A stretch of 64,000 nucleotides of DNA from assembly GCF_030063195.1 (NCBI RefSeq), contig NZ_JASISS010000002.1:62001-126000 (forward strand), written 5' to 3'. The DNA is from Cryobacterium sp. PH31-AA6. Its GTDB lineage: Bacteria; Actinomycetota; Actinomycetes; Actinomycetales; Microbacteriaceae. The position numbers and the translations under genes are program-made. Each line of letters starts with the position of its first letter. The first letter of the stretch is position 1. The notes beneath the pieces are model-generated. The model was not told the origin of the DNA, searched no databases, and saw only the letters and a list, made by a program, of their open reading frames with translations. This document shows, piece after piece, positions 1 to 64,000 of the stretch.

Positions 1-654
1 GCCCGCGGCCGTTCGCTCCGCCAGCGACTGGCCGTTCTCGAGGATCGGAGCCGGATCGCCCGTGACCTGCATGACCGGGTCATCCAGAGGCTCTTCGCCG
101 CCGGGATGGGGCTGCAATCCATTGCCGGGTCCATCGAGGATCCGGAGCAACGGGCTCGGATTTTTGAGCAGGTGGACGCACTCGACAGTGCGATCTCCGA
201 GATCCGAACGGCCATTTTCGCCCTGTCCGCCCAGGGCCACGCGGACCATCAGACGGTGCGGCACCGCATCCTTGACCTGCTCGCCGAGCTCGGACCGCTC
301 TTCGAACATCCGCCGGGGTTGACCTTCTCCGGACCGATCGACCTGCTCACCCCGGACGAGCTCGCGGACGACCTCGTTGCCGTGCTGCGAGAGGGACTGA
401 CGAACGTGCTCCGGCACGCCCGAGCCCGGACCACCTCGGTTGCCCTGGCCGTTCTCGGCGACACCATCACGGTGGACATCACCGACGACGGGATCGGGCC
501 GGCCGGGGCCACCAGATCCAGTGGGCTGGCCAACCTCGCCGTTCGGGCCGGTCGCTGGCACGGCGCCCAGAGCCTGACCGCGAACGACGACGGGGGAAGC
601 CGCCTCCGGTGGAGCGCCATGTTCGACACCGAACCAGAAGGGGTGGCACGATGA
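1..654 (+). CDS. Sensor histidine kinase, DevS/NarL type, C-terminal part (5' end outside window)
   Basis: The reading frame is open from the first base, so the sensory N-terminus lies outside the window. The visible part starts just before the HisKA_3 phosphoacceptor motif (RIARDLHDRVIQRLF, His near residue 24 of the visible part) and continues through a HATPase domain with DDGIG and a glycine-rich SSGLANL box. The motif wording resembles mycobacterial DevS/DosT kinases. It overlaps the downstream regulator gene by ATGA, so the two form a two-component operon. The signal cannot be read here. Family knowledge suggests GAF-domain redox/O2 sensing, but this is unverified because the sensor domain is absent. 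Confidence 0.93.
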   Translation, partial: ARGRSLRQRLAVLEDRSRIARDLHDRVIQRLFAAGMGLQSIAGSIEDPEQRARIFEQVDALDSAISEIRTAIFALSAQGHADHQTVRHRILDLLAELGPLFEHPPGLTFSGPIDLLTPDELADDLVAVLREGLTNVLRHARARTTSVALAVLGDTITVDITDDGIGPAGATRSSGLANLAVRAGRWHGAQSLTANDDGGSRLRWSAMFDTEPEGVAR

Positions 655-1331
655 CCCGGATCTTCTTGCTCGACGACCACGAGGTCGTTCGCCGCGGCAT
701 CGCCGACCTGATCAACGCGGAACCCGACCTGGAGGTCGTCGGCGAGGCCGCGACGGCCAGACAGGCGGTGGCGAGGATCGCCGCTACCGTTCCGGACGTG
801 GCCGTGCTCGATGTGCGCCTGCCGGACGGCAGCGGGATCGACGTGTGCCGAGCCGTCCGGTCGAAGAATCCGACCGTGCGGTGCCTGATCTTCACGGCCT
901 TCGACGACGATGAGGCAAGCTATGCCGCCGTGCTGGCCGGGGCTTCCGGCTATGTGCTGAAGGAGATCCGCGGGCAGCGACTGATCGAGAGCATCCGACG
1001 GGTGGCGCTCGGCGAGACGCTGCTCAACCGGGTGGTGGCGGACCGCGTGGTCACCGCGCTCGGGGCCGCGCGGAACGAACCGGCGGAAACCCTCACCACC
1101 AGGGAACGCCAGGTGCTCGAGCTGATAGCGGAAGGCATGACCAACCGTCAGATCGGCGACCGGCTCGACCTGGCGGAGAAGACGGTGAAGAACTACGTGT
1201 CGGGTCTGCTCGGCAAACTCGGGATGCAACGGCGCACCCAGGCTGCCGTATTCGGTGCGGAGCTGCACAACCACCTTCCGGACACGCCGACCCTGAACCG
1301 TCCGGTCGGTCCCGCTAGGCTGGCCGAATGA
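651..1331 (+). CDS. devR: LuxR/NarL-family response regulator, DevR (DosR)-like
   Basis: 226 aa. The receiver domain carries acidic residues D8-D9 and the phosphoacceptor D54 in AVLDVRLPDG. The C-terminal LuxR-type HTH begins near residue 147 (TTRERQVLELIAEGMTNRQI) and includes the AEKTVKNYVS recognition-helix region and the GMQRRTQAAVF tail shared with DosR. I start it at the ATG that overlaps the kinase stop (ATGA) rather than at an in-frame ATG 42 nt upstream inside the kinase gene. It should be phosphorylated by the upstream kinase and act as a DNA-binding regulator. DosR-like identity rests on motif resemblance and the regulon is unknown. Confidence 0.93.
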   Translation: MTRIFLLDDHEVVRRGIADLINAEPDLEVVGEAATARQAVARIAATVPDVAVLDVRLPDGSGIDVCRAVRSKNPTVRCLIFTAFDDDEASYAAVLAGASGYVLKEIRGQRLIESIRRVALGETLLNRVVADRVVTALGAARNEPAETLTTRERQVLELIAEGMTNRQIGDRLDLAEKTVKNYVSGLLGKLGMQRRTQAAVFGAELHNHLPDTPTLNRPVGPARLAE

Positions 1332-1831
1332 AGCCGGAACGACGCGAGCGAACGGTTCCCGGCCCCGGCCAGGAATCGGTGTGGGACTATCCGCGCCCAC
1401 CGCGCATCGAGCGGAGTGCGGAGCGAATCGTCGTCAGGCTGGGTGGAATCGTCATCGCGGATACGACCGACGCCGTGCGGGTTCTCGAAACCAGCCACCC
1501 GCCGGTCTACTACCTCCCGCGGAGCGCGTTCCGCCCGGGGAGCCTGGAGCCCGCCGCCGGGCGGACGACCTGCGAGTACAAGGGAACGGCGTCCTACCTC
1601 TCAGTCGTGACGGCGGAGCGGCGTGAGGAGGCCGCGGCCTGGACCTATCCGGTCCCGTGGACCGGCTACCAGGAACTCGTCGACAGGGTGGCCGTCTACC
1701 CGGGCCGGATGGACTCCTGCACCGTGGACGGGGAAACCGTTCGCGCACAGCCGGGTGACTTCTACGGCGGCTGGATCACCTCGAGGGTTGTCGGTCCGTT
1801 CAAGGGCGCCCCCGGCACGCGCGGCTGGTGA
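1328..1831 (+). CDS. DUF427 domain-containing protein
   Basis: 167 aa. The central part (about residues 35-130) has the DUF427 signature: VRVLETSHPPVYYLP, a CEYKG segment and a WTYPVP...YQELVDRVAVYPGRMD block. The molecular function of DUF427 is not established. The start codon overlaps the devR stop (ATGA), but a TAGGCT hexamer lies 6 nt before the ATG (1316-1321). The gene could therefore be transcribed both with devR and from its own leaderless promoter. The protein is soluble, with no signal peptide or membrane helix. Confidence 0.85.
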   Translation: MKPERRERTVPGPGQESVWDYPRPPRIERSAERIVVRLGGIVIADTTDAVRVLETSHPPVYYLPRSAFRPGSLEPAAGRTTCEYKGTASYLSVVTAERREEAAAWTYPVPWTGYQELVDRVAVYPGRMDSCTVDGETVRAQPGDFYGGWITSRVVGPFKGAPGTRGW

Positions 1832-1910
1832 TCGGGTCCACGGTGGGTTCGCCGGCCCCGTTCGTCCGCCGGCCCGGAAGAATGTGAGCATTCGTCGCTA
1901 GGATGAGGTC

Positions 1911-2213
1911 ATGCCCGAGTTCGGCTCGACGGGGCAGGACGCCCCCGAACCTTCCGGCATTACCGAATCCGACGGTCGTGCCCAGGACGGTCCAGCCGGA
2001 GAGCCCGGCGAGGTCGCGTCCATCGGGGTGGTGACCGGTTCTCAGGCCGTGATTCCGCCGGGGGTGGATGCCGACCTGCCCGACGACGCGGACGATGCGG
2101 CTGATGGTGTCCCGCCGCCACGCTCCAGCTCGCGGGTCACCCCGGATGAGGACGTGATCCCGGCGGGCAGGCGCCGGAAGTCGGTGCGCCGCCGCTGGTG
2201 GATGCGGCGCTGA
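1911..2213 (+). CDS. Small hypothetical protein, acidic with basic C-terminus
   Basis: 100 aa, not recognised. The first about 80 residues are acidic and low in complexity (Asp/Glu/Pro/Gly). The last about 15 are strongly basic (RRRKSVRRRWWMRR), a layout suggesting nucleic-acid or membrane-surface contact, though this is only an inference. Support for the gene: a TAGGAT hexamer sits 6 nt before the ATG (1899-1904), the leaderless layout seen at many genes in this window, and the codon composition matches its neighbours. No domain can be named. Confidence 0.6.
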   Translation: MPEFGSTGQDAPEPSGITESDGRAQDGPAGEPGEVASIGVVTGSQAVIPPGVDADLPDDADDAADGVPPPRSSSRVTPDEDVIPAGRRRKSVRRRWWMRR

Positions 2214-2289
2214 CGCGCGCCGCCCCCGCGGACCGCTTCTACCGGGTTCACCGGGGGACGGCAACCCCAGCCACCGGTAGGCTGGCGAC

Positions 2290-3111
2290 GTGTCATTTTC
2301 GCTCGCCGCCGTTACCCGCACCGTCCACGAGCTGTGGCCGCTGGCCGGGGCAGAAGGCTGGGACGCACCCGGCCTGGTCAGTGGCGATCCCGAACGCGAG
2401 GTCCAGACCATTCACCTCGCAGTCGACGCCGTCGCGATCACCGTCGATGAAGCCATCGATGCGGGGGCAGACCTCCTCCTGGTCCACCACCCGCTTCTCC
2501 TGCGCGGGGTGACGTCGATCTCCGGCGATCGCTACAAGGGTGCGCTGCTGGCCCGCCTGATCCGGGCCGACTGCGGGCTCCTGGCGGCGCACACCAACGC
2601 GGATGTGGTTGCCGACGGAGTATCGGACATCCTCGCCAGGCGGCTCGGACTCGTCGACACCCGCCCGGTCATTGACGGCTCCGTTCCCGGGGCAGGGCTG
2701 GGCCGGGTCGGCCGTCTGGAGCAACCGCTCACCCTCGGCGAACTGGCCCGCCGCGTGGCCACAGTCCTGCCCGCGACGGCATCGGGCGTGCGCGTCTCCG
2801 GGGAGTATGGCCGCACCGTCGAGACTGTCGCCGTGTGCGGCGGCGCGGGGGATTCCCTCCTCGGCTCCCCGGCCGTGCTCGCGAGCGACGTGTACATCAC
2901 CGCCGACCTCCGGCACCACCCGGCGTCGGAGGCCCGCGAACAGGCCGGACTCACCGGAAACACCCCGGCCCTGATCGATGTGTCGCACTGGGCCAGCGAA
3001 TGGCTCTGGCTGGACACCGCCGCCGAGCAGCTTCGGGAGGCGCTCCCGGGGGTGCGGGTGAGTGTCAGCGATCTTCGCACCGATCCGTGGGACTTCGTCA
3101 TCGTGCAGTAG
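2290..3111 (+). CDS. NIF3-like dinuclear metal centre protein (YbgI/YqfO family)
   Basis: 273 aa. NIF3-family proteins form hexameric toroids with a dimetal site. The metal-binding histidine motif LLLVHHPLLLRGV and the AAHTNAD motif are near residues 60-105, and an SHWASE-type motif is near the C-terminus. The GTG start is chosen because TAGGCT (2278-2283) ends 6 nt upstream and no Shine-Dalgarno is present, so a leaderless transcript is likely. It precedes the zinc-ribbon protein gene, a pairing common in actinobacteria. The enzymatic role in bacteria is unsettled; a GTP cyclohydrolase I type 2 label is sometimes used but is doubtful. Confidence 0.9.
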   Translation: MSFSLAAVTRTVHELWPLAGAEGWDAPGLVSGDPEREVQTIHLAVDAVAITVDEAIDAGADLLLVHHPLLLRGVTSISGDRYKGALLARLIRADCGLLAAHTNADVVADGVSDILARRLGLVDTRPVIDGSVPGAGLGRVGRLEQPLTLGELARRVATVLPATASGVRVSGEYGRTVETVAVCGGAGDSLLGSPAVLASDVYITADLRHHPASEAREQAGLTGNTPALIDVSHWASEWLWLDTAAEQLREALPGVRVSVSDLRTDPWDFVIVQ

Positions 3112-3181
3112 CCTGCCCAGAACTCACCAACTCGTTCACTCCCATCACCCCCAGCCACTACCCCGAAGGTCAGGACCCCCC

Positions 3182-3919
3182 GTGAAGGCATCTCCCGCAG
3201 AACAGAAGGAGCTTCTCCGGCTTCAGGCTCTCGACATCAGGCTCCAGCAGGTCGAGTACCAAACGAAGTCTCTCTCGCAGCACGCCGAGCTCCGCGAACT
3301 TTCCGGAACCATGGAGAAGACGCGAATGACCCTGGGCACCCGAACGGGCGCCGTCGAGGACATTCAAACCGAACTGCACCGGATCGAGTCGGATGTCGAC
3401 GTGGTCGAGAAACGCATTGCGCGGGACTCCGACCGGGTGCAGCACACCTCATCGGTGAAGGACGTGCAGGCGCTGGAGACCGAGCTCACCTCGCTCCGGA
3501 AACGCCTCCTTGCGCTCGAGGAGATCGAGATCGCCGTGATGGAACGGCTCGAGGAGGCCGAGGCCGCCGTCGCCAAGGTCGAAGTGGACCGCGACGCCAT
3601 CGCGGTCAGTGTCGCCGAAGCGGAACAGGCGAGGGATCTGAGCCTCGCCGACCTCAACCGCCAGCTCGGTGAGCTGCGCCGCGACCGCGCCGCGATCGCC
3701 GGCAGCATCGCCGACGACCTGGCCGCCCTGTACGAGAAACGGTTCGTCTCCGGGAGAGGCAATGCGGCGGCGCTGCTCCGCGCCCGCACCTGCAGCGGGT
3801 GCACCATCACCCTGACCGGCAGCGACCTCGACGCCGTCCGATCGGCACCGGCCGACGATGTGCTGTTCTGCCCGGACTGTGGTGCGATCCTCGTGCGCAC
3901 GGAGGAATCCGGGATCTGA
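3182..3919 (+). CDS. Coiled-coil protein with C4-type zinc ribbon (zf-RING_7)
   Basis: 245 aa from the GTG preceded by GAAGGTCAGG. Residues about 10-185 are almost entirely charged heptad-like coiled coil. The C-terminus carries a four-cysteine ribbon (C204, C207, C230, C233) followed by an acidic tail. This architecture is the actinobacterial zf-RING_7/DUF164 family, often predicted to bind nucleic acid; its role is not established. It lies 70 nt after the NIF3 gene, probably in one transcript, and directly before the RNase P RNA gene. Confidence 0.88.
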   Translation: MKASPAEQKELLRLQALDIRLQQVEYQTKSLSQHAELRELSGTMEKTRMTLGTRTGAVEDIQTELHRIESDVDVVEKRIARDSDRVQHTSSVKDVQALETELTSLRKRLLALEEIEIAVMERLEEAEAAVAKVEVDRDAIAVSVAEAEQARDLSLADLNRQLGELRRDRAAIAGSIADDLAALYEKRFVSGRGNAAALLRARTCSGCTITLTGSDLDAVRSAPADDVLFCPDCGAILVRTEESGI

Positions 3920-3936
3920 GCGGGGAGCGGCCCCTG

Positions 3937-3942
3937 TAGGCT
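3937..3942 (+). promoter_or_regulatory. -10 element of the RNase P RNA promoter
   Basis: TAGGCT ends 6 nt before the first paired base of the RNA (3949), the right distance for the transcription start. No good -35 hexamer is visible, as is common for actinobacterial promoters. Confidence 0.55.
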
Positions 3943-3948
3943 TGACGT

Positions 3949-4329
3949 GGAATGGGTCGGCAAGACGGTCGCGACATCCGATGCCCTCGGGCAGCGGATG
4001 CCGAGGAACGTCCGGGCTCCATAGAGCAGGGCGGTGGGTAACACCCACCCGGGGCAACCCGCGAGACAGTGCCACAGAAAGTAGACCGCCTCCGGCTTCG
4101 GCCGGAGGTAAGGGTGAAACGGTGGTGTAAGAGACCACCAGAGGCCAGGGTGACCTGGTCGGCTTGGTAAACCTCGTCCGGAGCAAGGTCAGACAGGAAA
4201 CGCTAAGGCGGCTCGCCGAGTTTCCGGGTAGACCGCTAGAGGGCTGCGGCAACGTAGTCCCCAGATAGATGGCCGTCCATGGTGCCTCGCGCACCGGGAC
4301 AGAACCCGGCGTATCAGCCGGCCCATTCC
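3949..4329 (+). ncRNA. rnpB: RNase P RNA component (class A)
   Basis: About 381 nt. The catalytic RNA of RNase P trims tRNA 5' leaders. The ends pair as P1: GGAATGGGTCGGC at 3949-3961 with GCCGGCCCATTCC at 4317-4329. Conserved core segments are present in order: GAGGAACGTCCGGGCTCC (about 4002-4021), the ACAGAAA segment (about 4074), GGTAAACC, the GAAACGCTAAG region, and AGATAGATGGCCG with ACAGAACCCGG near the 3' end. The ends are set by P1 pairing and may differ by a few bases. Confidence 0.95.
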
Positions 4330-4348
4330 ACCCCCTGTTGTTCCGGGA

Positions 4349-5113
4349 TCAGTCGCGGTTCTTCACGGCGAGGGCGGCGGCACCGAGGATTCCCGCGTTG
4401 TTGCGGTGCACGGCGGGGATGATCGGCGTCTGCAGGTTGAGCAGCGGCAGGAAGTGCTGGTGGTGCTTGGACACGCCGCCGCCGACGATGAAGAGGTCCG
4501 GGGAGAAGAGCATCTCCAGGGTGGAGTAATACTTCTGCAGGCGGCCGGCCCACTTCTCCCAGCTCAGGTCGTCGCGCTCCTTCGCCGAGAAGGCCGCGCG
4601 GGTCTCGTAGTCCACCCCGTCGATCTGGAGGTGGCCGAGCTCGGTGTTCGGCACCAGGATGCCGTCGTTCAGCAGCGCGGTGCCGATGCCGGTGCCGAGG
4701 GTAGACAGCAGGACGACACCGGGAACCCCCTTGGCGGCGCCGAATTGGCCCTCGGCGTAACCGGCGGCATCCGCGTCATTGACGAAATGGATCGGGTGGC
4801 CGAGGCCCTTCTCGAAGAGCTTTTCCGCCGCAAGGCCGATCCATTTGTCGGAGACGTTCGCGGCCGACATGGTATGACCGTTCTTGACCACGGCCGGGAA
4901 GCAGATCCCGACCGGGAGGCCGGAGGCGCCCTCGTTCTTCGACACCGTCTGCAGCAGACTCTTCACCGTCTCGACGATGTCGGCCGGGCGGCCGCCCTTC
5001 GGCGTGTGCAACTTCACCCGATCGGAGAGGAGCGCGCCGGTCTCGAGATCGACAACGGCCCCCTTGATTCCGGTACCGCCAATGTCGATGCCAATTGCCG
5101 TGGTTGAACTCAT
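4349..5113 (-). CDS. ppgK: Polyphosphate glucokinase (ROK family)
   Basis: 254 aa, the normal length for actinobacterial PPGK. It phosphorylates glucose using inorganic polyphosphate (and usually ATP) and acts in the cytosol. Evidence: the N-terminal phosphate-binding GIDIGGTGIKGAVV, the sugar-site VNDADAAGYAE, the second phosphate loop LSTLGTGIGTAL, and the actinobacterial PPGK-type ending with a KHHQHF segment. The start has TAGGTT 6 nt upstream (5120-5125 on the complement) and no Shine-Dalgarno, so a leaderless transcript is likely. The gene is convergent with rnpB. Confidence 0.93.
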   Translation of the reverse strand: MSSTTAIGIDIGGTGIKGAVVDLETGALLSDRVKLHTPKGGRPADIVETVKSLLQTVSKNEGASGLPVGICFPAVVKNGHTMSAANVSDKWIGLAAEKLFEKGLGHPIHFVNDADAAGYAEGQFGAAKGVPGVVLLSTLGTGIGTALLNDGILVPNTELGHLQIDGVDYETRAAFSAKERDDLSWEKWAGRLQKYYSTLEMLFSPDLFIVGGGVSKHHQHFLPLLNLQTPIIPAVHRNNAGILGAAALAVKNRD

Positions 5114-5129
5114 GGTTAGAACCTATCGG

Positions 5130-5996
5130 TTACGGAAGCGTGAGAATTTCGGCACCGTTCTCGGTGACGACAAGGGTGTGCTCGAACTGAGCGGTGATGC
5201 TCTTGTCCTTGGTCGTGACGGTCCAGTCGTCGGCCCACATGTCCCAATCGGGCGAACCCAGGGTGAGCATCGGTTCGATCGTGAAGACCATGCCCACCTC
5301 CATCACGGTGTCGTACATCGGCGCGGAATCGTAGTGGGGGATGATCAACCCGGAGTGAAATGCTTCGCCGACGCCGTGACCGGTGAAGTCGCGGACGACC
5401 CCATAGCCGAAACGTTTGGCATAGGACTCGATGGTGCGGCCGATCACATTGACCTGGCGACCGGGTGCTACGGCCTTGATGCCCCGGGCGAGGGCCTCCC
5501 TGGTGCGTTCGACGAGCAGCGTCACATCCTGGCTGGCCTGGCCGACGATGAAGGTCACATTGGTGTCGCCGTGCACGCTATTTTTGTAGGCGGTGATGTC
5601 GATGTTGACCAGGTCGCCCTCTTCGAGAACCGTGGTGTCGGGGATGCCGTGGCAGATGACCTCATTGACGGAACTGCACAGTGACTTCGGGTACCCGCGG
5701 TAACCGAGCGTTGACGGGTACGCGTCGTTGGCGATCAGGTAGTCATGGCCGACCTCGTCGAGTTGTTCGGTCGTGACGCCCGGGCGGATCGCCCGGCCGA
5801 CGGCCTCGATGGCCATGGCCGCGATCCGACCGGATTCGCGGATGAGTTCGATCTTTTCCGCGGAGTAGACGTCGGAGCCGGTAAACCGGGTGGGGGACTC
5901 CTTTCCGACGTACTCCGGGCGGGTGATCCGGCGGGGCACGGAGCGGGTCGGTGACACCGTTCCGGGGATCAGGTGACGATTGGAATCCTTAGGCAT
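5130..5996 (-). CDS. map: Methionine aminopeptidase, type I
   Basis: 288 aa. It removes the initiator methionine from nascent proteins. The five metal ligands of the pita-bread fold are visible: Asp in VNIDITAY, Asp in HGDTNVTF, His in GHGVGEAFH, Glu in FTIEPML, Glu in QFEHT. The roughly 30-residue N-terminal extension before the catalytic domain is usual for actinobacterial MetAP1c. The ATG at 5996 is preferred over upstream in-frame codons because TAGGGT (complement of 6004-6009) stands 7 nt before it. The open frame continues upstream only inside the divergent gene. Confidence 0.95.
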   Translation of the reverse strand: MPKDSNRHLIPGTVSPTRSVPRRITRPEYVGKESPTRFTGSDVYSAEKIELIRESGRIAAMAIEAVGRAIRPGVTTEQLDEVGHDYLIANDAYPSTLGYRGYPKSLCSSVNEVICHGIPDTTVLEEGDLVNIDITAYKNSVHGDTNVTFIVGQASQDVTLLVERTREALARGIKAVAPGRQVNVIGRTIESYAKRFGYGVVRDFTGHGVGEAFHSGLIIPHYDSAPMYDTVMEVGMVFTIEPMLTLGSPDWDMWADDWTVTTKDKSITAQFEHTLVVTENGAEILTLP

Positions 5997-6011
5997 AGGA
6001 TCAACCCTATG
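5994..6011. promoter_or_regulatory. Interlocked divergent leaderless promoters of map and the SPOR-like gene
   Basis: Only 12 bp separate the two start codons. On the plus strand TAGGAT (5996-6001) stands 7 nt before the ATG at 6009. On the minus strand TAGGGT (complement 6004-6009) stands 7 nt before the map ATG at 5996. Each -10 box therefore overlaps the first base of the other gene's start codon, and both -35 regions must lie inside the opposite coding sequence. The arrangement follows from the sequence; use of the boxes is inferred. Confidence 0.6.
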
Positions 6012-6197
6012 TCCGAAGACACGCGAGAGCAGTTCTGGTACAACATGCGCACCGGCGCCGTGGAAAAGGGTTTCGAGTCCCCATCGATCGACCGGGTCGG
6101 CCCGTTCGCCACCCGGGAGGAGGCGGCACACGCCCTCGAGAAGCTCCGCGCCAACAGCGCGAAGTGGGCCGCCGACGACGCGGCAGAGGATCGTTAG
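6009..6197 (+). CDS. Small SPOR-like protein
   Basis: 62 aa, no signal peptide or membrane helix. It has the WYNMRTGAVEKG...RVGPFATREEAAHAL pattern of the short SPOR-domain proteins found next to map in Microbacteriaceae-type genomes. SPOR domains usually bind peptidoglycan, but this copy appears cytosolic, so the role is unknown. The start is set by the leaderless -10 at 5996-6001; an in-frame ATG 36 nt upstream would lie inside map. Its stop is 3 nt from the end of the convergent panB gene. Confidence 0.75.
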   Translation: MSEDTREQFWYNMRTGAVEKGFESPSIDRVGPFATREEAAHALEKLRANSAKWAADDAAEDR

Positions 6198-6200
6198 CGG

Positions 6201-7073
6201 CTACTCGTAGCTGTGCTCTGGGCCGGGGTACGCGCCGGTCTGTACGTCTTCCCTGAACCGGTGCACGGCATCCGTGAGCACACTGCGCACGTTCGCGTAC
6301 TGGCGTACGAAGCGGGGGACCCGGCCGTCGGTCATCCCGGCGAAGTCGGTCCAGACCAGCAACTGTCCGTCGACGTCCGGACCTGCTCCGACGCCGATCG
6401 TCGGAATCTCCAGCCTGGCCGTGACCTGGGCGGCCACGGACGCCGGAACCATCTCCAGTACGACGGCGAACGCACCGGCATCCTGCACGGCCAGGGCATC
6501 CTCGATCAGGCGCTCGGCCCCGTCACCACGGCCCTGGATCATGTGCCCACCGAGGCCGTGCTCGCTCTGCGGAGTGAAGCCGATGTGGGCCATCACGGGG
6601 ATGCCGCTGGAGACGATGCGGGTGATCTGCTTGACGCTGCGCACGCCGCCCTCGAGTTTGACGGCGTGGGCCTGGGCCTCTTTCATGAAGCGCACGGCAG
6701 TGTGCAGCGCCTCGGTCTGGCCGGTCTCATATGACCCGAACGGCATGTCTGCGACGACGAGCGCCCGGGTCACGGCGCGGGCGACCGCCCGGGTCAGCGG
6801 GATGAGTTCATCGACCGTGACCGGGAGCGTCGTCTCGTAACCGAAGACGTTGTTGCCGGCGGAATCACCGACCAGGAGGAAATCGATCCCCGCCTCGTCG
6901 AAAATCTGCGCCGTGAGCATGTCATAGCTGGTCAGCCCGGTGATCGGGATGCCCTGCTGTTTGGCATTGTGGAAATGCCTGGTGCGCACACGCTTGGGGC
7001 CGGTGGTCTCCGGCACGTAGGGGTTCTGCGGTGTGACGGCCGTTGGCGCGTCGGACGAGGTCGGCTCAGGCAT
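6201..7073 (-). CDS. panB: 3-Methyl-2-oxobutanoate hydroxymethyltransferase
   Basis: 290 aa. It makes ketopantoate from 2-oxoisovalerate and methylene-THF, the first step of pantothenate/CoA synthesis. Family motifs: SYDMLTAQIFDEAGIDFLLVGDS (split metal-binding Asp), ADMPFGSY, VKLEGG, MAHIGFTPQS and EMVPASVAAQVT, ending with GVGAGPDVDGQ. TACACT lies 6 nt before the ATG (complement 7080-7085), so it is probably leaderless. The 25-residue N-terminal extension is unconserved. No panC or panD is adjacent, so the pathway genes are dispersed. Confidence 0.95.
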   Translation of the reverse strand: MPEPTSSDAPTAVTPQNPYVPETTGPKRVRTRHFHNAKQQGIPITGLTSYDMLTAQIFDEAGIDFLLVGDSAGNNVFGYETTLPVTVDELIPLTRAVARAVTRALVVADMPFGSYETGQTEALHTAVRFMKEAQAHAVKLEGGVRSVKQITRIVSSGIPVMAHIGFTPQSEHGLGGHMIQGRGDGAERLIEDALAVQDAGAFAVVLEMVPASVAAQVTARLEIPTIGVGAGPDVDGQLLVWTDFAGMTDGRVPRFVRQYANVRSVLTDAVHRFREDVQTGAYPGPEHSYE

Positions 7074-7187
7074 GACTCAAGTGTAGTCAGCGCGGGCATT
7101 CCGGCGGCCGGCGGCCCGTTTCGCCGTGGATGCAGCCCTGGATGCCGCGGCAGACACTAGCCTAGAGACCAACAAGAAGGGGCGTGA

Positions 7188-8525
7188 ATGGACAAGCAGC
7201 GCGATTTCGTTCTTCGGACCATCGAGGAGCGGGGCATCAAGTTCATTCGGCTGTGGTTCACCGACGTCGTCGGCACGCTGAAGTCCGTCGCTATCGCCCC
7301 GGCGGAGGTCGAGGGCGCGTTCGCCGAGGGCCTCGGTTTCGACGGTTCCGCGATCGAGGGTCTGACCCGGTCGTTCGAGGCCGACGTGCTGGCCCACCCG
7401 GACCCAACCACATTCCAGATCCTGCCCTGGCGCGGTGAGGTCGACCCGACCGCCCGGATGTTCTGCGACATCACCACGCCGGACGGCCAGCCTGCCGTCG
7501 CCGACCCACGCAACGTGCTCAAGCGCACCCTGGCGAAGGCTGCCGAACGTGGCTTCACGTTTTACACGCACCCCGAGATCGAGTTCTACCTGCTCAAGTC
7601 CTCCAAGTACGGCAAGAACGGGCCCACCCCCGTCGACAATGCCGGTTACTTTGACAACGTCCCCGGCGGCACAGCGCACGACTTCCGGCGCCGGTCCGTT
7701 CGGATGCTCGAGGACCTCGGCATCTCCGTCGAGTTCAGTCACCACGAGGCCGGCCCCGGGCAGAACGAAATCGACCTGCGCTACGCCGATGCCCTCACCA
7801 CCGCGGACAACATCATGACCTTTCGCACGGTCATCAAAGAGGTCGCGATCGAACAGGGCGTGTACGCGACATTCATGCCCAAGCCGATGTCCGACCAGCC
7901 GGGCTCCGGGATGCACACGCACCTTTCCTTGTTCGAGGGGGACACGAACGCGTTCTACGAGGCGGGTGCCCAGTACCAGCTTTCCAAGACCGGCCGGCAG
8001 TTCATTGCCGGTCTCCTCAAGCACGCGCCCGAGATCACGGCGGTGACAAACCAGTTCGTCAACTCCTACAAGCGACTCTGGGGCGGGGACGAAGCGCCCA
8101 GCTTCGTCTGCTGGGGGCACAACAACCGGTCCGCGCTCATCCGCGTCCCGCTGTACAAGCCGAACAAGGGCCAGAGTTCCAGGATCGAGTACCGGGCAAT
8201 CGACTCGGCAGCGAATCCCTACCTCGCTTACTCGCTGATGCTCGCCGCCGGCCTCAAGGGCATCGAGGAGGGCTACGAGCTGCCGCCGGAGGCCGAGGAC
8301 AACGTCTGGGGGCTCAGCGACACCGAACGCCGCGCCCTGGGCTACCGAGCACTTCCCGCGAGCCTCGACCATGCCATCCAGTACATGGAGGACTCCGAAC
8401 TCGTGGCCGAGACTCTCGGCGAGCACGTGTTCAACTATGTGCTGCTCAATAAGCGCCAGGAGTGGAAGGAATACCGCTCGCAGGTGACGCCGTTCGAGCT
8501 CGACAAGAACCTTGAGATGCTCTGA
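7188..8525 (+). CDS. glnA2: Type I glutamine synthetase, GlnA2-like
   Basis: 445 aa. The GS fold is shown by GFDGSAIEGL, the substrate loop HHEAGPGQNEIDL, the ATP-site MPKPMSDQPGSGMHTHLSLF, and RIEYRAIDSAANPYLA. At the position where adenylylated GS enzymes have a tyrosine, this protein reads DNVWGLS with Trp374, so GlnE probably cannot modify it. In Streptomyces and mycobacteria the GlnA2 class has been assigned GS or polyamine-glutamylation roles, so the true substrate is uncertain. A strong ribosome site (GAAGGGG) precedes the ATG. glnE follows 23 nt after its stop, so they are probably cotranscribed. Confidence 0.9.
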   Translation: MDKQRDFVLRTIEERGIKFIRLWFTDVVGTLKSVAIAPAEVEGAFAEGLGFDGSAIEGLTRSFEADVLAHPDPTTFQILPWRGEVDPTARMFCDITTPDGQPAVADPRNVLKRTLAKAAERGFTFYTHPEIEFYLLKSSKYGKNGPTPVDNAGYFDNVPGGTAHDFRRRSVRMLEDLGISVEFSHHEAGPGQNEIDLRYADALTTADNIMTFRTVIKEVAIEQGVYATFMPKPMSDQPGSGMHTHLSLFEGDTNAFYEAGAQYQLSKTGRQFIAGLLKHAPEITAVTNQFVNSYKRLWGGDEAPSFVCWGHNNRSALIRVPLYKPNKGQSSRIEYRAIDSAANPYLAYSLMLAAGLKGIEEGYELPPEAEDNVWGLSDTERRALGYRALPASLDHAIQYMEDSELVAETLGEHVFNYVLLNKRQEWKEYRSQVTPFELDKNLEML

Positions 8526-8548
8526 GGCAGGTTGAGGAACGGGACGCA

Positions 8549-11500
8549 ATGAAGCGGGAACCGCTGACCCTGACCGATCTCGCCAAGGTCGGATTCGTCG
8601 AACTGGGCGAGGTCAGGGGGCGGCTGGACGAGGTCGAAGAGTTGGGCGGACCCGATTCGTTGGTTGTCCTCCCCATGCTCGCCCTCGTGGCGAGCCCGGA
8701 TGGTGCGCTCACCGGGCTGCTTGCGCTGCTCCGCCAGGCGCCGGCGGAGGTGAAGGCCCTGATCGCCCGGCCGGGTGCGACGCTGCGCCTGCTCCGGGTG
8801 CTGGGCGCCTCCAGCGGCCTGGCGGAGTTCTTCCTTCAGCACCCGGACGAGCTGGGGGTGCTCGCGAGCGCCCTGGTGGAACTACCCGACGCTGCGGCGC
8901 TGACAGCCGATCTGCTCGAGTCGGTCGGGGCCGTCGACGGCTTCGCGAACGTCGTCGAGGATGCGGGCTGGATCGCCCTGCGGGTGCGCTACCGCAGGCG
9001 CCTGGCCGAGCTGGCGGCATACGACCTCGAGCAGGCCGATCCCGTGGCCGGACTGGATGAGGTCGCCCGGGCACTCGCCGACCTCGCGGCGGCGGCCCTG
9101 GAGGCCTCCCTGGCCGTTGCACGCAGCATGACGAGCGGTCCGGTGGCCGGCCCGGGCGTCTTCCCCGTGGCGGAGGTGCGGGCCACCCGGCTGGCCGTGA
9201 TCGGGATGGGGAAGGCGGGTGCGGCCGAACTCAACTACGTCAGTGACGTCGACGTGATCTTCGTCGCCGAGGCCGATCCGGAAACCGAACTCGAATCGCC
9301 CAGGGCGGTCGACATCGCCACCCGGCTGGCCATCCTGATGATGCGGGGACTCAACCAGCCGACGACCGAGGCCGAGCTGTGGGAGGTCGACCCCAACCTG
9401 CGTCCGGAGGGCAAATCCGGTGCGCTCGTGCGTTCGCTCGAATCCCACCTGGCCTACTACGAACGCTGGGCCAAGAGCTGGGAGTTCCAGGCGCTACTCA
9501 AGGCCAGGCCCCTGGCCGGAAACCTGGACCTCGGCGAACGCTACGTTCAAGCCGTGGCACCCAAGGTGTGGACCAGCGCGAGCCGGGAGAACTTCGTCGA
9601 GTCCGTTCAGCGGATGCGGGAACGAGTCACCGACAACATTCCCGACGACGAGGTCGCGGTGCAGCTCAAGCTGGGTCCCGGCGGGCTGCGCGACATCGAA
9701 TTCACCGTGCAACTGCTGCAGCTCGTTCACGGCCAGGCCGACCCGGACGTGCGGCAGGCCGGGACCCTCCCCGCACTGACCGCCCTGGCCGACAGCGGAT
9801 ACGTTGGACGGGCCGAGGCCGCGGAATTCGCGCAGGACTACCGCATCCTCCGGCTGATGGAGCACCGGTTGCAGTTGGAACGCCTGCGGCGGACCCACCT
9901 CATGCCACGCGACGAGGCGAGCCTTCGAATCCTGGCCAGGGCGACGGGGCTGGCCACCAGCGCGGCACAGCTCACCCTGCGCTGGGCTGAGGTCAAGCGG
10001 CGAGTCCGCGGACTGCACGAGCGACTGTTCTATCGTCCGCTGCTCTCCGCGGTCGCCGCGCTGCCGGCCGAAGGTCTGAATCTCACGAGCGCTCAGGCGG
10101 AGGCGCGGCTGGCCGCGATCGGATTCCGCAATACCAAGGGTGCCCTCGGGCACATCGCCGCACTCACCGGCGGGGTCTCCCGCCGCGCGACGATCCAACG
10201 TCACCTGCTACCCGTCCTGCTGCAGTGGTTCTCCGAGGGGGCCGATCCCGACTACGGCCTGCTGTCGTTCCGTCGGCTCAGCGACAGCCTCGGCACCACC
10301 TACTGGTTCCTGCGGATGCTTCGCGACTCGTCAGGGGCCGCCCAACGGCTCACCCGCGTTCTGTCCTCTTCTCGGTTCGTGGGGGAGCTCCTGGAGACGA
10401 TTCCCGAGTCCGTGGCCTGGTTGGAGAACGAGGATGACCTTCGACCCCGCTCGCTCGCGACCCTGCAGGAGGAGGTCCGGGCCGTCCTGGCCCGGCACGG
10501 GAGCCCCGATGCGGCGGCGTCGATCATGCGCACTGCCCGTCGGCGAGAGGTCCTGCGGCTCGCCTTCGGTGCGATCCTCGGCCGGCTCACCATCGACGAG
10601 CTCGCGACCGGGCTGACCGACGTCACGGCCACGATCATCCAGGGTGTGACGGCCGCAATCCGCGGGACGACGCTCACGGGGGAGCCGGGTGGTCCCTCCG
10701 ACGGCATCGAATTCGCGGTGATCGGGATGGGCCGCTTCGGCGGTGCCGAACTCGGCTTCGGCTCGGACGCCGACGTCATGTACGTCTTCCGTACCGGCAC
10801 GCTCGAGGGCTCGGCCGCCCACGACCGGGCGAAGTTCATCGTCAAGGAGCTCAACCGCCTCACCGACGACAACCGGCTCCCGCTTGACCTGGACATGGAC
10901 CTGCGTCCGGAGGGCAAGAACGGCCCGGTCGCCCGCTCCCTGGAATCGTACGAGGCCTATTACCGGCGATGGTCGTTGACCTGGGAGGCCCAGGCTCTTC
11001 TGCGCGGACGGGCCGTGGCCGGCGACGCCGACCTGCTCCACGATTTCGATCGGGTCGCCGACGCGGTGCGCTATCCGGAGAACATCGGCGCGCAAGAGGT
11101 GCGCGAGGTCAAGCGGATCAAGGCGCGGGTCGAGAGCGAGCGCCTCCCGCAGGGGGCAGACCCGAACCGGCACCTCAAGCTGGGCCGCGGGTCACTCAGT
11201 GACGTCGAATGGTTCGTGCAGTTGCTCCAGCTCCAACACGCGGCCCGCATTCCCGCGCTGCGAACCGAATCCACCCTGGGTGCGCTCAGCGCCGCCGTCG
11301 AGGCGGACCTGGTCAGTGAAGCGGATGCCGACATCCTCCGGGCGGCCTGGCTGTTCGCCTCGCGCTGCCGGTCCGCGATCACCCTCTGGACGAACCGGAC
11401 CGCGGACGTGCTCCCCACCGACCGGGTACAACTCGAGGGCGTCGCCCGGGTGCTGGAGTACCCGCCGGGGTCGGCGAACCGTCTCGAGGAGGACTATCTC

Positions 11501-11581
11501 GCCGTCACCAGGCGGGCACGAGCCGTCTTCGAGCGTCGCTTCTACGGCCCCGTTGAGCGTGCAGGGCCGTTCGCCGGCTGA
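8549..11581 (+). CDS. glnE: Bifunctional glutamine synthetase adenylyltransferase / adenylyl-removing enzyme
   Basis: 1010 aa, full length. It controls GlnA1 by adding AMP to its regulatory tyrosine or removing it, according to nitrogen status. It has two nucleotidyltransferase domains: the N-terminal removase with ELNYVSDVDVIF (about residue 227) followed by LRPEGKSG, and the C-terminal transferase with ELGFGSDADVMYVF (about residue 733) followed by DMDLRPEGKNG. Each half is followed by a GlnD-interaction-type helical region. It sits between its predicted target glnA1 and glnA2. A 22-bp hairpin follows the stop. Confidence 0.96.
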   Translation: MKREPLTLTDLAKVGFVELGEVRGRLDEVEELGGPDSLVVLPMLALVASPDGALTGLLALLRQAPAEVKALIARPGATLRLLRVLGASSGLAEFFLQHPDELGVLASALVELPDAAALTADLLESVGAVDGFANVVEDAGWIALRVRYRRRLAELAAYDLEQADPVAGLDEVARALADLAAAALEASLAVARSMTSGPVAGPGVFPVAEVRATRLAVIGMGKAGAAELNYVSDVDVIFVAEADPETELESPRAVDIATRLAILMMRGLNQPTTEAELWEVDPNLRPEGKSGALVRSLESHLAYYERWAKSWEFQALLKARPLAGNLDLGERYVQAVAPKVWTSASRENFVESVQRMRERVTDNIPDDEVAVQLKLGPGGLRDIEFTVQLLQLVHGQADPDVRQAGTLPALTALADSGYVGRAEAAEFAQDYRILRLMEHRLQLERLRRTHLMPRDEASLRILARATGLATSAAQLTLRWAEVKRRVRGLHERLFYRPLLSAVAALPAEGLNLTSAQAEARLAAIGFRNTKGALGHIAALTGGVSRRATIQRHLLPVLLQWFSEGADPDYGLLSFRRLSDSLGTTYWFLRMLRDSSGAAQRLTRVLSSSRFVGELLETIPESVAWLENEDDLRPRSLATLQEEVRAVLARHGSPDAAASIMRTARRREVLRLAFGAILGRLTIDELATGLTDVTATIIQGVTAAIRGTTLTGEPGGPSDGIEFAVIGMGRFGGAELGFGSDADVMYVFRTGTLEGSAAHDRAKFIVKELNRLTDDNRLPLDLDMDLRPEGKNGPVARSLESYEAYYRRWSLTWEAQALLRGRAVAGDADLLHDFDRVADAVRYPENIGAQEVREVKRIKARVESERLPQGADPNRHLKLGRGSLSDVEWFVQLLQLQHAARIPALRTESTLGALSAAVEADLVSEADADILRAAWLFASRCRSAITLWTNRTADVLPTDRVQLEGVARVLEYPPGSANRLEEDYLAVTRRARAVFERRFYGPVERAGPFAG

Positions 11582-11595
11582 CCGGCGCCGGGATT

Positions 11596-11643
11596 GACAA
11601 CGACAGGGCCGCACTCCCGGAGGAGTGCGGCCCTGTCGTTGTC
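11596..11643. terminator. Bidirectional terminator between convergent glnE and glnA1
   Basis: A perfect 22-bp inverted repeat (11596-11617 with 11622-11643) and a 4-nt CGGA loop, symmetric for both strands. It starts 14 nt after the glnE stop and lies 47 nt past the glnA1 stop. There is no clear U-tract on either side, which is common in actinobacteria. Confidence 0.85.
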
Positions 11644-11690
11644 ACCGTCGCGACTGGTTCAGCCGCGGCGGGGTTTCACACCGGAGCGAC

Positions 11691-13115
11691 TTAGACGCCG
11701 TAGTACAGCTCGAACTCGAAGGGGTGCGGACGCTGAGCCAGCGGCTTGATTTCCATCTCGCGCTTGTAGCCGATCCAGGTTTCGATCAGTTCGGGCGTGA
11801 ACACGTTCCCAGCGAGGAGGAATTCGTGGTCTTCCTCGAGGGCCAGCAGTGCGGCTTCGAGGGAGGCCGGAACCTGGGGGATGTTCTTGGCTTCTTCGGG
11901 GGGCAGCTCGTAGAGGTCCTTGTCGACCGGCTCGTGCGGTTCGATCCGGTTCTTGATCCCGTCGAGGCCGGCCATCAGCTGGGCGGCGAAGGCAAGGTAC
12001 GGGTTGCCAGAGGCATCCGGTGCGCGGAATTCGATGCGCTTGGCCTTCGGGTTGGTGCCGGTGATCGGGATCCGGATCGACGCCGAGCGGTTTCCGGCCG
12101 AGTAGACCAGGTTGACCGGAGCTTCGAAGCCCGGAACCAGGCGGTGGTAGGAGTTGACGCTCGGGTTTGTGAAGGCGAGCACCGCCGGGGCGTGCTTGAG
12201 CAGGCCACCGATGTACCAGCGTGCGACGTCGGAAAGTCCGCCGTAGCCGGCCTCGTCGTAGAACAACGGCTTGCCGTCGGACCACAGCGACTGGTGGGTG
12301 TGCATGCCGGAGCCGTTGTCGCCGAAGAGCGGCTTGGGCATGAACGTGGCGGTCTTGCCCCACTCGGCGGAGGTGTTCTTGACGATGTACTTGAACTTGA
12401 GAAGGTCGTCGGCCGCATGCACCATGGTGTCGAAGCGGTAGTTGATCTCGCCCTGTCCGCCGGTGCCGACCTCGTGGTGGCTGCGCTCGAGGATGAGACC
12501 GGCATCAATCAGCTTGAGGCAGATGTCGTCGCGCAGGTCGGCGTGCTGGTCGACGGGGCTGACCGGGAAGTAGCCGCCCTTGAAGGGGGTCTTGTTGGCG
12601 AGGTTTCCGCCCACTTCTGCCTTGCCGGAGTTCCAGGCACCCTCGCTGGAGTCAACGGAGTAGAAGCTGGAGTGCTGGTTCACTTCGTAGCGGACGTCGT
12701 CGAAGATGTAGAACTCGGCTTCGGGGGCGAAGAACGCGGTGTCGGCGATGCCGGTCGACGCGAGGTATTTCTCGGCCTTCTTGGCCACCTGGCGCGGGTC
12801 CTTCGAATAAATCTCGCCGTTGCGCGGGTTGTAGATGTCGAAGAGCATGATCAGCGTACGCTCGGTGCGGAATGCATCGATGTACGCGGTGGTCACGTCA
12901 GGGATGAGCTGCATGTCGGACTCGTGGATCGACGCGAAACCGCGGATCGACGAGCCGTCGAACATCTGGCCGACCGTGAAGAATTCCTCGTCGACGGTTG
13001 ACGCGGGGATGTTGAAGTGCTGCTGCACACCCGGCAGGTCGGTGAAACGGATGTCAAGGAACTTGACGTCGGTGTCCTTGATGAATTTGAGCACTTCTGA
13101 CGAATCGCGGAACAT
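11691..13115 (-). CDS. glnA: Glutamine synthetase type I (main assimilatory enzyme)
   Basis: 474 aa. It condenses glutamate, ammonia and ATP to glutamine, acting as a dodecamer. Motifs: [12 protein letters not shown], the metal/glutamate loop [36 protein letters not shown], and the adenylylation site DLYELPPEE with Tyr402, the expected GlnE target. The ATG follows a modest GGAG ribosome site. About 100 bp upstream is a GlnR-type operator, so transcription probably responds to nitrogen limitation in addition to GlnE control. Confidence 0.97.
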
Positions 13116-13193
13116 GCGGTTTTACTCCAAACGACGGGGGCATTAATCTCGAAAAGTCGCGCACTGCGGCTCCATTGAGGTTAGTGGGGCGGC

Positions 13194-13231
13194 ATTACCC
13201 GACAGTGACGCTTATGTTTCACACATGTTAC
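13194..13231 (-). promoter_or_regulatory. GlnR-type operator upstream of glnA1
   Basis: Read on the minus strand: GTAAC-6 nt-GAAAC-6 nt-GTCAC-6 nt-GTAAT. The described GlnR box is gTnAC-n6-GaAAc-n6-GtnAC-n6-GAAAc. The first three half-sites match exactly with exact 6-nt spacing, and the fourth matches 3 of 5. It ends 79 bp before the glnA1 start codon and could also influence the divergent RDD gene. Confidence 0.8.
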
Positions 13232-13259
13232 AGCGGGGGCGGCTCGCTAGACTCATCGG

Positions 13260-13703
13260 GTGTCAGCCGCAGCCGCCAAACCGACCACATTCGGACAACT
13301 TCCACCGAGCAGGTGGCCGGGGGAGCGCCTCGGGCTTCCGGACACCGGACCCGGCTCGGTCGGCAGGGTCGGCCGTCGCATCGCGGCCCTGGCCATCGAT
13401 CAGGTCGTCGCCACGGGGGTGGCTTTCTGGGCGTTCAACTACACGTTCCTGAATTACAGCGGTTTCGTCGTCAGCGGGGTGTTTGTGCTGCTTCAGATCG
13501 TCTTCATTCCCACGATCGGCGGCAGCATCGGGCACCGGCTCACGGGGCTCCGCCTCATCTCGCTGACCGGTGGGTGGGCCGGGGTCTGGCGCCCGATCGT
13601 GCGTTCGGTTCTGCTGGGTTTCGCGATCCCGGCGCTGGTCTGGGACTCGGACCAGCGGGGATTCCACGACAAGGTCGCCGGAACGGTGCTCATTCGCGGT
13701 TGA
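13260..13703 (+). CDS. RDD-family membrane protein
   Basis: 147 aa. Starting near residue 38 it has the RDD layout: an Arg in GRRIAALAIDQVV (helix 1, Asp in the helix), a second helix (FVLLQIVFIPTIGGSIGHRLTGL) and a third hydrophobic segment. It ends with the WDSDQRGFHDKVAGT motif typical of RDD proteins. The function is unknown; the family is thought to be transport- or envelope-related. The GTG start has TAGACT 6 nt upstream (13248-13253), a leaderless layout, and the promoter region is shared with the glnA1 operator. Confidence 0.85.
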   Translation: MSAAAAKPTTFGQLPPSRWPGERLGLPDTGPGSVGRVGRRIAALAIDQVVATGVAFWAFNYTFLNYSGFVVSGVFVLLQIVFIPTIGGSIGHRLTGLRLISLTGGWAGVWRPIVRSVLLGFAIPALVWDSDQRGFHDKVAGTVLIRG

Positions 13704-13720
13704 CCCGCGATTGTTACTTG

Positions 13721-13780
13721 GCGGACAGCGGCGGAGAGCGGCCGACAGCGGCCGACAGCGGCCGACAGCGGCCGACAGCG
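13721..13780. repeat. Six 10-bp tandem repeats
   Basis: Six consecutive decamers between the convergent RDD and DUF4191 genes: one GCGGACAGCG, one GCGGAGAGCG, then four identical GCCGACAGCG. They are non-coding in both annotated frames and sit 17 bp after the RDD stop. Confidence 0.9.
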
Positions 13781-13789
13781 GTCAGCGGG

Positions 13790-14500
13790 TCAGTTGCCGC
13801 GCTGAGGCCTGGCCTTCATCGGGTCGACGCCCTTGGGGATCGGGAGCTTCTTGGTCATCGACGACAAGCGGTTGTTGACCGCGAGAACCTCGGCCTTGGT
13901 CAGGGTCGGCTTGATCCGGGTGAGGCGACGGGCGAGCTTGTGCAGGGGAACGGCGTCGGCGTCGGGACCGACCGAGATGACCGTCACGGCAATACTGCCG
14001 CCCAGGCGGGTGACCATGCGGCGTTCCTCGTCGACCATTCGAGTCGTGCGGGTGCGGGGGCCCTCACTGATCAGGACAACCCCGCCCCGGCCAACCGCGC
14101 GGTAGACGGCATCCTGGGTCTTGCCGTTGACGGCGACGGGCATTTCACTGCCGACCCAGCCGCGTTTCAGCGAGCTGCGAAGCACGGCGCCGACCGCGCC
14201 CGGCTGGCCCTCGATCTGCGAGTACGCGGCCTTCTCGGCGCGGCGGCCCAGGATGATCAGCATCGCGAGCAGGCCACCGAGCACCCCGGACACCGCCCAG
14301 AGCACGACGGTGATGACGTTGCCGGGAGACAACAGCAGCGCGAGCAGGAGGCTGACCGCGACCGGGATCACGAACGCCAGAATCATGAACAGGACGATGT
14401 TCGAGTCGTAGCGTCTCGTCATCTGGAACACCTGCCACATTTGCTTCAGGCGGCCGGGTTCTTTGGGGGTGCGGGGAGACTTGTCCTTGCTGCGTGCCAT
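13790..14500 (-). CDS. DUF4191 membrane protein
   Basis: 236 aa. A basic N-terminus (about 30 residues) is followed by two hydrophobic helices (about residues 35-57 and 63-84) and a cytosolic C-terminal half ending in a basic segment. The DUF4191 family is actinobacterial and of unknown function, and is regularly encoded next to lipA. It is 48 nt downstream of lipA on the same strand. TAGTCT 7 nt before its ATG (complement 14508-14513) suggests it also has its own leaderless promoter. Confidence 0.85.
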   Translation of the reverse strand: MARSKDKSPRTPKEPGRLKQMWQVFQMTRRYDSNIVLFMILAFVIPVAVSLLLALLLSPGNVITVVLWAVSGVLGGLLAMLIILGRRAEKAAYSQIEGQPGAVGAVLRSSLKRGWVGSEMPVAVNGKTQDAVYRAVGRGGVVLISEGPRTRTTRMVDEERRMVTRLGGSIAVTVISVGPDADAVPLHKLARRLTRIKPTLTKAEVLAVNNRLSSMTKKLPIPKGVDPMKARPQRGN

Positions 14501-14548
14501 GGTTCCAAGACTATCGAGTAGCTTGATCGCCCGGTGACCGTTTTTGGG

Positions 14549-15538
14549 TCAGCCGACTGCTTGGGCGAAGCCGAGCGTCGCATCCGCGAGGTGGCGGAGT
14601 TCGGCAGGGACCTCGCGGCCGGTCGCCAGCATGGACTGAGCCCACAGGCGGCCGGCGCGATAGGACGAGCGCACCAGAGGACCGGAGAGAACCCCGATGA
14701 AACCGATGGCCTCCGCTTCCTGCTTGAGTTCGACGAATTCCTCCGGCTTGACCCAGCGGGCGACCGGCAGGTGCCGGGCGCTCGGTCGCAGGTATTGGGT
14801 GATCGTGATGATGTCGGTGCCGGCGTCGTGCAGGTCCTGCAGTGCCTGGCTGACCTCCGCCCGCTCCTCACCCATGCCGAGGATCAGGTTCGACTTGGTG
14901 ATCAGGCCCGCGGCGCGGCCCTGGCTGAGCACATCGAGCGACCGGTCGTACCGGAAGGCCGGGCGCACCCTCTTGAAGATCCGCGGCACGGTCTCGACGT
15001 TGTGAGCGAAGACCTCCGGCTCGGCCGAGAAGACCTCACCCAGGTGGTCTGGGTTGCCGGAGAAGTCCGGAACCAGGATCTCCACGCCGGTGCCGGGGCT
15101 CTGCTGGTGGATTTGTCGGATGGTCTCGGCGTAGATCCAGGACCCCTCGTCGGGCTGGTCGTCGCGGGCGACGCCGGTCACGGTGGCGTACCGCAGATTC
15201 ATCTTGACAACGGATTCGGCCACCCGGCGTGGTTCGTCGCGGTCGTACTCGGCCGGTTTGCCGGTGTCGATCATGCAGAAATCGCAGCGCCTGGTGCACT
15301 GCGACCCACCGATCAGGAAGGTCGCCTCTCGGTCTTCCCAGCACTCATAGATGTTGGGGCAGCCGGCCTCCTGGCAGACCGTGTGCAGGTCCTCGCTCTT
15401 GACGAGGCTCTGCATCTTCTGGTACTCGGGGCCCATTTTTGCCTTGATTTTGATCCACTCGGGCTTGCGCTCGATGGGTGTCTCGGCGTTCCTGACCTCG
15501 AGGCGGAGCATCTTCCGGCCCTCGGGTACGGCGCTCAC
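14549..15538 (-). CDS. lipA: Lipoyl synthase (radical SAM)
   Basis: 329 aa. It inserts two sulfurs into protein-bound octanoyl to make lipoyl groups. Both 4Fe-4S clusters are readable: the auxiliary cluster [12 protein letters not shown] (CX4CX5C) and the radical-SAM CTRRCDFC (CX3CX2C). The serine of the conserved C-terminal RSSY motif, a ligand of the auxiliary cluster, is present (VRSSYRAG). The start overlaps the lipB stop by 4 nt, so the pair is translationally coupled. Its product is used by the E2 subunit encoded about 2 kb away. Confidence 0.97.
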
Positions 15539-16170
15539 GCGGCGACCGCCACGGTGCGCAGGAAGCCGGCTTTGATCGGTTCGATCAACTCGGCGGTATC
15601 AACCTCGCGACCCAGAACGCGTGACATGGTCGTCACGCCGGCGTCCCTGATCCCGCAGGCGATGATCCGGCCGTACGGTTCCAGGGAATTGCTGCAATTG
15701 AGGGCGAATCCGTGCATGGTGACTCCTTCGGCGACGCGGATACCGATGGCCGCGATCTTCTCTTCGAAACCGTCTGGGCCGACCCAGACGCCGGAACGAC
15801 CGTGAACCTGGCGGCCGTCGATGCCGAACTCGGCGAGCACATCGATCAGGATGCCTTCGAGCATCCGCACGTAACCGACGACGTCGATGGGTTCGACCAG
15901 GCGCAGGATCGGATAGCCGACGAGTTGGCCCGGCCCGTGCCAGGTGATCTTCCCGCCCCGGTCGACGTCGATGACGGGGGTGCCGTCGGTGGGACGTTCC
16001 TCCGGCTCCGTGCGTTTCCCGGCCGTGTACACGGCCGGGTGTTCGAGGAAGAGGACGGTGCCGGGTTTCTCACCCGAGACGACCGAACGGTGGACTGCGC
16101 GTTGGAGCTCAAGGCCCTCAACATACGGCACGGAGTTGGCGCTTAGCCCCGCGACGACAAAGTCGAGCAT
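15535..16170 (-). CDS. lipB: Octanoyl-[ACP]:protein N-octanoyltransferase
   Basis: 211 aa. It transfers octanoate from acyl carrier protein to lipoyl domains. LipB motifs: [11 protein letters not shown], the [18 protein letters not shown] block, [17 protein letters not shown] and the catalytic Cys/Lys pair (Lys in EEKIAAIG; Cys in FVLACGIRD-type context, here [12 protein letters not shown]). TAGACT lies 6 nt before the ATG (complement 16177-16182), indicating a leaderless promoter for lipB-lipA. Confidence 0.96.
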
Positions 16171-16269
16171 GACGCCAGTCTAGGTCAGCTCGTCCTCGGC
16201 ATCTGCCGCCACGGACGGTTCTCCACGGCCTGCACGAAAACGCGTCGGAAATCCGTGCAGGGAGGCACT

Positions 16270-17778
16270 GTGTGGAGGGTGAGAATTCGTTGGCGTCGTC
16301 ACCGCGATCCGGAATCGGACGGGACCGCCGCTGCGTCGGCCGAGCCGACCGATGACCGCAACACCATCGCTGGGTACCGGGTGGTCCGACGGCTCGGGAC
16401 CGGTGAGCTGGCCGATGTGTACCTGGGTGTGCCCTCGGTCCGGGAACAAGGCGTGACGCGCGCGCCCGTCGCCCTGAAGATCTTTCGGTCGGAGGCATCG
16501 GGGGCCGCGATCGAGCGCGAATTCCGGGTACTCACCGAGGGCGCGGGCGCACGGTTCGCGGCGCTCATCGACGTGGCAACGCTTTCCGACGGGCGGGTCT
16601 GTTTCGTGCAGGAACACCTGACCGGGATCCGGCTCAGCCGGTGGCTGGGTGAGGGCAGCCTCCTCGAGCCCGGGGAGGCCGTGACGATTCTCGCGCCGGT
16701 CGCGGCGGCGTTGGCGGAACTGCTGGACCTGGGGTACCTGCACGACGGGCCGGGTCAGAGGACCGTACGCTTCGACGCGCGAGGCAGGCCGGTGCTGACC
16801 GGATTGGGCCGCCTGCGGGATCTGCCGCCACCCGGCCCCACCAGAAGCAGGGCGACGGAGGAGGCCGCCGACCGGTTCGCGGCATTCGCTCTCGGGGTGC
16901 TCGATCGGGTCGGGCCGGCCCTGGTCGGTGCTGGGGGACCCACTCCGGCGGCGTGGCTGGCCTCGGAGACGCCGAGGCTGCCCTTCCGCGGTCTGCTGGA
17001 CGAGTTTGAGCACCGACTTTTCAACTGGGCGGCCGCGGCGGCGGTGCAGTTGGAGAGCCGGGCTACACAAATGGAGCAGGGGAGAAAATGGGACGCGAGC
17101 GAAAGCGTCAGGCGGATTCTGTTGCGCGGCGGCAGCCCGGGGATGGTGAGCACCTCCGGACCCGCCAGGCGCCTCCGACCGCTGTCGGCCGTCCGACCGG
17201 TGGCGCAGGCCCGGGATCGCCTCGCCGGCGCTCTGCGGGGGCACCGGAGGCCGCTCCTCGTAGGCTGGCTCGTGGCCGTCGCCGTGGTGGTTCTGCTCCT
17301 CACGTTCCTGAATCCGCCTGATTCGCCAGGGGGCGGCACGGAGACCGTCGACGTCCGAAGCCCGACGTCGGCACCCACTGCGCCGCCGCGTGCGCCGCCG
17401 CGTGCCGACGATGCGGAGGGCGACGGTGCTGACCTTGAGGGTGATGAGCCGGTGCGGGCGGTGCAGGTGTTGCTGCGGCGACGCGCGGGCTGTCTGGTGG
17501 CCGCATCCGTCGCCTGTCTCGACGGCGTCGACCAGGCCGGTTCCGTCGCTCTCGCGGCGGACGCCGAGGCCATCCGCACGGCGCAGCAGTCAGGCTCTGC
17601 TGTGGTCCCGGCCAGTGATGGCAACGGCGGCGATCCCGCCCTGCTCGAGCGCAGTGGCGATGTGGCCCTGGTGGGTGTGGTCCTGCGCGGCGGGCAGCCG
17701 GGAAAGCGCAAACCGGCCTCGGTCCTTGTGGTCAAGGGCGAGGCCGGCTGGCGGATCAGGCAGGTCTTCGACTACTGA
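16270..17778 (+). CDS. Membrane-anchored protein kinase-like protein, probably a pseudokinase
   Basis: 502 aa from the GTG behind GGGAGG (16260-16265); an in-frame GTG 15 nt earlier is also possible. The N-terminal domain resembles bacterial Ser/Thr kinases: glycine loop LGTGELADVYLG (about 42-53) and VALKIF with Lys70. The catalytic loop reads HDGPGQRTVRF (about 158-168) instead of HRDxKxxN, and the DFG position reads LTGLG. Both catalytic aspartates are therefore missing. A single membrane helix lies at about 329-347, followed by a Pro/Ala-rich linker and an outside domain of about 130 residues that I do not recognise. It is probably a binding or scaffold protein. It lies between lipB and the E2 gene on the opposite strand. 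Confidence 0.78.
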   Translation: MWRVRIRWRRHRDPESDGTAAASAEPTDDRNTIAGYRVVRRLGTGELADVYLGVPSVREQGVTRAPVALKIFRSEASGAAIEREFRVLTEGAGARFAALIDVATLSDGRVCFVQEHLTGIRLSRWLGEGSLLEPGEAVTILAPVAAALAELLDLGYLHDGPGQRTVRFDARGRPVLTGLGRLRDLPPPGPTRSRATEEAADRFAAFALGVLDRVGPALVGAGGPTPAAWLASETPRLPFRGLLDEFEHRLFNWAAAAAVQLESRATQMEQGRKWDASESVRRILLRGGSPGMVSTSGPARRLRPLSAVRPVAQARDRLAGALRGHRRPLLVGWLVAVAVVVLLLTFLNPPDSPGGGTETVDVRSPTSAPTAPPRAPPRADDAEGDGADLEGDEPVRAVQVLLRRRAGCLVAASVACLDGVDQAGSVALAADAEAIRTAQQSGSAVVPASDGNGGDPALLERSGDVALVGVVLRGGQPGKRKPASVLVVKGEAGWRIRQVFDY

Positions 17779-17803
17779 TCGTCGATTCTCCCGGACTGAT
17801 TTC

Positions 17804-19237
17804 TCAGATGCCCAGGTTGGCTTCGAAGTCTCCGGCCTCGAGGCGCTGCTTCATCATGACGAGGAAACGGGAGGCATCCGCGCCGTCGATGATGCGGTGG
17901 TCGTAGGACAGGGCCAGGAAGACCGTGGAACGGATGGCAATCGAGTCGAGGCCGTCGGTGGTGACAACGATCGGCTTCTTGTACACGACGCCGGTGCCCA
18001 GAATCGCGCTCTGCGGCAGGAACACGACGGGGGTGTCGAACAGCGCGCCGCGCGAGCCGGTGTTGGTGAGCGTGAACGTTCCGCCGGACAGCTCATCGGG
18101 CTTGAGCTTGTTGTCGCGGGTGCGCTGGGCCAGGTCCGCGATCTGGGCGGCGAAACCGGCCAGATCGAGCTCGCCGGCATTGCGCACGACCGGGGTCAGC
18201 AGGCCACGCTCGGTGTCCACAGCGATGCTGATGTTCTCCTGGCCGGGGTACACGATCGAGTCGCCGTCGATCGTGGCGTTGATGATCGGGTTGGCCTGGA
18301 GTGCCTCGGCCGCGGCCAGGGCGAAGAACGGCAGGAAGGAGAGCTTGTTGCCGGTCGTGCTGTGGAACTCCGCCTTGACCTTGTCGCGGAGGATCGCAAC
18401 GCGAGTCACATCGACCTCAACCACGGTGGTCAGCTGTGCAGACGACTGCATCGAGATGACCGCGCGCTCGGCGACAACCTTGCGGAGGCGAGACATCGGC
18501 ACCGTTGTGCCACGCAGGGGCGAGACCTCGACGGCGGGTGCCGCAGCGGTCGCGGTGCCGACGGATGCCGTTGACCTGGCCGCTTCGATGTCTTCCTTGC
18601 GGATCCGCCCGCCGACTCCGGTACCGGAGACGGTGGAAAGGTCGATGCCGGCCTCATTGGCCAGCTTCCGCACGATCGGGGTGACGTAGCCGGAGGTGCC
18701 GGCGTGCGAGCCGCGGGACGCGACCGGCTCGGCGACCGCTGCGGGCGCTGCCACGGGCGGGGCAACCACTGCGGGCGGCGCTGCCACGGGCGGGGCAACC
18801 ACTGCGGGCGGCGCTGCCACGGGCGGGGCAACCGCTGCGGGCGGCGCTGCCACGGGGGCGGGCGCTGCAACAGGTGCCGGAGCCTCGGGGGCGGGAGTCG
18901 GCTCGACGGGAGCTGCCGGCGCAGCTTCGGCCGGAGCTGCGGGTGCGGGCTCGGCCGGTGCCTCTGCGGCGGGGGCCGCGGCGGGAGCGGCTGCTGCCGA
19001 ACCGTCGCCGATGGTCACCAGTGGCGTTCCGACCTCGACGGTCTCGTCCTCCTGGACCAGGATGGCCTCGATGATGCCGGCAATGGGGGACGGGATCTCC
19101 GTGTCCACCTTGTCGGTCGATACTTCCAACAGCGGCTCGTCGACTTCGACGTGGTCGCCCACGTTCTTCAGCCAGCGGGTTACCGTACCCTCTGTGACAC
19201 TCTCACCGAGTGCCGGGAGGTTAACGGATTCGCTCAT
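17804..19237 (-). CDS. sucB: Dihydrolipoamide acyltransferase, E2 of 2-oxoacid dehydrogenase (SucB/DlaT-like)
   Basis: 477 aa. One N-terminal lipoyl domain (lipoyl-lysine in EVSTDKVDTEIPSP, about residue 43), then a long Ala/Pro/Val linker with an 11-residue repeat. The peripheral-subunit-binding domain follows (YVTPIVRKLANEAGIDLS, about 190-225), then the catalytic domain ending in SYDHRIIDGADA. In actinobacteria this gene, close to lpd and lipB/lipA, is often named sucB but works as the pyruvate dehydrogenase E2 (DlaT/AceF) in a PDH-ODH assembly. Succinyl versus acetyl preference cannot be told here. It has a strong GAAGGAG site and lies 68 nt after lpdA. Confidence 0.92.
   Translation of the reverse strand: MSESVNLPALGESVTEGTVTRWLKNVGDHVEVDEPLLEVSTDKVDTEIPSPIAGIIEAILVQEDETVEVGTPLVTIGDGSAAAAPAAAPAAEAPAEPAPAAPAEAAPAAPVEPTPAPEAPAPVAAPAPVAAPPAAVAPPVAAPPAVVAPPVAAPPAVVAPPVAAPAAVAEPVASRGSHAGTSGYVTPIVRKLANEAGIDLSTVSGTGVGGRIRKEDIEAARSTASVGTATAAAPAVEVSPLRGTTVPMSRLRKVVAERAVISMQSSAQLTTVVEVDVTRVAILRDKVKAEFHSTTGNKLSFLPFFALAAAEALQANPIINATIDGDSIVYPGQENISIAVDTERGLLTPVVRNAGELDLAGFAAQIADLAQRTRDNKLKPDELSGGTFTLTNTGSRGALFDTPVVFLPQSAILGTGVVYKKPIVVTTDGLDSIAIRSTVFLALSYDHRIIDGADASRFLVMMKQRLEAGDFEANLGI
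18748..18846. repeat. Three 33-bp in-frame repeats in the E2 linker
   Basis: Three direct repeats of 33 bp (18748-18780, 18781-18813, 18814-18846; one substitution in the third) plus a partial fourth copy. They encode a Pro/Ala/Val-rich 11-residue unit of the flexible linker between the lipoyl and subunit-binding domains, so copy number sets linker length. Confidence 0.9.
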
Positions 19238-19305
19238 GCGTTTGTCTCCTTCAAAACCATTTGTCTGTAATTTTCTTACTGAGAGTCTGTGCGCCGGGGA
19301 TTCGG

Positions 19306-20679
19306 CTACATTGCGTGCAGGGGCTTGCCGGCCAGGGCCAGGAAGGCCTCGCCGAGCGCTTCATTCTGGGTGGGGTGCGCGTGCAGGAACGGGGCGATGT
19401 CCTCGGGGTACGCCTCCCAGTTCACAACCAGCTGACCTTCACCGATCAGCTCGCCGACGCGGGCGCCGATCATGTGCACGCCGACGATGGGTCCGTCCAG
19501 GACTCGCACGAGCTTGATCGAACCGCTCGTGCCGAGGATGGAGCTCTTGCCGTTGCCGCCGAGATTGTATTCGTAGCTGGAAATCTTGTCTGCGCCGAAC
19601 TTCTCGGCGGCCTTCGCCTCCGAGTAGCCGACGGAGGCAATCTCGGGGTCACAATAGGTGACCTTCGGGATGTTGAGGTCCTCGACCACGATCGGGTTCA
19701 GACCCGCGATTTCCTCCGCGACGAAGATGCCCTGCTGGAACCCGCGGTGGGCGAGCTGCAGGCCGGGCACGATGTCGCCGACGGCGTAGACGCCGGGAAT
19801 GTTGGTGGCGAGGCGCTCATCGGTGATCACGAAGCCGCGGTCGACGGTGATGCCGACTTCCTCGAACCCCAGTCCGGCGGTCGCAGCTCCGCGGCCGACG
19901 GCCACGAGAAGGAGATCGGCCTCGACCGTGGTGCCGTTCTCGAGGGTGACGACGACGCCGTTCTCGTCCTGGCTGACGCTCTGGAATCGGATACCGAGGG
20001 AGTATTCGATGCCACGCTTGCGGAAGGCACGCTCCAACTGCTTGGAGATGGATTCTTCCTCGTTGGGAACGAGGTGCGGGAGCGCCTCGATGATCGTGAC
20101 CTCGGCGCCGAAGGACTTCCAGACGCTGGCGAATTCGACACCGATCACCCCGCCGCCGAGGACGGCGACCTTGCGGGGCACGTAGTCGAGGTCGAGAGCC
20201 TGCTCACTGGTGATGACCCGTCCGCCAATTTCGAGTCCGGGCAGAGACCGGGAATACGAACCGGTCGCCAGGACAACGTTCTTGCCGACAATGGTGTCCT
20301 CGCCCACCTGCACGGTGGTCGGGGAGATCAGGCGGCCTTCGCCGGCGATGACCGTGATCCCGCGCGCCTTGATCAGACCCTGGAGACCCTTGAACTTGGA
20401 GGCGACGATGCCCTCGCGGAACGCCGTGACGGCCTGCATGTCGATGCCCTCGAACTGCGTCTTCACACCGTACTTGGCCGATTCCCGGCTGACGTCCGCG
20501 ACCTCCGCGGAGTGCAGGAGCGCCTTGGTCGGAATGCAGCCAACGTGGAGGCACGTGCCCCCGAGCTTGCCCTTCTCGATCAGGCCAACGGTGAGGCCCA
20601 GCTGGACCGCACGCAGCGCCGCTGCGTATCCACCGCTTCCTCCACCGAGAACGACAAGGTCAAAATTCTGTTCCGACAC
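19306..20679 (-). CDS. lpdA: Dihydrolipoyl dehydrogenase (E3)
   Basis: 457 aa. It re-oxidises dihydrolipoamide on E2 with NAD+. FAD-binding GGGSGGYAAALRA at the N-terminus, the redox disulfide GGTCLHVGCIP (Cys about 41 and 46), NAD-binding GGGVIGVEFA, and the C-terminal catalytic HAHPTQNEAL. The GTG at 20679 behind GAGGGAG is preferred; an ATG 66 nt upstream would add an unconserved leader. It is upstream of the E2 gene and downstream of pepA on the same strand. In Microbacteriaceae-type genomes the E1 subunits are elsewhere. Confidence 0.95.
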   Translation of the reverse strand: MSEQNFDLVVLGGGSGGYAAALRAVQLGLTVGLIEKGKLGGTCLHVGCIPTKALLHSAEVADVSRESAKYGVKTQFEGIDMQAVTAFREGIVASKFKGLQGLIKARGITVIAGEGRLISPTTVQVGEDTIVGKNVVLATGSYSRSLPGLEIGGRVITSEQALDLDYVPRKVAVLGGGVIGVEFASVWKSFGAEVTIIEALPHLVPNEEESISKQLERAFRKRGIEYSLGIRFQSVSQDENGVVVTLENGTTVEADLLLVAVGRGAATAGLGFEEVGITVDRGFVITDERLATNIPGVYAVGDIVPGLQLAHRGFQQGIFVAEEIAGLNPIVVEDLNIPKVTYCDPEIASVGYSEAKAAEKFGADKISSYEYNLGGNGKSSILGTSGSIKLVRVLDGPIVGVHMIGARVGELIGEGQLVVNWEAYPEDIAPFLHAHPTQNEALGEAFLALAGKPLHAM

Positions 20680-20783
20680 CCAGATACTCCCTCGTGCATC
20701 ACTAACTCGGTTGCCGGGCGTCGTGAAAGACGACACCGCAGGCATTCGCTGAGCGGCAAGCTTATCTCGCCACCTCGACTGTA

Positions 20784-22280
20784 CTACGGGCGTGAAAAGT
20801 CCTCGGCCAGTCGCAGTAACGCCCGGAGCGAAATCCCGGTCGGCCCGGCATTGGTGAAGCCGAAGGCGCTGCCGGTGTTGTGCGCCGGCCCCGCGATGTC
20901 CAGGTGCGCCCAGGGGATCTTCACGGCGTCCTCGCCTTCGCCGCGGGTGCCGACGAATTCGCGGAGGAAAACCCCGGCCAGCAGCATGCCGCCGGCGGAG
21001 TTACCGATCTTGGCATTGGCGATATCGGCGACATCCGAGTTGAGCAGAGGACGGAGCTCGTCCGGCAACGGCATCGGCCAGGCCTGCTCGCCAACCGCCT
21101 TGCCGGCCTCGAGCACCCGGGCGACCATGGTGTCGTCGCCCATCACCGCGTAGTACCGCGTGCCGAGGGCGACGATGGCCGCTCCGGTCAGGGTGGCCAC
21201 GTCGATGATGGCGTCGGGTGCTTCCTCACCGGCGGCGACGAGCCCGTCCGCGAGGACCAGGCGTCCCTCCGCATCGGTGTTGAGCACCTCGACGGTCTGC
21301 CCGCCGCGGATCCGGAGAACGTCGTTGGGCCTGATCGCGGAGCCGGAGGGCATGTTCTCGGCGATGCAGAGCCACGCCGTCACCTTGAGGTTGAGTCCGA
21401 GCCGTGCCGCGGCCAGTGTGGCGGCCAGAACCGTGGCGGCCCCGGTCATGTCGTACTTCATGCCCACCATCGAGGCCGGCGCCTTCAGCGAGAGTCCGCC
21501 GGTGTCGAAGGTGATGCCCTTCCCGACCAGGGCGAGATGCCTTGTCGCCCCCGCCGGTGAATAGGTGACCTTGACCAGTCGTGGCGGACGGGTCGAACCC
21601 TGTCCGACGCCGGTGATCCCACCGAAACCGTCCGCAGCGAGCTGGTCCTCGTCCCACACCCGCACCTCGATCGGCAGGTCGGCTCTCGCGTCGACCGCTT
21701 CGACGGCCAGCCGGGCCAGGGACTCCGGGTAGAGGTCCAACGGGGGAGTGTTGACGAGATCCTTGACCAGGCTCACCGCGTCCGCGATGATGCCGACCCG
21801 GGTCGGCGCGTCGCCCAGATCGAGAGCCGTGAACACCGTGATGTGCTCAGCGGGAAGCTTGGTGGCGGCGAGGGAACTGTGGCGGTAGGTCGTGAACGCG
21901 TACGCGCCCAGAGCCGCACCCTCCAGGACCGCCTCCGCCTCCGCGGCGGTTTCGGTCGGAAACGCGAAGGCGACCGAGGACACGCCGGTGAGCTGGCGGA
22001 CGGCGGACCCTGCGGCGTGGCGGAGCGTGTCCGCCGTGGCCTCCGTGCCGATTCCGATGATGGCGATGCTGCGAGCCGCGCCCACCGCGGCCGGCAGCCG
22101 CACGAGGTGGTCGCGACCGCCCGAGACGCCGAGATCGGCGAGCACGCCGGCCAGACTGGCAAAGGCTGGGTCGGCGAACAGCACGGCGCTGTCGCCGGAG
22201 GACAGCGCCCCGACGACAAGAACGTCGACGGTTGAGTCGAGTGCGGGCTGTGCGGACACGGTAAGGCTGGGAACGGTCAT
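20784..22280 (-). CDS. pepA: Leucyl aminopeptidase (M17)
   Basis: 498 aa, full length. It cleaves N-terminal residues from peptides and acts as a cytosolic hexamer. The M17 catalytic domain shows VGKGITFDTGGLSLKAP (catalytic Lys and Zn-ligand Asp), KYDMTGAATVLA and the signature NTDAEGRLVLADGL with Asp and Glu ligands. TAGCAT lies 6 nt before the ATG (complement 22287-22292), a leaderless layout. The promoter region is shared with the divergent PAC2 gene. Confidence 0.95.
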   Translation of the reverse strand: MTVPSLTVSAQPALDSTVDVLVVGALSSGDSAVLFADPAFASLAGVLADLGVSGGRDHLVRLPAAVGAARSIAIIGIGTEATADTLRHAAGSAVRQLTGVSSVAFAFPTETAAEAEAVLEGAALGAYAFTTYRHSSLAATKLPAEHITVFTALDLGDAPTRVGIIADAVSLVKDLVNTPPLDLYPESLARLAVEAVDARADLPIEVRVWDEDQLAADGFGGITGVGQGSTRPPRLVKVTYSPAGATRHLALVGKGITFDTGGLSLKAPASMVGMKYDMTGAATVLAATLAAARLGLNLKVTAWLCIAENMPSGSAIRPNDVLRIRGGQTVEVLNTDAEGRLVLADGLVAAGEEAPDAIIDVATLTGAAIVALGTRYYAVMGDDTMVARVLEAGKAVGEQAWPMPLPDELRPLLNSDVADIANAKIGNSAGGMLLAGVFLREFVGTRGEGEDAVKIPWAHLDIAGPAHNTGSAFGFTNAGPTGISLRALLRLAEDFSRP

Positions 22281-22375
22281 CCCTTGATGCTACGGGGCAG
22301 CCTGTTCGCTCTCGGCATCACGGCGAGGTGATCGATTCCCCCGACCCACGGATATTGACGTTTAGAGTTAACGAC

Positions 22376-23299
22376 ATGCGCGATCCTGGTGACCTTTATG
22401 AGCTGACCGCGGACGCCGAGGGCGTCCCGGAGGGCCTGCACCTCGTCGCGGGTCTGACCGGCTTCGCGGATGCGGGCGGCGCGGTGTCCCAGTTCACAGA
22501 GTACCTGCGCAATACCCTCGATCATTCGGTGATCGCGGCATTCGACGCCGATGTTCTCCTCGACTATCGGGCGCGTCGCCCGATCATCTATTTCGACCAG
22601 GACCACCTGACCGACTATGAACCGCCGGCGCTCCGGCTCTATCTGGCCAGGGACGAGATCGGCCAGCAGTTCCTGCTCCTGGCCGGCTTCGAACCCGACT
22701 TCCGCTGGGAGCAGTTCACGGCGGCGGTGCTTGAGCTTGCCCGGCGTTTCAAGGTCTCGTCGACAACCTGGGTGCACGCGATCCCGATGCCGGTCCCGCA
22801 TACCCGGCCAATCGGCGTCACCGTGAGCGGCAACCGTTCCGACCTGATCGAGAGCATGTCCGTCTGGCGGCCGCACACGCAGGTCCCCGCCAATGCCCTC
22901 CATCTGGTCGAGTTCCGGCTCCAGGAGAGTGGGGCATCCGTCGTCGGCTTCGTTCTGCTCGTGCCGCACTACCTCTCAGACACCGAGTTCCCGTCGACGG
23001 CGCTCTCGGCTTTGGAGAGCACGAGCGCCGCGACGGGTCTCATCTTTCCGTCCGACCAGCTCAGGGAACAAAACCGCGATTTCGTGGCGCGGATCGACGA
23101 ACAGGTGCACGACAATCCCGAACTCGCCAAGCTCGTCGGGACACTCGAGGAACGCTACGACGCCTATATGGAGGGCAGCACCCTCCGGTCGCCGCTGACG
23201 GACGAGGCCGGAGAGCTGCCCAGCGCGGACGAGATCGCCGCCGAGCTGGAGAATTTCCTCCAGACCCGCCGCAGCCGGGACGACGGCACGCCCGCATAG
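22376..23299 (+). CDS. PAC2-family protein
   Basis: 307 aa. PAC2 (proteasome assembly chaperone-like) fold: VAGLTGFADAGGAVSQF, DYRARRPIIYFD, LLLAGFEPDFRWEQF and the IPMPVPHTRPIGVTVSG segment. The C-terminus is helical with a proposed partner-contact tail. Actinobacterial members are widespread, and a chaperone role for the bacterial proteins is only inferred. The start at 22376 is supported by TAGAGT 7 nt upstream (22363-22368); the in-frame ATG 48 nt earlier precedes this promoter. Confidence 0.88.
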   Translation: MRDPGDLYELTADAEGVPEGLHLVAGLTGFADAGGAVSQFTEYLRNTLDHSVIAAFDADVLLDYRARRPIIYFDQDHLTDYEPPALRLYLARDEIGQQFLLLAGFEPDFRWEQFTAAVLELARRFKVSSTTWVHAIPMPVPHTRPIGVTVSGNRSDLIESMSVWRPHTQVPANALHLVEFRLQESGASVVGFVLLVPHYLSDTEFPSTALSALESTSAATGLIFPSDQLREQNRDFVARIDEQVHDNPELAKLVGTLEERYDAYMEGSTLRSPLTDEAGELPSADEIAAELENFLQTRRSRDDGTPA

Positions 23300-23315
23300 C
23301 ACCGGCCGCCGGAGC

Positions 23316-23340
23316 GGAGCCCATGCCGGCGCAGGGCTCC
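23316..23340 (+). terminator. Possible terminator hairpin after the PAC2 gene
   Basis: GGAGCCC (23316-23322) pairs with GGGCTCC (23334-23340) around an 11-nt loop, 16 nt after the PAC2 stop. No U-tract follows; the tandem repeat begins at the next base. Confidence 0.45.
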
Positions 23341-23448
23341 GAGCAGGTTGAGGACCCTGAGCAGGTTGAGGACCCTGAGCAGGTTGAGGACCCTGAGCAG
23401 GTTGAGGACCCTGAGCAGGTTGAGGACCCTGAGCAGGTTGAGGACCCT
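23341..23448. repeat. Six perfect 18-bp tandem repeats
   Basis: The unit GAGCAGGTTGAGGACCCT is repeated six times without any mismatch, followed by a partial copy that runs into the promoter of the MFS gene. The 18-bp period is a multiple of three, so long frames stay open through it on both strands, but nothing supports translation. A related stretch (GAGGCAGGTTGAGGAAC, about 8523) lies just before glnE. Confidence 0.95.
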
Positions 23449-23468
23449 GAGCCGGTATGTTAGGGGCA

Positions 23469-24803
23469 ATGAACTCGCGTCGCTCCTGGTTGATCTTCGC
23501 GATCGGTTCGTTCGCATACCTCTCGGCCGTCATGCAGCGTTCGTCGCTGGGAGTGGCAGGTGTCGCCGCGACGGAGCGATTCGGCGGCTCGGCCGCGGTG
23601 CTCTCCAGCCTCGCGGTGGTCCAGCTGGTCGTCTACGCCGCGGCGCAGGTCCCTGTGGGCGTCCTGATCGACCGATATGGTCCCCGCGTGCTGGTCATCT
23701 CCGGAACCGCGCTCATGGTCGGCGGACAGCTCACCCTGGCCTTCGCGCCGACCATCGGGGTGGCCGTGGTCGGCCGCATCCTGGTTGGAGCGGGCGACGC
23801 CACCATCTTCATCTCGATGATCCGGCTGGTCTCGTCCTGGTTCACGGGCCGCAAGGTGCCGCAGCTCTCCCAGTGGCTCGGCAACATCGGCCAATTGGGC
23901 CAGGTCATGTCGGCCGTGCCCCTGGCCTGGGTGCTGCACACCTGGGGCTGGACCACCGCGTTCGTGTCAGCGGCATCAGTCGCGGTCGTCGCGCTCGTCG
24001 TCGTGATCGCGGTCGTGCAGGACCGGCCTCCCGGCAGCACCGCAGAGGACCGCCCGACGAGTTGGGCTGCGGCGCTCGCTCTGCTGAAACACAGCTTCAA
24101 GCGGCCGGGTACGCAGCTGGGCTTCTGGTCGCACTACGTCACCCAGTCCTCCGGAACCGTGTTCACTCTGCTCTGGGGCTTCCCCTTCATGGTTTACGGC
24201 CTCGGCTATGAGGCCTCGTTCGCGGCCGGGATGCTCATGGTGTTGGTCGGGGCCGGGATGATTGCCGGGCCCATCCTCGGAATCCTGACGGCACGGTATC
24301 CGTTGCGGCGCAGCAACATCGTGCTCGGCTGCGTTGCCCTGATGGGCACGGCGTGGGCGGTCGTGCTCCTCTGGCCGGGGACGCCCCCGCTGTGGCTGAT
24401 CGTCTTGCTGCTGGTCGCGCTTGGGGTCGGCGGGCCGGGGTCGTTGATCGGATTCGATTTCGCTCGCACCTTCAACCCGCAGCGCAGCCACGGCTCCGCC
24501 AACGGCGTGGTCAATGTGGGCGGCTTCACCGCCAGCTTCGTCATGGTATTCCTGATCGGCCTGCTGCTCGACCTTCAGGACGGCTGGCGGGTCGCCGCCG
24601 GCGGCGCAAGCAACCTCTATTCGCTGGACTCGTTCCGGGTGGCGTTTTCGGTGCAGTACCTGGTGATTGGACTCGGCGTCGTCTTCCTGCTGCGAGCCAG
24701 AGCCCGCACCCGCCGCCAGCTCTCGGACGACGACGGAATCGTGGTCGCCCCGATCTGGGTGGCCGTAGCTCGCGCCTGGCACAGGCGACGACGGCCGGAG
24801 TAG
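23469..24803 (+). CDS. MFS transporter
   Basis: 444 aa with about 12 hydrophobic segments. The loop between helices 2 and 3 carries the MFS motif A form VGVLIDRYGPRVLV (G-x3-D-R-x-G-x-R). The N-terminus is short and the C-terminal tail basic. The substrate is not identifiable; the closest look is to nitrate/sugar-phosphate-type single-component MFS proteins, but this is weak. The start is set at the second ATG, with TATGTT 7 nt before it (23456-23461). That -10 box directly follows the 18-bp repeat tract, which may therefore affect its expression. Confidence 0.88.
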   Translation: MNSRRSWLIFAIGSFAYLSAVMQRSSLGVAGVAATERFGGSAAVLSSLAVVQLVVYAAAQVPVGVLIDRYGPRVLVISGTALMVGGQLTLAFAPTIGVAVVGRILVGAGDATIFISMIRLVSSWFTGRKVPQLSQWLGNIGQLGQVMSAVPLAWVLHTWGWTTAFVSAASVAVVALVVVIAVVQDRPPGSTAEDRPTSWAAALALLKHSFKRPGTQLGFWSHYVTQSSGTVFTLLWGFPFMVYGLGYEASFAAGMLMVLVGAGMIAGPILGILTARYPLRRSNIVLGCVALMGTAWAVVLLWPGTPPLWLIVLLLVALGVGGPGSLIGFDFARTFNPQRSHGSANGVVNVGGFTASFVMVFLIGLLLDLQDGWRVAAGGASNLYSLDSFRVAFSVQYLVIGLGVVFLLRARARTRRQLSDDDGIVVAPIWVAVARAWHRRRRPE

Positions 24804-24908
24804 GTCTATCCTGGCTTGCCTCTTACACAAAGCATGCAATAATTGTCAATAGGGCCCGTTCTGGTCCTGGGAGCACTGACAATCTTGTCTCTGCGATTAG
24901 CCCGGGAC

Positions 24909-24937
24909 TTGACATGGGTCCTAGTACTGCCCAAAAT
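24909..24937 (+). promoter_or_regulatory. Housekeeping promoter of sigA
   Basis: TTGACA (24909-24914), a 17-nt spacer, then CAAAAT (24932-24937). This is one of the clearest -35/-10 pairs in the window. It gives a leader of about 90 nt before sigA in an otherwise gene-free stretch of 230 nt (24804-25033). Confidence 0.65.
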
Positions 24938-25033
24938 CCACACTGCCCAGGTGTCAATCCGGCCGTCTCTACTTGGCCGTGATCGCCCTGGCAGCGCCGC
25001 CGGCGACAGCGCCACGGCATGAGAGGTGTTCGA

Positions 25034-26374
25034 ATGGCAACCCGCACAAAATCCGAGCCAAGCGAAGAAACTACAGCGGCCACGCCCGACGTGGCAGCGC
25101 CCGATTCTGCGGCCAAGGCGCCGGCCAAGGCGACTGCGGCTAAGACCCCGGCCGTGAAGAAGCCCGTCACCAAGGCCGCCGCCGCGAAGGCCGCTGCCGC
25201 CCTGGCCGCAGAGGCCGCCGGAGAGAAGCCCGCACCGCGCAAGCGCGCCGCGGCCACCAAGACCAAGGGCAAGGCGGCGGCGGGGTCCGATGACCACGAC
25301 GAGCATGCTGCCGGCGAAGACGCAGATTCAGACGACGACGACGCCGAGGAACGCAAGAAGCGCGCGGCCGCGGCCGAACCGCTGCCCAGCGGTGCCCTGG
25401 TGCTCTCACTCGTTGACGACGACGACGAAGTCCCGGTCTACTCGAGCGCGATCACCGGCGCGACCGCTGACCCCGTCAAGGACTACCTCAAGCAGATCGG
25501 AAAGGTCGCGCTCCTGAACGCGGCCGAAGAGGTCGAACTCGCCATGCGGATTGAGGCCGGACTCTTCGCTGAGGACAAGCTGGCCGTCATGAGCGACGCG
25601 GAGAAGAAGAGTGCGCTCGGCCGCGAACTCCTGTGGGTAGCGAAGGACGGCGCCCGCGCCAAGAGCCACCTCCTGGGTGCCAACCTCCGCCTCGTCGTCT
25701 CCCTCGCCAAGCGCTACACGGGTCGTGGGATGCAGTTCCTCGACCTGATCCAGGAGGGAAACCTGGGCCTGATCCGTGCCGTCGAGAAGTTCGACTACAC
25801 GAAGGGCTTCAAGTTCTCCACCTATGCCACCTGGTGGATCCGCCAGGCGATCACCCGGGCGATGGCCGACCAGGCCCGCACAATCCGCATCCCGGTGCAC
25901 ATGGTCGAGGTCATCAACAAGCTGGCCCGCGTGCAGCGCCAGATGCTGCAGGATCTGGGCCGCGAGCCTACCCCCGAAGAACTCAGCCGTGAACTGGACA
26001 TGACGCCGGAGAAGGTCGTCGAGGTCCAGAAGTACGGCCGCGAACCTATTTCGCTGCACACCCCCCTCGGCGAGGACGGCGACAGCGAATTCGGCGACCT
26101 GATCGAGGACACCGAGGCCGTCGTGCCGGCGGACGCCGTCGGCTTCACGATGCTGCAGAAGCAGCTGGAAAGCCTGCTTGACTCTCTGTCGGAGCGTGAG
26201 GCCGGCGTGATCCGGATGCGTTTCGGCCTCGGCGATGGCATGCCGAAGACCCTCGATCAGATCGGTGACACGTTCGGCGTGACGCGTGAGCGCATCCGTC
26301 AGATCGAATCGAAGACGATGGCCAAGCTGCGTCACCCGTCACGGTCGCAGTCACTACGCGACTACCTGGAATAG
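25034..26374 (+). CDS. sigA: Principal RNA polymerase sigma factor
   Basis: 446 aa. It directs RNA polymerase to housekeeping promoters. The first about 130 residues are an Ala/Lys-rich then Asp/Glu-rich region 1.1-type extension, as in actinobacterial SigA/HrdB. Region 1.2 starts at [11 protein letters not shown]. Region 2 has [22 protein letters not shown] and [14 protein letters not shown]. Region 4 ends with [18 protein letters not shown]. The ATG at 25034 has GAGAGG 7 nt upstream, better than the GTG 15 nt earlier. murT starts 8 nt after the stop, so peptidoglycan genes may be read with sigA. Confidence 0.97.
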
Positions 26375-26382
26375 GTCGCCGC

Positions 26383-27651
26383 GTGCGCTATGCACCGGCG
26401 ATCCTCGTCGGCCGGATCGTTCGTCTCCTGGCCAGATGGCGCAAGCCGGGCGGGGGCTCCGCGGTTCCGGGTCTCGTTGTGAATACGATCGCGCCTGGGT
26501 TCCTGGCCCGGACGCTGAACGGTTTTCCCGGTGGCCTGGTCATTGTGACCGGCTCGAGCGGCAAGTCCACCACCACGAAGTTGTTGGTGGCCGCGCTCCG
26601 CGCGCACGGTCTGGGCGTATTCACGAACGAGTCGACGGCCAACATCAGCCAGGGACTCACCTCCGCGCTGCTCGAGCAGGCGAGCCTCGCCGGTCGGATC
26701 AGTGGCGATGTCGCAGTTCTCGAGATGGATGAGGGCCACGGCGCCCTGATCTCGGGTTCGCTGACGCCACGCGTCGTCGCGCTGACCAATGTCATGGTCG
26801 ACCAGATCGATCGTTTCCACGATTCCGAGATGGTCGCGGCGATGCTCGCCAAGATTGCGTCCCGCGCCACCGGCACCGTCGTCGTGAACGCTGACGACCA
26901 GTACCTGCTCGACCTGGCGGTTCATCTCGACGCCCCCGTCGGGATTTCCCGCTTCGGAGTGTCGGCGGACGTTCTCGCGGCGAACCCGCGGGGCCTGGGC
27001 TACAGTGCGACCGCCGTTGCGCGGCTGGGCGCGGCAGAGGGAATGCTCCTGACCGCGGTCGACGGCCGGGAGGCCACCGTCCTGGTGGACGGCGCCCCGT
27101 ATCCGATGGTGTTGCCGGCCCGAGGAACGCACTACGCCGTCGACGCGGTCACCGCGCTGTGCACTGCCCAGGCGGTACTCGGCGACCGGTTCGACCCCGC
27201 CATCGCGGCGGCGGCCATCTCGGCCATCCCGCCGGTCTTCGGCCGCGGCGAAATCGTCACGGTTCGCGGCCGCAAGGTTGAATTCGTGCTCGTACAGAAT
27301 CCCGCGAGCTTCCAATTGAACGTGGACAGCCTCGCGTCCGGGACCGACCAGATCCTGATCGCAATCGGCTCCGACGTGCGTGACCCGTCCTACTTCTGGC
27401 CGGTCGATACCTCCGGCCTCGACCGGGTCGCGATCGCATCCGGTTCGAAGGCGCAGGAGATCGCCCTCCAGTTGGCCTACGACGACGTCACCGTCGACCG
27501 GATCGAGCTCGATCTCGGCAAGGCGCTCGACGACTTCCTCGCCTTGCCCGACCCGCAGGTCGGGTTGAAGACCATCATTTTCTCGGCGGACTCGATGCGC
27601 CGCACCAGGGCCCATCTGGGACTCGCCTCCAACAAGGCAGGGCGGGACTGA
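26383..27651 (+). CDS. murT: MurT-like Mur ligase (lipid II D-glutamate ligase subunit), no zinc ribbon
   Basis: 422 aa. MurT normally activates the alpha-carboxyl of D-Glu2 in lipid II with ATP so that ammonia from GatD gives D-isoglutamine. The Mur-ligase P-loop TGSSGKSTTTK (G57-K65) and the C-terminal DUF1727-type domain with DVRDPSYFW (Asp334, aligning by motif with the catalytic DxSW region) are clear. Unlike studied MurT proteins, the central domain has no four-cysteine zinc ribbon: the protein contains one cysteine only (C260), and the expected region (about 190-225) is short and cysteine-free. It overlaps gatD by one base (TGATG). Its partner is also atypical, so activity on ammonia is doubtful. 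Confidence 0.9.
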   Translation: MRYAPAILVGRIVRLLARWRKPGGGSAVPGLVVNTIAPGFLARTLNGFPGGLVIVTGSSGKSTTTKLLVAALRAHGLGVFTNESTANISQGLTSALLEQASLAGRISGDVAVLEMDEGHGALISGSLTPRVVALTNVMVDQIDRFHDSEMVAAMLAKIASRATGTVVVNADDQYLLDLAVHLDAPVGISRFGVSADVLAANPRGLGYSATAVARLGAAEGMLLTAVDGREATVLVDGAPYPMVLPARGTHYAVDAVTALCTAQAVLGDRFDPAIAAAAISAIPPVFGRGEIVTVRGRKVEFVLVQNPASFQLNVDSLASGTDQILIAIGSDVRDPSYFWPVDTSGLDRVAIASGSKAQEIALQLAYDDVTVDRIELDLGKALDDFLALPDPQVGLKTIIFSADSMRRTRAHLGLASNKAGRD

Positions 27652-28391
27652 TGCGCGCACTCACCATCGTGACGGTGCTCCCGGAGCTGCTCGGAAGCAA
27701 CGGCGACGCCGCGAACGCCCGGGTGCTCGCCCAGCGAGCACGCTGGGCCGGTTTCGACGCCAGCATCGTGGAGGTGCGCGCTGCCGCGGACCTGCCGGAC
27801 CAGATCGACCTCGTCGTGGTCGGTTCGGGCTCCGATACCTCACTGATAACCGTGCGGGACATCCTTGCGACGATGACCGAGCAACTGCGCACGTGGTGCA
27901 CGGCAGGGATCCCCATTCTTGCCGTCGGCACCGGCTGGGAGCTCCTGAGCTGGGGGATCGAGCTGGGCGACGGGACCGTCGTCGAGGGTCTGGGAATCGT
28001 GGCCGGCCGGGCCGTTCCGCTGCCGGAGCGTGCGACCGACGACATCGTTGTCGACTCGAAGTTCGGCAGGCTGGTCGGGTTCGAGAACCATGCCCGCGGT
28101 TACACCGGCGCGGAAGCGTCTCCGCTGGGGAAGGTGCGCTCCGGCACCGGCAACGGCGCAGTGGCGGCGGGTACAGGTGTGGAGGGCCTCGTGATGGGCA
28201 ACCTGTTCGGCACCCACCTGCACGGTCCGGTGCTGGCGCGCAACCCCGCCCTCGCTGATCACTTGCTGGCCACGGCCGTGACCCGTGCGGGCGGCGAGTA
28301 CGTTCCGGGGGAGAGGGCAGCGTCCGTCGATGCGATTGCGAAGGCCGGACGCGATCAGCTGGCCGCGAGGCTCGGGCTCCCCTCGGAGTGA
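27651..28391 (+). CDS. gatD: GatD-like class I glutamine amidotransferase with missing catalytic cysteine
   Basis: 246 aa. GatD normally hydrolyses glutamine and channels ammonia to MurT. The overall family pattern is clear: the N-terminal LLGSNGDAAN motif, VVVGSGSD, the nucleophile-elbow region, a FENHARGYTG segment and GTHLHGPVLARNP with the catalytic-type His191. At the elbow, where the family has VCGG(Y)Q, this protein reads AVGTGWELL with Gly93 (codon GGC). The only cysteine is C83, ten residues away. Glutaminase activity by the usual mechanism should therefore be absent. It may keep a structural or substrate-binding role in the MurT complex. Confidence 0.88.
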   Translation: MRALTIVTVLPELLGSNGDAANARVLAQRARWAGFDASIVEVRAAADLPDQIDLVVVGSGSDTSLITVRDILATMTEQLRTWCTAGIPILAVGTGWELLSWGIELGDGTVVEGLGIVAGRAVPLPERATDDIVVDSKFGRLVGFENHARGYTGAEASPLGKVRSGTGNGAVAAGTGVEGLVMGNLFGTHLHGPVLARNPALADHLLATAVTRAGGEYVPGERAASVDAIAKAGRDQLAARLGLPSE

Positions 28392-28424
28392 CCGACGCGC
28401 CTCGGGGCACCGGGGCGCAGAGAC

Positions 28425-28462
28425 AAAAAAGCGGCGCGACCGACCGAAGTCGAACGCGCCGC
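28425..28462 (-). terminator. Rho-independent terminator of the DUF7455 gene
   Basis: On the minus strand, GCGGCGCG and CGCGCCGC (28455-28462 and 28431-28438) form an 8-bp GC stem with a 16-nt loop, followed by six T residues (28425-28430). It lies 22 nt after the DUF7455 stop. Confidence 0.9.
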
Positions 28463-28484
28463 TGAGTGGTGGCCCGGCGCCTGG

Positions 28485-28736
28485 CTAGGAGCGCTGGTCC
28501 TCAAGGAGTCGGCTCGACTCGTCGTGCCAGCTCTCGGCGATGGCGGCGAGCTTCTCCTGGTGCTTGCGACCGTGGTGGGCGCAGAACATCAGTTCGCTGT
28601 TGTTGACGACGACCCGAATGTACGCCTGCGCGCCACACGCGTCACAGCGGTCTGCCGCGGTGAGCTGGTGAGGTGCGCTCTGCCCGTCGACGGAATTCTG
28701 GTCGATGGCACCATTTCCGGTTGCGATCTGGGACAT
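28485..28736 (-). CDS. DUF7455 small zinc-finger-like protein
   Basis: 83 aa from the ATG directly behind a strong GGAGGAGG site (complement 28742-28749); a longer frame upstream lacks support. The family is actinobacterial and regularly encoded between sigA and parE. Putative metal ligands: CDACG (about residues 34-37) and FCAHHG near residue 53. The rest is a charged helix. The function is not known. It is divergent from parE. Confidence 0.85.
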   Translation of the reverse strand: MSQIATGNGAIDQNSVDGQSAPHQLTAADRCDACGAQAYIRVVVNNSELMFCAHHGRKHQEKLAAIAESWHDESSRLLEDQRS

Positions 28737-28909
28737 GTTTTCCTCCTCCGGACTGATACCAAGTGATACCAATTTTGCTTGTGCTCCATGTAAACACGGT
28801 CGGCCCGGCTTTTCGACTGTGTTTGGTTGCATTTCGCTCACCGCGTAGACCATTCCGGCCGGGTGTTGGTGGGGGGAAGGAGGCCCTGCGGCCGGTATTC
28901 TTGAGCGTT

Positions 28910-30991
28910 GTGAGCTCTTCAGACTATTCCGCGCGCCACCTGTCGGTACTCGAGGGGCTCGAAGCGGTTCGCAAACGCCCCGGTATGTACATCGGCTCGA
29001 CGGACTCCCGAGGCCTCATGCACTGCCTCTGGGAGATCATCGACAACTCGGTCGATGAGGCGCTCGGCGGGTTCGGCTCACGGATCGACATTGTTCTCCA
29101 CCCCGATGAGAGCGTCGAGGTCCGGGACACGGCGCGCGGCGTCCCCGTGGACATCGAGCCCAAGACCGGACTGACCGGCGTCGAGGTCGTTTTCACCAAG
29201 CTGCACGCCGGCGGCAAGTTCGGCAGCGGCTCCTATGCGGCGTCCGGCGGACTGCACGGCGTCGGCGCGTCCGTGGTCAACGCCCTCTCTGAACGCCTCG
29301 ACGTCGAGGTCGACCGCGACGGAAAAACCTGGGCCATGTCGTTTCACCGGGGCGAACCCGGTATTTTCTCGGACGCGGGGGAGAAGAGCCCCGACGCGCC
29401 GTTCACCCCGTTCGAGAAGCAGAGCGAGCTCCGGGTGATCGGCAAGGTGAAGCGTGGCGTCACCGGAACCCGGGTGCGCTACTGGGCCGACCGCCAGATC
29501 TTCACCAAGGGTGCCTCGTTCCAGACCGAGGAACTCCTCGACCGGGCCAGGCAAACCGCGTTCCTCGTCCCCGGCCTCGCCATCGACATCGACGACCGGC
29601 GCACCGCGGATGCAGCGCGGGAATCCTTCCAGTTCGACGGGGGCATCTCGGAGTTCGTCGACCACCTCGCGACCGACACGCCGATCACCGACACCTGGCG
29701 GCTGAGTGGGAATGGCAGCTTCACCGAGACCGTGCCCGTACTGACAGACAAGGGCGCCATGGTGCCGACCGAGCTGACCCGGGATTGCGCCGTCGACATC
29801 GCGCTCCGGTGGGGGACGGGCTACGACACCGTCGTGCGCAGCTTCGTGAACATCATCGCCACGCCGAAGGGCGGCACTCACCAGGCAGGCTTCGACGCCG
29901 GCCTGTTGAAATTTCTCCGTTCCCAGGTGGAGCTGAACGCCCGCCGGCTCAAGATGGGATCGGACAAGCTGGAAAAGGACGATGTGATGGCCGGCCTGAC
30001 CGCCGTGCTCACCGTTCGACTTCCCGAACCACAGTTCGAAGGCCAGACCAAGGAAGTGCTCGGAACACCCGCGGTGCGCGCCATCGTGGCGAACGTCGTC
30101 GCCCAGGCCATGAACGAGCGTTTCGTGTCCCCGAAGCGCGACGACAAGACCCAGGCGGCCGTCGTGCTTGACAAGATCGTGGCCGAGATGAAGTCGCGAA
30201 TTTCCGCGCGCGCACACAAGGAGACCCAGCGGCGCAAGAACGCGCTCGAGAGTTCCTCGCTGCCGGCGAAACTGGTCGACTGCCGCAGCAACGATGTGAC
30301 CACGAGCGAGCTGTTCATCGTGGAGGGCGACTCCGCGCTCGGCACCGCCAAGCTCGCCAGGGACAGCGAACATCAGGCGCTCCTGCCAATCCGGGGGAAG
30401 ATCCTGAACGTGCAGAAGGCGTCCGTGTCCGACATGCTCTCGAACACGGAATGCGCCTCGATCATCCAGGTCATCGGAGCCGGCTCGGGCCGTAGCTTCG
30501 ACCTGTCGGCCGCCCGATACGGCAAGGTCATCATCATGAGTGACGCGGATGTCGACGGCGCGCACATCCGCACCCTCCTGCTCACGCTCTTCTTCCGGTA
30601 CATGCGCCCCATGATCACCGAGGGTCGCGTCTTCGCCGCGGTGCCGCCGCTGCACCGGGTTGTGGTGATGAACCCCGGCAGCAAGCCCAACGAGACGATC
30701 TACACCTACTCGGAGACCGAGCTTCAGGGGGTGCTGAGCGGACTGAAGAAAAGCGGAAAGCGCTATCAGGACCCGATCCAGCGCTACAAGGGCCTCGGCG
30801 AGATGGATGCCGACCAACTGGCGACGACCACAATGGAACGGGCACACCGCACCCTGCGCCGGGTTCGCGTGGCCGACGCGGAGATGGCCGGAAAGGTGTT
30901 CGAGCTCCTGATGGGCAACGACGTCGCCCCGCGTAAGGAGTTCATCATCGACAGTTCGGACAAGCTCAGCCGCGACCGGATCGACGTCTGA
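28910..30991 (+). CDS. parE: DNA topoisomerase IV subunit B (GyrB/ParE family)
   Basis: 693 aa. It is the ATPase subunit of a type IIA topoisomerase. GHKL ATP site: EIIDNSVDEALGG, TGLTGVEVVFTKLHAGGKF, GLHGVGASVVNALS. Toprim metal site: IVEGDSALGTAK and IMSDADVDGAHI. C-terminus PIQRYKGLGEMDADQL. Its place away from recF/dnaA and near sigA and DUF7455 points to the second, ParE-type copy rather than GyrB. The GTG start has TATTCT 8 nt upstream (28896-28901). It faces parC across an SDR gene. Confidence 0.93.
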   Translation: MSSSDYSARHLSVLEGLEAVRKRPGMYIGSTDSRGLMHCLWEIIDNSVDEALGGFGSRIDIVLHPDESVEVRDTARGVPVDIEPKTGLTGVEVVFTKLHAGGKFGSGSYAASGGLHGVGASVVNALSERLDVEVDRDGKTWAMSFHRGEPGIFSDAGEKSPDAPFTPFEKQSELRVIGKVKRGVTGTRVRYWADRQIFTKGASFQTEELLDRARQTAFLVPGLAIDIDDRRTADAARESFQFDGGISEFVDHLATDTPITDTWRLSGNGSFTETVPVLTDKGAMVPTELTRDCAVDIALRWGTGYDTVVRSFVNIIATPKGGTHQAGFDAGLLKFLRSQVELNARRLKMGSDKLEKDDVMAGLTAVLTVRLPEPQFEGQTKEVLGTPAVRAIVANVVAQAMNERFVSPKRDDKTQAAVVLDKIVAEMKSRISARAHKETQRRKNALESSSLPAKLVDCRSNDVTTSELFIVEGDSALGTAKLARDSEHQALLPIRGKILNVQKASVSDMLSNTECASIIQVIGAGSGRSFDLSAARYGKVIIMSDADVDGAHIRTLLLTLFFRYMRPMITEGRVFAAVPPLHRVVVMNPGSKPNETIYTYSETELQGVLSGLKKSGKRYQDPIQRYKGLGEMDADQLATTTMERAHRTLRRVRVADAEMAGKVFELLMGNDVAPRKEFIIDSSDKLSRDRIDV

Positions 30992-31024
30992 GACGAGTCG
31001 GCCCCTGAGAGGGTCGGCGCGGGG

Positions 31025-31732
31025 TCAATCGCCCATCGCGAGGAAGGCCGTGCTCGGCACGTCACGTTCGCCGCCGACGATGGCTTCAACGAGGCGTTGT
31101 GCGACGGCGGCGGGCTCATGGCCCGAGGGGAAACGAGGCGCGGTCCCGGATATCGGGTGCGTGGACAGGGCCGTTTCGGTGTGCCCCGGACGTGCGTCCA
31201 CGATTCGGATCCCCACGCGGCGCAGCTCCCGGGCGGCCGCCTGACCGAACGCCGCGAGACCGGCCTTCGAGGCGGAGTAGGCGGCCAGATTGGCTGTTGG
31301 GCTCTCGCTCACGACCCCGCTGATGGTGAGCACAAACGGATCCCGCCCCTGCTCCGCCGAAAGGGTCAGAGCCTCGATCGAGGCCCGCAGGAGGCGGATC
31401 GGCGCCAGGGTATTGACGGCGAAAAGCTCGGTCAGCGTGGCATCGCTCAGCGCGGAAGCCGGACCGAAAGCGACGACCCCCGCCGCGTTCACAATGCCGT
31501 CAAGGCGGCCGTGCACGCTGACCGCGGCGGCGACGAGGTCCCCGATCGCCTCGGGATCGTTGAGGTCTGCAACCAGAACGGTCCCGGGGATGCCGAGAGC
31601 CTCCAGTTTCGTGCGGTCACGCCCACTCAGGATGACGCGGGCTCCGCCGTCGGCGAGCAACCGCGCGATTTCCCGACCGAGACCCCCGGAGGCGCCGACG
31701 ACAAGAACAACCGAATCCTGGATGAGCGTCAT
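31025..31732 (-). CDS. Short-chain dehydrogenase/reductase
   Basis: 235 aa, a classical SDR: nucleotide-binding VVGASGGLGREIARLL, NAAG (VNAAGVVAFG), catalytic YSASK (Tyr and Lys) preceded by the Ser in LTISGVV. The substrate is unknown. TACGGT lies 6 nt before the ATG (complement 31739-31744). It sits in the 760-bp gap between the convergent parE and parC genes, on the parC strand 19 nt after parC, and may be partly read through from it. Confidence 0.88.
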   Translation of the reverse strand: MTLIQDSVVLVVGASGGLGREIARLLADGGARVILSGRDRTKLEALGIPGTVLVADLNDPEAIGDLVAAAVSVHGRLDGIVNAAGVVAFGPASALSDATLTELFAVNTLAPIRLLRASIEALTLSAEQGRDPFVLTISGVVSESPTANLAAYSASKAGLAAFGQAAARELRRVGIRIVDARPGHTETALSTHPISGTAPRFPSGHEPAAVAQRLVEAIVGGERDVPSTAFLAMGD

Positions 31733-31751
31733 TTCCTCACCGTAGCGCGGT

Positions 31752-34226
31752 TCAGCCGATCTGCGCGCCGATCGAGCCGATCACGGCATCGAGCATCGCG
31801 CCGGATGCGTCCCGACGGGAGCCCGTCTCCGGAAGGGTCCGCGGGGAACCGTCCGGTCCCACGGCGCGAGCCGGAAGTGGTCCGACCCAGGCGACGGACA
31901 CGTTGTCTTCGCCCTTGAGGAAGCGCTGTGAACGCACCCCGCCGGTGGCCCGGCCCTTGGCCGGGTATTCGGCGAAGTCAGACACCTTGGCGCTGCCCGG
32001 GTCTGTGCCGGCAAGCGTCTGGCTGCCGGTGGCGATGGTGGCGACGACCGCGGAATCCGCGCATTCGGGCGCCACGCTGGTGAAGTAGATGATCCGGGCG
32101 TCATCGACCAGCTTCATCCCGGCCATGCCGCCCGCGGTGCGGCCCTGCGGTCGAACGGAACCGGCCGGGAACCGCAGCAGCTGGGAATCGGAGGCGATGA
32201 AGACGAGTTCGTCGGCCTCCGACCCCTGCACGGCCCCGACGACCACATCCTTCGGCTTCAACGCGATGATCTCGAAGTCGGGTTTATTCGCCCAGTCTCC
32301 AGGGGTGACCCGCTTCACGACGCCCAGGCGCGTGCCGAGGGCGATCGCCTTGTCGGAGTCGAGGGAGACCAGGGCGAGCACCTTTTCGTCCCGGTTCGAC
32401 AGGGCGAGGTAGTCACCGATGCGCACGCCCGCCGCCAGCTGGATCGAGGTCGGCGGCATCACGGGCAGGTCCACCGGCGAGAAACGGATGAGACGACCCA
32501 GGCTGGTCACCGCACCCACCTCGGTTCGGCTGGTGGCTGCCAGGCTGGAGAGGATCGCGTCGTGCTTGCTGCGGCGCTGAGCCGGGACGATCCGGTCGGT
32601 CTGAGCCTCGTCGGTGGTCGGCAGGTCGACCCGGGCGATCCGGCCGGTCGTGCTCAGGTAGATCCGGGTCGGGGTGTCGGTCACCTCAAGGATGGCGGCC
32701 GTGCGCTTGGCGGCCGCGCCGGCGATGCTCGGCCTGGCCTCGGTGAGCACGGTTCGCCGGGGGGTGCCGAATTTCTCGGCCACCGTGGCGAGCTCGTCAG
32801 AGACCAGGGTGCGGATGGCCTGCTTGCTGCCGAGCAGCTTTTCGAGCGCGGCGATCTCCGCGAGCAACTGGTCGCGCTCCGTCTCCAGCTCGATCCGGGA
32901 GAAGCGGGTCAGCCTCCGCAACCGCAGCTCGAGGATGTACTCGGCCTGGATCTGACTCAGGTCGAAGACGTCGATCAGGCGGGTGCGGGCCTGTTCGCTG
33001 TCATCGCTCGCGCGGATGACCTGGATGACCTCGTCGATGTCGAGGATGGCCACGAGAAGACCCTCAACGAGGTGCAGGCGTTCCTTGCGCCTGGCGAGAC
33101 GATACGCCGACCGGCGTGTGACGACCTCGATCCGGTGGCCGACGTAGACCATGAGGAGTTCGCGCAGACCCAGAGTCTGCGGGCCGCCGTCGACGAGGGC
33201 GACGGCGTTGATGTTGAAGGAGTCCTCGAGCGGGGTGACGCGGTAAAGCTGCTCGAGCACGGCCTGCGGGCTGAACCCGGTCTTGATCCCGATGACGAGG
33301 CGGAGCCCCTTTGTCCGGTCGGTGAGGTCCGTGACATCCGAGATGCCGCTGAGCTTTTTGGAGTTGACCCCGTCCTTGATCTTCTCGATGACCCGCTCCG
33401 GGCCGACGAGATAGGGCAGTTCGGTGACGACCAGGCCGGCCTTCCGGGCGGTGATCGCCTCGACGGAAACCCGGGCGCGGGTTTTGAAACTGCCGCGTCC
33501 GGTGGCGTAGGCGTCCTTGATGCCGGCGAGGCCGACAATGGTTCCACCGGTCGGCAGATCGGGACCCGGAACGAATTCCATCAGGTCGTCGAGCGTCGCG
33601 TCAGGGTGCGCCAGGAGATGCCTGGCCGCGCCGACGACTTCGATCAGGTTGTGCGGCGCCATGTTCGTGGCCATGCCGACGGCGATGCCGCTCGCGCCGT
33701 TGACGAGCAGGTTCGGGTAGGCGGCCGGCAGGACATCCGGCTGGGTGAGCTGGTTGTCGTAGTTGGGCACGAAGTCCACGACGTCCTCGTCGAGGTGCTC
33801 CGTCATGGCGAGTGCCGGCGCGGCCAGGCGCGCCTCGGTGTACCGCGGCGCGGCCGGACCGTCGTCCAACGAACCGAAATTGCCGTGTCCGTCGATCAGG
33901 GGAACACGCAGGGTGAACGCCTGCGCCATTCGCACCAGGGCGTCGTAGATGGCGGTGTCGCCGTGGGGGTGGAGCTTGCCCATGACCTCGCCCACCACGC
34001 GTGCGCTCTTCACATGGCCGCGATCAGGGCGGAGCCCCATTTCGCTCATCTGATAGAGAATTCGACGTTGCACGGGTTTGAGCCCGTCCCTGGCATCGGG
34101 GAGCGCGCGCGAGTAGATCACGGAGTACGCGTACTCGAGGAAGGACCCCTGCATCTCGGTCGACACGTCGACGTCTTCGATGCGCTCGGTGATCTCGGCG
34201 GGCGGCGTGCTGCTTGAACGGCTCAT
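31752..34226 (-). CDS. parC: DNA topoisomerase IV subunit A (GyrA/ParC family)
   Basis: 824 aa. It is the DNA cleavage-religation subunit partnering ParE. The quinolone-resistance region shows [31 protein letters not shown] (read in parts), with the catalytic Tyr in APRYTEARL (about residue 126). The C-terminal half contains the beta-pinwheel domain without the canonical GyrA box (QRRGGKG), supporting ParC rather than GyrA. The -10-like CAGAAT lies 6 nt before the ATG. It ends 19 nt before the SDR start on the same strand. Confidence 0.93.
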
Positions 34227-34319
34227 TCGTGAATTCTGTTGAGGCGTGCCATGCGCTGGGCAGGCACTTTCGGGTGGGTGCTGGAACGTGCGGCCTGGGT
34301 CTATGTCAGAATTGGCCGG

Positions 34320-35462
34320 ATGCCCCCCATGCTACCGGCCCGTCAATTCAGCACCCTGCGGCTTGCCGACGTTCTGACAAGTTCACTCTCCGCGATCCTC
34401 GACCGGCCCAATGCCCTCAGTCTGGGCTCTGGAGCCAGGACCGTCGTGGTCCTGGCCGACGGACTCGGGGTCGGCCAGCTCCGGGCGCGGGCCGGGCACG
34501 CGCGATTTCTCAGCGCACACCTCACCAAAGCCGGTGTGCTCGACGGGGTATTCCCAGCCACCACCGCCGCCGGCATCGCCACCCTCACCACCGGGGTCGA
34601 GCCCGGTCGTCACGGATTGGTCGGCTACCGCGTCCGGGATGCGGCACGGGACCGGGTTGTGAACCAGCTCACCGGCTGGGACGACGGCATGGATCCGGCC
34701 GTCTGGCAGCGGGAGCGCACGGTCTTCGAGCGCGCCGCGGATGAGGGCGTGCCCAGCTTTGCCATCGGCCCGAAACGGTACACGACCTCGGGCTTCACCC
34801 TGGCCGTGCTCCGCGGCGCCCGGTATGTCGCAGCCGAGACTCTCGCCGACCGCTTCGCGGCCGCCCGGGCGCTCCTCGATTCCGAACCGCGGGCACTCGT
34901 CTACCTCTACATCCCCGAACTTGACATGGCCGCGCACGCGCACGGCTGGGAGTCGGCGAGGTGGCTGGCTGAGCTGGAGGCCCTCGATTCCGCCATCGCC
35001 CGCTTCGCGGCCGGACTCAAGCGCGACGAGGGACTGCTACTCACCGCCGACCACGGGATCATCGACGTTCCCGCCACCCGGCACGTGCTCTTCGACACCG
35101 TTCCCGAACTCGTGGACGGTGTCCGCCACATCGGTGGAGATCCCCGGTGCGTGCAGCTTTACCTCGAGCCGGCCAGGGCCGACGAGGCGTCCGCCCTGGC
35201 CGAGTCGTGGCGAGACGTCGAAGGTGAACGCGCCTGGGTCTTCACCCGCGACGAGGCAGTGGAGGCCGGGTTGTTCGGAACGGTCGCGCCGGAGGTCGCG
35301 CCAAGAATCGGAGACCTGATCGTCGCCGCCCGCAAACTCGTCGCCTACTACGACTCGCGCGAGCCGAACCAGTCGGCACGAAACATGGTGGGCCAGCACG
35401 GGTCACTCACCGACGAGGAACTCCGGGTGCCGTTGATCAGGCTCGGCGCCCACGCGGCCTGA
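34320..35462 (+). CDS. Alkaline-phosphatase-superfamily phosphodiesterase/nucleotide pyrophosphatase
   Basis: 380 aa. The superfamily metal/nucleophile features are visible: [10 protein letters not shown] (first Asp), the nucleophile Thr in [15 protein letters not shown], the [14 protein letters not shown] block (Asp and His ligands) and [10 protein letters not shown] (Asp-His). This resembles type I phosphodiesterases. There is no signal peptide, so it is probably cytosolic. The ATG at 34320 has CAGAAT 7 nt upstream; a second ATG lies 9 nt later. It is divergent from parC. Confidence 0.88.
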
Positions 35463-35519
35463 CGACGTGGGTCCGCCCGGGCGTCCCTCGGGGACACGTA
35501 TCCGGACGGGCACGGGTGG

Positions 35520-36104
35520 TCAGGCCGGGTACTGCCCGCGCTTGACCTGCGGTTTCGGCAGACGCATCGGACGCAACTGGAGCGCCCGCATCGCGGCATA
35601 CCAGCGAACCCGCTCTGCCTTGCTCTCGCCGAATTTGGCCTTCACCTTGCGGGTGAGGCTGAAACCGAGAATGACACCATCGACGACGGCGACCAGGAAG
35701 AACGCCCACAGCGCGACGATGCCATAGGTCTGAACCATCGGGTCAGGAAAGAACGTCAGCAGGATGACGAGGAACATGATCGGGATCATGAATTCGCCCA
35801 CGTTGAAGCGAGCGTCGACATAGTCCCGAACGTAACGCTTCTGCGGGCCTCGTTCGCGCTGCGGCAGGAAACGATCGTCGCCGGCGGCCATGCCGAGTCT
35901 GGCGCGGTCCCTGGCCTCTGCGGCCTTGCCCCTGGCCTGCTTGGCGGCGAGCTTGCGGTCGCCGGGCACCAGTGGACGCTTGTTCAACGCCTCCTGCTGT
36001 TTGCGGCTGGGCGTCGGTTGCCCTTTACCGGCCGCAAGGCGGGCTTTGGTCTCCTCCACGGACTCCATCGAGGGTTGTGCGTCTGGGTTCACAGGCTTAG
36101 CCAC
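35520..36104 (-). CDS. DUF3043 membrane protein
   Basis: 194 aa. A highly charged N-terminal region of about 95 residues (Lys/Arg/Ala-rich, RKQQEALNKRPLVPGDRK) precedes two membrane helices (about 105-125 and 130-152) and a basic C-terminal tail. This is the DUF3043 layout, actinobacterial with unknown function. I start at the GTG behind AAGGAA; a TTG 15 nt upstream is an alternative. Its promoter overlaps that of the divergent dipeptidase. Confidence 0.82.
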   Translation of the reverse strand: MAKPVNPDAQPSMESVEETKARLAAGKGQPTPSRKQQEALNKRPLVPGDRKLAAKQARGKAAEARDRARLGMAAGDDRFLPQRERGPQKRYVRDYVDARFNVGEFMIPIMFLVILLTFFPDPMVQTYGIVALWAFFLVAVVDGVILGFSLTRKVKAKFGESKAERVRWYAAMRALQLRPMRLPKPQVKRGQYPA

Positions 36105-36129
36105 ATCAGTTCCTTGCAATTGGTTGCCT

Positions 36130-36138
36130 TAAGATTAC
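36130..36138. promoter_or_regulatory. Overlapping divergent -10 boxes (DUF3043 and M20 dipeptidase)
   Basis: TAAGAT (36130-36135, plus) stands 6 nt before the dipeptidase ATG at 36142. On the minus strand TAATCT (complement of 36133-36138) would drive DUF3043 with a leader of about 20 nt. The two hexamers share three base pairs, so simultaneous use is unlikely. Confidence 0.5.
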
Positions 36139-36141
36139 CCG

Positions 36142-37572
36142 ATGACCGATATTCCAGAAACAGACCCGATTTCGTCGACCGCCGGCGATGCCGGCATCCG
36201 CGCCGCCGTGCTCCAAGGACTGCCATCGACGATCGCGGATCTCTGCGCCCTTGTGCGAGTGCCCTCGGTGTCCTGGGATGCCTTTGACCGCGGCCAGGTG
36301 GCCGCCAGCGCCGAGATGGTGGCCGAACTCGCCCGGGGCCTGGGCGTTTTCGACTCCGTCGAGATCAAGCAGGCCGGCGTCCCCGGCGGCACCGAACTGG
36401 GTCAGCCTGCCGTGCTCGCCACCCGGCGGGCCAGGAACGGGCGTCCGACCGTCCTTCTCTACGCGCACCATGACGTGCAGCCGCCCGGCAACGACGAGGA
36501 CTGGGAATCGCTGCCCTTCGAACCGACCGTGCGCGGAGACCGCCTCTACGGGCGCGGTGCCGCCGACGACAAGGCGGGCGTGATGGCCCACATCGCGTCG
36601 ATCCGAGCGCTCGTCGACTCGGCCGGCCCCGATTTCGACCTCGGACTCGCCCTGTTCATTGAGGGTGAAGAGGAATTCGGCAGTCGTTCCTTCGCGACCT
36701 TCCTGGAGGAGAACACCGAGGCGCTGCGCGCCGACGCCATCGTGGTCGCGGACTCCAACAACTGGGACATCGACACGCCGGCCCTGACCATCGCGTTGCG
36801 CGGCAACGTGACGTTCAGGCTCACGGTCCGCACGCTCGACCATGCCTCCCATTCGGGCATGTTCGGGGGAGCGGTTCCCGACGCGATGATGGCGACCGTG
36901 CGCCTGCTGGACACCCTCTACGCCGACGACGGCTCGGTGGCCGTGTCCGGACTGACCAGCCATGACGCCGCGACACCCGACTATTCGGAGGACCAGCTCC
37001 GTCAGGAGACCGGTCTGACAGCGGGGGTGCAGCCGATCGGACACGGGTCCGTCCTCAGCCGGATTTGGTCTCAACCGTCGATCACGATCACCGGAATCGA
37101 CGCGCCGAGCGTCGCCAACGCGTCCAACACCCTCTCGCCCGTCATCTCTGTGCGGCTGAGCACTCGGATCGCCCCCGGCCAACCGGCAGCGGCCGCGTTC
37201 ACCGCGCTGGAGAAACACCTGCGGGCCAACGCCCCGTTCGGCGCGCAGATCTCGATCGACGACGTCGACACCGGAGAGGCCTTCCTCGTCGACACCAGCG
37301 GCTGGGCTGTCACGGAGACTCGGCTGGCCATGGCAGAAGCCTGGGGACGCGAGCCGGTCGACATCGGCGTCGGCGGATCGATCCCCTTCATTGCCGACCT
37401 CGTACGCGTTTTCCCTGAGGCACAGATTCTCGTGACCGGTGTCGAAGACCCCGATTCACGGGCGCACAGCCCCAACGAATCACTGCATCTGGGAGTCTTC
37501 AAACGCTCCGTTCTCAGCGAAGCTCTCCTGCTCAACCGGCTCAATCAGAAGGTACGCCCGGAGACTCCCTGA
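36142..37572 (+). CDS. M20-family dipeptidase
   Basis: 476 aa. A dizinc peptidase that cleaves short peptides in the cytosol. Zinc and catalytic motifs: LLYAHHDVQPPG (His and Asp), GRGAADDKAG (bridging Asp), FIEGEEEFGS (catalytic Glu pair), VADSNNW, and the C-terminal AHSPNES His. An insert domain for dimerisation lies at about residues 215-390. The leaderless -10 at 36130 sets the start. The exact peptide specificity (PepV/CNDP-like) is not determined. Confidence 0.92.
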   Translation: MTDIPETDPISSTAGDAGIRAAVLQGLPSTIADLCALVRVPSVSWDAFDRGQVAASAEMVAELARGLGVFDSVEIKQAGVPGGTELGQPAVLATRRARNGRPTVLLYAHHDVQPPGNDEDWESLPFEPTVRGDRLYGRGAADDKAGVMAHIASIRALVDSAGPDFDLGLALFIEGEEEFGSRSFATFLEENTEALRADAIVVADSNNWDIDTPALTIALRGNVTFRLTVRTLDHASHSGMFGGAVPDAMMATVRLLDTLYADDGSVAVSGLTSHDAATPDYSEDQLRQETGLTAGVQPIGHGSVLSRIWSQPSITITGIDAPSVANASNTLSPVISVRLSTRIAPGQPAAAAFTALEKHLRANAPFGAQISIDDVDTGEAFLVDTSGWAVTETRLAMAEAWGREPVDIGVGGSIPFIADLVRVFPEAQILVTGVEDPDSRAHSPNESLHLGVFKRSVLSEALLLNRLNQKVRPETP

Positions 37573-37749
37573 TCGCGCCGGAGCGATCGACGACCGGATC
37601 GGGAATTTCGGAGGTGCTTTAACCGTTTACCTAGGTACAATCGCGGTGGTGAATCGTGCGTCCCAGCCCAAGGCCGGAACGTGCGACCCCACCGACAGAC
37701 AGCAGCGCCGTGACGGGACCCTACCGACGCGAAAGTAATGAGGAGCAGC

Positions 37750-38106
37750 ATGACCGACACCATCGCCACCAGCACCGCAGCCCACGGCGTGGGCCTCAGC
37801 GACACTGCCGCCCAGAAGGTTCGCAGCCTGCTTGCCCAGGAAGGCCGCGAGGACCTCCGACTGCGCGTCGCCGTGCAGCCGGGTGGCTGTTCCGGCCTGA
37901 TTTATCAGCTCTACTTCGACGAGCGCGTTCTGGAAGGCGACGCCCTCGTCGACTTCGACGGGGTTGAGGTCGTCGTCGACAAGATGAGCGTTCCCTACCT
38001 CGATGGGGCATCCATCGACTTCGAAGACACCATTGCGAAGCAGGGCTTCACGATCGACAACCCGAATGCCGGCGGAAGCTGCGCCTGCGGCGACTCCTTC
38101 AGCTGA
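37750..38106 (+). CDS. erpA: Iron-sulfur cluster insertion protein (HesB/IscA type)
   Basis: 118 aa. An A-type carrier delivering Fe-S clusters to apo-proteins. The three cluster cysteines are present: GGCSGLIYQL (about Cys47) and the C-terminal GGSCACGDSF pair. The ATG follows GAGGAG; an in-frame ATG 12 nt upstream is less well placed. The gene lies just before the cytochrome oxidase operon, whose Rieske partner protein elsewhere in the cluster needs an Fe-S centre. A strong terminator separates it from ctaC. Confidence 0.93.
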   Translation: MTDTIATSTAAHGVGLSDTAAQKVRSLLAQEGREDLRLRVAVQPGGCSGLIYQLYFDERVLEGDALVDFDGVEVVVDKMSVPYLDGASIDFEDTIAKQGFTIDNPNAGGSCACGDSFS

Positions 38107-38117
38107 TCGTTCGACCC

Positions 38118-38173
38118 CGCCCCCTGCCGGATTCCGTGCTTTGATCGCGCGTGATTCCTTCCGGCAGGGGGCG
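38118..38173 (+). terminator. Terminator after erpA
   Basis: A 13-bp perfect stem, CGCCCCCTGCCGG (38118-38130) with CCGGCAGGGGGCG (38161-38173), a 30-nt loop, then a weak T-rich TTGTCGTTT. It separates erpA from the ctaC promoter (TAGGCT at 38255-38260). Confidence 0.85.
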
Positions 38174-38319
38174 TTGTCGTTTAAAACAGCGACTGGGGGC
38201 GAATTCGTTATCCGACCGACCGCGTTCATGCACATCCCGCGGCGTCTCTCGCAGTAGGCTGTGAAACTAGAAATGCACTTCCAGTGAAGTGTCGTCGAGT
38301 CTTCCCCGAAAGGTTACTG

Positions 38320-39207
38320 GTGCGCAAAAACCATCGTCTCCGATGGGCTGCTATTCCGATCGCAGCGTCGTTGGCCATTGTTCTGTCGGGATGCACCCAA
38401 GCCCAGCTTCACGGCTTTCTCCCCGGCTTCGAAGAAGGTCAACCGGCGGTGACCAACCAGACCGACCGAATCGGCGGGCTCTGGACCACCTCCTGGATCG
38501 TCCTGCTCGTCGTCGGACTGATCACCTGGGGCCTGATCATCTGGACCGTCGTCGTCTATCGGCGCCGGAAGGGGCAGACCGGCCTCCCGGTCCAGCTTCG
38601 CTACAACATGCCGATCGAGATCTTCTACACGGTCGTACCGCTCATCCTCGTGCTGGGCTTCTTCGCCTTCACCGCGCGTGACCAGGCCGCCATCGAGGCG
38701 CGCTTCGACTCACCCGACGTGAAGATCGAGGTCATCGGCAAGCAGTGGGCCTGGGACTTCAACTATGTCAATGAAGACGTCTACTCTTCCGGCATCCAGG
38801 GTCAGCCCGATCTGGAGGGAGCCAAGGGCTCGCTGGTCGAGTCCGAAATCCCCACCCTCGTGCTCCCCGTCGGCAAAAAGATCGAATTGGCACTCGAATC
38901 CCGGGACGTCATCCACTCCTTCTGGGTCATCGACTTCCTGTACAAGAAGGACATGATTCCCGGCAAGACCAACTACATGTCGGTCATCCCGGAGCGAATC
39001 GGCACCTACTCCGGCAAGTGCGCCGAGTTGTGCGGCGAGTACCACTCCCTGATGCTGTTCAAGGTGAAGGTCGTCTCCGAAGCCGACTACGAGGCCTACA
39101 TCCAGTCGCTGCGGGTGGCCGGAAGCGTTGGCCAGCTCGACAACGGCTACAACCGCAACCAAAATCTCCCGGGCACGACCGCCCCGACGGTTCAGGAGGG
39201 CAACTAG
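38320..39207 (+). CDS. ctaC: Cytochrome c oxidase subunit II
   Basis: 295 aa. It receives electrons from cytochrome c through CuA. A lipoprotein signal peptide (lipobox VLSGC, Cys25), two membrane helices (about 55-75 and 95-115) and the external cupredoxin domain with the CuA site CAELCGEYHSLM. The GTG behind GAAAGG gives an intact signal peptide; the in-frame GTG 36 nt upstream would spoil it. It is first in ctaC-ctaD-ctaF. TAGGCT at 38255 is the likely promoter -10. Confidence 0.95.
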   Translation: MRKNHRLRWAAIPIAASLAIVLSGCTQAQLHGFLPGFEEGQPAVTNQTDRIGGLWTTSWIVLLVVGLITWGLIIWTVVVYRRRKGQTGLPVQLRYNMPIEIFYTVVPLILVLGFFAFTARDQAAIEARFDSPDVKIEVIGKQWAWDFNYVNEDVYSSGIQGQPDLEGAKGSLVESEIPTLVLPVGKKIELALESRDVIHSFWVIDFLYKKDMIPGKTNYMSVIPERIGTYSGKCAELCGEYHSLMLFKVKVVSEADYEAYIQSLRVAGSVGQLDNGYNRNQNLPGTTAPTVQEGN

Positions 39208-39210
39208 GCC

Positions 39211-40947
39211 ATGAGTACCACCACAGCTCCCACCGCCCCGACGGCTCCGGCCGCGCCCAGACGTGTTTCGGGCGTCGACCGCAAGGGCAACATCCTCGTC
39301 CGGTGGATCACCTCCACCGACCACAAGGTCATCGGGTACATGTACCTGATCACCTCCTTCGTCTACTTCTGCCTCGCCGGCGTGATGGCGCTCGTAATCC
39401 GGGCCCAGCTGTTCGAGCCCGGCCTGCAGGTCGTCCAGACGAAGGAACAGTACAACCAGCTCTTCACCATGCACGGCACGATCATGCTGCTGATGTTCGC
39501 GACGCCGTTGTTCTTCGGTTTCGCGAACTCGCTGATGCCGCTTCAGATCGGCGCGCCTGACGTCGCGTTCCCGCGGCTCAACGCGTTCTCCTTCTGGGCA
39601 TTCTTCTTCGGCAGCCTGATCGCCGTCGGCGGGTTCCTGACCCCGCAGGGAGCGGCGTCCTTCGGCTGGTTCGCCTATCAACCGTTGGCGAGCACGACGT
39701 TCTCGCCAGGGGTCGGCGGCAACCTATGGATGGTGGGCCTGGGCCTGTCGGGTTTCGGTACCATTCTCGGCGCCGTGAACTTCATCACCACGATCATCAC
39801 CATGCGCGCCCCCGGCATGACAATGTTCCGGATGCCGATCTTCACCTGGAACACGATGGTCACCTCCATCCTCGTCCTGATGGCATTCCCGGTGCTCGCC
39901 GCAGCGCTCCTCGCCGCTGCCTCCGACCGCATCTTCCTCTCCCACATCTACGATCCAGCCAACGGCGGTGCCATTCTCTGGCAGCACCTGTTCTGGTTCT
40001 TCGGGCACCCCGAGGTGTACATCATCGCCCTGCCGTTCTTCGGCATCGTGTCCGAGGTGTTCCCGGTCTTCAGCCGTAAGCCGATCTTCGGCTACAAGAC
40101 CCTGATCTACGCGACCATCTCCATTGCCGCGCTGTCCGTAGCCGTGTGGGCTCACCACATGTACGTCACCGGCTCGGTTCTGCTCCCGTTCTTCTCCCTG
40201 ATGACCATGCTCATCGCGGTACCGACCGGCGTGAAGATCTTCAACTGGATCGGCACGATGTGGCGAGGGTCGTTGACCTTCGAAACCCCGATGCTCTGGG
40301 CGCTCGGCTTCCTCGTCACCTTCACCTTCGGTGGTCTGACCGGTGTGATCCTGGCATCTCCTCCGCTGGACTTCCATGTTTCCGATACGTACTTCGTCGT
40401 GGCGCACTTCCACTACGTCATCTTCGGAACGGTCGTCTTCGCCATGTTCAGTGGTTTCTACTTCTGGTGGCCCAAGTGGACCGGAAAGATGCTCAACGAG
40501 AGCCTCGGCAAGTGGCACTTCTGGCTTCTCTTCATCGGTTTCCACACCACGTTCCTCGTGCAGCACTGGCTGGGAGTCGTGGGCATGCCCCGTCGGTACG
40601 CGTCCTACTCGCCCGAAGACGGCTTCACCTGGATGAATCAGCTCTCCACGATCGGCGCGATGATCCTCGCCGTCTCGATGATCCCGTTCTTCCTGAACGT
40701 CTACATCACTGCCCGTAGGGCGCCGCTCGTCACCGTGAATGACCCGTGGGGCTTCGGAGCGTCGCTGGAATGGGCGACGTCCTGCCCGCCGCCGCGTCAC
40801 AACTTCACCTCGATCCCGCGGATCCGGTCCGAGCGCCCTGCGTTCGACCTGAACCATCCCGAGGTGGCCATGCCCGTCGGGATCGGACCGGGCAAGGACG
40901 CCCCGGATGCCCCCACGTACGACGCAGCTTCGAACAAGGTGAAGTAA
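39211..40947 (+). CDS. ctaD: Cytochrome c oxidase subunit I (aa3 type)
   Basis: 578 aa. It holds haem a and the haem a3-CuB centre. Twelve membrane segments. The CuB/cross-linked-tyrosine motif [17 protein letters not shown] is near residue 265, HHMYVTG gives the other CuB histidines, and [10 protein letters not shown] the haem histidines near the C-terminal part. The long cytosolic tail is usual for actinobacteria. It begins 3 nt after ctaC and abuts ctaF. Confidence 0.97.
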
Positions 40948-41370
40948 ATGAGAGCCAACGTCAACCTGCTCTGGATTCTCTCGGGTTTCTTCGTCGTCGT
41001 CTCCGTCGCGTACACCGTGTGGGGTCTGCTTGATCCCAAGCAGCACAGCGTCGAATGGGCGGGCACCTTCGCCCTGGGGCTCTGCGCGGTCTTCGTCAGT
41101 TTTGTCGCTTTCTATCTCAGCCGGGTGCACAACGCCCAGGGCGGGGAACTCCCTGAGGACCGACTGGACGCGAACATCGACGACGGCGACCCCGAGGTGG
41201 GCTTCTTCAGCCCGTGGAGCTGGTGGCCGATCCTGCTCGCCGGCAGCGCCGCACTGCTGTTCCTCGGCCTTGCCGTCGGTGTCTGGATCTCCATCATCGC
41301 CGTGGGTATCGGCCTGATCAGCCTGGTCGGTTGGGTCTACGAGTACTACCGGGGCATGTTCGCCCGTTAG
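40948..41370 (+). CDS. ctaF: Cytochrome c oxidase subunit IV (actinobacterial CtaF)
   Basis: 140 aa, four predicted membrane helices in two pairs separated by a short acidic loop (about residues 60-85). The actinobacterial subunit IV family forms part of the bc1-aa3 supercomplex. The ATG immediately follows the ctaD stop (TAA ATG), so translation is probably coupled. Confidence 0.92.
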   Translation: MRANVNLLWILSGFFVVVSVAYTVWGLLDPKQHSVEWAGTFALGLCAVFVSFVAFYLSRVHNAQGGELPEDRLDANIDDGDPEVGFFSPWSWWPILLAGSAALLFLGLAVGVWISIIAVGIGLISLVGWVYEYYRGMFAR

Positions 41371-41399
41371 ATCCGTACCACGGCCTCGGCCATCTGCAC

Positions 41400-41429
41400 A
41401 CGGCGCCCGCGACATCGTCCGGGCGCCGT
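41400..41429. terminator. Terminator between ctaF and the convergent methyltransferase
   Basis: A perfect 10-bp stem, ACGGCGCCCG (41400-41409) with CGGGCGCCGT (41420-41429), and a 10-nt loop. It starts 30 nt after the ctaF stop and could serve both strands. Confidence 0.75.
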
Positions 41430-41461
41430 TTGCGTACCCGGAAGACGAACGGAACCAGTGG

Positions 41462-42289
41462 TCAGTCGCGGCGACGGAAGCCGAGCAGCTCGACGGCAAC
41501 GGTCACGGGGCGCTCGGCATCGGGCTCGCCCGCCAGGGTGGCGGCATCCGTGTGATGCGCCGATGGGCCCATGCCGACGAGGCTGGAGACCTGGCCGGGG
41601 TCGAGGCTGAGTATCCGGGTGGTCGCCTGACGGGTTTCCAGGACGAAGTGCGCGTCCAGGGTCGCGGCCAGTTGAGCACTCTTGTTGGCCTGCACGCCCA
41701 GGGCCAGCCCGGCGGCTCGGAGCTCCTGCAAATGCGTCTCCTGGGGCACGACGACCGCGAGAAGACCGCCGCTTCGGAGCATCCGGTGGAACTCGGAGGG
41801 ATTGCGCGGGGCGAAAACATTGAGGATGACGTCGACCGCGGCGTCGCGAACGGGAATCGGCGACCAGACGTCGGCAACCAGGCCGTCAACCTGGCCCTGG
41901 CCGGCGACCGTGCGAGCCACGGCGACGGGGGAGAGGTCCATAGCCAGGGCCCTGGTGTCCGGTAGCCGTTCGAGCACACCGCGGAGGTAGTAGCCGGTAC
42001 CGCAGCCGATATCGAGCAGCCGGGCGGGCTCTTCCCGCGCGACCAGATCACCGAGGTTGTCCCGCAGGGATTGGTACCAGCCGGCGGCCAGGAAGGTGTC
42101 TCTCGCGTCGAGCATCTCCGCGCTGTCGCCGATCAGGCGTCGGGAGGCTCCGGCCAGGGAAACGAAGCCGCGCTTATTGGCGTCGTAGGCGTGACCGTTC
42201 GCACAGAGCAGGACCAGGGTTCCCCCGGGCTCGAGGGGGAGAAAACAGATCGGGCACCGAAGCCACTCCGACAGGGTCTGGAGGGACAT
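41462..42289 (-). CDS. RlmA-type 23S rRNA (guanine-N1) methyltransferase-like protein
   Basis: 275 aa. RlmA enzymes methylate G745/G748 in 23S rRNA helix 35. The N-terminal zinc-binding segment CPICFLPL...CANGHAYD (Cys and His ligands near residues 12-34) is followed by the KRGFVSL motif. The SAM-binding Rossmann domain follows, with LLDIGCGTGYYLRGV and DLSP. Gram-positive members (RlmA-II/TlrB) can give tylosin/mycinamycin resistance, but a resistance role here is not implied. It lies between the convergent ctaF and the same-strand qcrB. Confidence 0.88.
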   Translation of the reverse strand: MSLQTLSEWLRCPICFLPLEPGGTLVLLCANGHAYDANKRGFVSLAGASRRLIGDSAEMLDARDTFLAAGWYQSLRDNLGDLVAREEPARLLDIGCGTGYYLRGVLERLPDTRALAMDLSPVAVARTVAGQGQVDGLVADVWSPIPVRDAAVDVILNVFAPRNPSEFHRMLRSGGLLAVVVPQETHLQELRAAGLALGVQANKSAQLAATLDAHFVLETRQATTRILSLDPGQVSSLVGMGPSAHHTDAATLAGEPDAERPVTVAVELLGFRRRD

Positions 42290-42319
42290 CGATGCCCGAT
42301 CTGTGGTTGAGGCTGTTGC

Positions 42320-43939
42320 CTAGTGGTGGTCGCCGTGGGACCGTTCGAGTTCCGTGGTGCCGACCGGTTCGATCCGATCCTCAAAGAACCAGCGTGACAT
42401 GCCGGCGCGGAGCTTCTGACCGGTGGTGATCTTGCCCTGCGCGTTCGGGCGAAGCATCAGCGGCTTGTAGTCGGAGTAGCTGACCAGTTTCCAGCGCTCG
42501 TACTCGTCGATCGGCTGGTGCACCTCAATGTATTCGCCGCCGGGCAGGCGAACGATTCGACCGGACTCGTACCCGTGCAGGACGATCTCCCTGTCCTTCT
42601 TCTGGAGGGCCAGGCAGACTCGCTTGGCGATGAAGAAGGCGATGAACGGGCCGACGAGAGTGAGGAACTGCATCGTGTGGATGACGCCTTCCATCGTGAC
42701 CTTGAAGTGCGTCGCGATGATGTCCGAGGATGCGGTCGCCCACAGGGCGGCGTAGAACGTGACGCCGGCCGCGCCGATGGCGGTGCGGGTCGGGGCGTTG
42801 CGGGGGCGGTCCAGGATGTGGTGTTCCCGCTTGTCCCCGGTCACCCAGGCCTCGATGAACGGGTAGATGAGCACCACGAGGATGAACAGCCCGAGCGCAA
42901 CGAGGGGGATGAGGATGTTGAACGAGAACGTGTGGTCCAGCCAGACGAATTCCAGTCCCGGCGGGATCAGTCGCAGGGCTCCGTCGGCAAAACCGATATA
43001 CCAGTCCGGCTGGGTTCCCGCGGACACGGGGGAGGGGTCGTATGGTCCGTAGTTCCAGATCGGGTTGATCGTGAACAACGACGCCATCAGCATCACGACA
43101 CCGAAGACGATGAAGAAGAAGCCGCCGGCCTTGGCCGCGTAGACGGGGAGTACCGGGTAGCCGACAACGTTCTGGTTCGTGCGGCCCGCACCGGGGTACT
43201 GGGTGTGCTTGTGCACGACGACGAACAGGAGGTGCATGGCGATGAGCGCGACGATGATCGCCGGCAGCAGCAGGATATGCAGGGAGTACAGGCGTCCGAC
43301 AATGGCCTCGCCGGGGAATTCTCCACCGAAGAGCAGGTACGAGATCCAGGTTCCGACCAACGGGATGCCCTTGACCATTCCGTCGATGATGCGCAGGCCG
43401 TTACCGGAGAGCAGGTCATCGGGGAGGGAATAACCGGTGAAGCCTTCGGCCATGGCGAGGATGAACAGGATGAAGCCGATCACCCAGTTCAGTTCGCGAG
43501 GCTTGCGGAAGGCGCCGGTGAAGTAGATCCGGAGCATGTGCAGGCCGATGGCCGCGACGAAGAGCAGCGCGGCCCAGTGGTGCACCTGGCGCATGAGCAG
43601 ACCGCCGCGGATGTCGAAGGAGATGTCGAGTGACGACGACATCGCCGCGGACATTTCGACGCCCTTCAACGGCACGAATGAGCCGTCGTATTCGACCGGA
43701 GTCATCGCAGCGCTGAAGAAGAACGTCAGGAACGATCCGGACAGCAGGATGATGACGAAGCTGTACAGCGCGACCTCACCGAGAAGGAAGGACCAGTGAT
43801 CCGGGAAAATCTTCCGGCCCAGTTCCTTGACCGCCGTCGAGATGCTCGTGCGCTCATCAATGTAGTTCGAGGCGGCGGCCGTCAGGCCGCCGGACTTCTT
43901 GGTTTCGACCAGATCAGTGGTCGTAGTTGACGTGCTCAA
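42320..43939 (-). CDS. qcrB: Cytochrome bc1 complex cytochrome b subunit
   Basis: 539 aa. It oxidises menaquinol and carries two b haems. Eight to nine membrane helices. Haem-ligand histidines occur in the helix segments around VHHWAALLFVAAIGLHMLRIY and HILLLPAIIVALIAMHLLFV (read in parts), and the Q-site motif is a variant of PEWY (QPDWYIGFADG). The long C-terminal cytosolic tail is actinobacterial. The start is TTG, supported by GGGAG 5 nt upstream and the TTGA overlap with the qcrA stop; no ATG or GTG alternative fits. Confidence 0.95.
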   Translation of the reverse strand: MSTSTTTTDLVETKKSGGLTAAASNYIDERTSISTAVKELGRKIFPDHWSFLLGEVALYSFVIILLSGSFLTFFFSAAMTPVEYDGSFVPLKGVEMSAAMSSSLDISFDIRGGLLMRQVHHWAALLFVAAIGLHMLRIYFTGAFRKPRELNWVIGFILFILAMAEGFTGYSLPDDLLSGNGLRIIDGMVKGIPLVGTWISYLLFGGEFPGEAIVGRLYSLHILLLPAIIVALIAMHLLFVVVHKHTQYPGAGRTNQNVVGYPVLPVYAAKAGGFFFIVFGVVMLMASLFTINPIWNYGPYDPSPVSAGTQPDWYIGFADGALRLIPPGLEFVWLDHTFSFNILIPLVALGLFILVVLIYPFIEAWVTGDKREHHILDRPRNAPTRTAIGAAGVTFYAALWATASSDIIATHFKVTMEGVIHTMQFLTLVGPFIAFFIAKRVCLALQKKDREIVLHGYESGRIVRLPGGEYIEVHQPIDEYERWKLVSYSDYKPLMLRPNAQGKITTGQKLRAGMSRWFFEDRIEPVGTTELERSHGDHH

Positions 43940-45009
43940 TTCCGCTCCCAGAAGCTCGGTCCAACGGGTTCAGTGAAATCGCTCTGTGCAATGAGATAAC
44001 CCTCAGAGTCGACGGCGATGGGCAACTGCGGCAGCGGGCGCTTGGCCGGTCCGAAGATGACCTCACAGTGGTTCGACACGTCGAACTGCGACTGGTGACA
44101 GGGGCAGAGGAGGTGGTGGGTCTGCTGCTCGTACAGCGCGACCGGGCATCCGACGTGGGTGCAGATCTTGGAGTAGGCGACGATTCCGTCGTACGACCAG
44201 CCCGCACGCTCCGGCAGCTCATTGAGGTCCTCCGGCTTGAGCCGCATCAGGAGAACGGCGGCCTTGGCCTTCTCCTCCAGTTTGCCGTGCTCGAGATCCT
44301 GCAGCCCCTCGGGGATCACGTGGAAGGCGGAGCCCAGGGTGATGTCAGATGCCTTGATCGGGGTGCCGGTCGGGTCAAGCGCCAGCCGGGTGCCCTTCTT
44401 CCACATGGTGTGGCTGAGCAGAGCCGCCGGGTTGTCGTCCTGCGGTCCGAGTCCACGGAAGAGGACGACGGCGGGCAGCGGGAAGGCGATGAGGGCGCCG
44501 ATCAGGCTGTTGCGGATCAGAGTGCGACGTCCGATGCCGGATTCCTCACCGGCCTCCTGGAAGATTTCGACGGCCCGCGCGCGGGTGTCCTCCGACCCGC
44601 GAACCGGGTGTCGTTCATCGATTCCCTCGTGGTCGTACATGAGGGCCTTGCCCCAGTGCACGGCCCCGATGCCGATGGCCATCAACGCGAGGCTGAGACC
44701 CAGGCCGATGAAGAGGTTGTTCGTGCGAACGGAACCCGGGTCCTCAGGAATGATCGGGAATGCCATGTACGCCGCGATGGCGAAGACACTGCCCACGATC
44801 GACAGGTAGAACAACGTGTACACGGTGCGTTCGGCACGGCGCTCCGCGCTCGGCTGGACGTCGGTCACGCGAGGGCGGTGCGGCGGGAAGCCCGGGTTGG
44901 CCACGGCGTCCCGGACGACGACGACGGTGCCTGCTGGAGCTCCCTCCTGCCCGACGCCCGACGAGTCAGCAGCGGCCAGATCCTTTCCGCTGTTATCGTC
45001 CTTGGCCAT
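43936..45009 (-). CDS. qcrA: Rieske iron-sulfur subunit of the bc1 complex
   Basis: 357 aa. Three N-terminal membrane helices (about 63-85, 98-118 and 165-187), an actinobacterial trait. The Rieske domain has C283-T-H285-V-G-C288 and C302-P-C304-H305: Fe-S ligands C283, H285, C302, H305 and the stabilising disulfide C288-C304. AAGGAG precedes the ATG. It overlaps qcrB by four bases and follows qcrC by 51 nt. Confidence 0.97.
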   Translation of the reverse strand: MAKDDNSGKDLAAADSSGVGQEGAPAGTVVVVRDAVANPGFPPHRPRVTDVQPSAERRAERTVYTLFYLSIVGSVFAIAAYMAFPIIPEDPGSVRTNNLFIGLGLSLALMAIGIGAVHWGKALMYDHEGIDERHPVRGSEDTRARAVEIFQEAGEESGIGRRTLIRNSLIGALIAFPLPAVVLFRGLGPQDDNPAALLSHTMWKKGTRLALDPTGTPIKASDITLGSAFHVIPEGLQDLEHGKLEEKAKAAVLLMRLKPEDLNELPERAGWSYDGIVAYSKICTHVGCPVALYEQQTHHLLCPCHQSQFDVSNHCEVIFGPAKRPLPQLPIAVDSEGYLIAQSDFTEPVGPSFWERN

Positions 45010-45060
45010 TGTTCTCCTTCATCGGCAGTTTCATATTCACGTTAGTCGAGACCGTTCCGG

Positions 45061-45873
45061 TCAGTTTGATTTCGCCGTGATCCACACGGTCAGGGCGACG
45101 ATCGTGCCCAGGCCGAAGATCCAGAGGAACAGTCCCTCGGAGACCGGGCCGAGTGAACCGAGCGCGTAGCCACCGGGAGAAGGGTTGTTCTCGAGGTACT
45201 TGAGGTAGGTGATGATGTCGCGCTTGCTCTCGGGGGAGATGTTCATGTCGTTGAAGACCGGCATGCTCTGCGGGCCGGTGACCATCGCCTCATAGATGTG
45301 CTTGGAGGTCACCCCGTCAAGCGCGGGAGCGTACTTGCCCTCGGTGAGGGCTCCACCGGCGCCGGCGACGTTGTGGCACATTGCACAGTTGATCCGGAAC
45401 AGCTCCGCGCCGTTGGCTGCGTCACCCTTCTCGTCGAGCAACTTGGCCTCGGGCAACCCGGGGCCGGGGGCCAGGGAGGAGACGTAAGCGGCGAGGGTGG
45501 CGATCTGCTCGTCCGTGAACTGAACGGCCTTCTTCTCCGCCTGTGGTCCGTTGACCTGCATCGGCATCCGGCCGGTGCCAACCTGGAAGTCCACCGCGGC
45601 GGCGCCGACGCCGATCAGGCTCGGCCCGCTCCCGGTTCCCTGCGCGGCCAGGCCGTGGCAGGTTGCACAGTTGGCGGCGAAGAGTTTCTTGCCCTCGCCG
45701 ATGGTCTGCTGGGAGTTGGCGCTGGTCTCGGCGCTGGCCGTGCTCGTGCTGAACGCGGCATAGGCACCGCCGGTGAACAGTAGGCCGATGGCGATCAGCG
45801 CGACGCTGGACAGAGGGTGGCGGCGGCCGGCCTTGCGTCCGCTGGGACTCTTTGGCTTCTTGATCGTCGTCAT
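45061..45873 (-). CDS. qcrC: Dihaem cytochrome c subunit of the bc1 complex
   Basis: 270 aa. It replaces c1 and c, passing electrons directly to the oxidase CuA. Two haem-c motifs: C69-A-T-C72-H73 and C163-A-M-C166-H167. The N-terminal membrane anchor is at about residues 22-41, the C-terminal anchor at about 247-266. The start is placed at the ATG that begins MTTIKK; an upstream in-frame codon adds five residues. The dihaem form fits an actinobacterial bc1-aa3 supercomplex without soluble cytochrome c. Confidence 0.96.
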   Translation of the reverse strand: MTTIKKPKSPSGRKAGRRHPLSSVALIAIGLLFTGGAYAAFSTSTASAETSANSQQTIGEGKKLFAANCATCHGLAAQGTGSGPSLIGVGAAAVDFQVGTGRMPMQVNGPQAEKKAVQFTDEQIATLAAYVSSLAPGPGLPEAKLLDEKGDAANGAELFRINCAMCHNVAGAGGALTEGKYAPALDGVTSKHIYEAMVTGPQSMPVFNDMNISPESKRDIITYLKYLENNPSPGGYALGSLGPVSEGLFLWIFGLGTIVALTVWITAKSN

Positions 45874-45898
45874 ATGCGCGTTTTCCACTTTCGAATGT

Positions 45899-46528
45899 CT
45901 ATTTGAGAACGTAAATGACGAGGAACAGGCCGATCCAGACGACGTCGACGAAGTGCCAGTAGTACGACACGACGATGGCGCTGGTGGCCTCTTTGTGGCC
46001 GAAGTTCTTGACCGCGAAGCCTCGGCCGATCACGAGCAGGAATGCGATCAGTCCGCCGGTCACGTGGATGCCGTGGAACCCGGTGGTGATGTAGAAGGCA
46101 GAGCCGTACGCGTTGCTGGACAGGGCGACGCCTTCTGACACGAGGGTGGCGTACTCGAGCACCTGGCCTGACACGAAGATGGCACCCAGCGCGTAGGTGA
46201 GGAAGAACCACTCGACCATGCCCCACTGGCTCGGCTTCCAGCCCGTTGACCTGGCCTGCAGACGTTCGGCGGCGAAGACTCCGAATTGGCACGTCACGGA
46301 GGACGTGACGAGGATCAGGGTGTTGACCAGGGCGAAGGAGAAGTTGTGCTTCTCCGTCTCGAACTGCCACAGTTCGGGCGATGTCGACCGGAGCGTGAAG
46401 TAGATCGCGAAGAGACCGGCGAAGAACATCACCTCGCTACCGAGCCAGACGATGGTGCCCACAGCCACGCTGTTGGGCCGATTAACCACGGGCGCTGTGG
46501 CTGAATAAGTAATTGAAGGGCTCGTCAC
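45899..46528 (-). CDS. ctaE: Cytochrome c oxidase subunit III
   Basis: 209 aa, about five membrane helices. Subunit III motifs: [17 protein letters not shown] near the N-terminus, the Glu-containing helix region, [11 protein letters not shown], and [18 protein letters not shown] at the C-terminus. The GTG start has CATAAT 6 nt upstream (complement 46535-46540), so the ctaE-qcrC-qcrA-qcrB operon probably starts leaderless. It is divergent from trpD. Confidence 0.95.
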
Positions 46529-46673
46529 CGTTCCATTATGGCCGATATCTCGCCGCAATTTGCTCAACCGAGGGTGCTTGTCGCACAAATCCGCGATTGG
46601 TGACCGGATTGGAACAAAGACGCCCCCGGAGCACCAATTCGGGTGGCCGTCGGATCTCCCTTACGATCGTGCC

Positions 46674-47726
46674 ATGCTCGAATTCCAGTCCTGGCCCAAT
46701 GTGATCAGCGCCCTCCTCGCCGGAGAGGACCTGAGTGTCTCCGATGCGGCATGGAGCATGGAACAGGTGATGCTGGGGGAGGCCACCCCCGCACAGCTCG
46801 CGGGATTCCTCGTGGCGTTGCGGGCAAAGGGGGAGACGGTCGACGAGATCGTGGGGTTCCGGGACGCCATCCTCGAACACGCCGTGCCGCTGGCGGTGAA
46901 CCCGATGGCGCTGGACATCGTGGGGACGGGCGGGGATCGCTTCGGTACCGTCAACGTCTCGACCATGGCATCCATCGTGTGCGCCGGCGCCGGCGTGCCG
47001 GTGATCAAGCACGGTAACCGTGCTGCGAGTTCCGCGTCGGGCTCGTCCGACGTGCTCGCGGCGCTCGGGATCGATCTCACGCTCTCCCCGGACAGGGTCG
47101 CCGCCATCCTCGACTCCGCCGGGATCACTTTCGCTTACGCCGCGGCCTTCCACCCGGGGTTTCGTCACGCGGCCACCGCCCGGAAGGAGCTGGGCATTCC
47201 CACGGTCTTCAACTTCCTTGGTCCCCTCTGCAACCCGGCGCGACCGGAGGCCTCGGCCGTGGGCGTGGCCAGTCTCGACCGGGTCCCGCTGATTGTCGGC
47301 GTCTTCCAGACCCGTGGCGCGACCGCCCTCGTTTTCCGCGGGGACGACGGCCTCGATGAGCTCACCACGACCGGCCACAGTCACATCTGGGAGGTGTCTC
47401 GCGGCCTGGTCACCGAACACGACATCGATCCGCGAGATCTCGGCATCAAACGGTCAAAGATCAGCGACCTGGTCGGCGGCGATGCCGAGCACAACGCGGA
47501 GGTCGTGCACAGGATGCTTGCCGGTCAGGACGACGCGGTGCGGGACATCGTGCTCCTGAACGCGGCGGCCGGGCTGGTTGCCTTCGATCTTGCCAAGGAC
47601 CCGGCCCAGGCGCAGGTCAACATTCTTGATCGTTTCCGCCTGAAAATGGCCGTGGCCGCGGAGGCTGTCGACTCCGGTGCGGCCACGGCCAAACTCGCCG
47701 AGTGGGTGGCGTCCAGCCGGGTGTGA
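46674..47726 (+). CDS. trpD: Anthranilate phosphoribosyltransferase
   Basis: 350 aa. It joins anthranilate to PRPP in tryptophan synthesis. PRPP site DIVGTGGDRFGTVNVST, KHGNRAASSASGSSDVL, the DEL-type motif (GLDELTTTG) and NFLGPLCNPARP. TACGAT lies 6 nt before the ATG (46662-46667), a leaderless layout. No other trp genes are near; the trpD-ctaE pairing is usual in actinobacteria. The stop is 11 nt from the convergent glpK. Confidence 0.95.
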   Translation: MLEFQSWPNVISALLAGEDLSVSDAAWSMEQVMLGEATPAQLAGFLVALRAKGETVDEIVGFRDAILEHAVPLAVNPMALDIVGTGGDRFGTVNVSTMASIVCAGAGVPVIKHGNRAASSASGSSDVLAALGIDLTLSPDRVAAILDSAGITFAYAAAFHPGFRHAATARKELGIPTVFNFLGPLCNPARPEASAVGVASLDRVPLIVGVFQTRGATALVFRGDDGLDELTTTGHSHIWEVSRGLVTEHDIDPRDLGIKRSKISDLVGGDAEHNAEVVHRMLAGQDDAVRDIVLLNAAAGLVAFDLAKDPAQAQVNILDRFRLKMAVAAEAVDSGAATAKLAEWVASSRV

Positions 47727-47736
47727 CCCGGCGGGG

Positions 47737-49251
47737 CTAGTTGACGTCCTCGTCGACCCAGCCGAAGGTCTTGGTGACGGCCTTCTTCCAGTTGCGCAGC
47801 AGGCGGTCACGCTCGGCGACGTCCATCTTTGGTGTCCACCGGCTGTCTTCCTGCCAGTTGGCGCGGAGCTCGTCGAGGCTGCTCCAGAAGCCGACGGCGA
47901 GGCCGGCCGCGTAGGCGGCGCCGAGCGCGGTCGTCTCGGCCACGACCGGACGCACGACCGGGACACCCAGGATGTCCGCCTGGAACTGCATCAGCGTGTT
48001 GTTGGCGATCATCCCGCCGTCGACCTTGAGCTCGGTCAGCGGAACCCCGGAGTCCGCGTTGACCGCGTCCAGCACCTCCCGGGTCTGGAAGGCCGTCGCC
48101 TCGAGTGCGGCCCGGGCGATGTGACCCTTGTTCACGAACCGGGTCAGACCGACCAGCGCGCCGCGGGCATCCGAACGCCAGTACGGCGCGAACAAACCGG
48201 AGAACGCCGGCACGAAGTACGCGCCGCCATTGTCCTCAACGGTCTTGGCCAGGGTCTCGATCTCCCCGGAGCTGCTGATCATGCCCAGGTTGTCGCGAAG
48301 CCACTGCACGAGAGCCCCGGTGACGGCGATCGCGCCCTCGAGCGCGTAGTGCGGCGCCTCGTCGCCGAGCTTGTAGCCGACCGTGGTGAGCAGACCGTTC
48401 TTGGAGTGCACGATCTCGGTGCCGGTGTTGAAGATGAGGAAGTTACCGGTGCCATACGTGTTCTTGGCCTCACCCTGGTCGAACGCGGCCTGGCCGAATG
48501 TTGCCGCCTGCTGGTCGCCGAGGATGCCCGCGATCGGTGTCTCGCGCAGCAGGCTGTGCTCGTTGACGTGGCCGTAGACCTCGGAGGAGGAGCGAATCTC
48601 GGGCAGCATCGACTTGGGCACGTCGAACGCGGCGAGGATGTCGTCGTCCCAGGCCAGGGTCTCCAGATCCATGAACATGGTGCGGCTGGCGTTGGTGACG
48701 TCGGTCGCGTGCACGCCGCCCTCGAGCCCGCCGGTCAGGTTCCAGAGCACCCACGAGTCGGTCGTGCCGAACATCAGCTGGCCGGCGTCGGCCTTCTCCC
48801 GGGCACCCTCGACGTTCTCGAGGATCCAGACGATCTTGGTGCCGGAGAAGTAGGTCGCCAGGGGCAGGCCGACCTGCTTCTTGAACCGCTCGACGCCGCC
48901 GTCGGCGGCGAGCCGGTCGACGATCGGCTGGGTGCGGGTGTCCTGCCAGACGATGGCGTTGTAGACGGGAAGACCGGTGGTGCGATCCCAGACCACGGCG
49001 GTCTCACGCTGGTTGGTGATGCCGACGGCGGCGATGTCGTGGCGGGTGAGGTTGGCCTTGGAGAGGGCCTGGCCGATCACCTCACGGGTGTTGTTCCAGA
49101 TCTCCATCGGGTCGTGCTCGACCCACCCGGCCTGGGGGAAAATCTGCTCATGCTCGAGCTGGCCGGTCGAGACGATCGACCCGGCCTTGTCGAAGATGAT
49201 CGCGCGGGAACTCGTCGTCCCCTGGTCGATCGCGATTACGTACTGAGCCAT
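47737..49251 (-). CDS. glpK: Glycerol kinase
   Basis: 504 aa, full length. It phosphorylates glycerol to sn-glycerol-3-phosphate. FGGY-family N-terminal [13 protein letters not shown], substrate/ATP motifs ([20 protein letters not shown]) and [22 protein letters not shown] precedes the ATG. It follows glpF on the same strand, with an intervening terminator hairpin at 49292-49329. No glpD lies in the window. Confidence 0.97.
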
Positions 49252-49291
49252 GGGTAACTCCTTATTGTGTGACGCGTTGTATGGGCTGACA

Positions 49292-49329
49292 CAAAAAAAT
49301 CTGGGCCGATCCAGAATCTGAATCGGCCC
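49292..49329 (-). terminator. Terminator between glpF and glpK
   Basis: Minus strand: GGGCCGAT (complement 49322-49329) pairs with ATCGGCCC (complement 49303-49310), then, two bases on, a run of seven T (complement 49293-49299). Because glpK lies just downstream on the same strand, it may reduce or regulate read-through from glpF. Confidence 0.85.
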
Positions 49330-49338
49330 GTGGGTGCG

Positions 49339-50103
49339 CTAGTTGAGGAGCGGCAGGAGAAGTGCGGAGGACCAGCCGGCGGCCAGCCCGCCTAGGATCG
49401 GCCCGACGACGGGAACCCACGAGTAGGCCCAGTCGGAGGAACCCTTGCCCTTGATCGGCAGCAGGAAGTGCGCGATCCGGGGCCCGAGGTCACGGGCCGG
49501 GTTGATCGCGTACCCGGTCGGCCCGCCGAGCGAGGTACCGATCACGATAACCAGCAGCGCAACCGGCAGGGCACCGAGGGCTGCCAAACCACCGTTTTCA
49601 CCCTGGCGTCCGCCACCGAAGGCGAGCACCACGAACACCAGCACGAAGGTGCCGATGAACTCGGTGACGAGGTTCCAGCCGTAGGACCGGATCGCCGGAC
49701 CGGTCGAGAACACGCCCAGCTTGTTGGCCGCGTTCGGCTCCTGGTCGAAGTGCTGCTTGTAGGCCAGCCAACAGGCGACGGCCCCAAGGAAGGCGCCCAA
49801 CATCTGGCCGGCGATGTACACCAGCACCGACAGGAATGTGACGGGCACTCCGGCGCCGAACTCGGTGGCGCCGGAGGCCACCAGGCCGAGCGTGACAGCG
49901 GGGTTGATGTGCGCGCCGGAGTTGTAGGCGACGACGACACCGGCGAAGACGGCAAGGCCCCAACCGATGGTCACCATGAGGAAGCCACCGCCGACACCCT
50001 TGTTCTTCGCTAGGGCGACGTTGGCGACGACTCCGGTACCGAGAAGGATGAGCATCGCTGTGCCCACAACCTCCGACAAAAACACGACTCCAATATTGTC
50101 CAC
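49339..50103 (-). CDS. glpF: Glycerol uptake facilitator (MIP/aquaglyceroporin)
   Basis: 254 aa, six membrane helices with the two half-membrane NPA loops: GAHINPAVTLG (about residue 65) and YAINPARDLGPR (about 205). The Asp after the second NPAR (NPARD) is the aquaglyceroporin marker, so glycerol passage is more likely than water only. The GTG start follows GGAAGG. A perfect 16-bp palindrome lies 25 bp upstream. Confidence 0.93.
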   Translation of the reverse strand: MDNIGVVFLSEVVGTAMLILLGTGVVANVALAKNKGVGGGFLMVTIGWGLAVFAGVVVAYNSGAHINPAVTLGLVASGATEFGAGVPVTFLSVLVYIAGQMLGAFLGAVACWLAYKQHFDQEPNAANKLGVFSTGPAIRSYGWNLVTEFIGTFVLVFVVLAFGGGRQGENGGLAALGALPVALLVIVIGTSLGGPTGYAINPARDLGPRIAHFLLPIKGKGSSDWAYSWVPVVGPILGGLAAGWSSALLLPLLN

Positions 50104-50127
50104 TTTGACCTTCCTTGGTGAGGCTGA

Positions 50128-50143
50128 AGACGCCGCGGCGTCT
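50128..50143. promoter_or_regulatory. 16-bp perfect palindrome upstream of glpF
   Basis: AGACGCCGCGGCGTCT is self-complementary. It lies between the glpF start and a plausible -10 (TATGGT, complement 50167-50172), so in the leader. It could be an operator or an RNA hairpin, or occur by chance in GC-rich DNA. Confidence 0.35.
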
Positions 50144-50330
50144 CCTCGCGGTGAGCGGTTGGCAACACCATAGCGCGGTGGCAGGATGAACGGAATGGGC
50201 AGGTGACCGAGCCATTATTTACCCCTTACCGGTGAACGCTCCAGCGCGTAGGTTGGGAATGAAACCTGCATGCATGCGAACGCGGCTCCTTGTGACGCGT
50301 CGTCCAATCACCTCGATCGAAGGAAGAGTA

Positions 50331-51332
<1,002 letters not shown>

Positions 51333-51343
51333 AGGGAGAACGA

Positions 51344-51982
51344 ATGAATTTGGATGTCACCTGGGCCAAGGCCTGGATCCGGACCGGCGCGAACGTCATG
51401 AGCGAACACCGGGTCGAGTTGCTCGACCTGGACCGTGCGATCGGCGACGGAGACCACGGTGAGAATATGGACCGCGGCTTCCAGGCCGTACTGGCCAAAC
51501 TCGACGCGGTGCCGGCGGAGGCCAACCCGGGTGATGTGCTGAAGATGGTGGCCACCACTCTCATCTCCACCGTCGGCGGGGCGGCCGGGCCGTTGTACGG
51601 CACCGCGTTTCTCAAGGCTGCCATCGCCGTCCAGGACAAGAGCGACCTCGACGGCGCCGCCCTCGTCGCGCTTTTGACCGCGGGGAGGGATGGCATCGTA
51701 CTCAGAGGCAAGGCCGAGTCCGGCGACAAGACCATGGTGGATGCCTGGACCCCCGCGGTCGACGCCGCCGCGGCAGCGCAGGCCTCCGGAGCGGATGCCC
51801 CTGCCATCCTGCTGGCCGCGGCCGAGGCGGCCGAGGCCGGTGCGCTGGCCACGGAACCGCTCATTGCCCGCAAGGGTCGGGCCAGCTACCTGGGGGAGCG
51901 GGCCATCGGTCACCGCGATCCCGGCGCTCAGTCCTCTGCCCTGCTGTTGAGGGCCGCGGCCGACACTGCGACGCAGGGCTGA
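51344..51982 (+). CDS. dhaL: Dihydroxyacetone kinase subunit DhaL (ADP-binding)
   Basis: 212 aa, an all-helical barrel holding a tightly bound ADP that is rephosphorylated by DhaM. Metal/nucleotide motif LDRAIGDGDHGENM (Asp residues coordinating Mg) and the TVGGAAGPLYGTAF loop. The ATG behind GAGGGAG is chosen over an in-frame GTG 24 nt earlier. It is 11 nt after dhaK and 2 nt before dhaM. Confidence 0.95.
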   Translation: MNLDVTWAKAWIRTGANVMSEHRVELLDLDRAIGDGDHGENMDRGFQAVLAKLDAVPAEANPGDVLKMVATTLISTVGGAAGPLYGTAFLKAAIAVQDKSDLDGAALVALLTAGRDGIVLRGKAESGDKTMVDAWTPAVDAAAAAQASGADAPAILLAAAEAAEAGALATEPLIARKGRASYLGERAIGHRDPGAQSSALLLRAAADTATQG

Positions 51983-51984
51983 GG

Positions 51985-52674
51985 ATGGCGGACTCGGCCC
52001 TGGTGGGTCTCGTCTTCGTATCCCACAGCGTGAAGATCGCGGACGGCCTCGTCGATTTGGCACGCCAGATGGCGCCCCGCACCGTGCTGGCCGCGGCCGG
52101 CGGAACCGACGATGGCGGGATCGGCACCAGCTTCACGCTGGTGCTGGCGGGGATTGAGCGGGCGGATGCGGGGGCCGGCGTTGTCGTGCTCTGCGACCTC
52201 GGTTCCGCCATTCTCACCGCCGAGACCGCGCTCGACTTCCTCGACGAGTCGGTGCGAGAGCGTGTGCGCGTCGTCGACGCACCGATCGTCGAAGGGGGAG
52301 TGGCCGCAGCCGTCGCCGCGGAGATCGGGGGCAAACTCGATGACGTGGTACGCGCAGCGAGGTCGGCGGTGCCGGTGGCCGCCGCCGCGCCGGCCGGCGA
52401 CGCTTCTGCCGGTCCGGAGACGGTCACCCGCACGGTCACCCTCGTCAACAAGGACGGCCTGCACGCCCGGCCCGCCGCGGACTTCGTGAAACTGGCCAGC
52501 ACGTTCGATGCCAAGGTCACGGTCAACGGCAAGGATGCCGCGAGCCTGCTCGCGATCATGTCGCTCGGGCTGATCAGGGGCAAGACCGCGGTGATTTCCT
52601 CCTCGGGCGCGAATGGCGCCGAGGCGGTCGAGGCCCTGGCGAACCTGCTCGAATCGGGTTTCGGCGAGGAGTAG
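51985..52674 (+). CDS. dhaM: Phosphotransferase subunit DhaM (EIIA-HPr fusion)
   Basis: 229 aa. It carries phosphate from the PEP:sugar phosphotransferase system to DhaL. Residues 1-125 are the mannose-EIIA-like domain with phospho-His14 (FVSHS). After an Ala/Pro linker comes an HPr-like domain (about 147-226) with phospho-His160 (KDGLHARPAA). The C-terminal EI-like domain of E. coli DhaM is absent, so phosphate should come from the general PTS enzyme I. Confidence 0.93.
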   Translation: MADSALVGLVFVSHSVKIADGLVDLARQMAPRTVLAAAGGTDDGGIGTSFTLVLAGIERADAGAGVVVLCDLGSAILTAETALDFLDESVRERVRVVDAPIVEGGVAAAVAAEIGGKLDDVVRAARSAVPVAAAAPAGDASAGPETVTRTVTLVNKDGLHARPAADFVKLASTFDAKVTVNGKDAASLLAIMSLGLIRGKTAVISSSGANGAEAVEALANLLESGFGEE

Positions 52675-52746
52675 CGGTGTCGCGACCCGGAGATGTGAGC
52701 CCGTTCGGAACGGCCGCGCAGAGTTGTCCAATCCGGTGCGCGCCGG

Positions 52747-52763
52747 GCGCATTGTCCATGCGC
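52747..52763. promoter_or_regulatory. Inverted repeat upstream of the SRPBCC gene
   Basis: GCGCAT-5 nt-ATGCGC, perfect 6-bp arms, 53 bp before the SRPBCC start and 72 bp after dhaM. It may be an operator. No other feature is seen in this 142-nt gap apart from a GAGAGGG ribosome site. Confidence 0.35.
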
Positions 52764-52816
52764 AACACCTCGGCACCCGCCGCCCAGGCACGCGCAACCG
52801 CTGAGAGGGACTGCAG

Positions 52817-53503
52817 ATGAACAGGGAGTTCGAGATCGTGGTCGAGGGGGAGTACCCCGGGACTCCGGAGCAGGTCTGGAACGCGGTGACGACGGAGACG
52901 GCCGGGTGGCTCTTTCCGGCCGACGGGTTGGTCGGGGTAGACCTCGTTGCGGAACGACCCAGGCACCACGTCCACCGGATGGAAGGCGCGGACGGGTGGT
53001 TCAACCAGCTCGAACAGGTCATTGAGGCCCGCGCCGACGGCCGATCGTTCCTGCGCTGGGTGCACAGCGGGGTCTTCACCGACGATTGGGAGACCCAGTA
53101 CGACGGCGCCAGCCAGCACACCGCCTTTTACCTGCACACCCTGGCCGAATACCTCGAGCATTTTTCCGGCCGCCCGGTGATCTTCGCGGCGGTCGACGGT
53201 CCCGCTGCGGCGACCGGTCCCGACGCGTTCGACCGGGTCAAGGCGGCGCTCGAACTCGGCTCCGGAGCCGGTCCGGGAACTCAGGTGCCCGTGGCCCTGC
53301 CCGGCGTCGCGTCCTCAACCGCCATCGTCGACTTCTGGGGCGATCATTTCGTCGGTCTCCGTACGAATGACGCTCTCTATCGATTCTTCGGGCGCAACGC
53401 CTTCGGCGGGCCGGTCGGGATGACCGTGCACGATTTCGGCGTCGGCGACGCCGCGGAGCTGCAGGCCGCCTGGCAGGACTGGCTGGACCGCATCTTCGAC
53501 TGA
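52817..53503 (+). CDS. SRPBCC/AHSA1-like domain protein
   Basis: 228 aa. The hydrophobic-cavity START/Bet v1 fold is suggested by the opening FEIVVEGEYPGTPEQVWNAVTT, a WLFPADG segment and a WGDHFVG block near the C-terminus. Family members bind small hydrophobic ligands; the ligand is unknown here. No ArsR-type regulator, a frequent partner, is adjacent. GAGAGGG precedes the ATG. Confidence 0.78.
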   Translation: MNREFEIVVEGEYPGTPEQVWNAVTTETAGWLFPADGLVGVDLVAERPRHHVHRMEGADGWFNQLEQVIEARADGRSFLRWVHSGVFTDDWETQYDGASQHTAFYLHTLAEYLEHFSGRPVIFAAVDGPAAATGPDAFDRVKAALELGSGAGPGTQVPVALPGVASSTAIVDFWGDHFVGLRTNDALYRFFGRNAFGGPVGMTVHDFGVGDAAELQAAWQDWLDRIFD

Positions 53504-53541
53504 CGCGGAGGTGCGAGGACCGCGCGACCGGGGCGGTCCGG

Positions 53542-55950
<2,409 letters not shown>

Positions 55951-56117
55951 CATGACTCCAATCGATATCTGGGGCAGGCCTGGCTGAGCCCCGACGTCAT
56001 CCGAGACGAGTCAACCAGTTTCCGGCGCTCCGGGAGAAGCGACGCATCATGGATGCGTACCTGAGCCGGAACTTCCCGGCGCTACCGCGGCAGATCACCA
56101 CGGAATATGCTGGCGCC

Positions 56118-56210
56118 ATGACCAAAGCGCTCCGTACAGGAGACCCCCGCGAATTCGCCGTCAACCGCGATTCTGCGGTGGCACTCGCCGCGGAGAGCTC
56201 CGCCCGGTGA
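56118..56210 (+). CDS. 30-codon upstream ORF coupled to the antiporter gene
   Basis: 30 aa (begins MTKALRTGD, ends AAESSAR). TATGCT (56106-56111) lies 6 nt before its ATG, the same leaderless spacing as many genes here. Its TGA overlaps the GTG start of the antiporter (GTGA, 56207-56210). The antiporter GTG has little Shine-Dalgarno support, so this ORF is probably needed to bring ribosomes to it. No known domain. It could be a leader peptide or simply the true N-terminal feed for coupling. Real translation is not proven. Confidence 0.5.
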   Translation: MTKALRTGDPREFAVNRDSAVALAAESSAR

Positions 56211-57391
56211 TCCTCAGCTTCGGCATCGTGCTTCTTGCGGCGATCCTGATCTCCGGCATCGCCCATCGCACGGTGCTCTCCACTGCCGTGTTGTTCCTCG
56301 TTGCCGGGTTCCTGCTCGGCCAGGGAATGGCCGGTGTCCTGGTGCTTGAGGCGGGGGATAGCCAGGTCAGCCAGCTCGCGCAGATCGCACTGTTTGTCGT
56401 GCTGTTCACCGACGGCCAGCGACTCGCGATCCGCGACCTGGCGAAGGCCTGGCGCCTTCCCGGGCGTGCCCTGCTGCTCGGCATGCCGCTGACCTTCGTG
56501 ATCACCGCGCTGCTCGGCGTGTGGCTCGTCGGTCTGCCGTGGCCGGAGGCGCTGCTGATCGCGGCGGTGCTCGCCCCGACCGATCCGGTCTTCGCCTCGG
56601 CGATCGTCGGCCGGATCGAGATCCCGGCGCGGGTGCGCGGCCTGCTCAACGTGGAGTCGGGGCTCAACGACGGCCTCGCCCTCCCGGTTGTCCTGATCCT
56701 CGTCGCGGCAATCGGGGGACCGGAGGTCGACTACGTCGTGCTCGCCCTCGAACTGGTGGGCGGCATCCTGCTCGGAGTCGCTGTGCCGATCCTCGTCACG
56801 CTTCTGCTTCGCATCCGGTACCTCGCGGCGACACCGCTGTACGCCGCGCTCGGTCCCGCCGCGATCGCGATCATCATCTACGGCGTCGCCGTCGCCACCG
56901 GGGCGAACCTGTATCTGGCCGCGTTCTCGGCGGGCATCACCATTGCCAGCGCCGCACCCGAACTGCGTGATGCGTTCATCGATTACGGGGAGTACATCGC
57001 GGAGATCGTCAAGTTGCTGGCCATCTTTGTGTTCGGTGCGCTGATCGCACCGAGCGTGCTCGCCGACGTCTCACCGCTGGGCTATCTCTTCGCCGTTCTG
57101 ATCCTGGTGATCGCGAGACCGCTCGCCGTCGAGGCCGCGCTCATCGGGAGCAAACTGCCGTGGGAGGAACGCGCAACTGCGGCCTGGTTCGGCCCCAAGG
57201 GCTTCGCCTCCGTGCTGTACGGCCTTCTCGTGCTGGAAAGCGGCAATCCCGACGCCGCACACCTGTTCCACCTCATCGTCGTCGCAATCTCGCTGTCGAT
57301 CATCGCCCACTCATCCACCGACGTACCGATTGCCGGCTACTTCGCCCGGCTCGAGAAGGAAGACCTGGCCTCGAGGTCGGGGCAGCGGTGA
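56207..57391 (+). CDS. CPA1-type cation:proton antiporter
   Basis: 394 aa with about 12 membrane segments. The transport-site region of monovalent cation:proton antiporters is seen in LAPTDPVFASAIVG (Asp about residue 125) and LNVESGLNDGLALP (Asp about 155), an ND-type motif. The substrate (Na+ or K+) is unknown. The cytosolic tail is short and no regulatory TrkA domain is present. The GTG start overlaps the stop of the 30-codon ORF. Confidence 0.9.
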   Translation: MILSFGIVLLAAILISGIAHRTVLSTAVLFLVAGFLLGQGMAGVLVLEAGDSQVSQLAQIALFVVLFTDGQRLAIRDLAKAWRLPGRALLLGMPLTFVITALLGVWLVGLPWPEALLIAAVLAPTDPVFASAIVGRIEIPARVRGLLNVESGLNDGLALPVVLILVAAIGGPEVDYVVLALELVGGILLGVAVPILVTLLLRIRYLAATPLYAALGPAAIAIIIYGVAVATGANLYLAAFSAGITIASAAPELRDAFIDYGEYIAEIVKLLAIFVFGALIAPSVLADVSPLGYLFAVLILVIARPLAVEAALIGSKLPWEERATAAWFGPKGFASVLYGLLVLESGNPDAAHLFHLIVVAISLSIIAHSSTDVPIAGYFARLEKEDLASRSGQR

Positions 57392-57464
57392 TCGGCGTAC
57401 ACTATCGGGCACGAGGGTGGAATGCCGTCAACCGGCTGGAGTCCCGCCCGGCGGAGGAGCACAA

Positions 57465-57887
57465 ATGAGCCTCAATATCGACGCGCTGCTGGCGGCGGTC
57501 AACGACCATGATCTGCAGCGGATGATTGCGTTCTTCGATCCCGGTTACCGGAGCGTCCAGCCTGCCCACCCTGCTCGAGCCTTCGTGGGGAACGCGCAGG
57601 TGCTGGCCAATTGGACGGCGATGTTCGCGGGGATTCCCGACGTGCGAGCGGTGCTCGGGAGGGTGGTCCAGGACGGCGAGACGACCTGGTGCGAGTGGTC
57701 CTGGTCTGGCACGCGAACCGATGGGCTGCCGTTCAAGTCCGCCGGCGTGGTCCTCTTCGAGTCACGAGACCGTGTGATCACCGCGGGAACGTTCTACATG
57801 GAGGACGTCGAGATCGACGGAGCCGGCATCGATCAGACCGTGCATGGCATGTCGGGGCGCCTTCCCGGTGACGGCGCCCAATTGTGA
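57465..57887 (+). CDS. NTF2-like (SnoaL-type) protein
   Basis: 140 aa. The cone-shaped NTF2-like fold is suggested by the opening LLAAVNDHDLQRMIAFFDPGYRSVQPAHP and a WCEWSWSGTRTDG strand pair. Family members include isomerases, cyclases and ligand-binding proteins; the function cannot be assigned. A strong GGAGGAG site precedes the ATG at 57465. The next gene starts 7 nt after its stop. Confidence 0.82.
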   Translation: MSLNIDALLAAVNDHDLQRMIAFFDPGYRSVQPAHPARAFVGNAQVLANWTAMFAGIPDVRAVLGRVVQDGETTWCEWSWSGTRTDGLPFKSAGVVLFESRDRVITAGTFYMEDVEIDGAGIDQTVHGMSGRLPGDGAQL

Positions 57888-57894
57888 CCAGCCA

Positions 57895-58833
57895 ATGAAC
57901 CGAGCCGGTCAGGTCACGTCGGTGACCTCTCGCCACGTGCCGGAGAACGTCCCTCGTACGGCTTTGGTGCTCGGCGGTGGGGGATCGACCGGCAACGCGT
58001 GGCTGATCGGCATCGTCGCCGGCCTGGTCGATGCGGGGCTGGACGTGACCGAGGCGGACCTGACCATCGGCACATCAGCCGGATCCACGGCGGCGGCCCA
58101 GGTTGCCGGCGCGAGCCCGGCCGATCTCCTCGCCGCCATCCTGACCGCCGTCCCCGAGCACCGGGCCGGAGCGGTCGCAGCCGACCGAGGGCGTGTTCCG
58201 GCCAGACCGGCGGGGGACCACCTGGACAGGCTGGGCAGGATCATCGCCTCCTCGGAGGATGCGGCCGACCTGCGCCGCAGATTGGGTGCGGCCGCTCTCG
58301 ATCTGGATGCGGAGTCTGACGGCTCCTGGCAGGAGCGGTGGCGCGCCACCGTCGCCTCACGGTTGCCCAGTCCGAACTGGCCGAACCGAACTGTGCGCAT
58401 CACGGCGGTCGATGCCCGCTCTGGTGCACCGGTCGTGTTCGATCGCCAGAGCGGAGTCGATCTGGCGGACGCTGTCGCCGCGAGCTGCGCCAGTGGTCTG
58501 CCCTACAGGATCGGCGACGACCGGTACATCGACGGCGGCTATCGCTCCAATGCCGACAATGCGGATCTGGCGGCCGGATACGACCGGGTGCTGGTGCTGT
58601 CACCCTTCGGCGGCCGGTCGCTGACGCCGGTGCACTGGGGCACACATCTTGCCCACCAGGTCGACGAACTTCGCGCACACGGCAGCAGGGTTGTCACGGT
58701 TTTCCCGGAGAAGGGGTCCGAGCACCTGTTCGGCGGCAACGCGATGGATCCGTCGCTGCGTCCCACCGCCGCACGAGCCGGTCGCGACCAGGGCAGAGCC
58801 CTCGCCGTCGAGCTCGGCGAATTCTGGCGCTGA
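57895..58833 (+). CDS. Patatin-like phospholipase family protein
   Basis: 312 aa. The catalytic Ser-Asp dyad is clear: oxyanion loop GGGGSTGNAWL, nucleophile elbow GTSAGS (Ser about residue 61), and the Asp in YIDGGYRSN (about residue 221). It probably cleaves acyl esters in lipids. There is no signal peptide. The ATG start is the best available within 7 nt of the preceding stop, but has weak ribosome-site support. Confidence 0.88.
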   Translation: MNRAGQVTSVTSRHVPENVPRTALVLGGGGSTGNAWLIGIVAGLVDAGLDVTEADLTIGTSAGSTAAAQVAGASPADLLAAILTAVPEHRAGAVAADRGRVPARPAGDHLDRLGRIIASSEDAADLRRRLGAAALDLDAESDGSWQERWRATVASRLPSPNWPNRTVRITAVDARSGAPVVFDRQSGVDLADAVAASCASGLPYRIGDDRYIDGGYRSNADNADLAAGYDRVLVLSPFGGRSLTPVHWGTHLAHQVDELRAHGSRVVTVFPEKGSEHLFGGNAMDPSLRPTAARAGRDQGRALAVELGEFWR

Positions 58834-58907
58834 CGAGGCGAGCGGGGAAGAGGAGAGGAGATGCGTCAGACGTAGCGGAATCGGGGGAGTCGTGCCAGCG
58901 TGAATGG

Positions 58908-59450
58908 GTGCGTCCGCTGCGATATTCGATCAACGTCTCGCTCGACGGCTGCGTCGACCATCTGGCCGGCACCCCGGACGAGGAATCTCACAGCCATGCG
59001 GCGCGCACCGTCGCCCGTGCCGACGCGATCATCCTCGGCCGCACCACTTACGAGCTGATGTAGTTTTGGCGAACCGCGAAAGACCTGCCGCCATGGATGC
59101 GATCGTTCGAGGAATCGATCAATGCGGCCAAGAAGTACCTGGTGTCGAGCACCCGCCAACCGGACGGCTGGAACACCGAATCGCTGACCGGTGACCCGGT
59201 CGAGGCGGTCAGGAAGCTGAAGCAGCAACCGGGCGACGGGCTCTACGTCGCCGGCGTCACGCTGCCCCGGGCTCTGGCCGTCGCCGGGCTCATCGACGAG
59301 TACGAGTTCGTCGTGTACCCGACACTCGTTGGCCACGGACCCCGGCTGTTCGAGGGTCTCGCTGAGCCGCTCGACCTGCGGCACGTCGGGACGACCGAGT
59401 TCAGCTCGGGGGTGCGGGCCGAGCGCTACGTTCCGGTCGGCAACTCGTAG
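58908..59450 (+). pseudogene. DHFR/RibD-family reductase, interrupted by an in-frame TAG
   Basis: The N-terminal part (VRPLRYSINVSLDGCVDH, then GRTTYELM) and the C-terminal part (FWRTAKDL, AAKKYLVSS, VYPTLVGHGPRLFEG) are in the same frame and together give a normal-length protein of about 180 residues. A TAG at 59061-59063 replaces the Glu expected after TYELM, a likely GAG-to-TAG change. No frameshift or deletion is evident, so loss is recent, or the stop is a sequencing error. Confidence 0.8.
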
Positions 59451-59477
59451 CCGCGCTGGTCATCGCGTACGGCGTTG

Positions 59478-59506
59478 TTGACATAATGTGCATTATCGGT
59501 CATATC
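59478..59506 (+). promoter_or_regulatory. Promoter with a dyad in its spacer, upstream of hdeD
   Basis: TTGACA (59478-59483), 17 nt, CATATC (59501-59506). The spacer begins with ATAATG-TG-CATTAT (59483-59496), a perfect 6-bp inverted repeat, which looks like an operator. A second -10-like TAGCCT lies at 59554. The rest of the 175-nt gap shows nothing else. Confidence 0.45.
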
Positions 59507-59625
59507 TCGAGAGGGGCGGAGACGAGAGTCTGGACGGTCCGCGCCGACCCGGTTAGCCTGTGCGACACCAGCCTGAATGCCCGGGCTCGGTCGCAGTGCG
59601 AACCGAATCGTTTGTGAGGTGTGCG

Positions 59626-60210
59626 ATGGCCAATGGCGTCACGGCGTTCGACTTGACGATCGATCCCCGGAATTTGAGCAAATCTGAGCTAACCGGGGTT
59701 CGGGTCGCCATGGCGGTGGCCGGAGTTCTCGCCCTCGCGCTGGGAATCATGGTGTTGGCCTGGCCCGCCGCGACTCTGGCGATCGTGGCCGCCCTGTTCG
59801 GACTCTACTTCCTGTTCGGGGGTGTTTCCCGGGTGGCTCGAGGCCTGTTCATGACCGGGACGGCCGGCGGCATCCGGGTGCTGAATATCCTGTTGGGCGT
59901 GCTTCTGCTCGTTGCCGGGATCGTCTCGATCAGGAATCCGCTGAATTCTCTCGCCGTTCTCGGCCTGGTGATCGGCATTTCCTGGCTGGTCGAGGGTGTG
60001 GCCGCGCTGGTGGAAACGGCCCCGGACGCCAGCAAGTGGTTCGGCACGCTGTTCGGGGCGATCAGCGTCGTGGCGGGGATCTCGATCCTGCTCTCCCCCG
60101 TCGGTTCGCTGGCGGTGCTCGTGCTCGTGGGCGGCGTGTTCCTCATCATCTCGGGCGCGAGCCAGATCATGATGGCCGTCACCTTCGGGCGGAGGGCTTC
60201 CCGGGCGTGA
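59626..60210 (+). CDS. HdeD-family membrane protein
   Basis: 194 aa with six membrane helices in three pairs, each pair with the internal repeat (short G-I/L-rich helices, ALGIMVLAWPAATL and similar) typical of HdeD/DUF308. Enterobacterial HdeD is linked to acid resistance; the role here is unknown. I choose the ATG behind GTGAGGTG; an in-frame GTG 66 nt upstream would add an unconserved leader. Its 3' end overlaps the convergent S9 peptidase gene by 32 bp. Confidence 0.85.
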   Translation: MANGVTAFDLTIDPRNLSKSELTGVRVAMAVAGVLALALGIMVLAWPAATLAIVAALFGLYFLFGGVSRVARGLFMTGTAGGIRVLNILLGVLLLVAGIVSIRNPLNSLAVLGLVIGISWLVEGVAALVETAPDASKWFGTLFGAISVVAGISILLSPVGSLAVLVLVGGVFLIISGASQIMMAVTFGRRASRA

Positions 60211-62227
60211 CCGGGAGATACCGGTCCCACCAGTCGAGGATGAGGTGCAGCCGTTGCAGCCGGTGGCGGGGGGTGCCGCCACGGTTGAGCTCGTGGTCCT
60301 CGCCGGGGAAGATGGCCAGTTCGGCCGTGACTCCCCCGCGCTTCAACGCGAAATAGTATCGCTCCGCCTGGGACAGCGGACAGCGCTGGTCTTGCTCGGA
60401 ATGGATCAGCAGGGTGGGCGTGGACACCCGGCCGACCGCTTCGAGCGGGCTCTGGGCGAGGCGGAGTTCCCGCGACCGGCCGAGGTACTCATCCACGAAG
60501 AAGTCGCCGATATCGGATGTCCCCAGGAAGGTCTCAGGGTCGAGGAATCCTCGTTCGACAATCACCGCAGCGAATCTCTGGTCGTGGGCGGTGATCCAGG
60601 CGGCCAGGAAGCCACCGTAGGAGCCTCCCATCAGCCCCAGTCGTCCTGGGTCCAGTGCGGGGTCCGCGGCGAGGGCGCCGGCCAGGAAGTCGAGGACGTC
60701 GGACTGGTCCACCGTGCCGAGCCGGCGTCGGATCGCCCGACCGTGCGCCTGGCCGTACCCGGCCGATCCACGCGGGTTGCACTCCGCAACGGCGTAGCCC
60801 GCATCGACGAGGACCTGGATCTCTTCTGACCCGGCGACGGTGGCCTGCGCGAATGGGCCGCCGTGGATGAGGAGCAGGAGGGGATGCGGCCCCCGGCCTG
60901 ACGGCGAGTACACCCAGCCGTGCACGGGGTAGCCGTCGCCGGCGGGGACGGTCAACTCCCGAGCGGTCGCGAGGCCGGTCTCGCGGAGCGCGGCCGAGAA
61001 GTCGGTGAGCCGCCTTGCGTCCATCGGCCCGACGAGGGCGAGGTCGCCCTCGGTCAGGGCGTCCCGGTAGGTCGTGACGACGAGCCCGTCCCGGGAGTCA
61101 TGGCCGGACACGACGACATCGCCCCGGGTCAGGTGGGTCACGGTACCGTCGCTGGCGACCCGGATGAGCTGGGCCCGTCCCCTGGCCCGATTCACGGCCA
61201 GTACGGCACCATCCCTGGTCAGGCTGAGCGCGGCGCGGGCCTCGAGGTCGAACTCGTCCGGATCGGTCAACCGCACCGGCGGGTTCGAGCCCGGGCCCAG
61301 CCGGTAGAGCGTACCGCTCCGGGCAACGAAGTCGCGGCCGTCCGGTCCGACGGCCTGGGCGAGGAACACGATGCTCCCATCCTGGCCCCACCCGATCTGG
61401 GCAATGGTCAGATCGGCGGCGGCCGCGAGCACGATCTGCTCCCGTGCCCCTGGCCCGCCCGCTACCGGACCTGGCGCGATCACCACCAGTTCCGAGCGCA
61501 GGTCTTCGTCCCGACCGGGGTGACGGGCCGAGATCGTGAGCAGCGCGGCGCCGTCGGGCGAGAAGGCGAGACCGGTGTGGTCGAAGTCTCCCCCGGTGAG
61601 CTGGCGAACGTTGGCCGCGCCGCGCGGTAGCCCGGACGGCGCCGCACCAGGCTCGGCCGGAACCACCGCGGACGGGACGACGGCGGGAACGGGTTCCGCC
61701 CACGGGTCGGGAGCGCGCACCAGGAACACGTGGGCACGGCGGTCGGCGGTGTACCCGATCCCATTGGAGCGGTAGTGCAGGGTCGTGACGATCCTGGGCG
61801 GCTCGGCTTCCGCGGCGAGACCCGGAACGGTGCCGTATCGGCCGGCTTCCGGCACGCGGGCGATGTACGCCAGGGAGGTCGAATCCGGGCTCCAGCAATA
61901 TTCGGTGACGCCAAGCGCCGCATCGGTCACAGGCACCGGCTCGCCGCCGCCGGACGCCATGACGTACAACTGCGCCGGAGTGGCCGGGCTGCTCCGCAGG
62001 AAGGCGACCAGCCGACCGTCGGGCGAAAATCGGGGGGCGGCGTCCCGATGCCCGCGGGTCAGCAGCCGAGGCCGTGGCATGCCCGCCAGGAACACCGTCC
62101 ACAGCTGGCCGACGTAGTCGTCGGCGGCGAAGTCCGGCCGGACGACAGAAACGACCACCCGATCACCCTCCGGGTGGATGGTCGGGTCAGAAACCGAGGT
62201 GAGGAGCGGAAGGTCGGCAGCCTTCAT
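60179..62227 (-). CDS. S9-family (prolyl oligopeptidase-type) serine peptidase
   Basis: 682 aa. The N-terminal about 400 residues form a beta-propeller with repeated FSPDG/SPD units (WSPDSTSLAYIA, FSPDGAAL). The C-terminal alpha/beta-hydrolase domain has the oxyanion region LLLIHGGPF, nucleophile GLMGGSYGG (Ser about 541), Asp in HSEQDQRCP (about 623) and His in GEDHELNRGG (about 656). No signal peptide, so it is cytosolic. It probably digests short peptides. No clear ribosome site or -10 box sits at the ATG. Confidence 0.9.
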   Translation of the reverse strand: MKAADLPLLTSVSDPTIHPEGDRVVVSVVRPDFAADDYVGQLWTVFLAGMPRPRLLTRGHRDAAPRFSPDGRLVAFLRSSPATPAQLYVMASGGGEPVPVTDAALGVTEYCWSPDSTSLAYIARVPEAGRYGTVPGLAAEAEPPRIVTTLHYRSNGIGYTADRRAHVFLVRAPDPWAEPVPAVVPSAVVPAEPGAAPSGLPRGAANVRQLTGGDFDHTGLAFSPDGAALLTISARHPGRDEDLRSELVVIAPGPVAGGPGAREQIVLAAAADLTIAQIGWGQDGSIVFLAQAVGPDGRDFVARSGTLYRLGPGSNPPVRLTDPDEFDLEARAALSLTRDGAVLAVNRARGRAQLIRVASDGTVTHLTRGDVVVSGHDSRDGLVVTTYRDALTEGDLALVGPMDARRLTDFSAALRETGLATARELTVPAGDGYPVHGWVYSPSGRGPHPLLLLIHGGPFAQATVAGSEEIQVLVDAGYAVAECNPRGSAGYGQAHGRAIRRRLGTVDQSDVLDFLAGALAADPALDPGRLGLMGGSYGGFLAAWITAHDQRFAAVIVERGFLDPETFLGTSDIGDFFVDEYLGRSRELRLAQSPLEAVGRVSTPTLLIHSEQDQRCPLSQAERYYFALKRGGVTAELAIFPGEDHELNRGGTPRHRLQRLHLILDWWDRYLPVTPGKPSARR

Positions 62228-62239
62228 CCGTCGTACTTT

Positions 62240-63004
62240 CTAGTCGGCGACCAGGTCGGTCGTGTCGCCAACATAGCGCGTGTTGTCGGTCGGCAGGGGC
62301 TCGACGGCGGCGAGAGCCACCTCGGCGGCGAACTCCTCCACGTTGTACAGGCGTCCGGCCGCGTCCTTGCGGGCGCTCATGGTTCCCGGGCTGGCACGCT
62401 CGAGCAGCGTCGCGGTGACGGTGCCCTCGATGATGTCGCCGGAGACGACGACGAAGCCGAGCCCTGCCTCTTCCAGCTCGGGAATGAGGGCGCGGAGAGC
62501 GTCCTCGCCGGCGCGCTTGCTGCGGGCAACGGGCACATACTCCGGCATGGTCTCCGCGGTCCCGAAGAAGTGCGCCTGGTGGCTCGTGACGAACACGACC
62601 CTGGCGCCCGGTGCGAGCAGCGGCCGGGCGGTGGCGAGCAGGTTGAGCTGCGCATCCCGGTTCAGCTTCATCGCGTAGTCATCGGCCATGCCGCTCTCCA
62701 TGCCGCCGGAGGCATTCATCACGAGGATGTCGAGGCCGCCGAATTCCGCACGGATGGTGTCGAACATGGCGGTGACGGCATCCGCGTCGGTGAGGTCCGC
62801 ACCGATCGTGATGGCCGTGCCACCCTGCGCGCGGATGGCGTCGGCGACCTTGATCGCACGCGCCTCCTTGTTGCGGAAGTTGATGGCGACGCTGGCACCT
62901 GCCCCGGCGAAGTAGCCGATGGTGGCCGCACCAACCCCTCGAGATGATCCGGTGACGAGCACACGCTTGCCGTCAAGTGATCCTGCTGCAAGTGGATTGG
63001 TCAC
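62240..63004 (-). CDS. Short-chain dehydrogenase/reductase
   Basis: 254 aa. Cofactor-binding TGSSRGVGAATIGYF, NASGGMESG in place of NNAG, and the YVPVARSKRAGEDAL stretch at the active-site Tyr/Lys position (Tyr-x3-Lys-type variant, spacing altered). The substrate is unknown. The GTG at 63004 behind AAGGAG is preferred; the open frame continues far upstream but crosses the NfeD gene. It is 12 nt before the S9 peptidase gene on the same strand, so probably one operon. Confidence 0.85.
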   Translation of the reverse strand: MTNPLAAGSLDGKRVLVTGSSRGVGAATIGYFAGAGASVAINFRNKEARAIKVADAIRAQGGTAITIGADLTDADAVTAMFDTIRAEFGGLDILVMNASGGMESGMADDYAMKLNRDAQLNLLATARPLLAPGARVVFVTSHQAHFFGTAETMPEYVPVARSKRAGEDALRALIPELEEAGLGFVVVSGDIIEGTVTATLLERASPGTMSARKDAAGRLYNVEEFAAEVALAAVEPLPTDNTRYVGDTTDLVAD

Positions 63005-63119
63005 GCGAACTCCTTGAGATAACGAATAGGTCTGGCAGACGACCTTACCAAGAAGCCCCGCTCCCCTACCCGACGCACCTGCTAGTTTCAAGGGAGAGAA
63101 CAATATGGGAGGGGTCACC

Positions 63120-63590
63120 ATGGATGCGTTCGCAGCGGAATATGCGTGGATTGTCTGGCTGGTTCTGATCCTGATCTTCGTCACCATCGAAATGGTGACG
63201 CTCGACCTCACCTTCCTGATGATCGCCGCCGGCAGCCTCGGCGCTCTCCTTTCCGGCCTGCTTGGAGCGCCCTGGTGGCTCCAGCTGGTGATCGCGGCCG
63301 TGCTGACGATCACCCTGCTCCTGGCTATCCGTCCGCCTTTGCTGCGCCTGCTCAAACGTGGCGGCGACCCGGCAAGGACCAACGTGGACGCGCTGCTCGG
63401 CCTGGACGGTCGGGTGGTCAGCACCATCGGTGCGACCGGCGGTCAGGTTCGGCTCGCGAACGGGGAGACCTGGACCGCACGGCTCTCCCCCGGCACGGAC
63501 GGCGTCGCCGAACCCGGCGAACGAGTTCTCGTCACCGAAATCGACGGGGCGACCGCAGTGGTCGTCCCGATGGAAAGGAACGTTCCATGA
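63120..63590 (+). CDS. NfeD-like membrane protein
   Basis: 156 aa. Two to three membrane helices (about 8-30, 33-52, 58-76) and a C-terminal OB-fold domain (LLGLDGRVVSTIGATGGQVRLANGETW). NfeD-type proteins partner SPFH/flotillin proteins, and an SPFH gene follows with a 4-nt ATGA overlap. The ATG at 63120 behind GGGAGGGG is chosen over one 15 nt earlier. The likely promoter -10 is TAGTTT (63083-63088). Confidence 0.9.
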   Translation: MDAFAAEYAWIVWLVLILIFVTIEMVTLDLTFLMIAAGSLGALLSGLLGAPWWLQLVIAAVLTITLLLAIRPPLLRLLKRGGDPARTNVDALLGLDGRVVSTIGATGGQVRLANGETWTARLSPGTDGVAEPGERVLVTEIDGATAVVVPMERNVP

Positions 63591-64000
63591 CCGACGCAGG
63601 CCAGCTCATTACGCAGGTGATCGTCTTCATCGCCGTCGCGGCCCTGATCCTGTTCGTCATCGTCACCCTGGCGAAGTCGATTCGGATCATCCCGCAGGCC
63701 AGAGCGGGCGTCGTCGAACGCCTCGGCCGGTACCACAAGACGCTCATGCCGGGACTCAACGTCCTGATCCCGTTCGTCGACCGGCTCCGGCCGTTGATCG
63801 ACATGCGAGAGCAGGTGGTGTCGTTCCCGCCGCAGCCGGTGATCACAGAGGACAACCTCGTTGTCTCCATCGACACCGTCGTCTACTTCCAGGTGACGGA
63901 TGCCCGGGCGGCGACCTACGAGATCGCCAACTACCTCGGGGCGGTCGAGCAGCTCACCACGACGACGCTTCGTAACGTCGTCGGTGGGTTGAACCTCGAA
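63587..64000 (+). CDS. SPFH/Band 7 (stomatin-like) protein, 5' part (continues beyond window)
   Basis: 138 codons are visible. One N-terminal membrane helix (about 9-28), then the SPFH domain opening SIRIIPQARAGVVERLGRYH, MPGLNVLIPFVD and the VVSIDTVVYFQVTDAR strand. Stomatin-like proteins organise membrane patches, usually with the NfeD partner encoded just upstream. The C-terminal coiled coil lies outside the window. Confidence 0.93.
   Translation, partial: MTDAGQLITQVIVFIAVAALILFVIVTLAKSIRIIPQARAGVVERLGRYHKTLMPGLNVLIPFVDRLRPLIDMREQVVSFPPQPVITEDNLVVSIDTVVYFQVTDARAATYEIANYLGAVEQLTTTTLRNVVGGLNLE

Follow-up and report, generated by a model that had tools for sequence, protein, structure and literature searches.

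Within the 64,000-nucleotide stretch of Cryobacterium DNA analysed here (the window), a two-gene unit on the forward strand encodes homologs of MurT and GatD, with one base common to the murT stop codon and gatD (Table 1). The unit lies in what we call the rpoD slot, bordered on the left by a gene that we name rpoD, the primary sigma factor, from its sequence, and on the right by genes whose products we take to be a DUF7455-type small protein and a parE/gyrB-type topoisomerase subunit. The MurT homolog contains a Mur ligase middle domain (Mur_ligase_M, 52.8 bits), a MurT_C domain (28.4 bits, cut-off 25), a P-loop and the Mg-binding Glu, and its AF2 model is nearest to streptococcal MurT (Z 26.7 and 26.6), with similarity also to cyanophycin synthetase (Z 24.2) and folylpolyglutamate synthase (Z 21.9). 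Among solved structures, the GatD homolog (GATase_3, 58.2 bits) is closest to S. aureus GatD (E 1e-26) and to the streptococcal GatDs; the top match of its AF2 model (pLDDT 75.5) is S. aureus GatD 6gs2 (Z 24.4, rmsd 3.0, 236 residues aligned), and by both sequence and model the fold and the homology hold over the whole protein. Both models are of single chains and draw on 11 Cryobacterium rows, at a pLDDT close to 75. Both proteins fall below the NCBIfam equivalog cut-offs for their families (81.1 and 76.4 versus 800 bits for MurT; 111.6 versus 450 and 79 versus 400 for GatD). The ten named relatives found with the window GatD all belong to Cryobacterium, a genus of Microbacteriaceae.

Table 1. 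Features of the MurT/GatD locus, in window positions, and of related slots in other genomes, where L numbers denote loci (G numbers in the text denote sampled genomes)
Feature	Location	Strand	Description
rpoD	25019..26374	+	Left border of slot
murT	26383..27651	+	MurT-like Mur ligase, 422 aa, GTG start, without CxxC
MurT P-loop G57-S62, GSSGKS	26551..26568	+	Canonical form is GTNGKT
MurT N306-N313, NPASFQLN	27298..27321	+	Carries the SxQxN motif of the Cys-less clade
MurT Asp334	27382..27384	+	Aligned with S. aureus Asp349; surrounding stretch 3 residues shorter than canonical
gatD	27651..28391	+	GatD homolog without nucleophile Cys, 246 aa, ATG start
GatD G58-D62, GSGSD	27822..27836	+	At the place of the canonical GGGGQD motif
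GatD Gly93, codon GGC	27927..27929	+	Nucleophile position
GatD His191, codon CAC	28221..28223	+	Aligned with S. aureus His189; in GTHLHGPVLARNP, the MurT-contact loop
Small protein gene	28485..28853	-	Right border of slot
Topoisomerase subunit gene	28763..30991	+	Right border of slot; actual start probably more internal
CofE-like (PF01996) + ATP-grasp (PF14397) cassette	L202-L204, L206, L207, L212, L215-L220, L222, L225-L228		rpoD-parE slot, genomes without MurT/GatD
Diaminobutyrate-2-oxoglutarate transaminase	L206:1045-2364, L212:905-2170		602 and 603 bits, cut-off 552

The elbow of the window GatD, AVGTGWELL, aligns on TICGGYQFL of the solved GatDs, which places Gly93 at Cys94 and His191 at His189 of the S. 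aureus enzyme and confirms the original prediction that a glycine codon occupies the catalytic Cys position; the frame is likewise intact and coupled to murT, as had been stated. Sequencing error, which that prediction had named as a way in which it could fail, is ruled out because the elbow [AL][VI]GTGWELL recurs in ten named records from Cryobacterium, nine of them strains and one a MAG. Decay to a pseudogene is also ruled out, by the absence of a stop and by low dN/dS: compared with seven of these ten Cryobacterium loci, gatD gives 0.12-0.36 and murT 0.08-0.16, and selection on both genes in Cryobacterium is purifying. The catalytic His had been offered as a further sign against decay; it is indeed retained in the window and in 74 of the 101 core Cys-less rows defined below, but its equivalent is gone in the other 27, which weakens it both in that role and as a mark of an active site.

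A passage of PMC3266927 reports that S. aureus GatD-C94G, carrying this same change, has no glutamine-dependent activity, and because of that precedent glutamine-dependent lipid II amidation is expected to be absent for the Cys-less pair. The loss extends beyond the Cys that was first noticed, to the GGG[GE][QD] motif of GatD, and is accompanied by changes in MurT. The glycine-rich GGGGQD is described in part of PMC6085368 as the likely oxyanion hole of GatD; it is absent from the window, which reads GSGSD, and from 101/101 core rows. With neither elbow Cys nor this motif, and with the C94G precedent, the proposal that GatD is dead as a glutaminase is well supported, and so, from sequence comparison, is a Cryobacterium MurT/GatD that would work without glutamine.

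For the comparison we set 47 canonical rows (17 from Microbacteriaceae and 30 from outside) against 101 core Cys-less rows. The elbow Cys is present in 47/47 canonical and 0/101 core rows, and GGG[GE][QD] in 46/47 and 0/101. In MurT, the P-loop is GTNGKT in all 47 canonical rows and in none of 100 core rows, all of which carry a GSxGKS-type loop that is in turn found in 0/47; an SxQxN motif (pattern [ST]x[QR]xN) occurs in 99/100 core and 0/47 canonical rows; and the segment containing the triad Asp has 17 residues in 47/47 canonical rows but 14 residues in 100 of the core rows, the remaining core row having no such segment. The Asp itself is kept in 148 of 151 rows, the exceptions being two Asn and one gap. 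The catalytic core of MurT and the contact loop are conserved: K61, N82, N87, E114, D116 and E117 of MurT and N198 and P199 of GatD do not vary in any of the 38 core rows chosen for this comparison. Sub-clades of the Cys-less MurT vary in the loop. Loss of the zinc ribbon was considered as a mark of the Cys-less clade and rejected: CxxC is absent in 101/101 core rows, but also in 42 of the 47 canonical actinobacterial rows.

Our family sample comprised 150 Microbacteriaceae genomes, the window's own included, and was counted per genome. A Cys-less GatD occurs in 106 of them (three of which also have a canonical copy), a canonical GatD only in 14 and none in 29, and one (G038) is unreadable at a contig end. 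Thus, whereas the original prediction would have failed had most Microbacteriaceae kept the Cys, 106 of the 120 genomes with a readable elbow have a Cys-less copy. These 106 divide into 89 with core forms, five with shrunken forms, nine with a divergent 'type 3' and three with other divergent forms (G053, G123, G005); the 89 core genomes hold 91 loci, with two each in G113 and G122 and an extra canonical copy in G054, G066 and G124. All 47 distinct GatD loci from outside Microbacteriaceae retain both Cys and His; they were drawn from the best 30 of 47 matched genomes (30/30) and the best 22 of 119 from the whole class (22/22), five being shared. In a set of 246 genomes from the class, MurT matches above 419 bits occur only in Microbacteriaceae.

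The GatD alignment held 151 loci, and in a tree of 149 rows, from which the trait columns were left out, 100/100 core Cys-less rows form one clade (SH-aLRT 100, stem 0.53); the tree comes from a quick LG+G4 search and has several long branches. It requires two changes of the elbow Cys, the second in the pair L119/L121. On this tree the core Cys was lost in one ancestral event, so its absence does not amount to a repeated association with group B peptidoglycan, the tracking that the original prediction had proposed to look for.

Several divergent forms lie outside the core. In five small genomes (L182-L186) GatD is reduced to ~180-205 aa, with the contact loop still present as GPVxxx[NS]P. Type 3 MurT/GatD (L119, L187-L194), with an HNA elbow in GatD and GTSL[IL]GP at the His loop, is found at rpoD in 9/9 cases and with an ATP-grasp gene in 5/9, and a CxxC pair is present in the L119 MurT; the type 3 GatD is a second, separate glutaminase loss. 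L121 (Gryllotalpicola protaetiae) and L195 combine a cofE-like gene with a divergent murT and gatD, L121 having a racemase-fold gene as well. In L117 (G015) a Cys-less GatD lies behind rpoD, again with a racemase-fold gene.

The Cys-less pair has a characteristic position. With the window counted once, rpoD is in the upstream flank of 93/103 Cys-less loci (94/104 rows with the window counted twice), and in G141, G078, G068, G132 and G073 genome coordinates place it within a kilobase. None of the 17 canonical Microbacteriaceae copies has rpoD upstream, and of the 14 genomes with canonical copies only, the ten that were checked have no cassette between rpoD and the right border, so that Cys-less and canonical forms are separate genes and not two states of one locus. 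Behind gatD, 28 of the 91 family core loci carry a gene of the alanine-racemase fold and two carry an ATP-grasp gene; the racemase counts are lower bounds, several loci ending short of the right border. Neither gene was seen in the 36-row sub-clade that includes the window (the right border lies beyond the data in L022 and L032). A racemase is absent from the window's own slot, and a search of its genome gave a single PF00842 (alanine-racemase domain) match, so any D-diamino acid would have to come from elsewhere. Among the genes of the slots that were read, none was recognised as a glutaminase. Two consecutive racemase-fold genes occupy the slot in L230 (2568-4657), L061, L094 and L096, Pfam-tested in L230 only, and are perhaps a heterodimeric racemase.

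In genomes without MurT/GatD the same slot often holds something else. It was read in 28 of the 29 such genomes, and in 19 of these 28 it contains a CofE-like gene (~232 aa, PF01996; the two copies tested reach 47 bits, the cut-off being 25), belonging to a family that we take to join an amino acid to a carboxyl. An ATP-grasp gene (PF14397) is also present in 17 of the 19, a racemase-fold gene in nine, MurJ in two and a diaminobutyrate-2-oxoglutarate transaminase in two. By its sequence, the CofE-like plus ATP-grasp cassette is perhaps a new ligase system; a part in F420 synthesis is unlikely for the CofE-like copies, because the two tested score 24.6 and 31.4 bits against an equivalog cut-off of 180.65. 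The slot is empty in six genomes without MurT/GatD (G019, G051, G062, G094, G121, G146), contains genes that look by eye like ABC transporters in G049 and G119, and is cut off in G044.

The two systems also exclude each other genome-wide. A CofE-like protein of at least 256 bits occurs in 21 of 150 genomes, all of them among the 29 without MurT/GatD, and in 0/121 genomes with MurT; 19 of these 21 genes lie in the rpoD slot. Fisher's test gives p 2e-19 for this exclusion, ignoring relatedness; better evidence than such tests is provided by seven genera (g7, g9, g13, g58, g59, g77, g84), in each of which one sampled species has each system. In G094, moreover, the CofE-like gene lies elsewhere, the rpoD slot is empty and MurT is still absent. 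Weaker CofE-like relatives (106-118 bits) coexist with MurT in three genomes, G053, G123 (Gryllotalpicola protaetiae) and G147, and eight of the 150 genomes have neither MurT/GatD nor a CofE-like protein, two of the eight being 87% complete.

In group B peptidoglycan the cross-bridge branches from D-Glu2, not from residue 3, and the alpha-carboxyl of D-Glu is both the acceptor of MurT and the group B branch point, so that its amidation would block group B cross-linking. Outside Microbacteriaceae, group B is known from the Erysipelothrix lineage. Taxonomy of Microbacteriaceae routinely uses the diamino acid of the wall as a marker. Within the genus Microbacterium, species with L-Lys, with D-Orn and with Dab occur side by side (PMC10757982). 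A table in PMC7033078 lists ten genera of the family, nine with group B and one unknown, and gives B2gamma for Cryobacterium and B10 for Glaciihabitans, both with diaminobutyrate (DAB); a Glaciihabitans (G076) is among our samples. Rhodoluna lacicola (G010), whose wall is B2beta with DAB according to its description in part of PMC4156110, has a Cys-less GatD. Clavibacter michiganensis is B2gamma, with a D-DAB bridge on D-Glu, and a passage of the same source (PMC9603630) describes some muropeptides with amidated D-Glu; in its relative C. californiensis (G109) the only GatD among the matches found is Cys-less (L063). For Pontimonas salivibrio (G030), which has the Cys-less pair, a section of the genome paper infers unbridged direct cross-links from the absence of known bridge genes (PMC6106888). 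The MurE specificity motif, tried as a mark of group B independent of the slot and read in 30 of the 150 genomes, does not separate the groups, DxHPR or DxNPR occurring both with and without the Cys-less MurT; DDDVH occurs in four genomes (G059, G024, G003, G019), all without it. MurE scores 456-468 bits in five of the 30 genomes (L292-L296) against 323-394 in the other 25; the Cys-less MurT is absent in all five, four of which have DDDVH.

We hypothesize that the Cys-less MurT/GatD is a repurposed isoglutamine synthase, which probably joins a bridge amino acid, instead of ammonia from glutamine, to the alpha-carboxyl of D-Glu2. MurT would activate this carboxyl on a peptidoglycan precursor with ATP, and the attacking amine would come from an amino acid that becomes the first residue of the group B cross-bridge; for Cryobacterium this is presumably diaminobutyrate. 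GatD would have no glutaminase role and would persist because MurT requires it as a structural partner; its emptied active site, together with the remodelled MurT loop, may hold the amino acid. An amino acid is proposed as donor because the CofE family replaces the pair, and racemases and a diaminobutyrate supply gene adjoin, in other species. Between the two activities first suggested, attachment of an amino acid or use of free ammonia, the slot evidence leans towards the amino acid, a choice that sequence by itself leaves unsettled. Several observations sit less comfortably with bridge attachment: the weak CofE-like proteins beside MurT in three genomes, the amidated D-Glu of Clavibacter, the unbridged wall inferred for Pontimonas and the lack of a racemase in the window's slot. 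If, furthermore, all eight genomes with neither system and all 14 with canonical copies only are group B, another enzyme must act there.

An unlikely alternative is amidation dependent on ammonia, in which the pair makes D-isoglutamine on part of the stems from free ammonia and GatD is an inert partner. This would leave the MurT loop deletion, SxQxN, the CofE-like exclusion and the slot racemases unexplained, and amidated D-Glu would close the group B bridge site; it would fit the retention of the MurT Asp and, in 74/101 rows, of the GatD His. S. aureus MurT with GatD-C94G does amidate lipid II from NH3 at pH 8.5, with GatD required, although the S. aureus enzyme made no use of NH3 at pH 7.5, both as described in a portion of PMC3266927. 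The amidated D-Glu reported in part of PMC9603630 for C. michiganensis, together with the Cys-less GatD that is the sole one among the matches in its relative C. californiensis, also speaks for it. We regard as rather improbable, too, an envelope amino-acid or peptide ligase with another acceptor or step, such as the second bridge residue, stem residue 3 or a different polymer. The resemblance of the MurT model to cyanophycin synthetase (Z 24.2) and to folylpolyglutamate synthase (Z 21.9) points that way, as does the loop that differs among MurT sub-clades, so that donors or acceptors may differ; but the nearest match of the model is MurT (Z 26.7), and the D-Glu alpha-carboxyl is where MurT is known to act and where group B bridges are known to branch off.

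It is very unlikely that GatD is fed ammonia by another glutaminase, for which no gene was recognised in the slots read, or that the two proteins persist as a regulator without catalysis or as a relic. The GatDs of ~180-205 aa in five small genomes do suggest a scaffold role, but dN/dS of 0.08-0.36 and invariant MurT catalytic residues argue against a relic. We give equally little credence to the slot being a mere insertion hot spot, its cell-wall content uninformative about the Cys-less pair: genes resembling amino-acid ABC transporters by eye do occupy it in two genomes (L210, L223), but the exclusion is genome-wide, and in G094 MurT is absent even though the CofE-like gene lies outside an empty slot (L221).

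The nearest known system is the lipid II isoglutaminyl synthase MurT/GatD of S. aureus, S. pneumoniae and S. pyogenes, with which the window pair shares its folds, the murT-gatD unit, the ATP site, the Asp and an HGP-type contact loop; the window clade differs in lacking the nucleophile Cys and GGGGQD, in its GSxGKS P-loop, SxQxN motif and shorter MurT stretch, and in its rpoD location. Mur ligases MurC-MurF and the pseudomurein ligases have the same fold as the Cys-less MurT, and these enzymes join amino acids to carboxyls with ATP and without a GatD partner. CofE-type ligases (PF01996, the F420-0:glutamate ligase family) belong to a different Pfam family, yet one of their relatives fills the rpoD slot of other species in the family and excludes the Cys-less MurT. 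The C94G laboratory mutant (a passage of PMC3266927) has the identical Cys to Gly change at the identical position, but as a single change in a canonical complex, whereas in the window clade the glutamine site and MurT have changed as well. In PMC6085368 the murT-gatD operon is called universal in Actinobacteria, and its distribution section makes no mention of Cys-less forms; in contrast, 29 of our 150 Microbacteriaceae genomes have no match. Among the matches listed when open-access literature was searched for MurT/GatD with Microbacteriaceae genera, group B or the slot genes, none dealt with a Cys-less pair or named an enzyme attaching the group B bridge.

It is plausible, if more tentatively held than bridge attachment itself, that glutaminase loss turned an amidotransferase complex into the amino-acid ligase that starts the group B bridge of Microbacteriaceae, and that the slot, which may set the bridge type, has been swapped among three systems: the Cys-less MurT/GatD, the divergent MurT/GatD often accompanied by ATP-grasp, and the unrelated CofE-like plus ATP-grasp cassette, some of which would bring their own racemase or diaminobutyrate supply. 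The pair offers a natural case of a glutaminase emptied while its partner ligase changed, and the locus a small set of testable genes for group B bridge attachment. A repurposed pair would explain the loss of canonical amidation in most Microbacteriaceae, and typing of the slot might predict the wall diamino acid from the genome.
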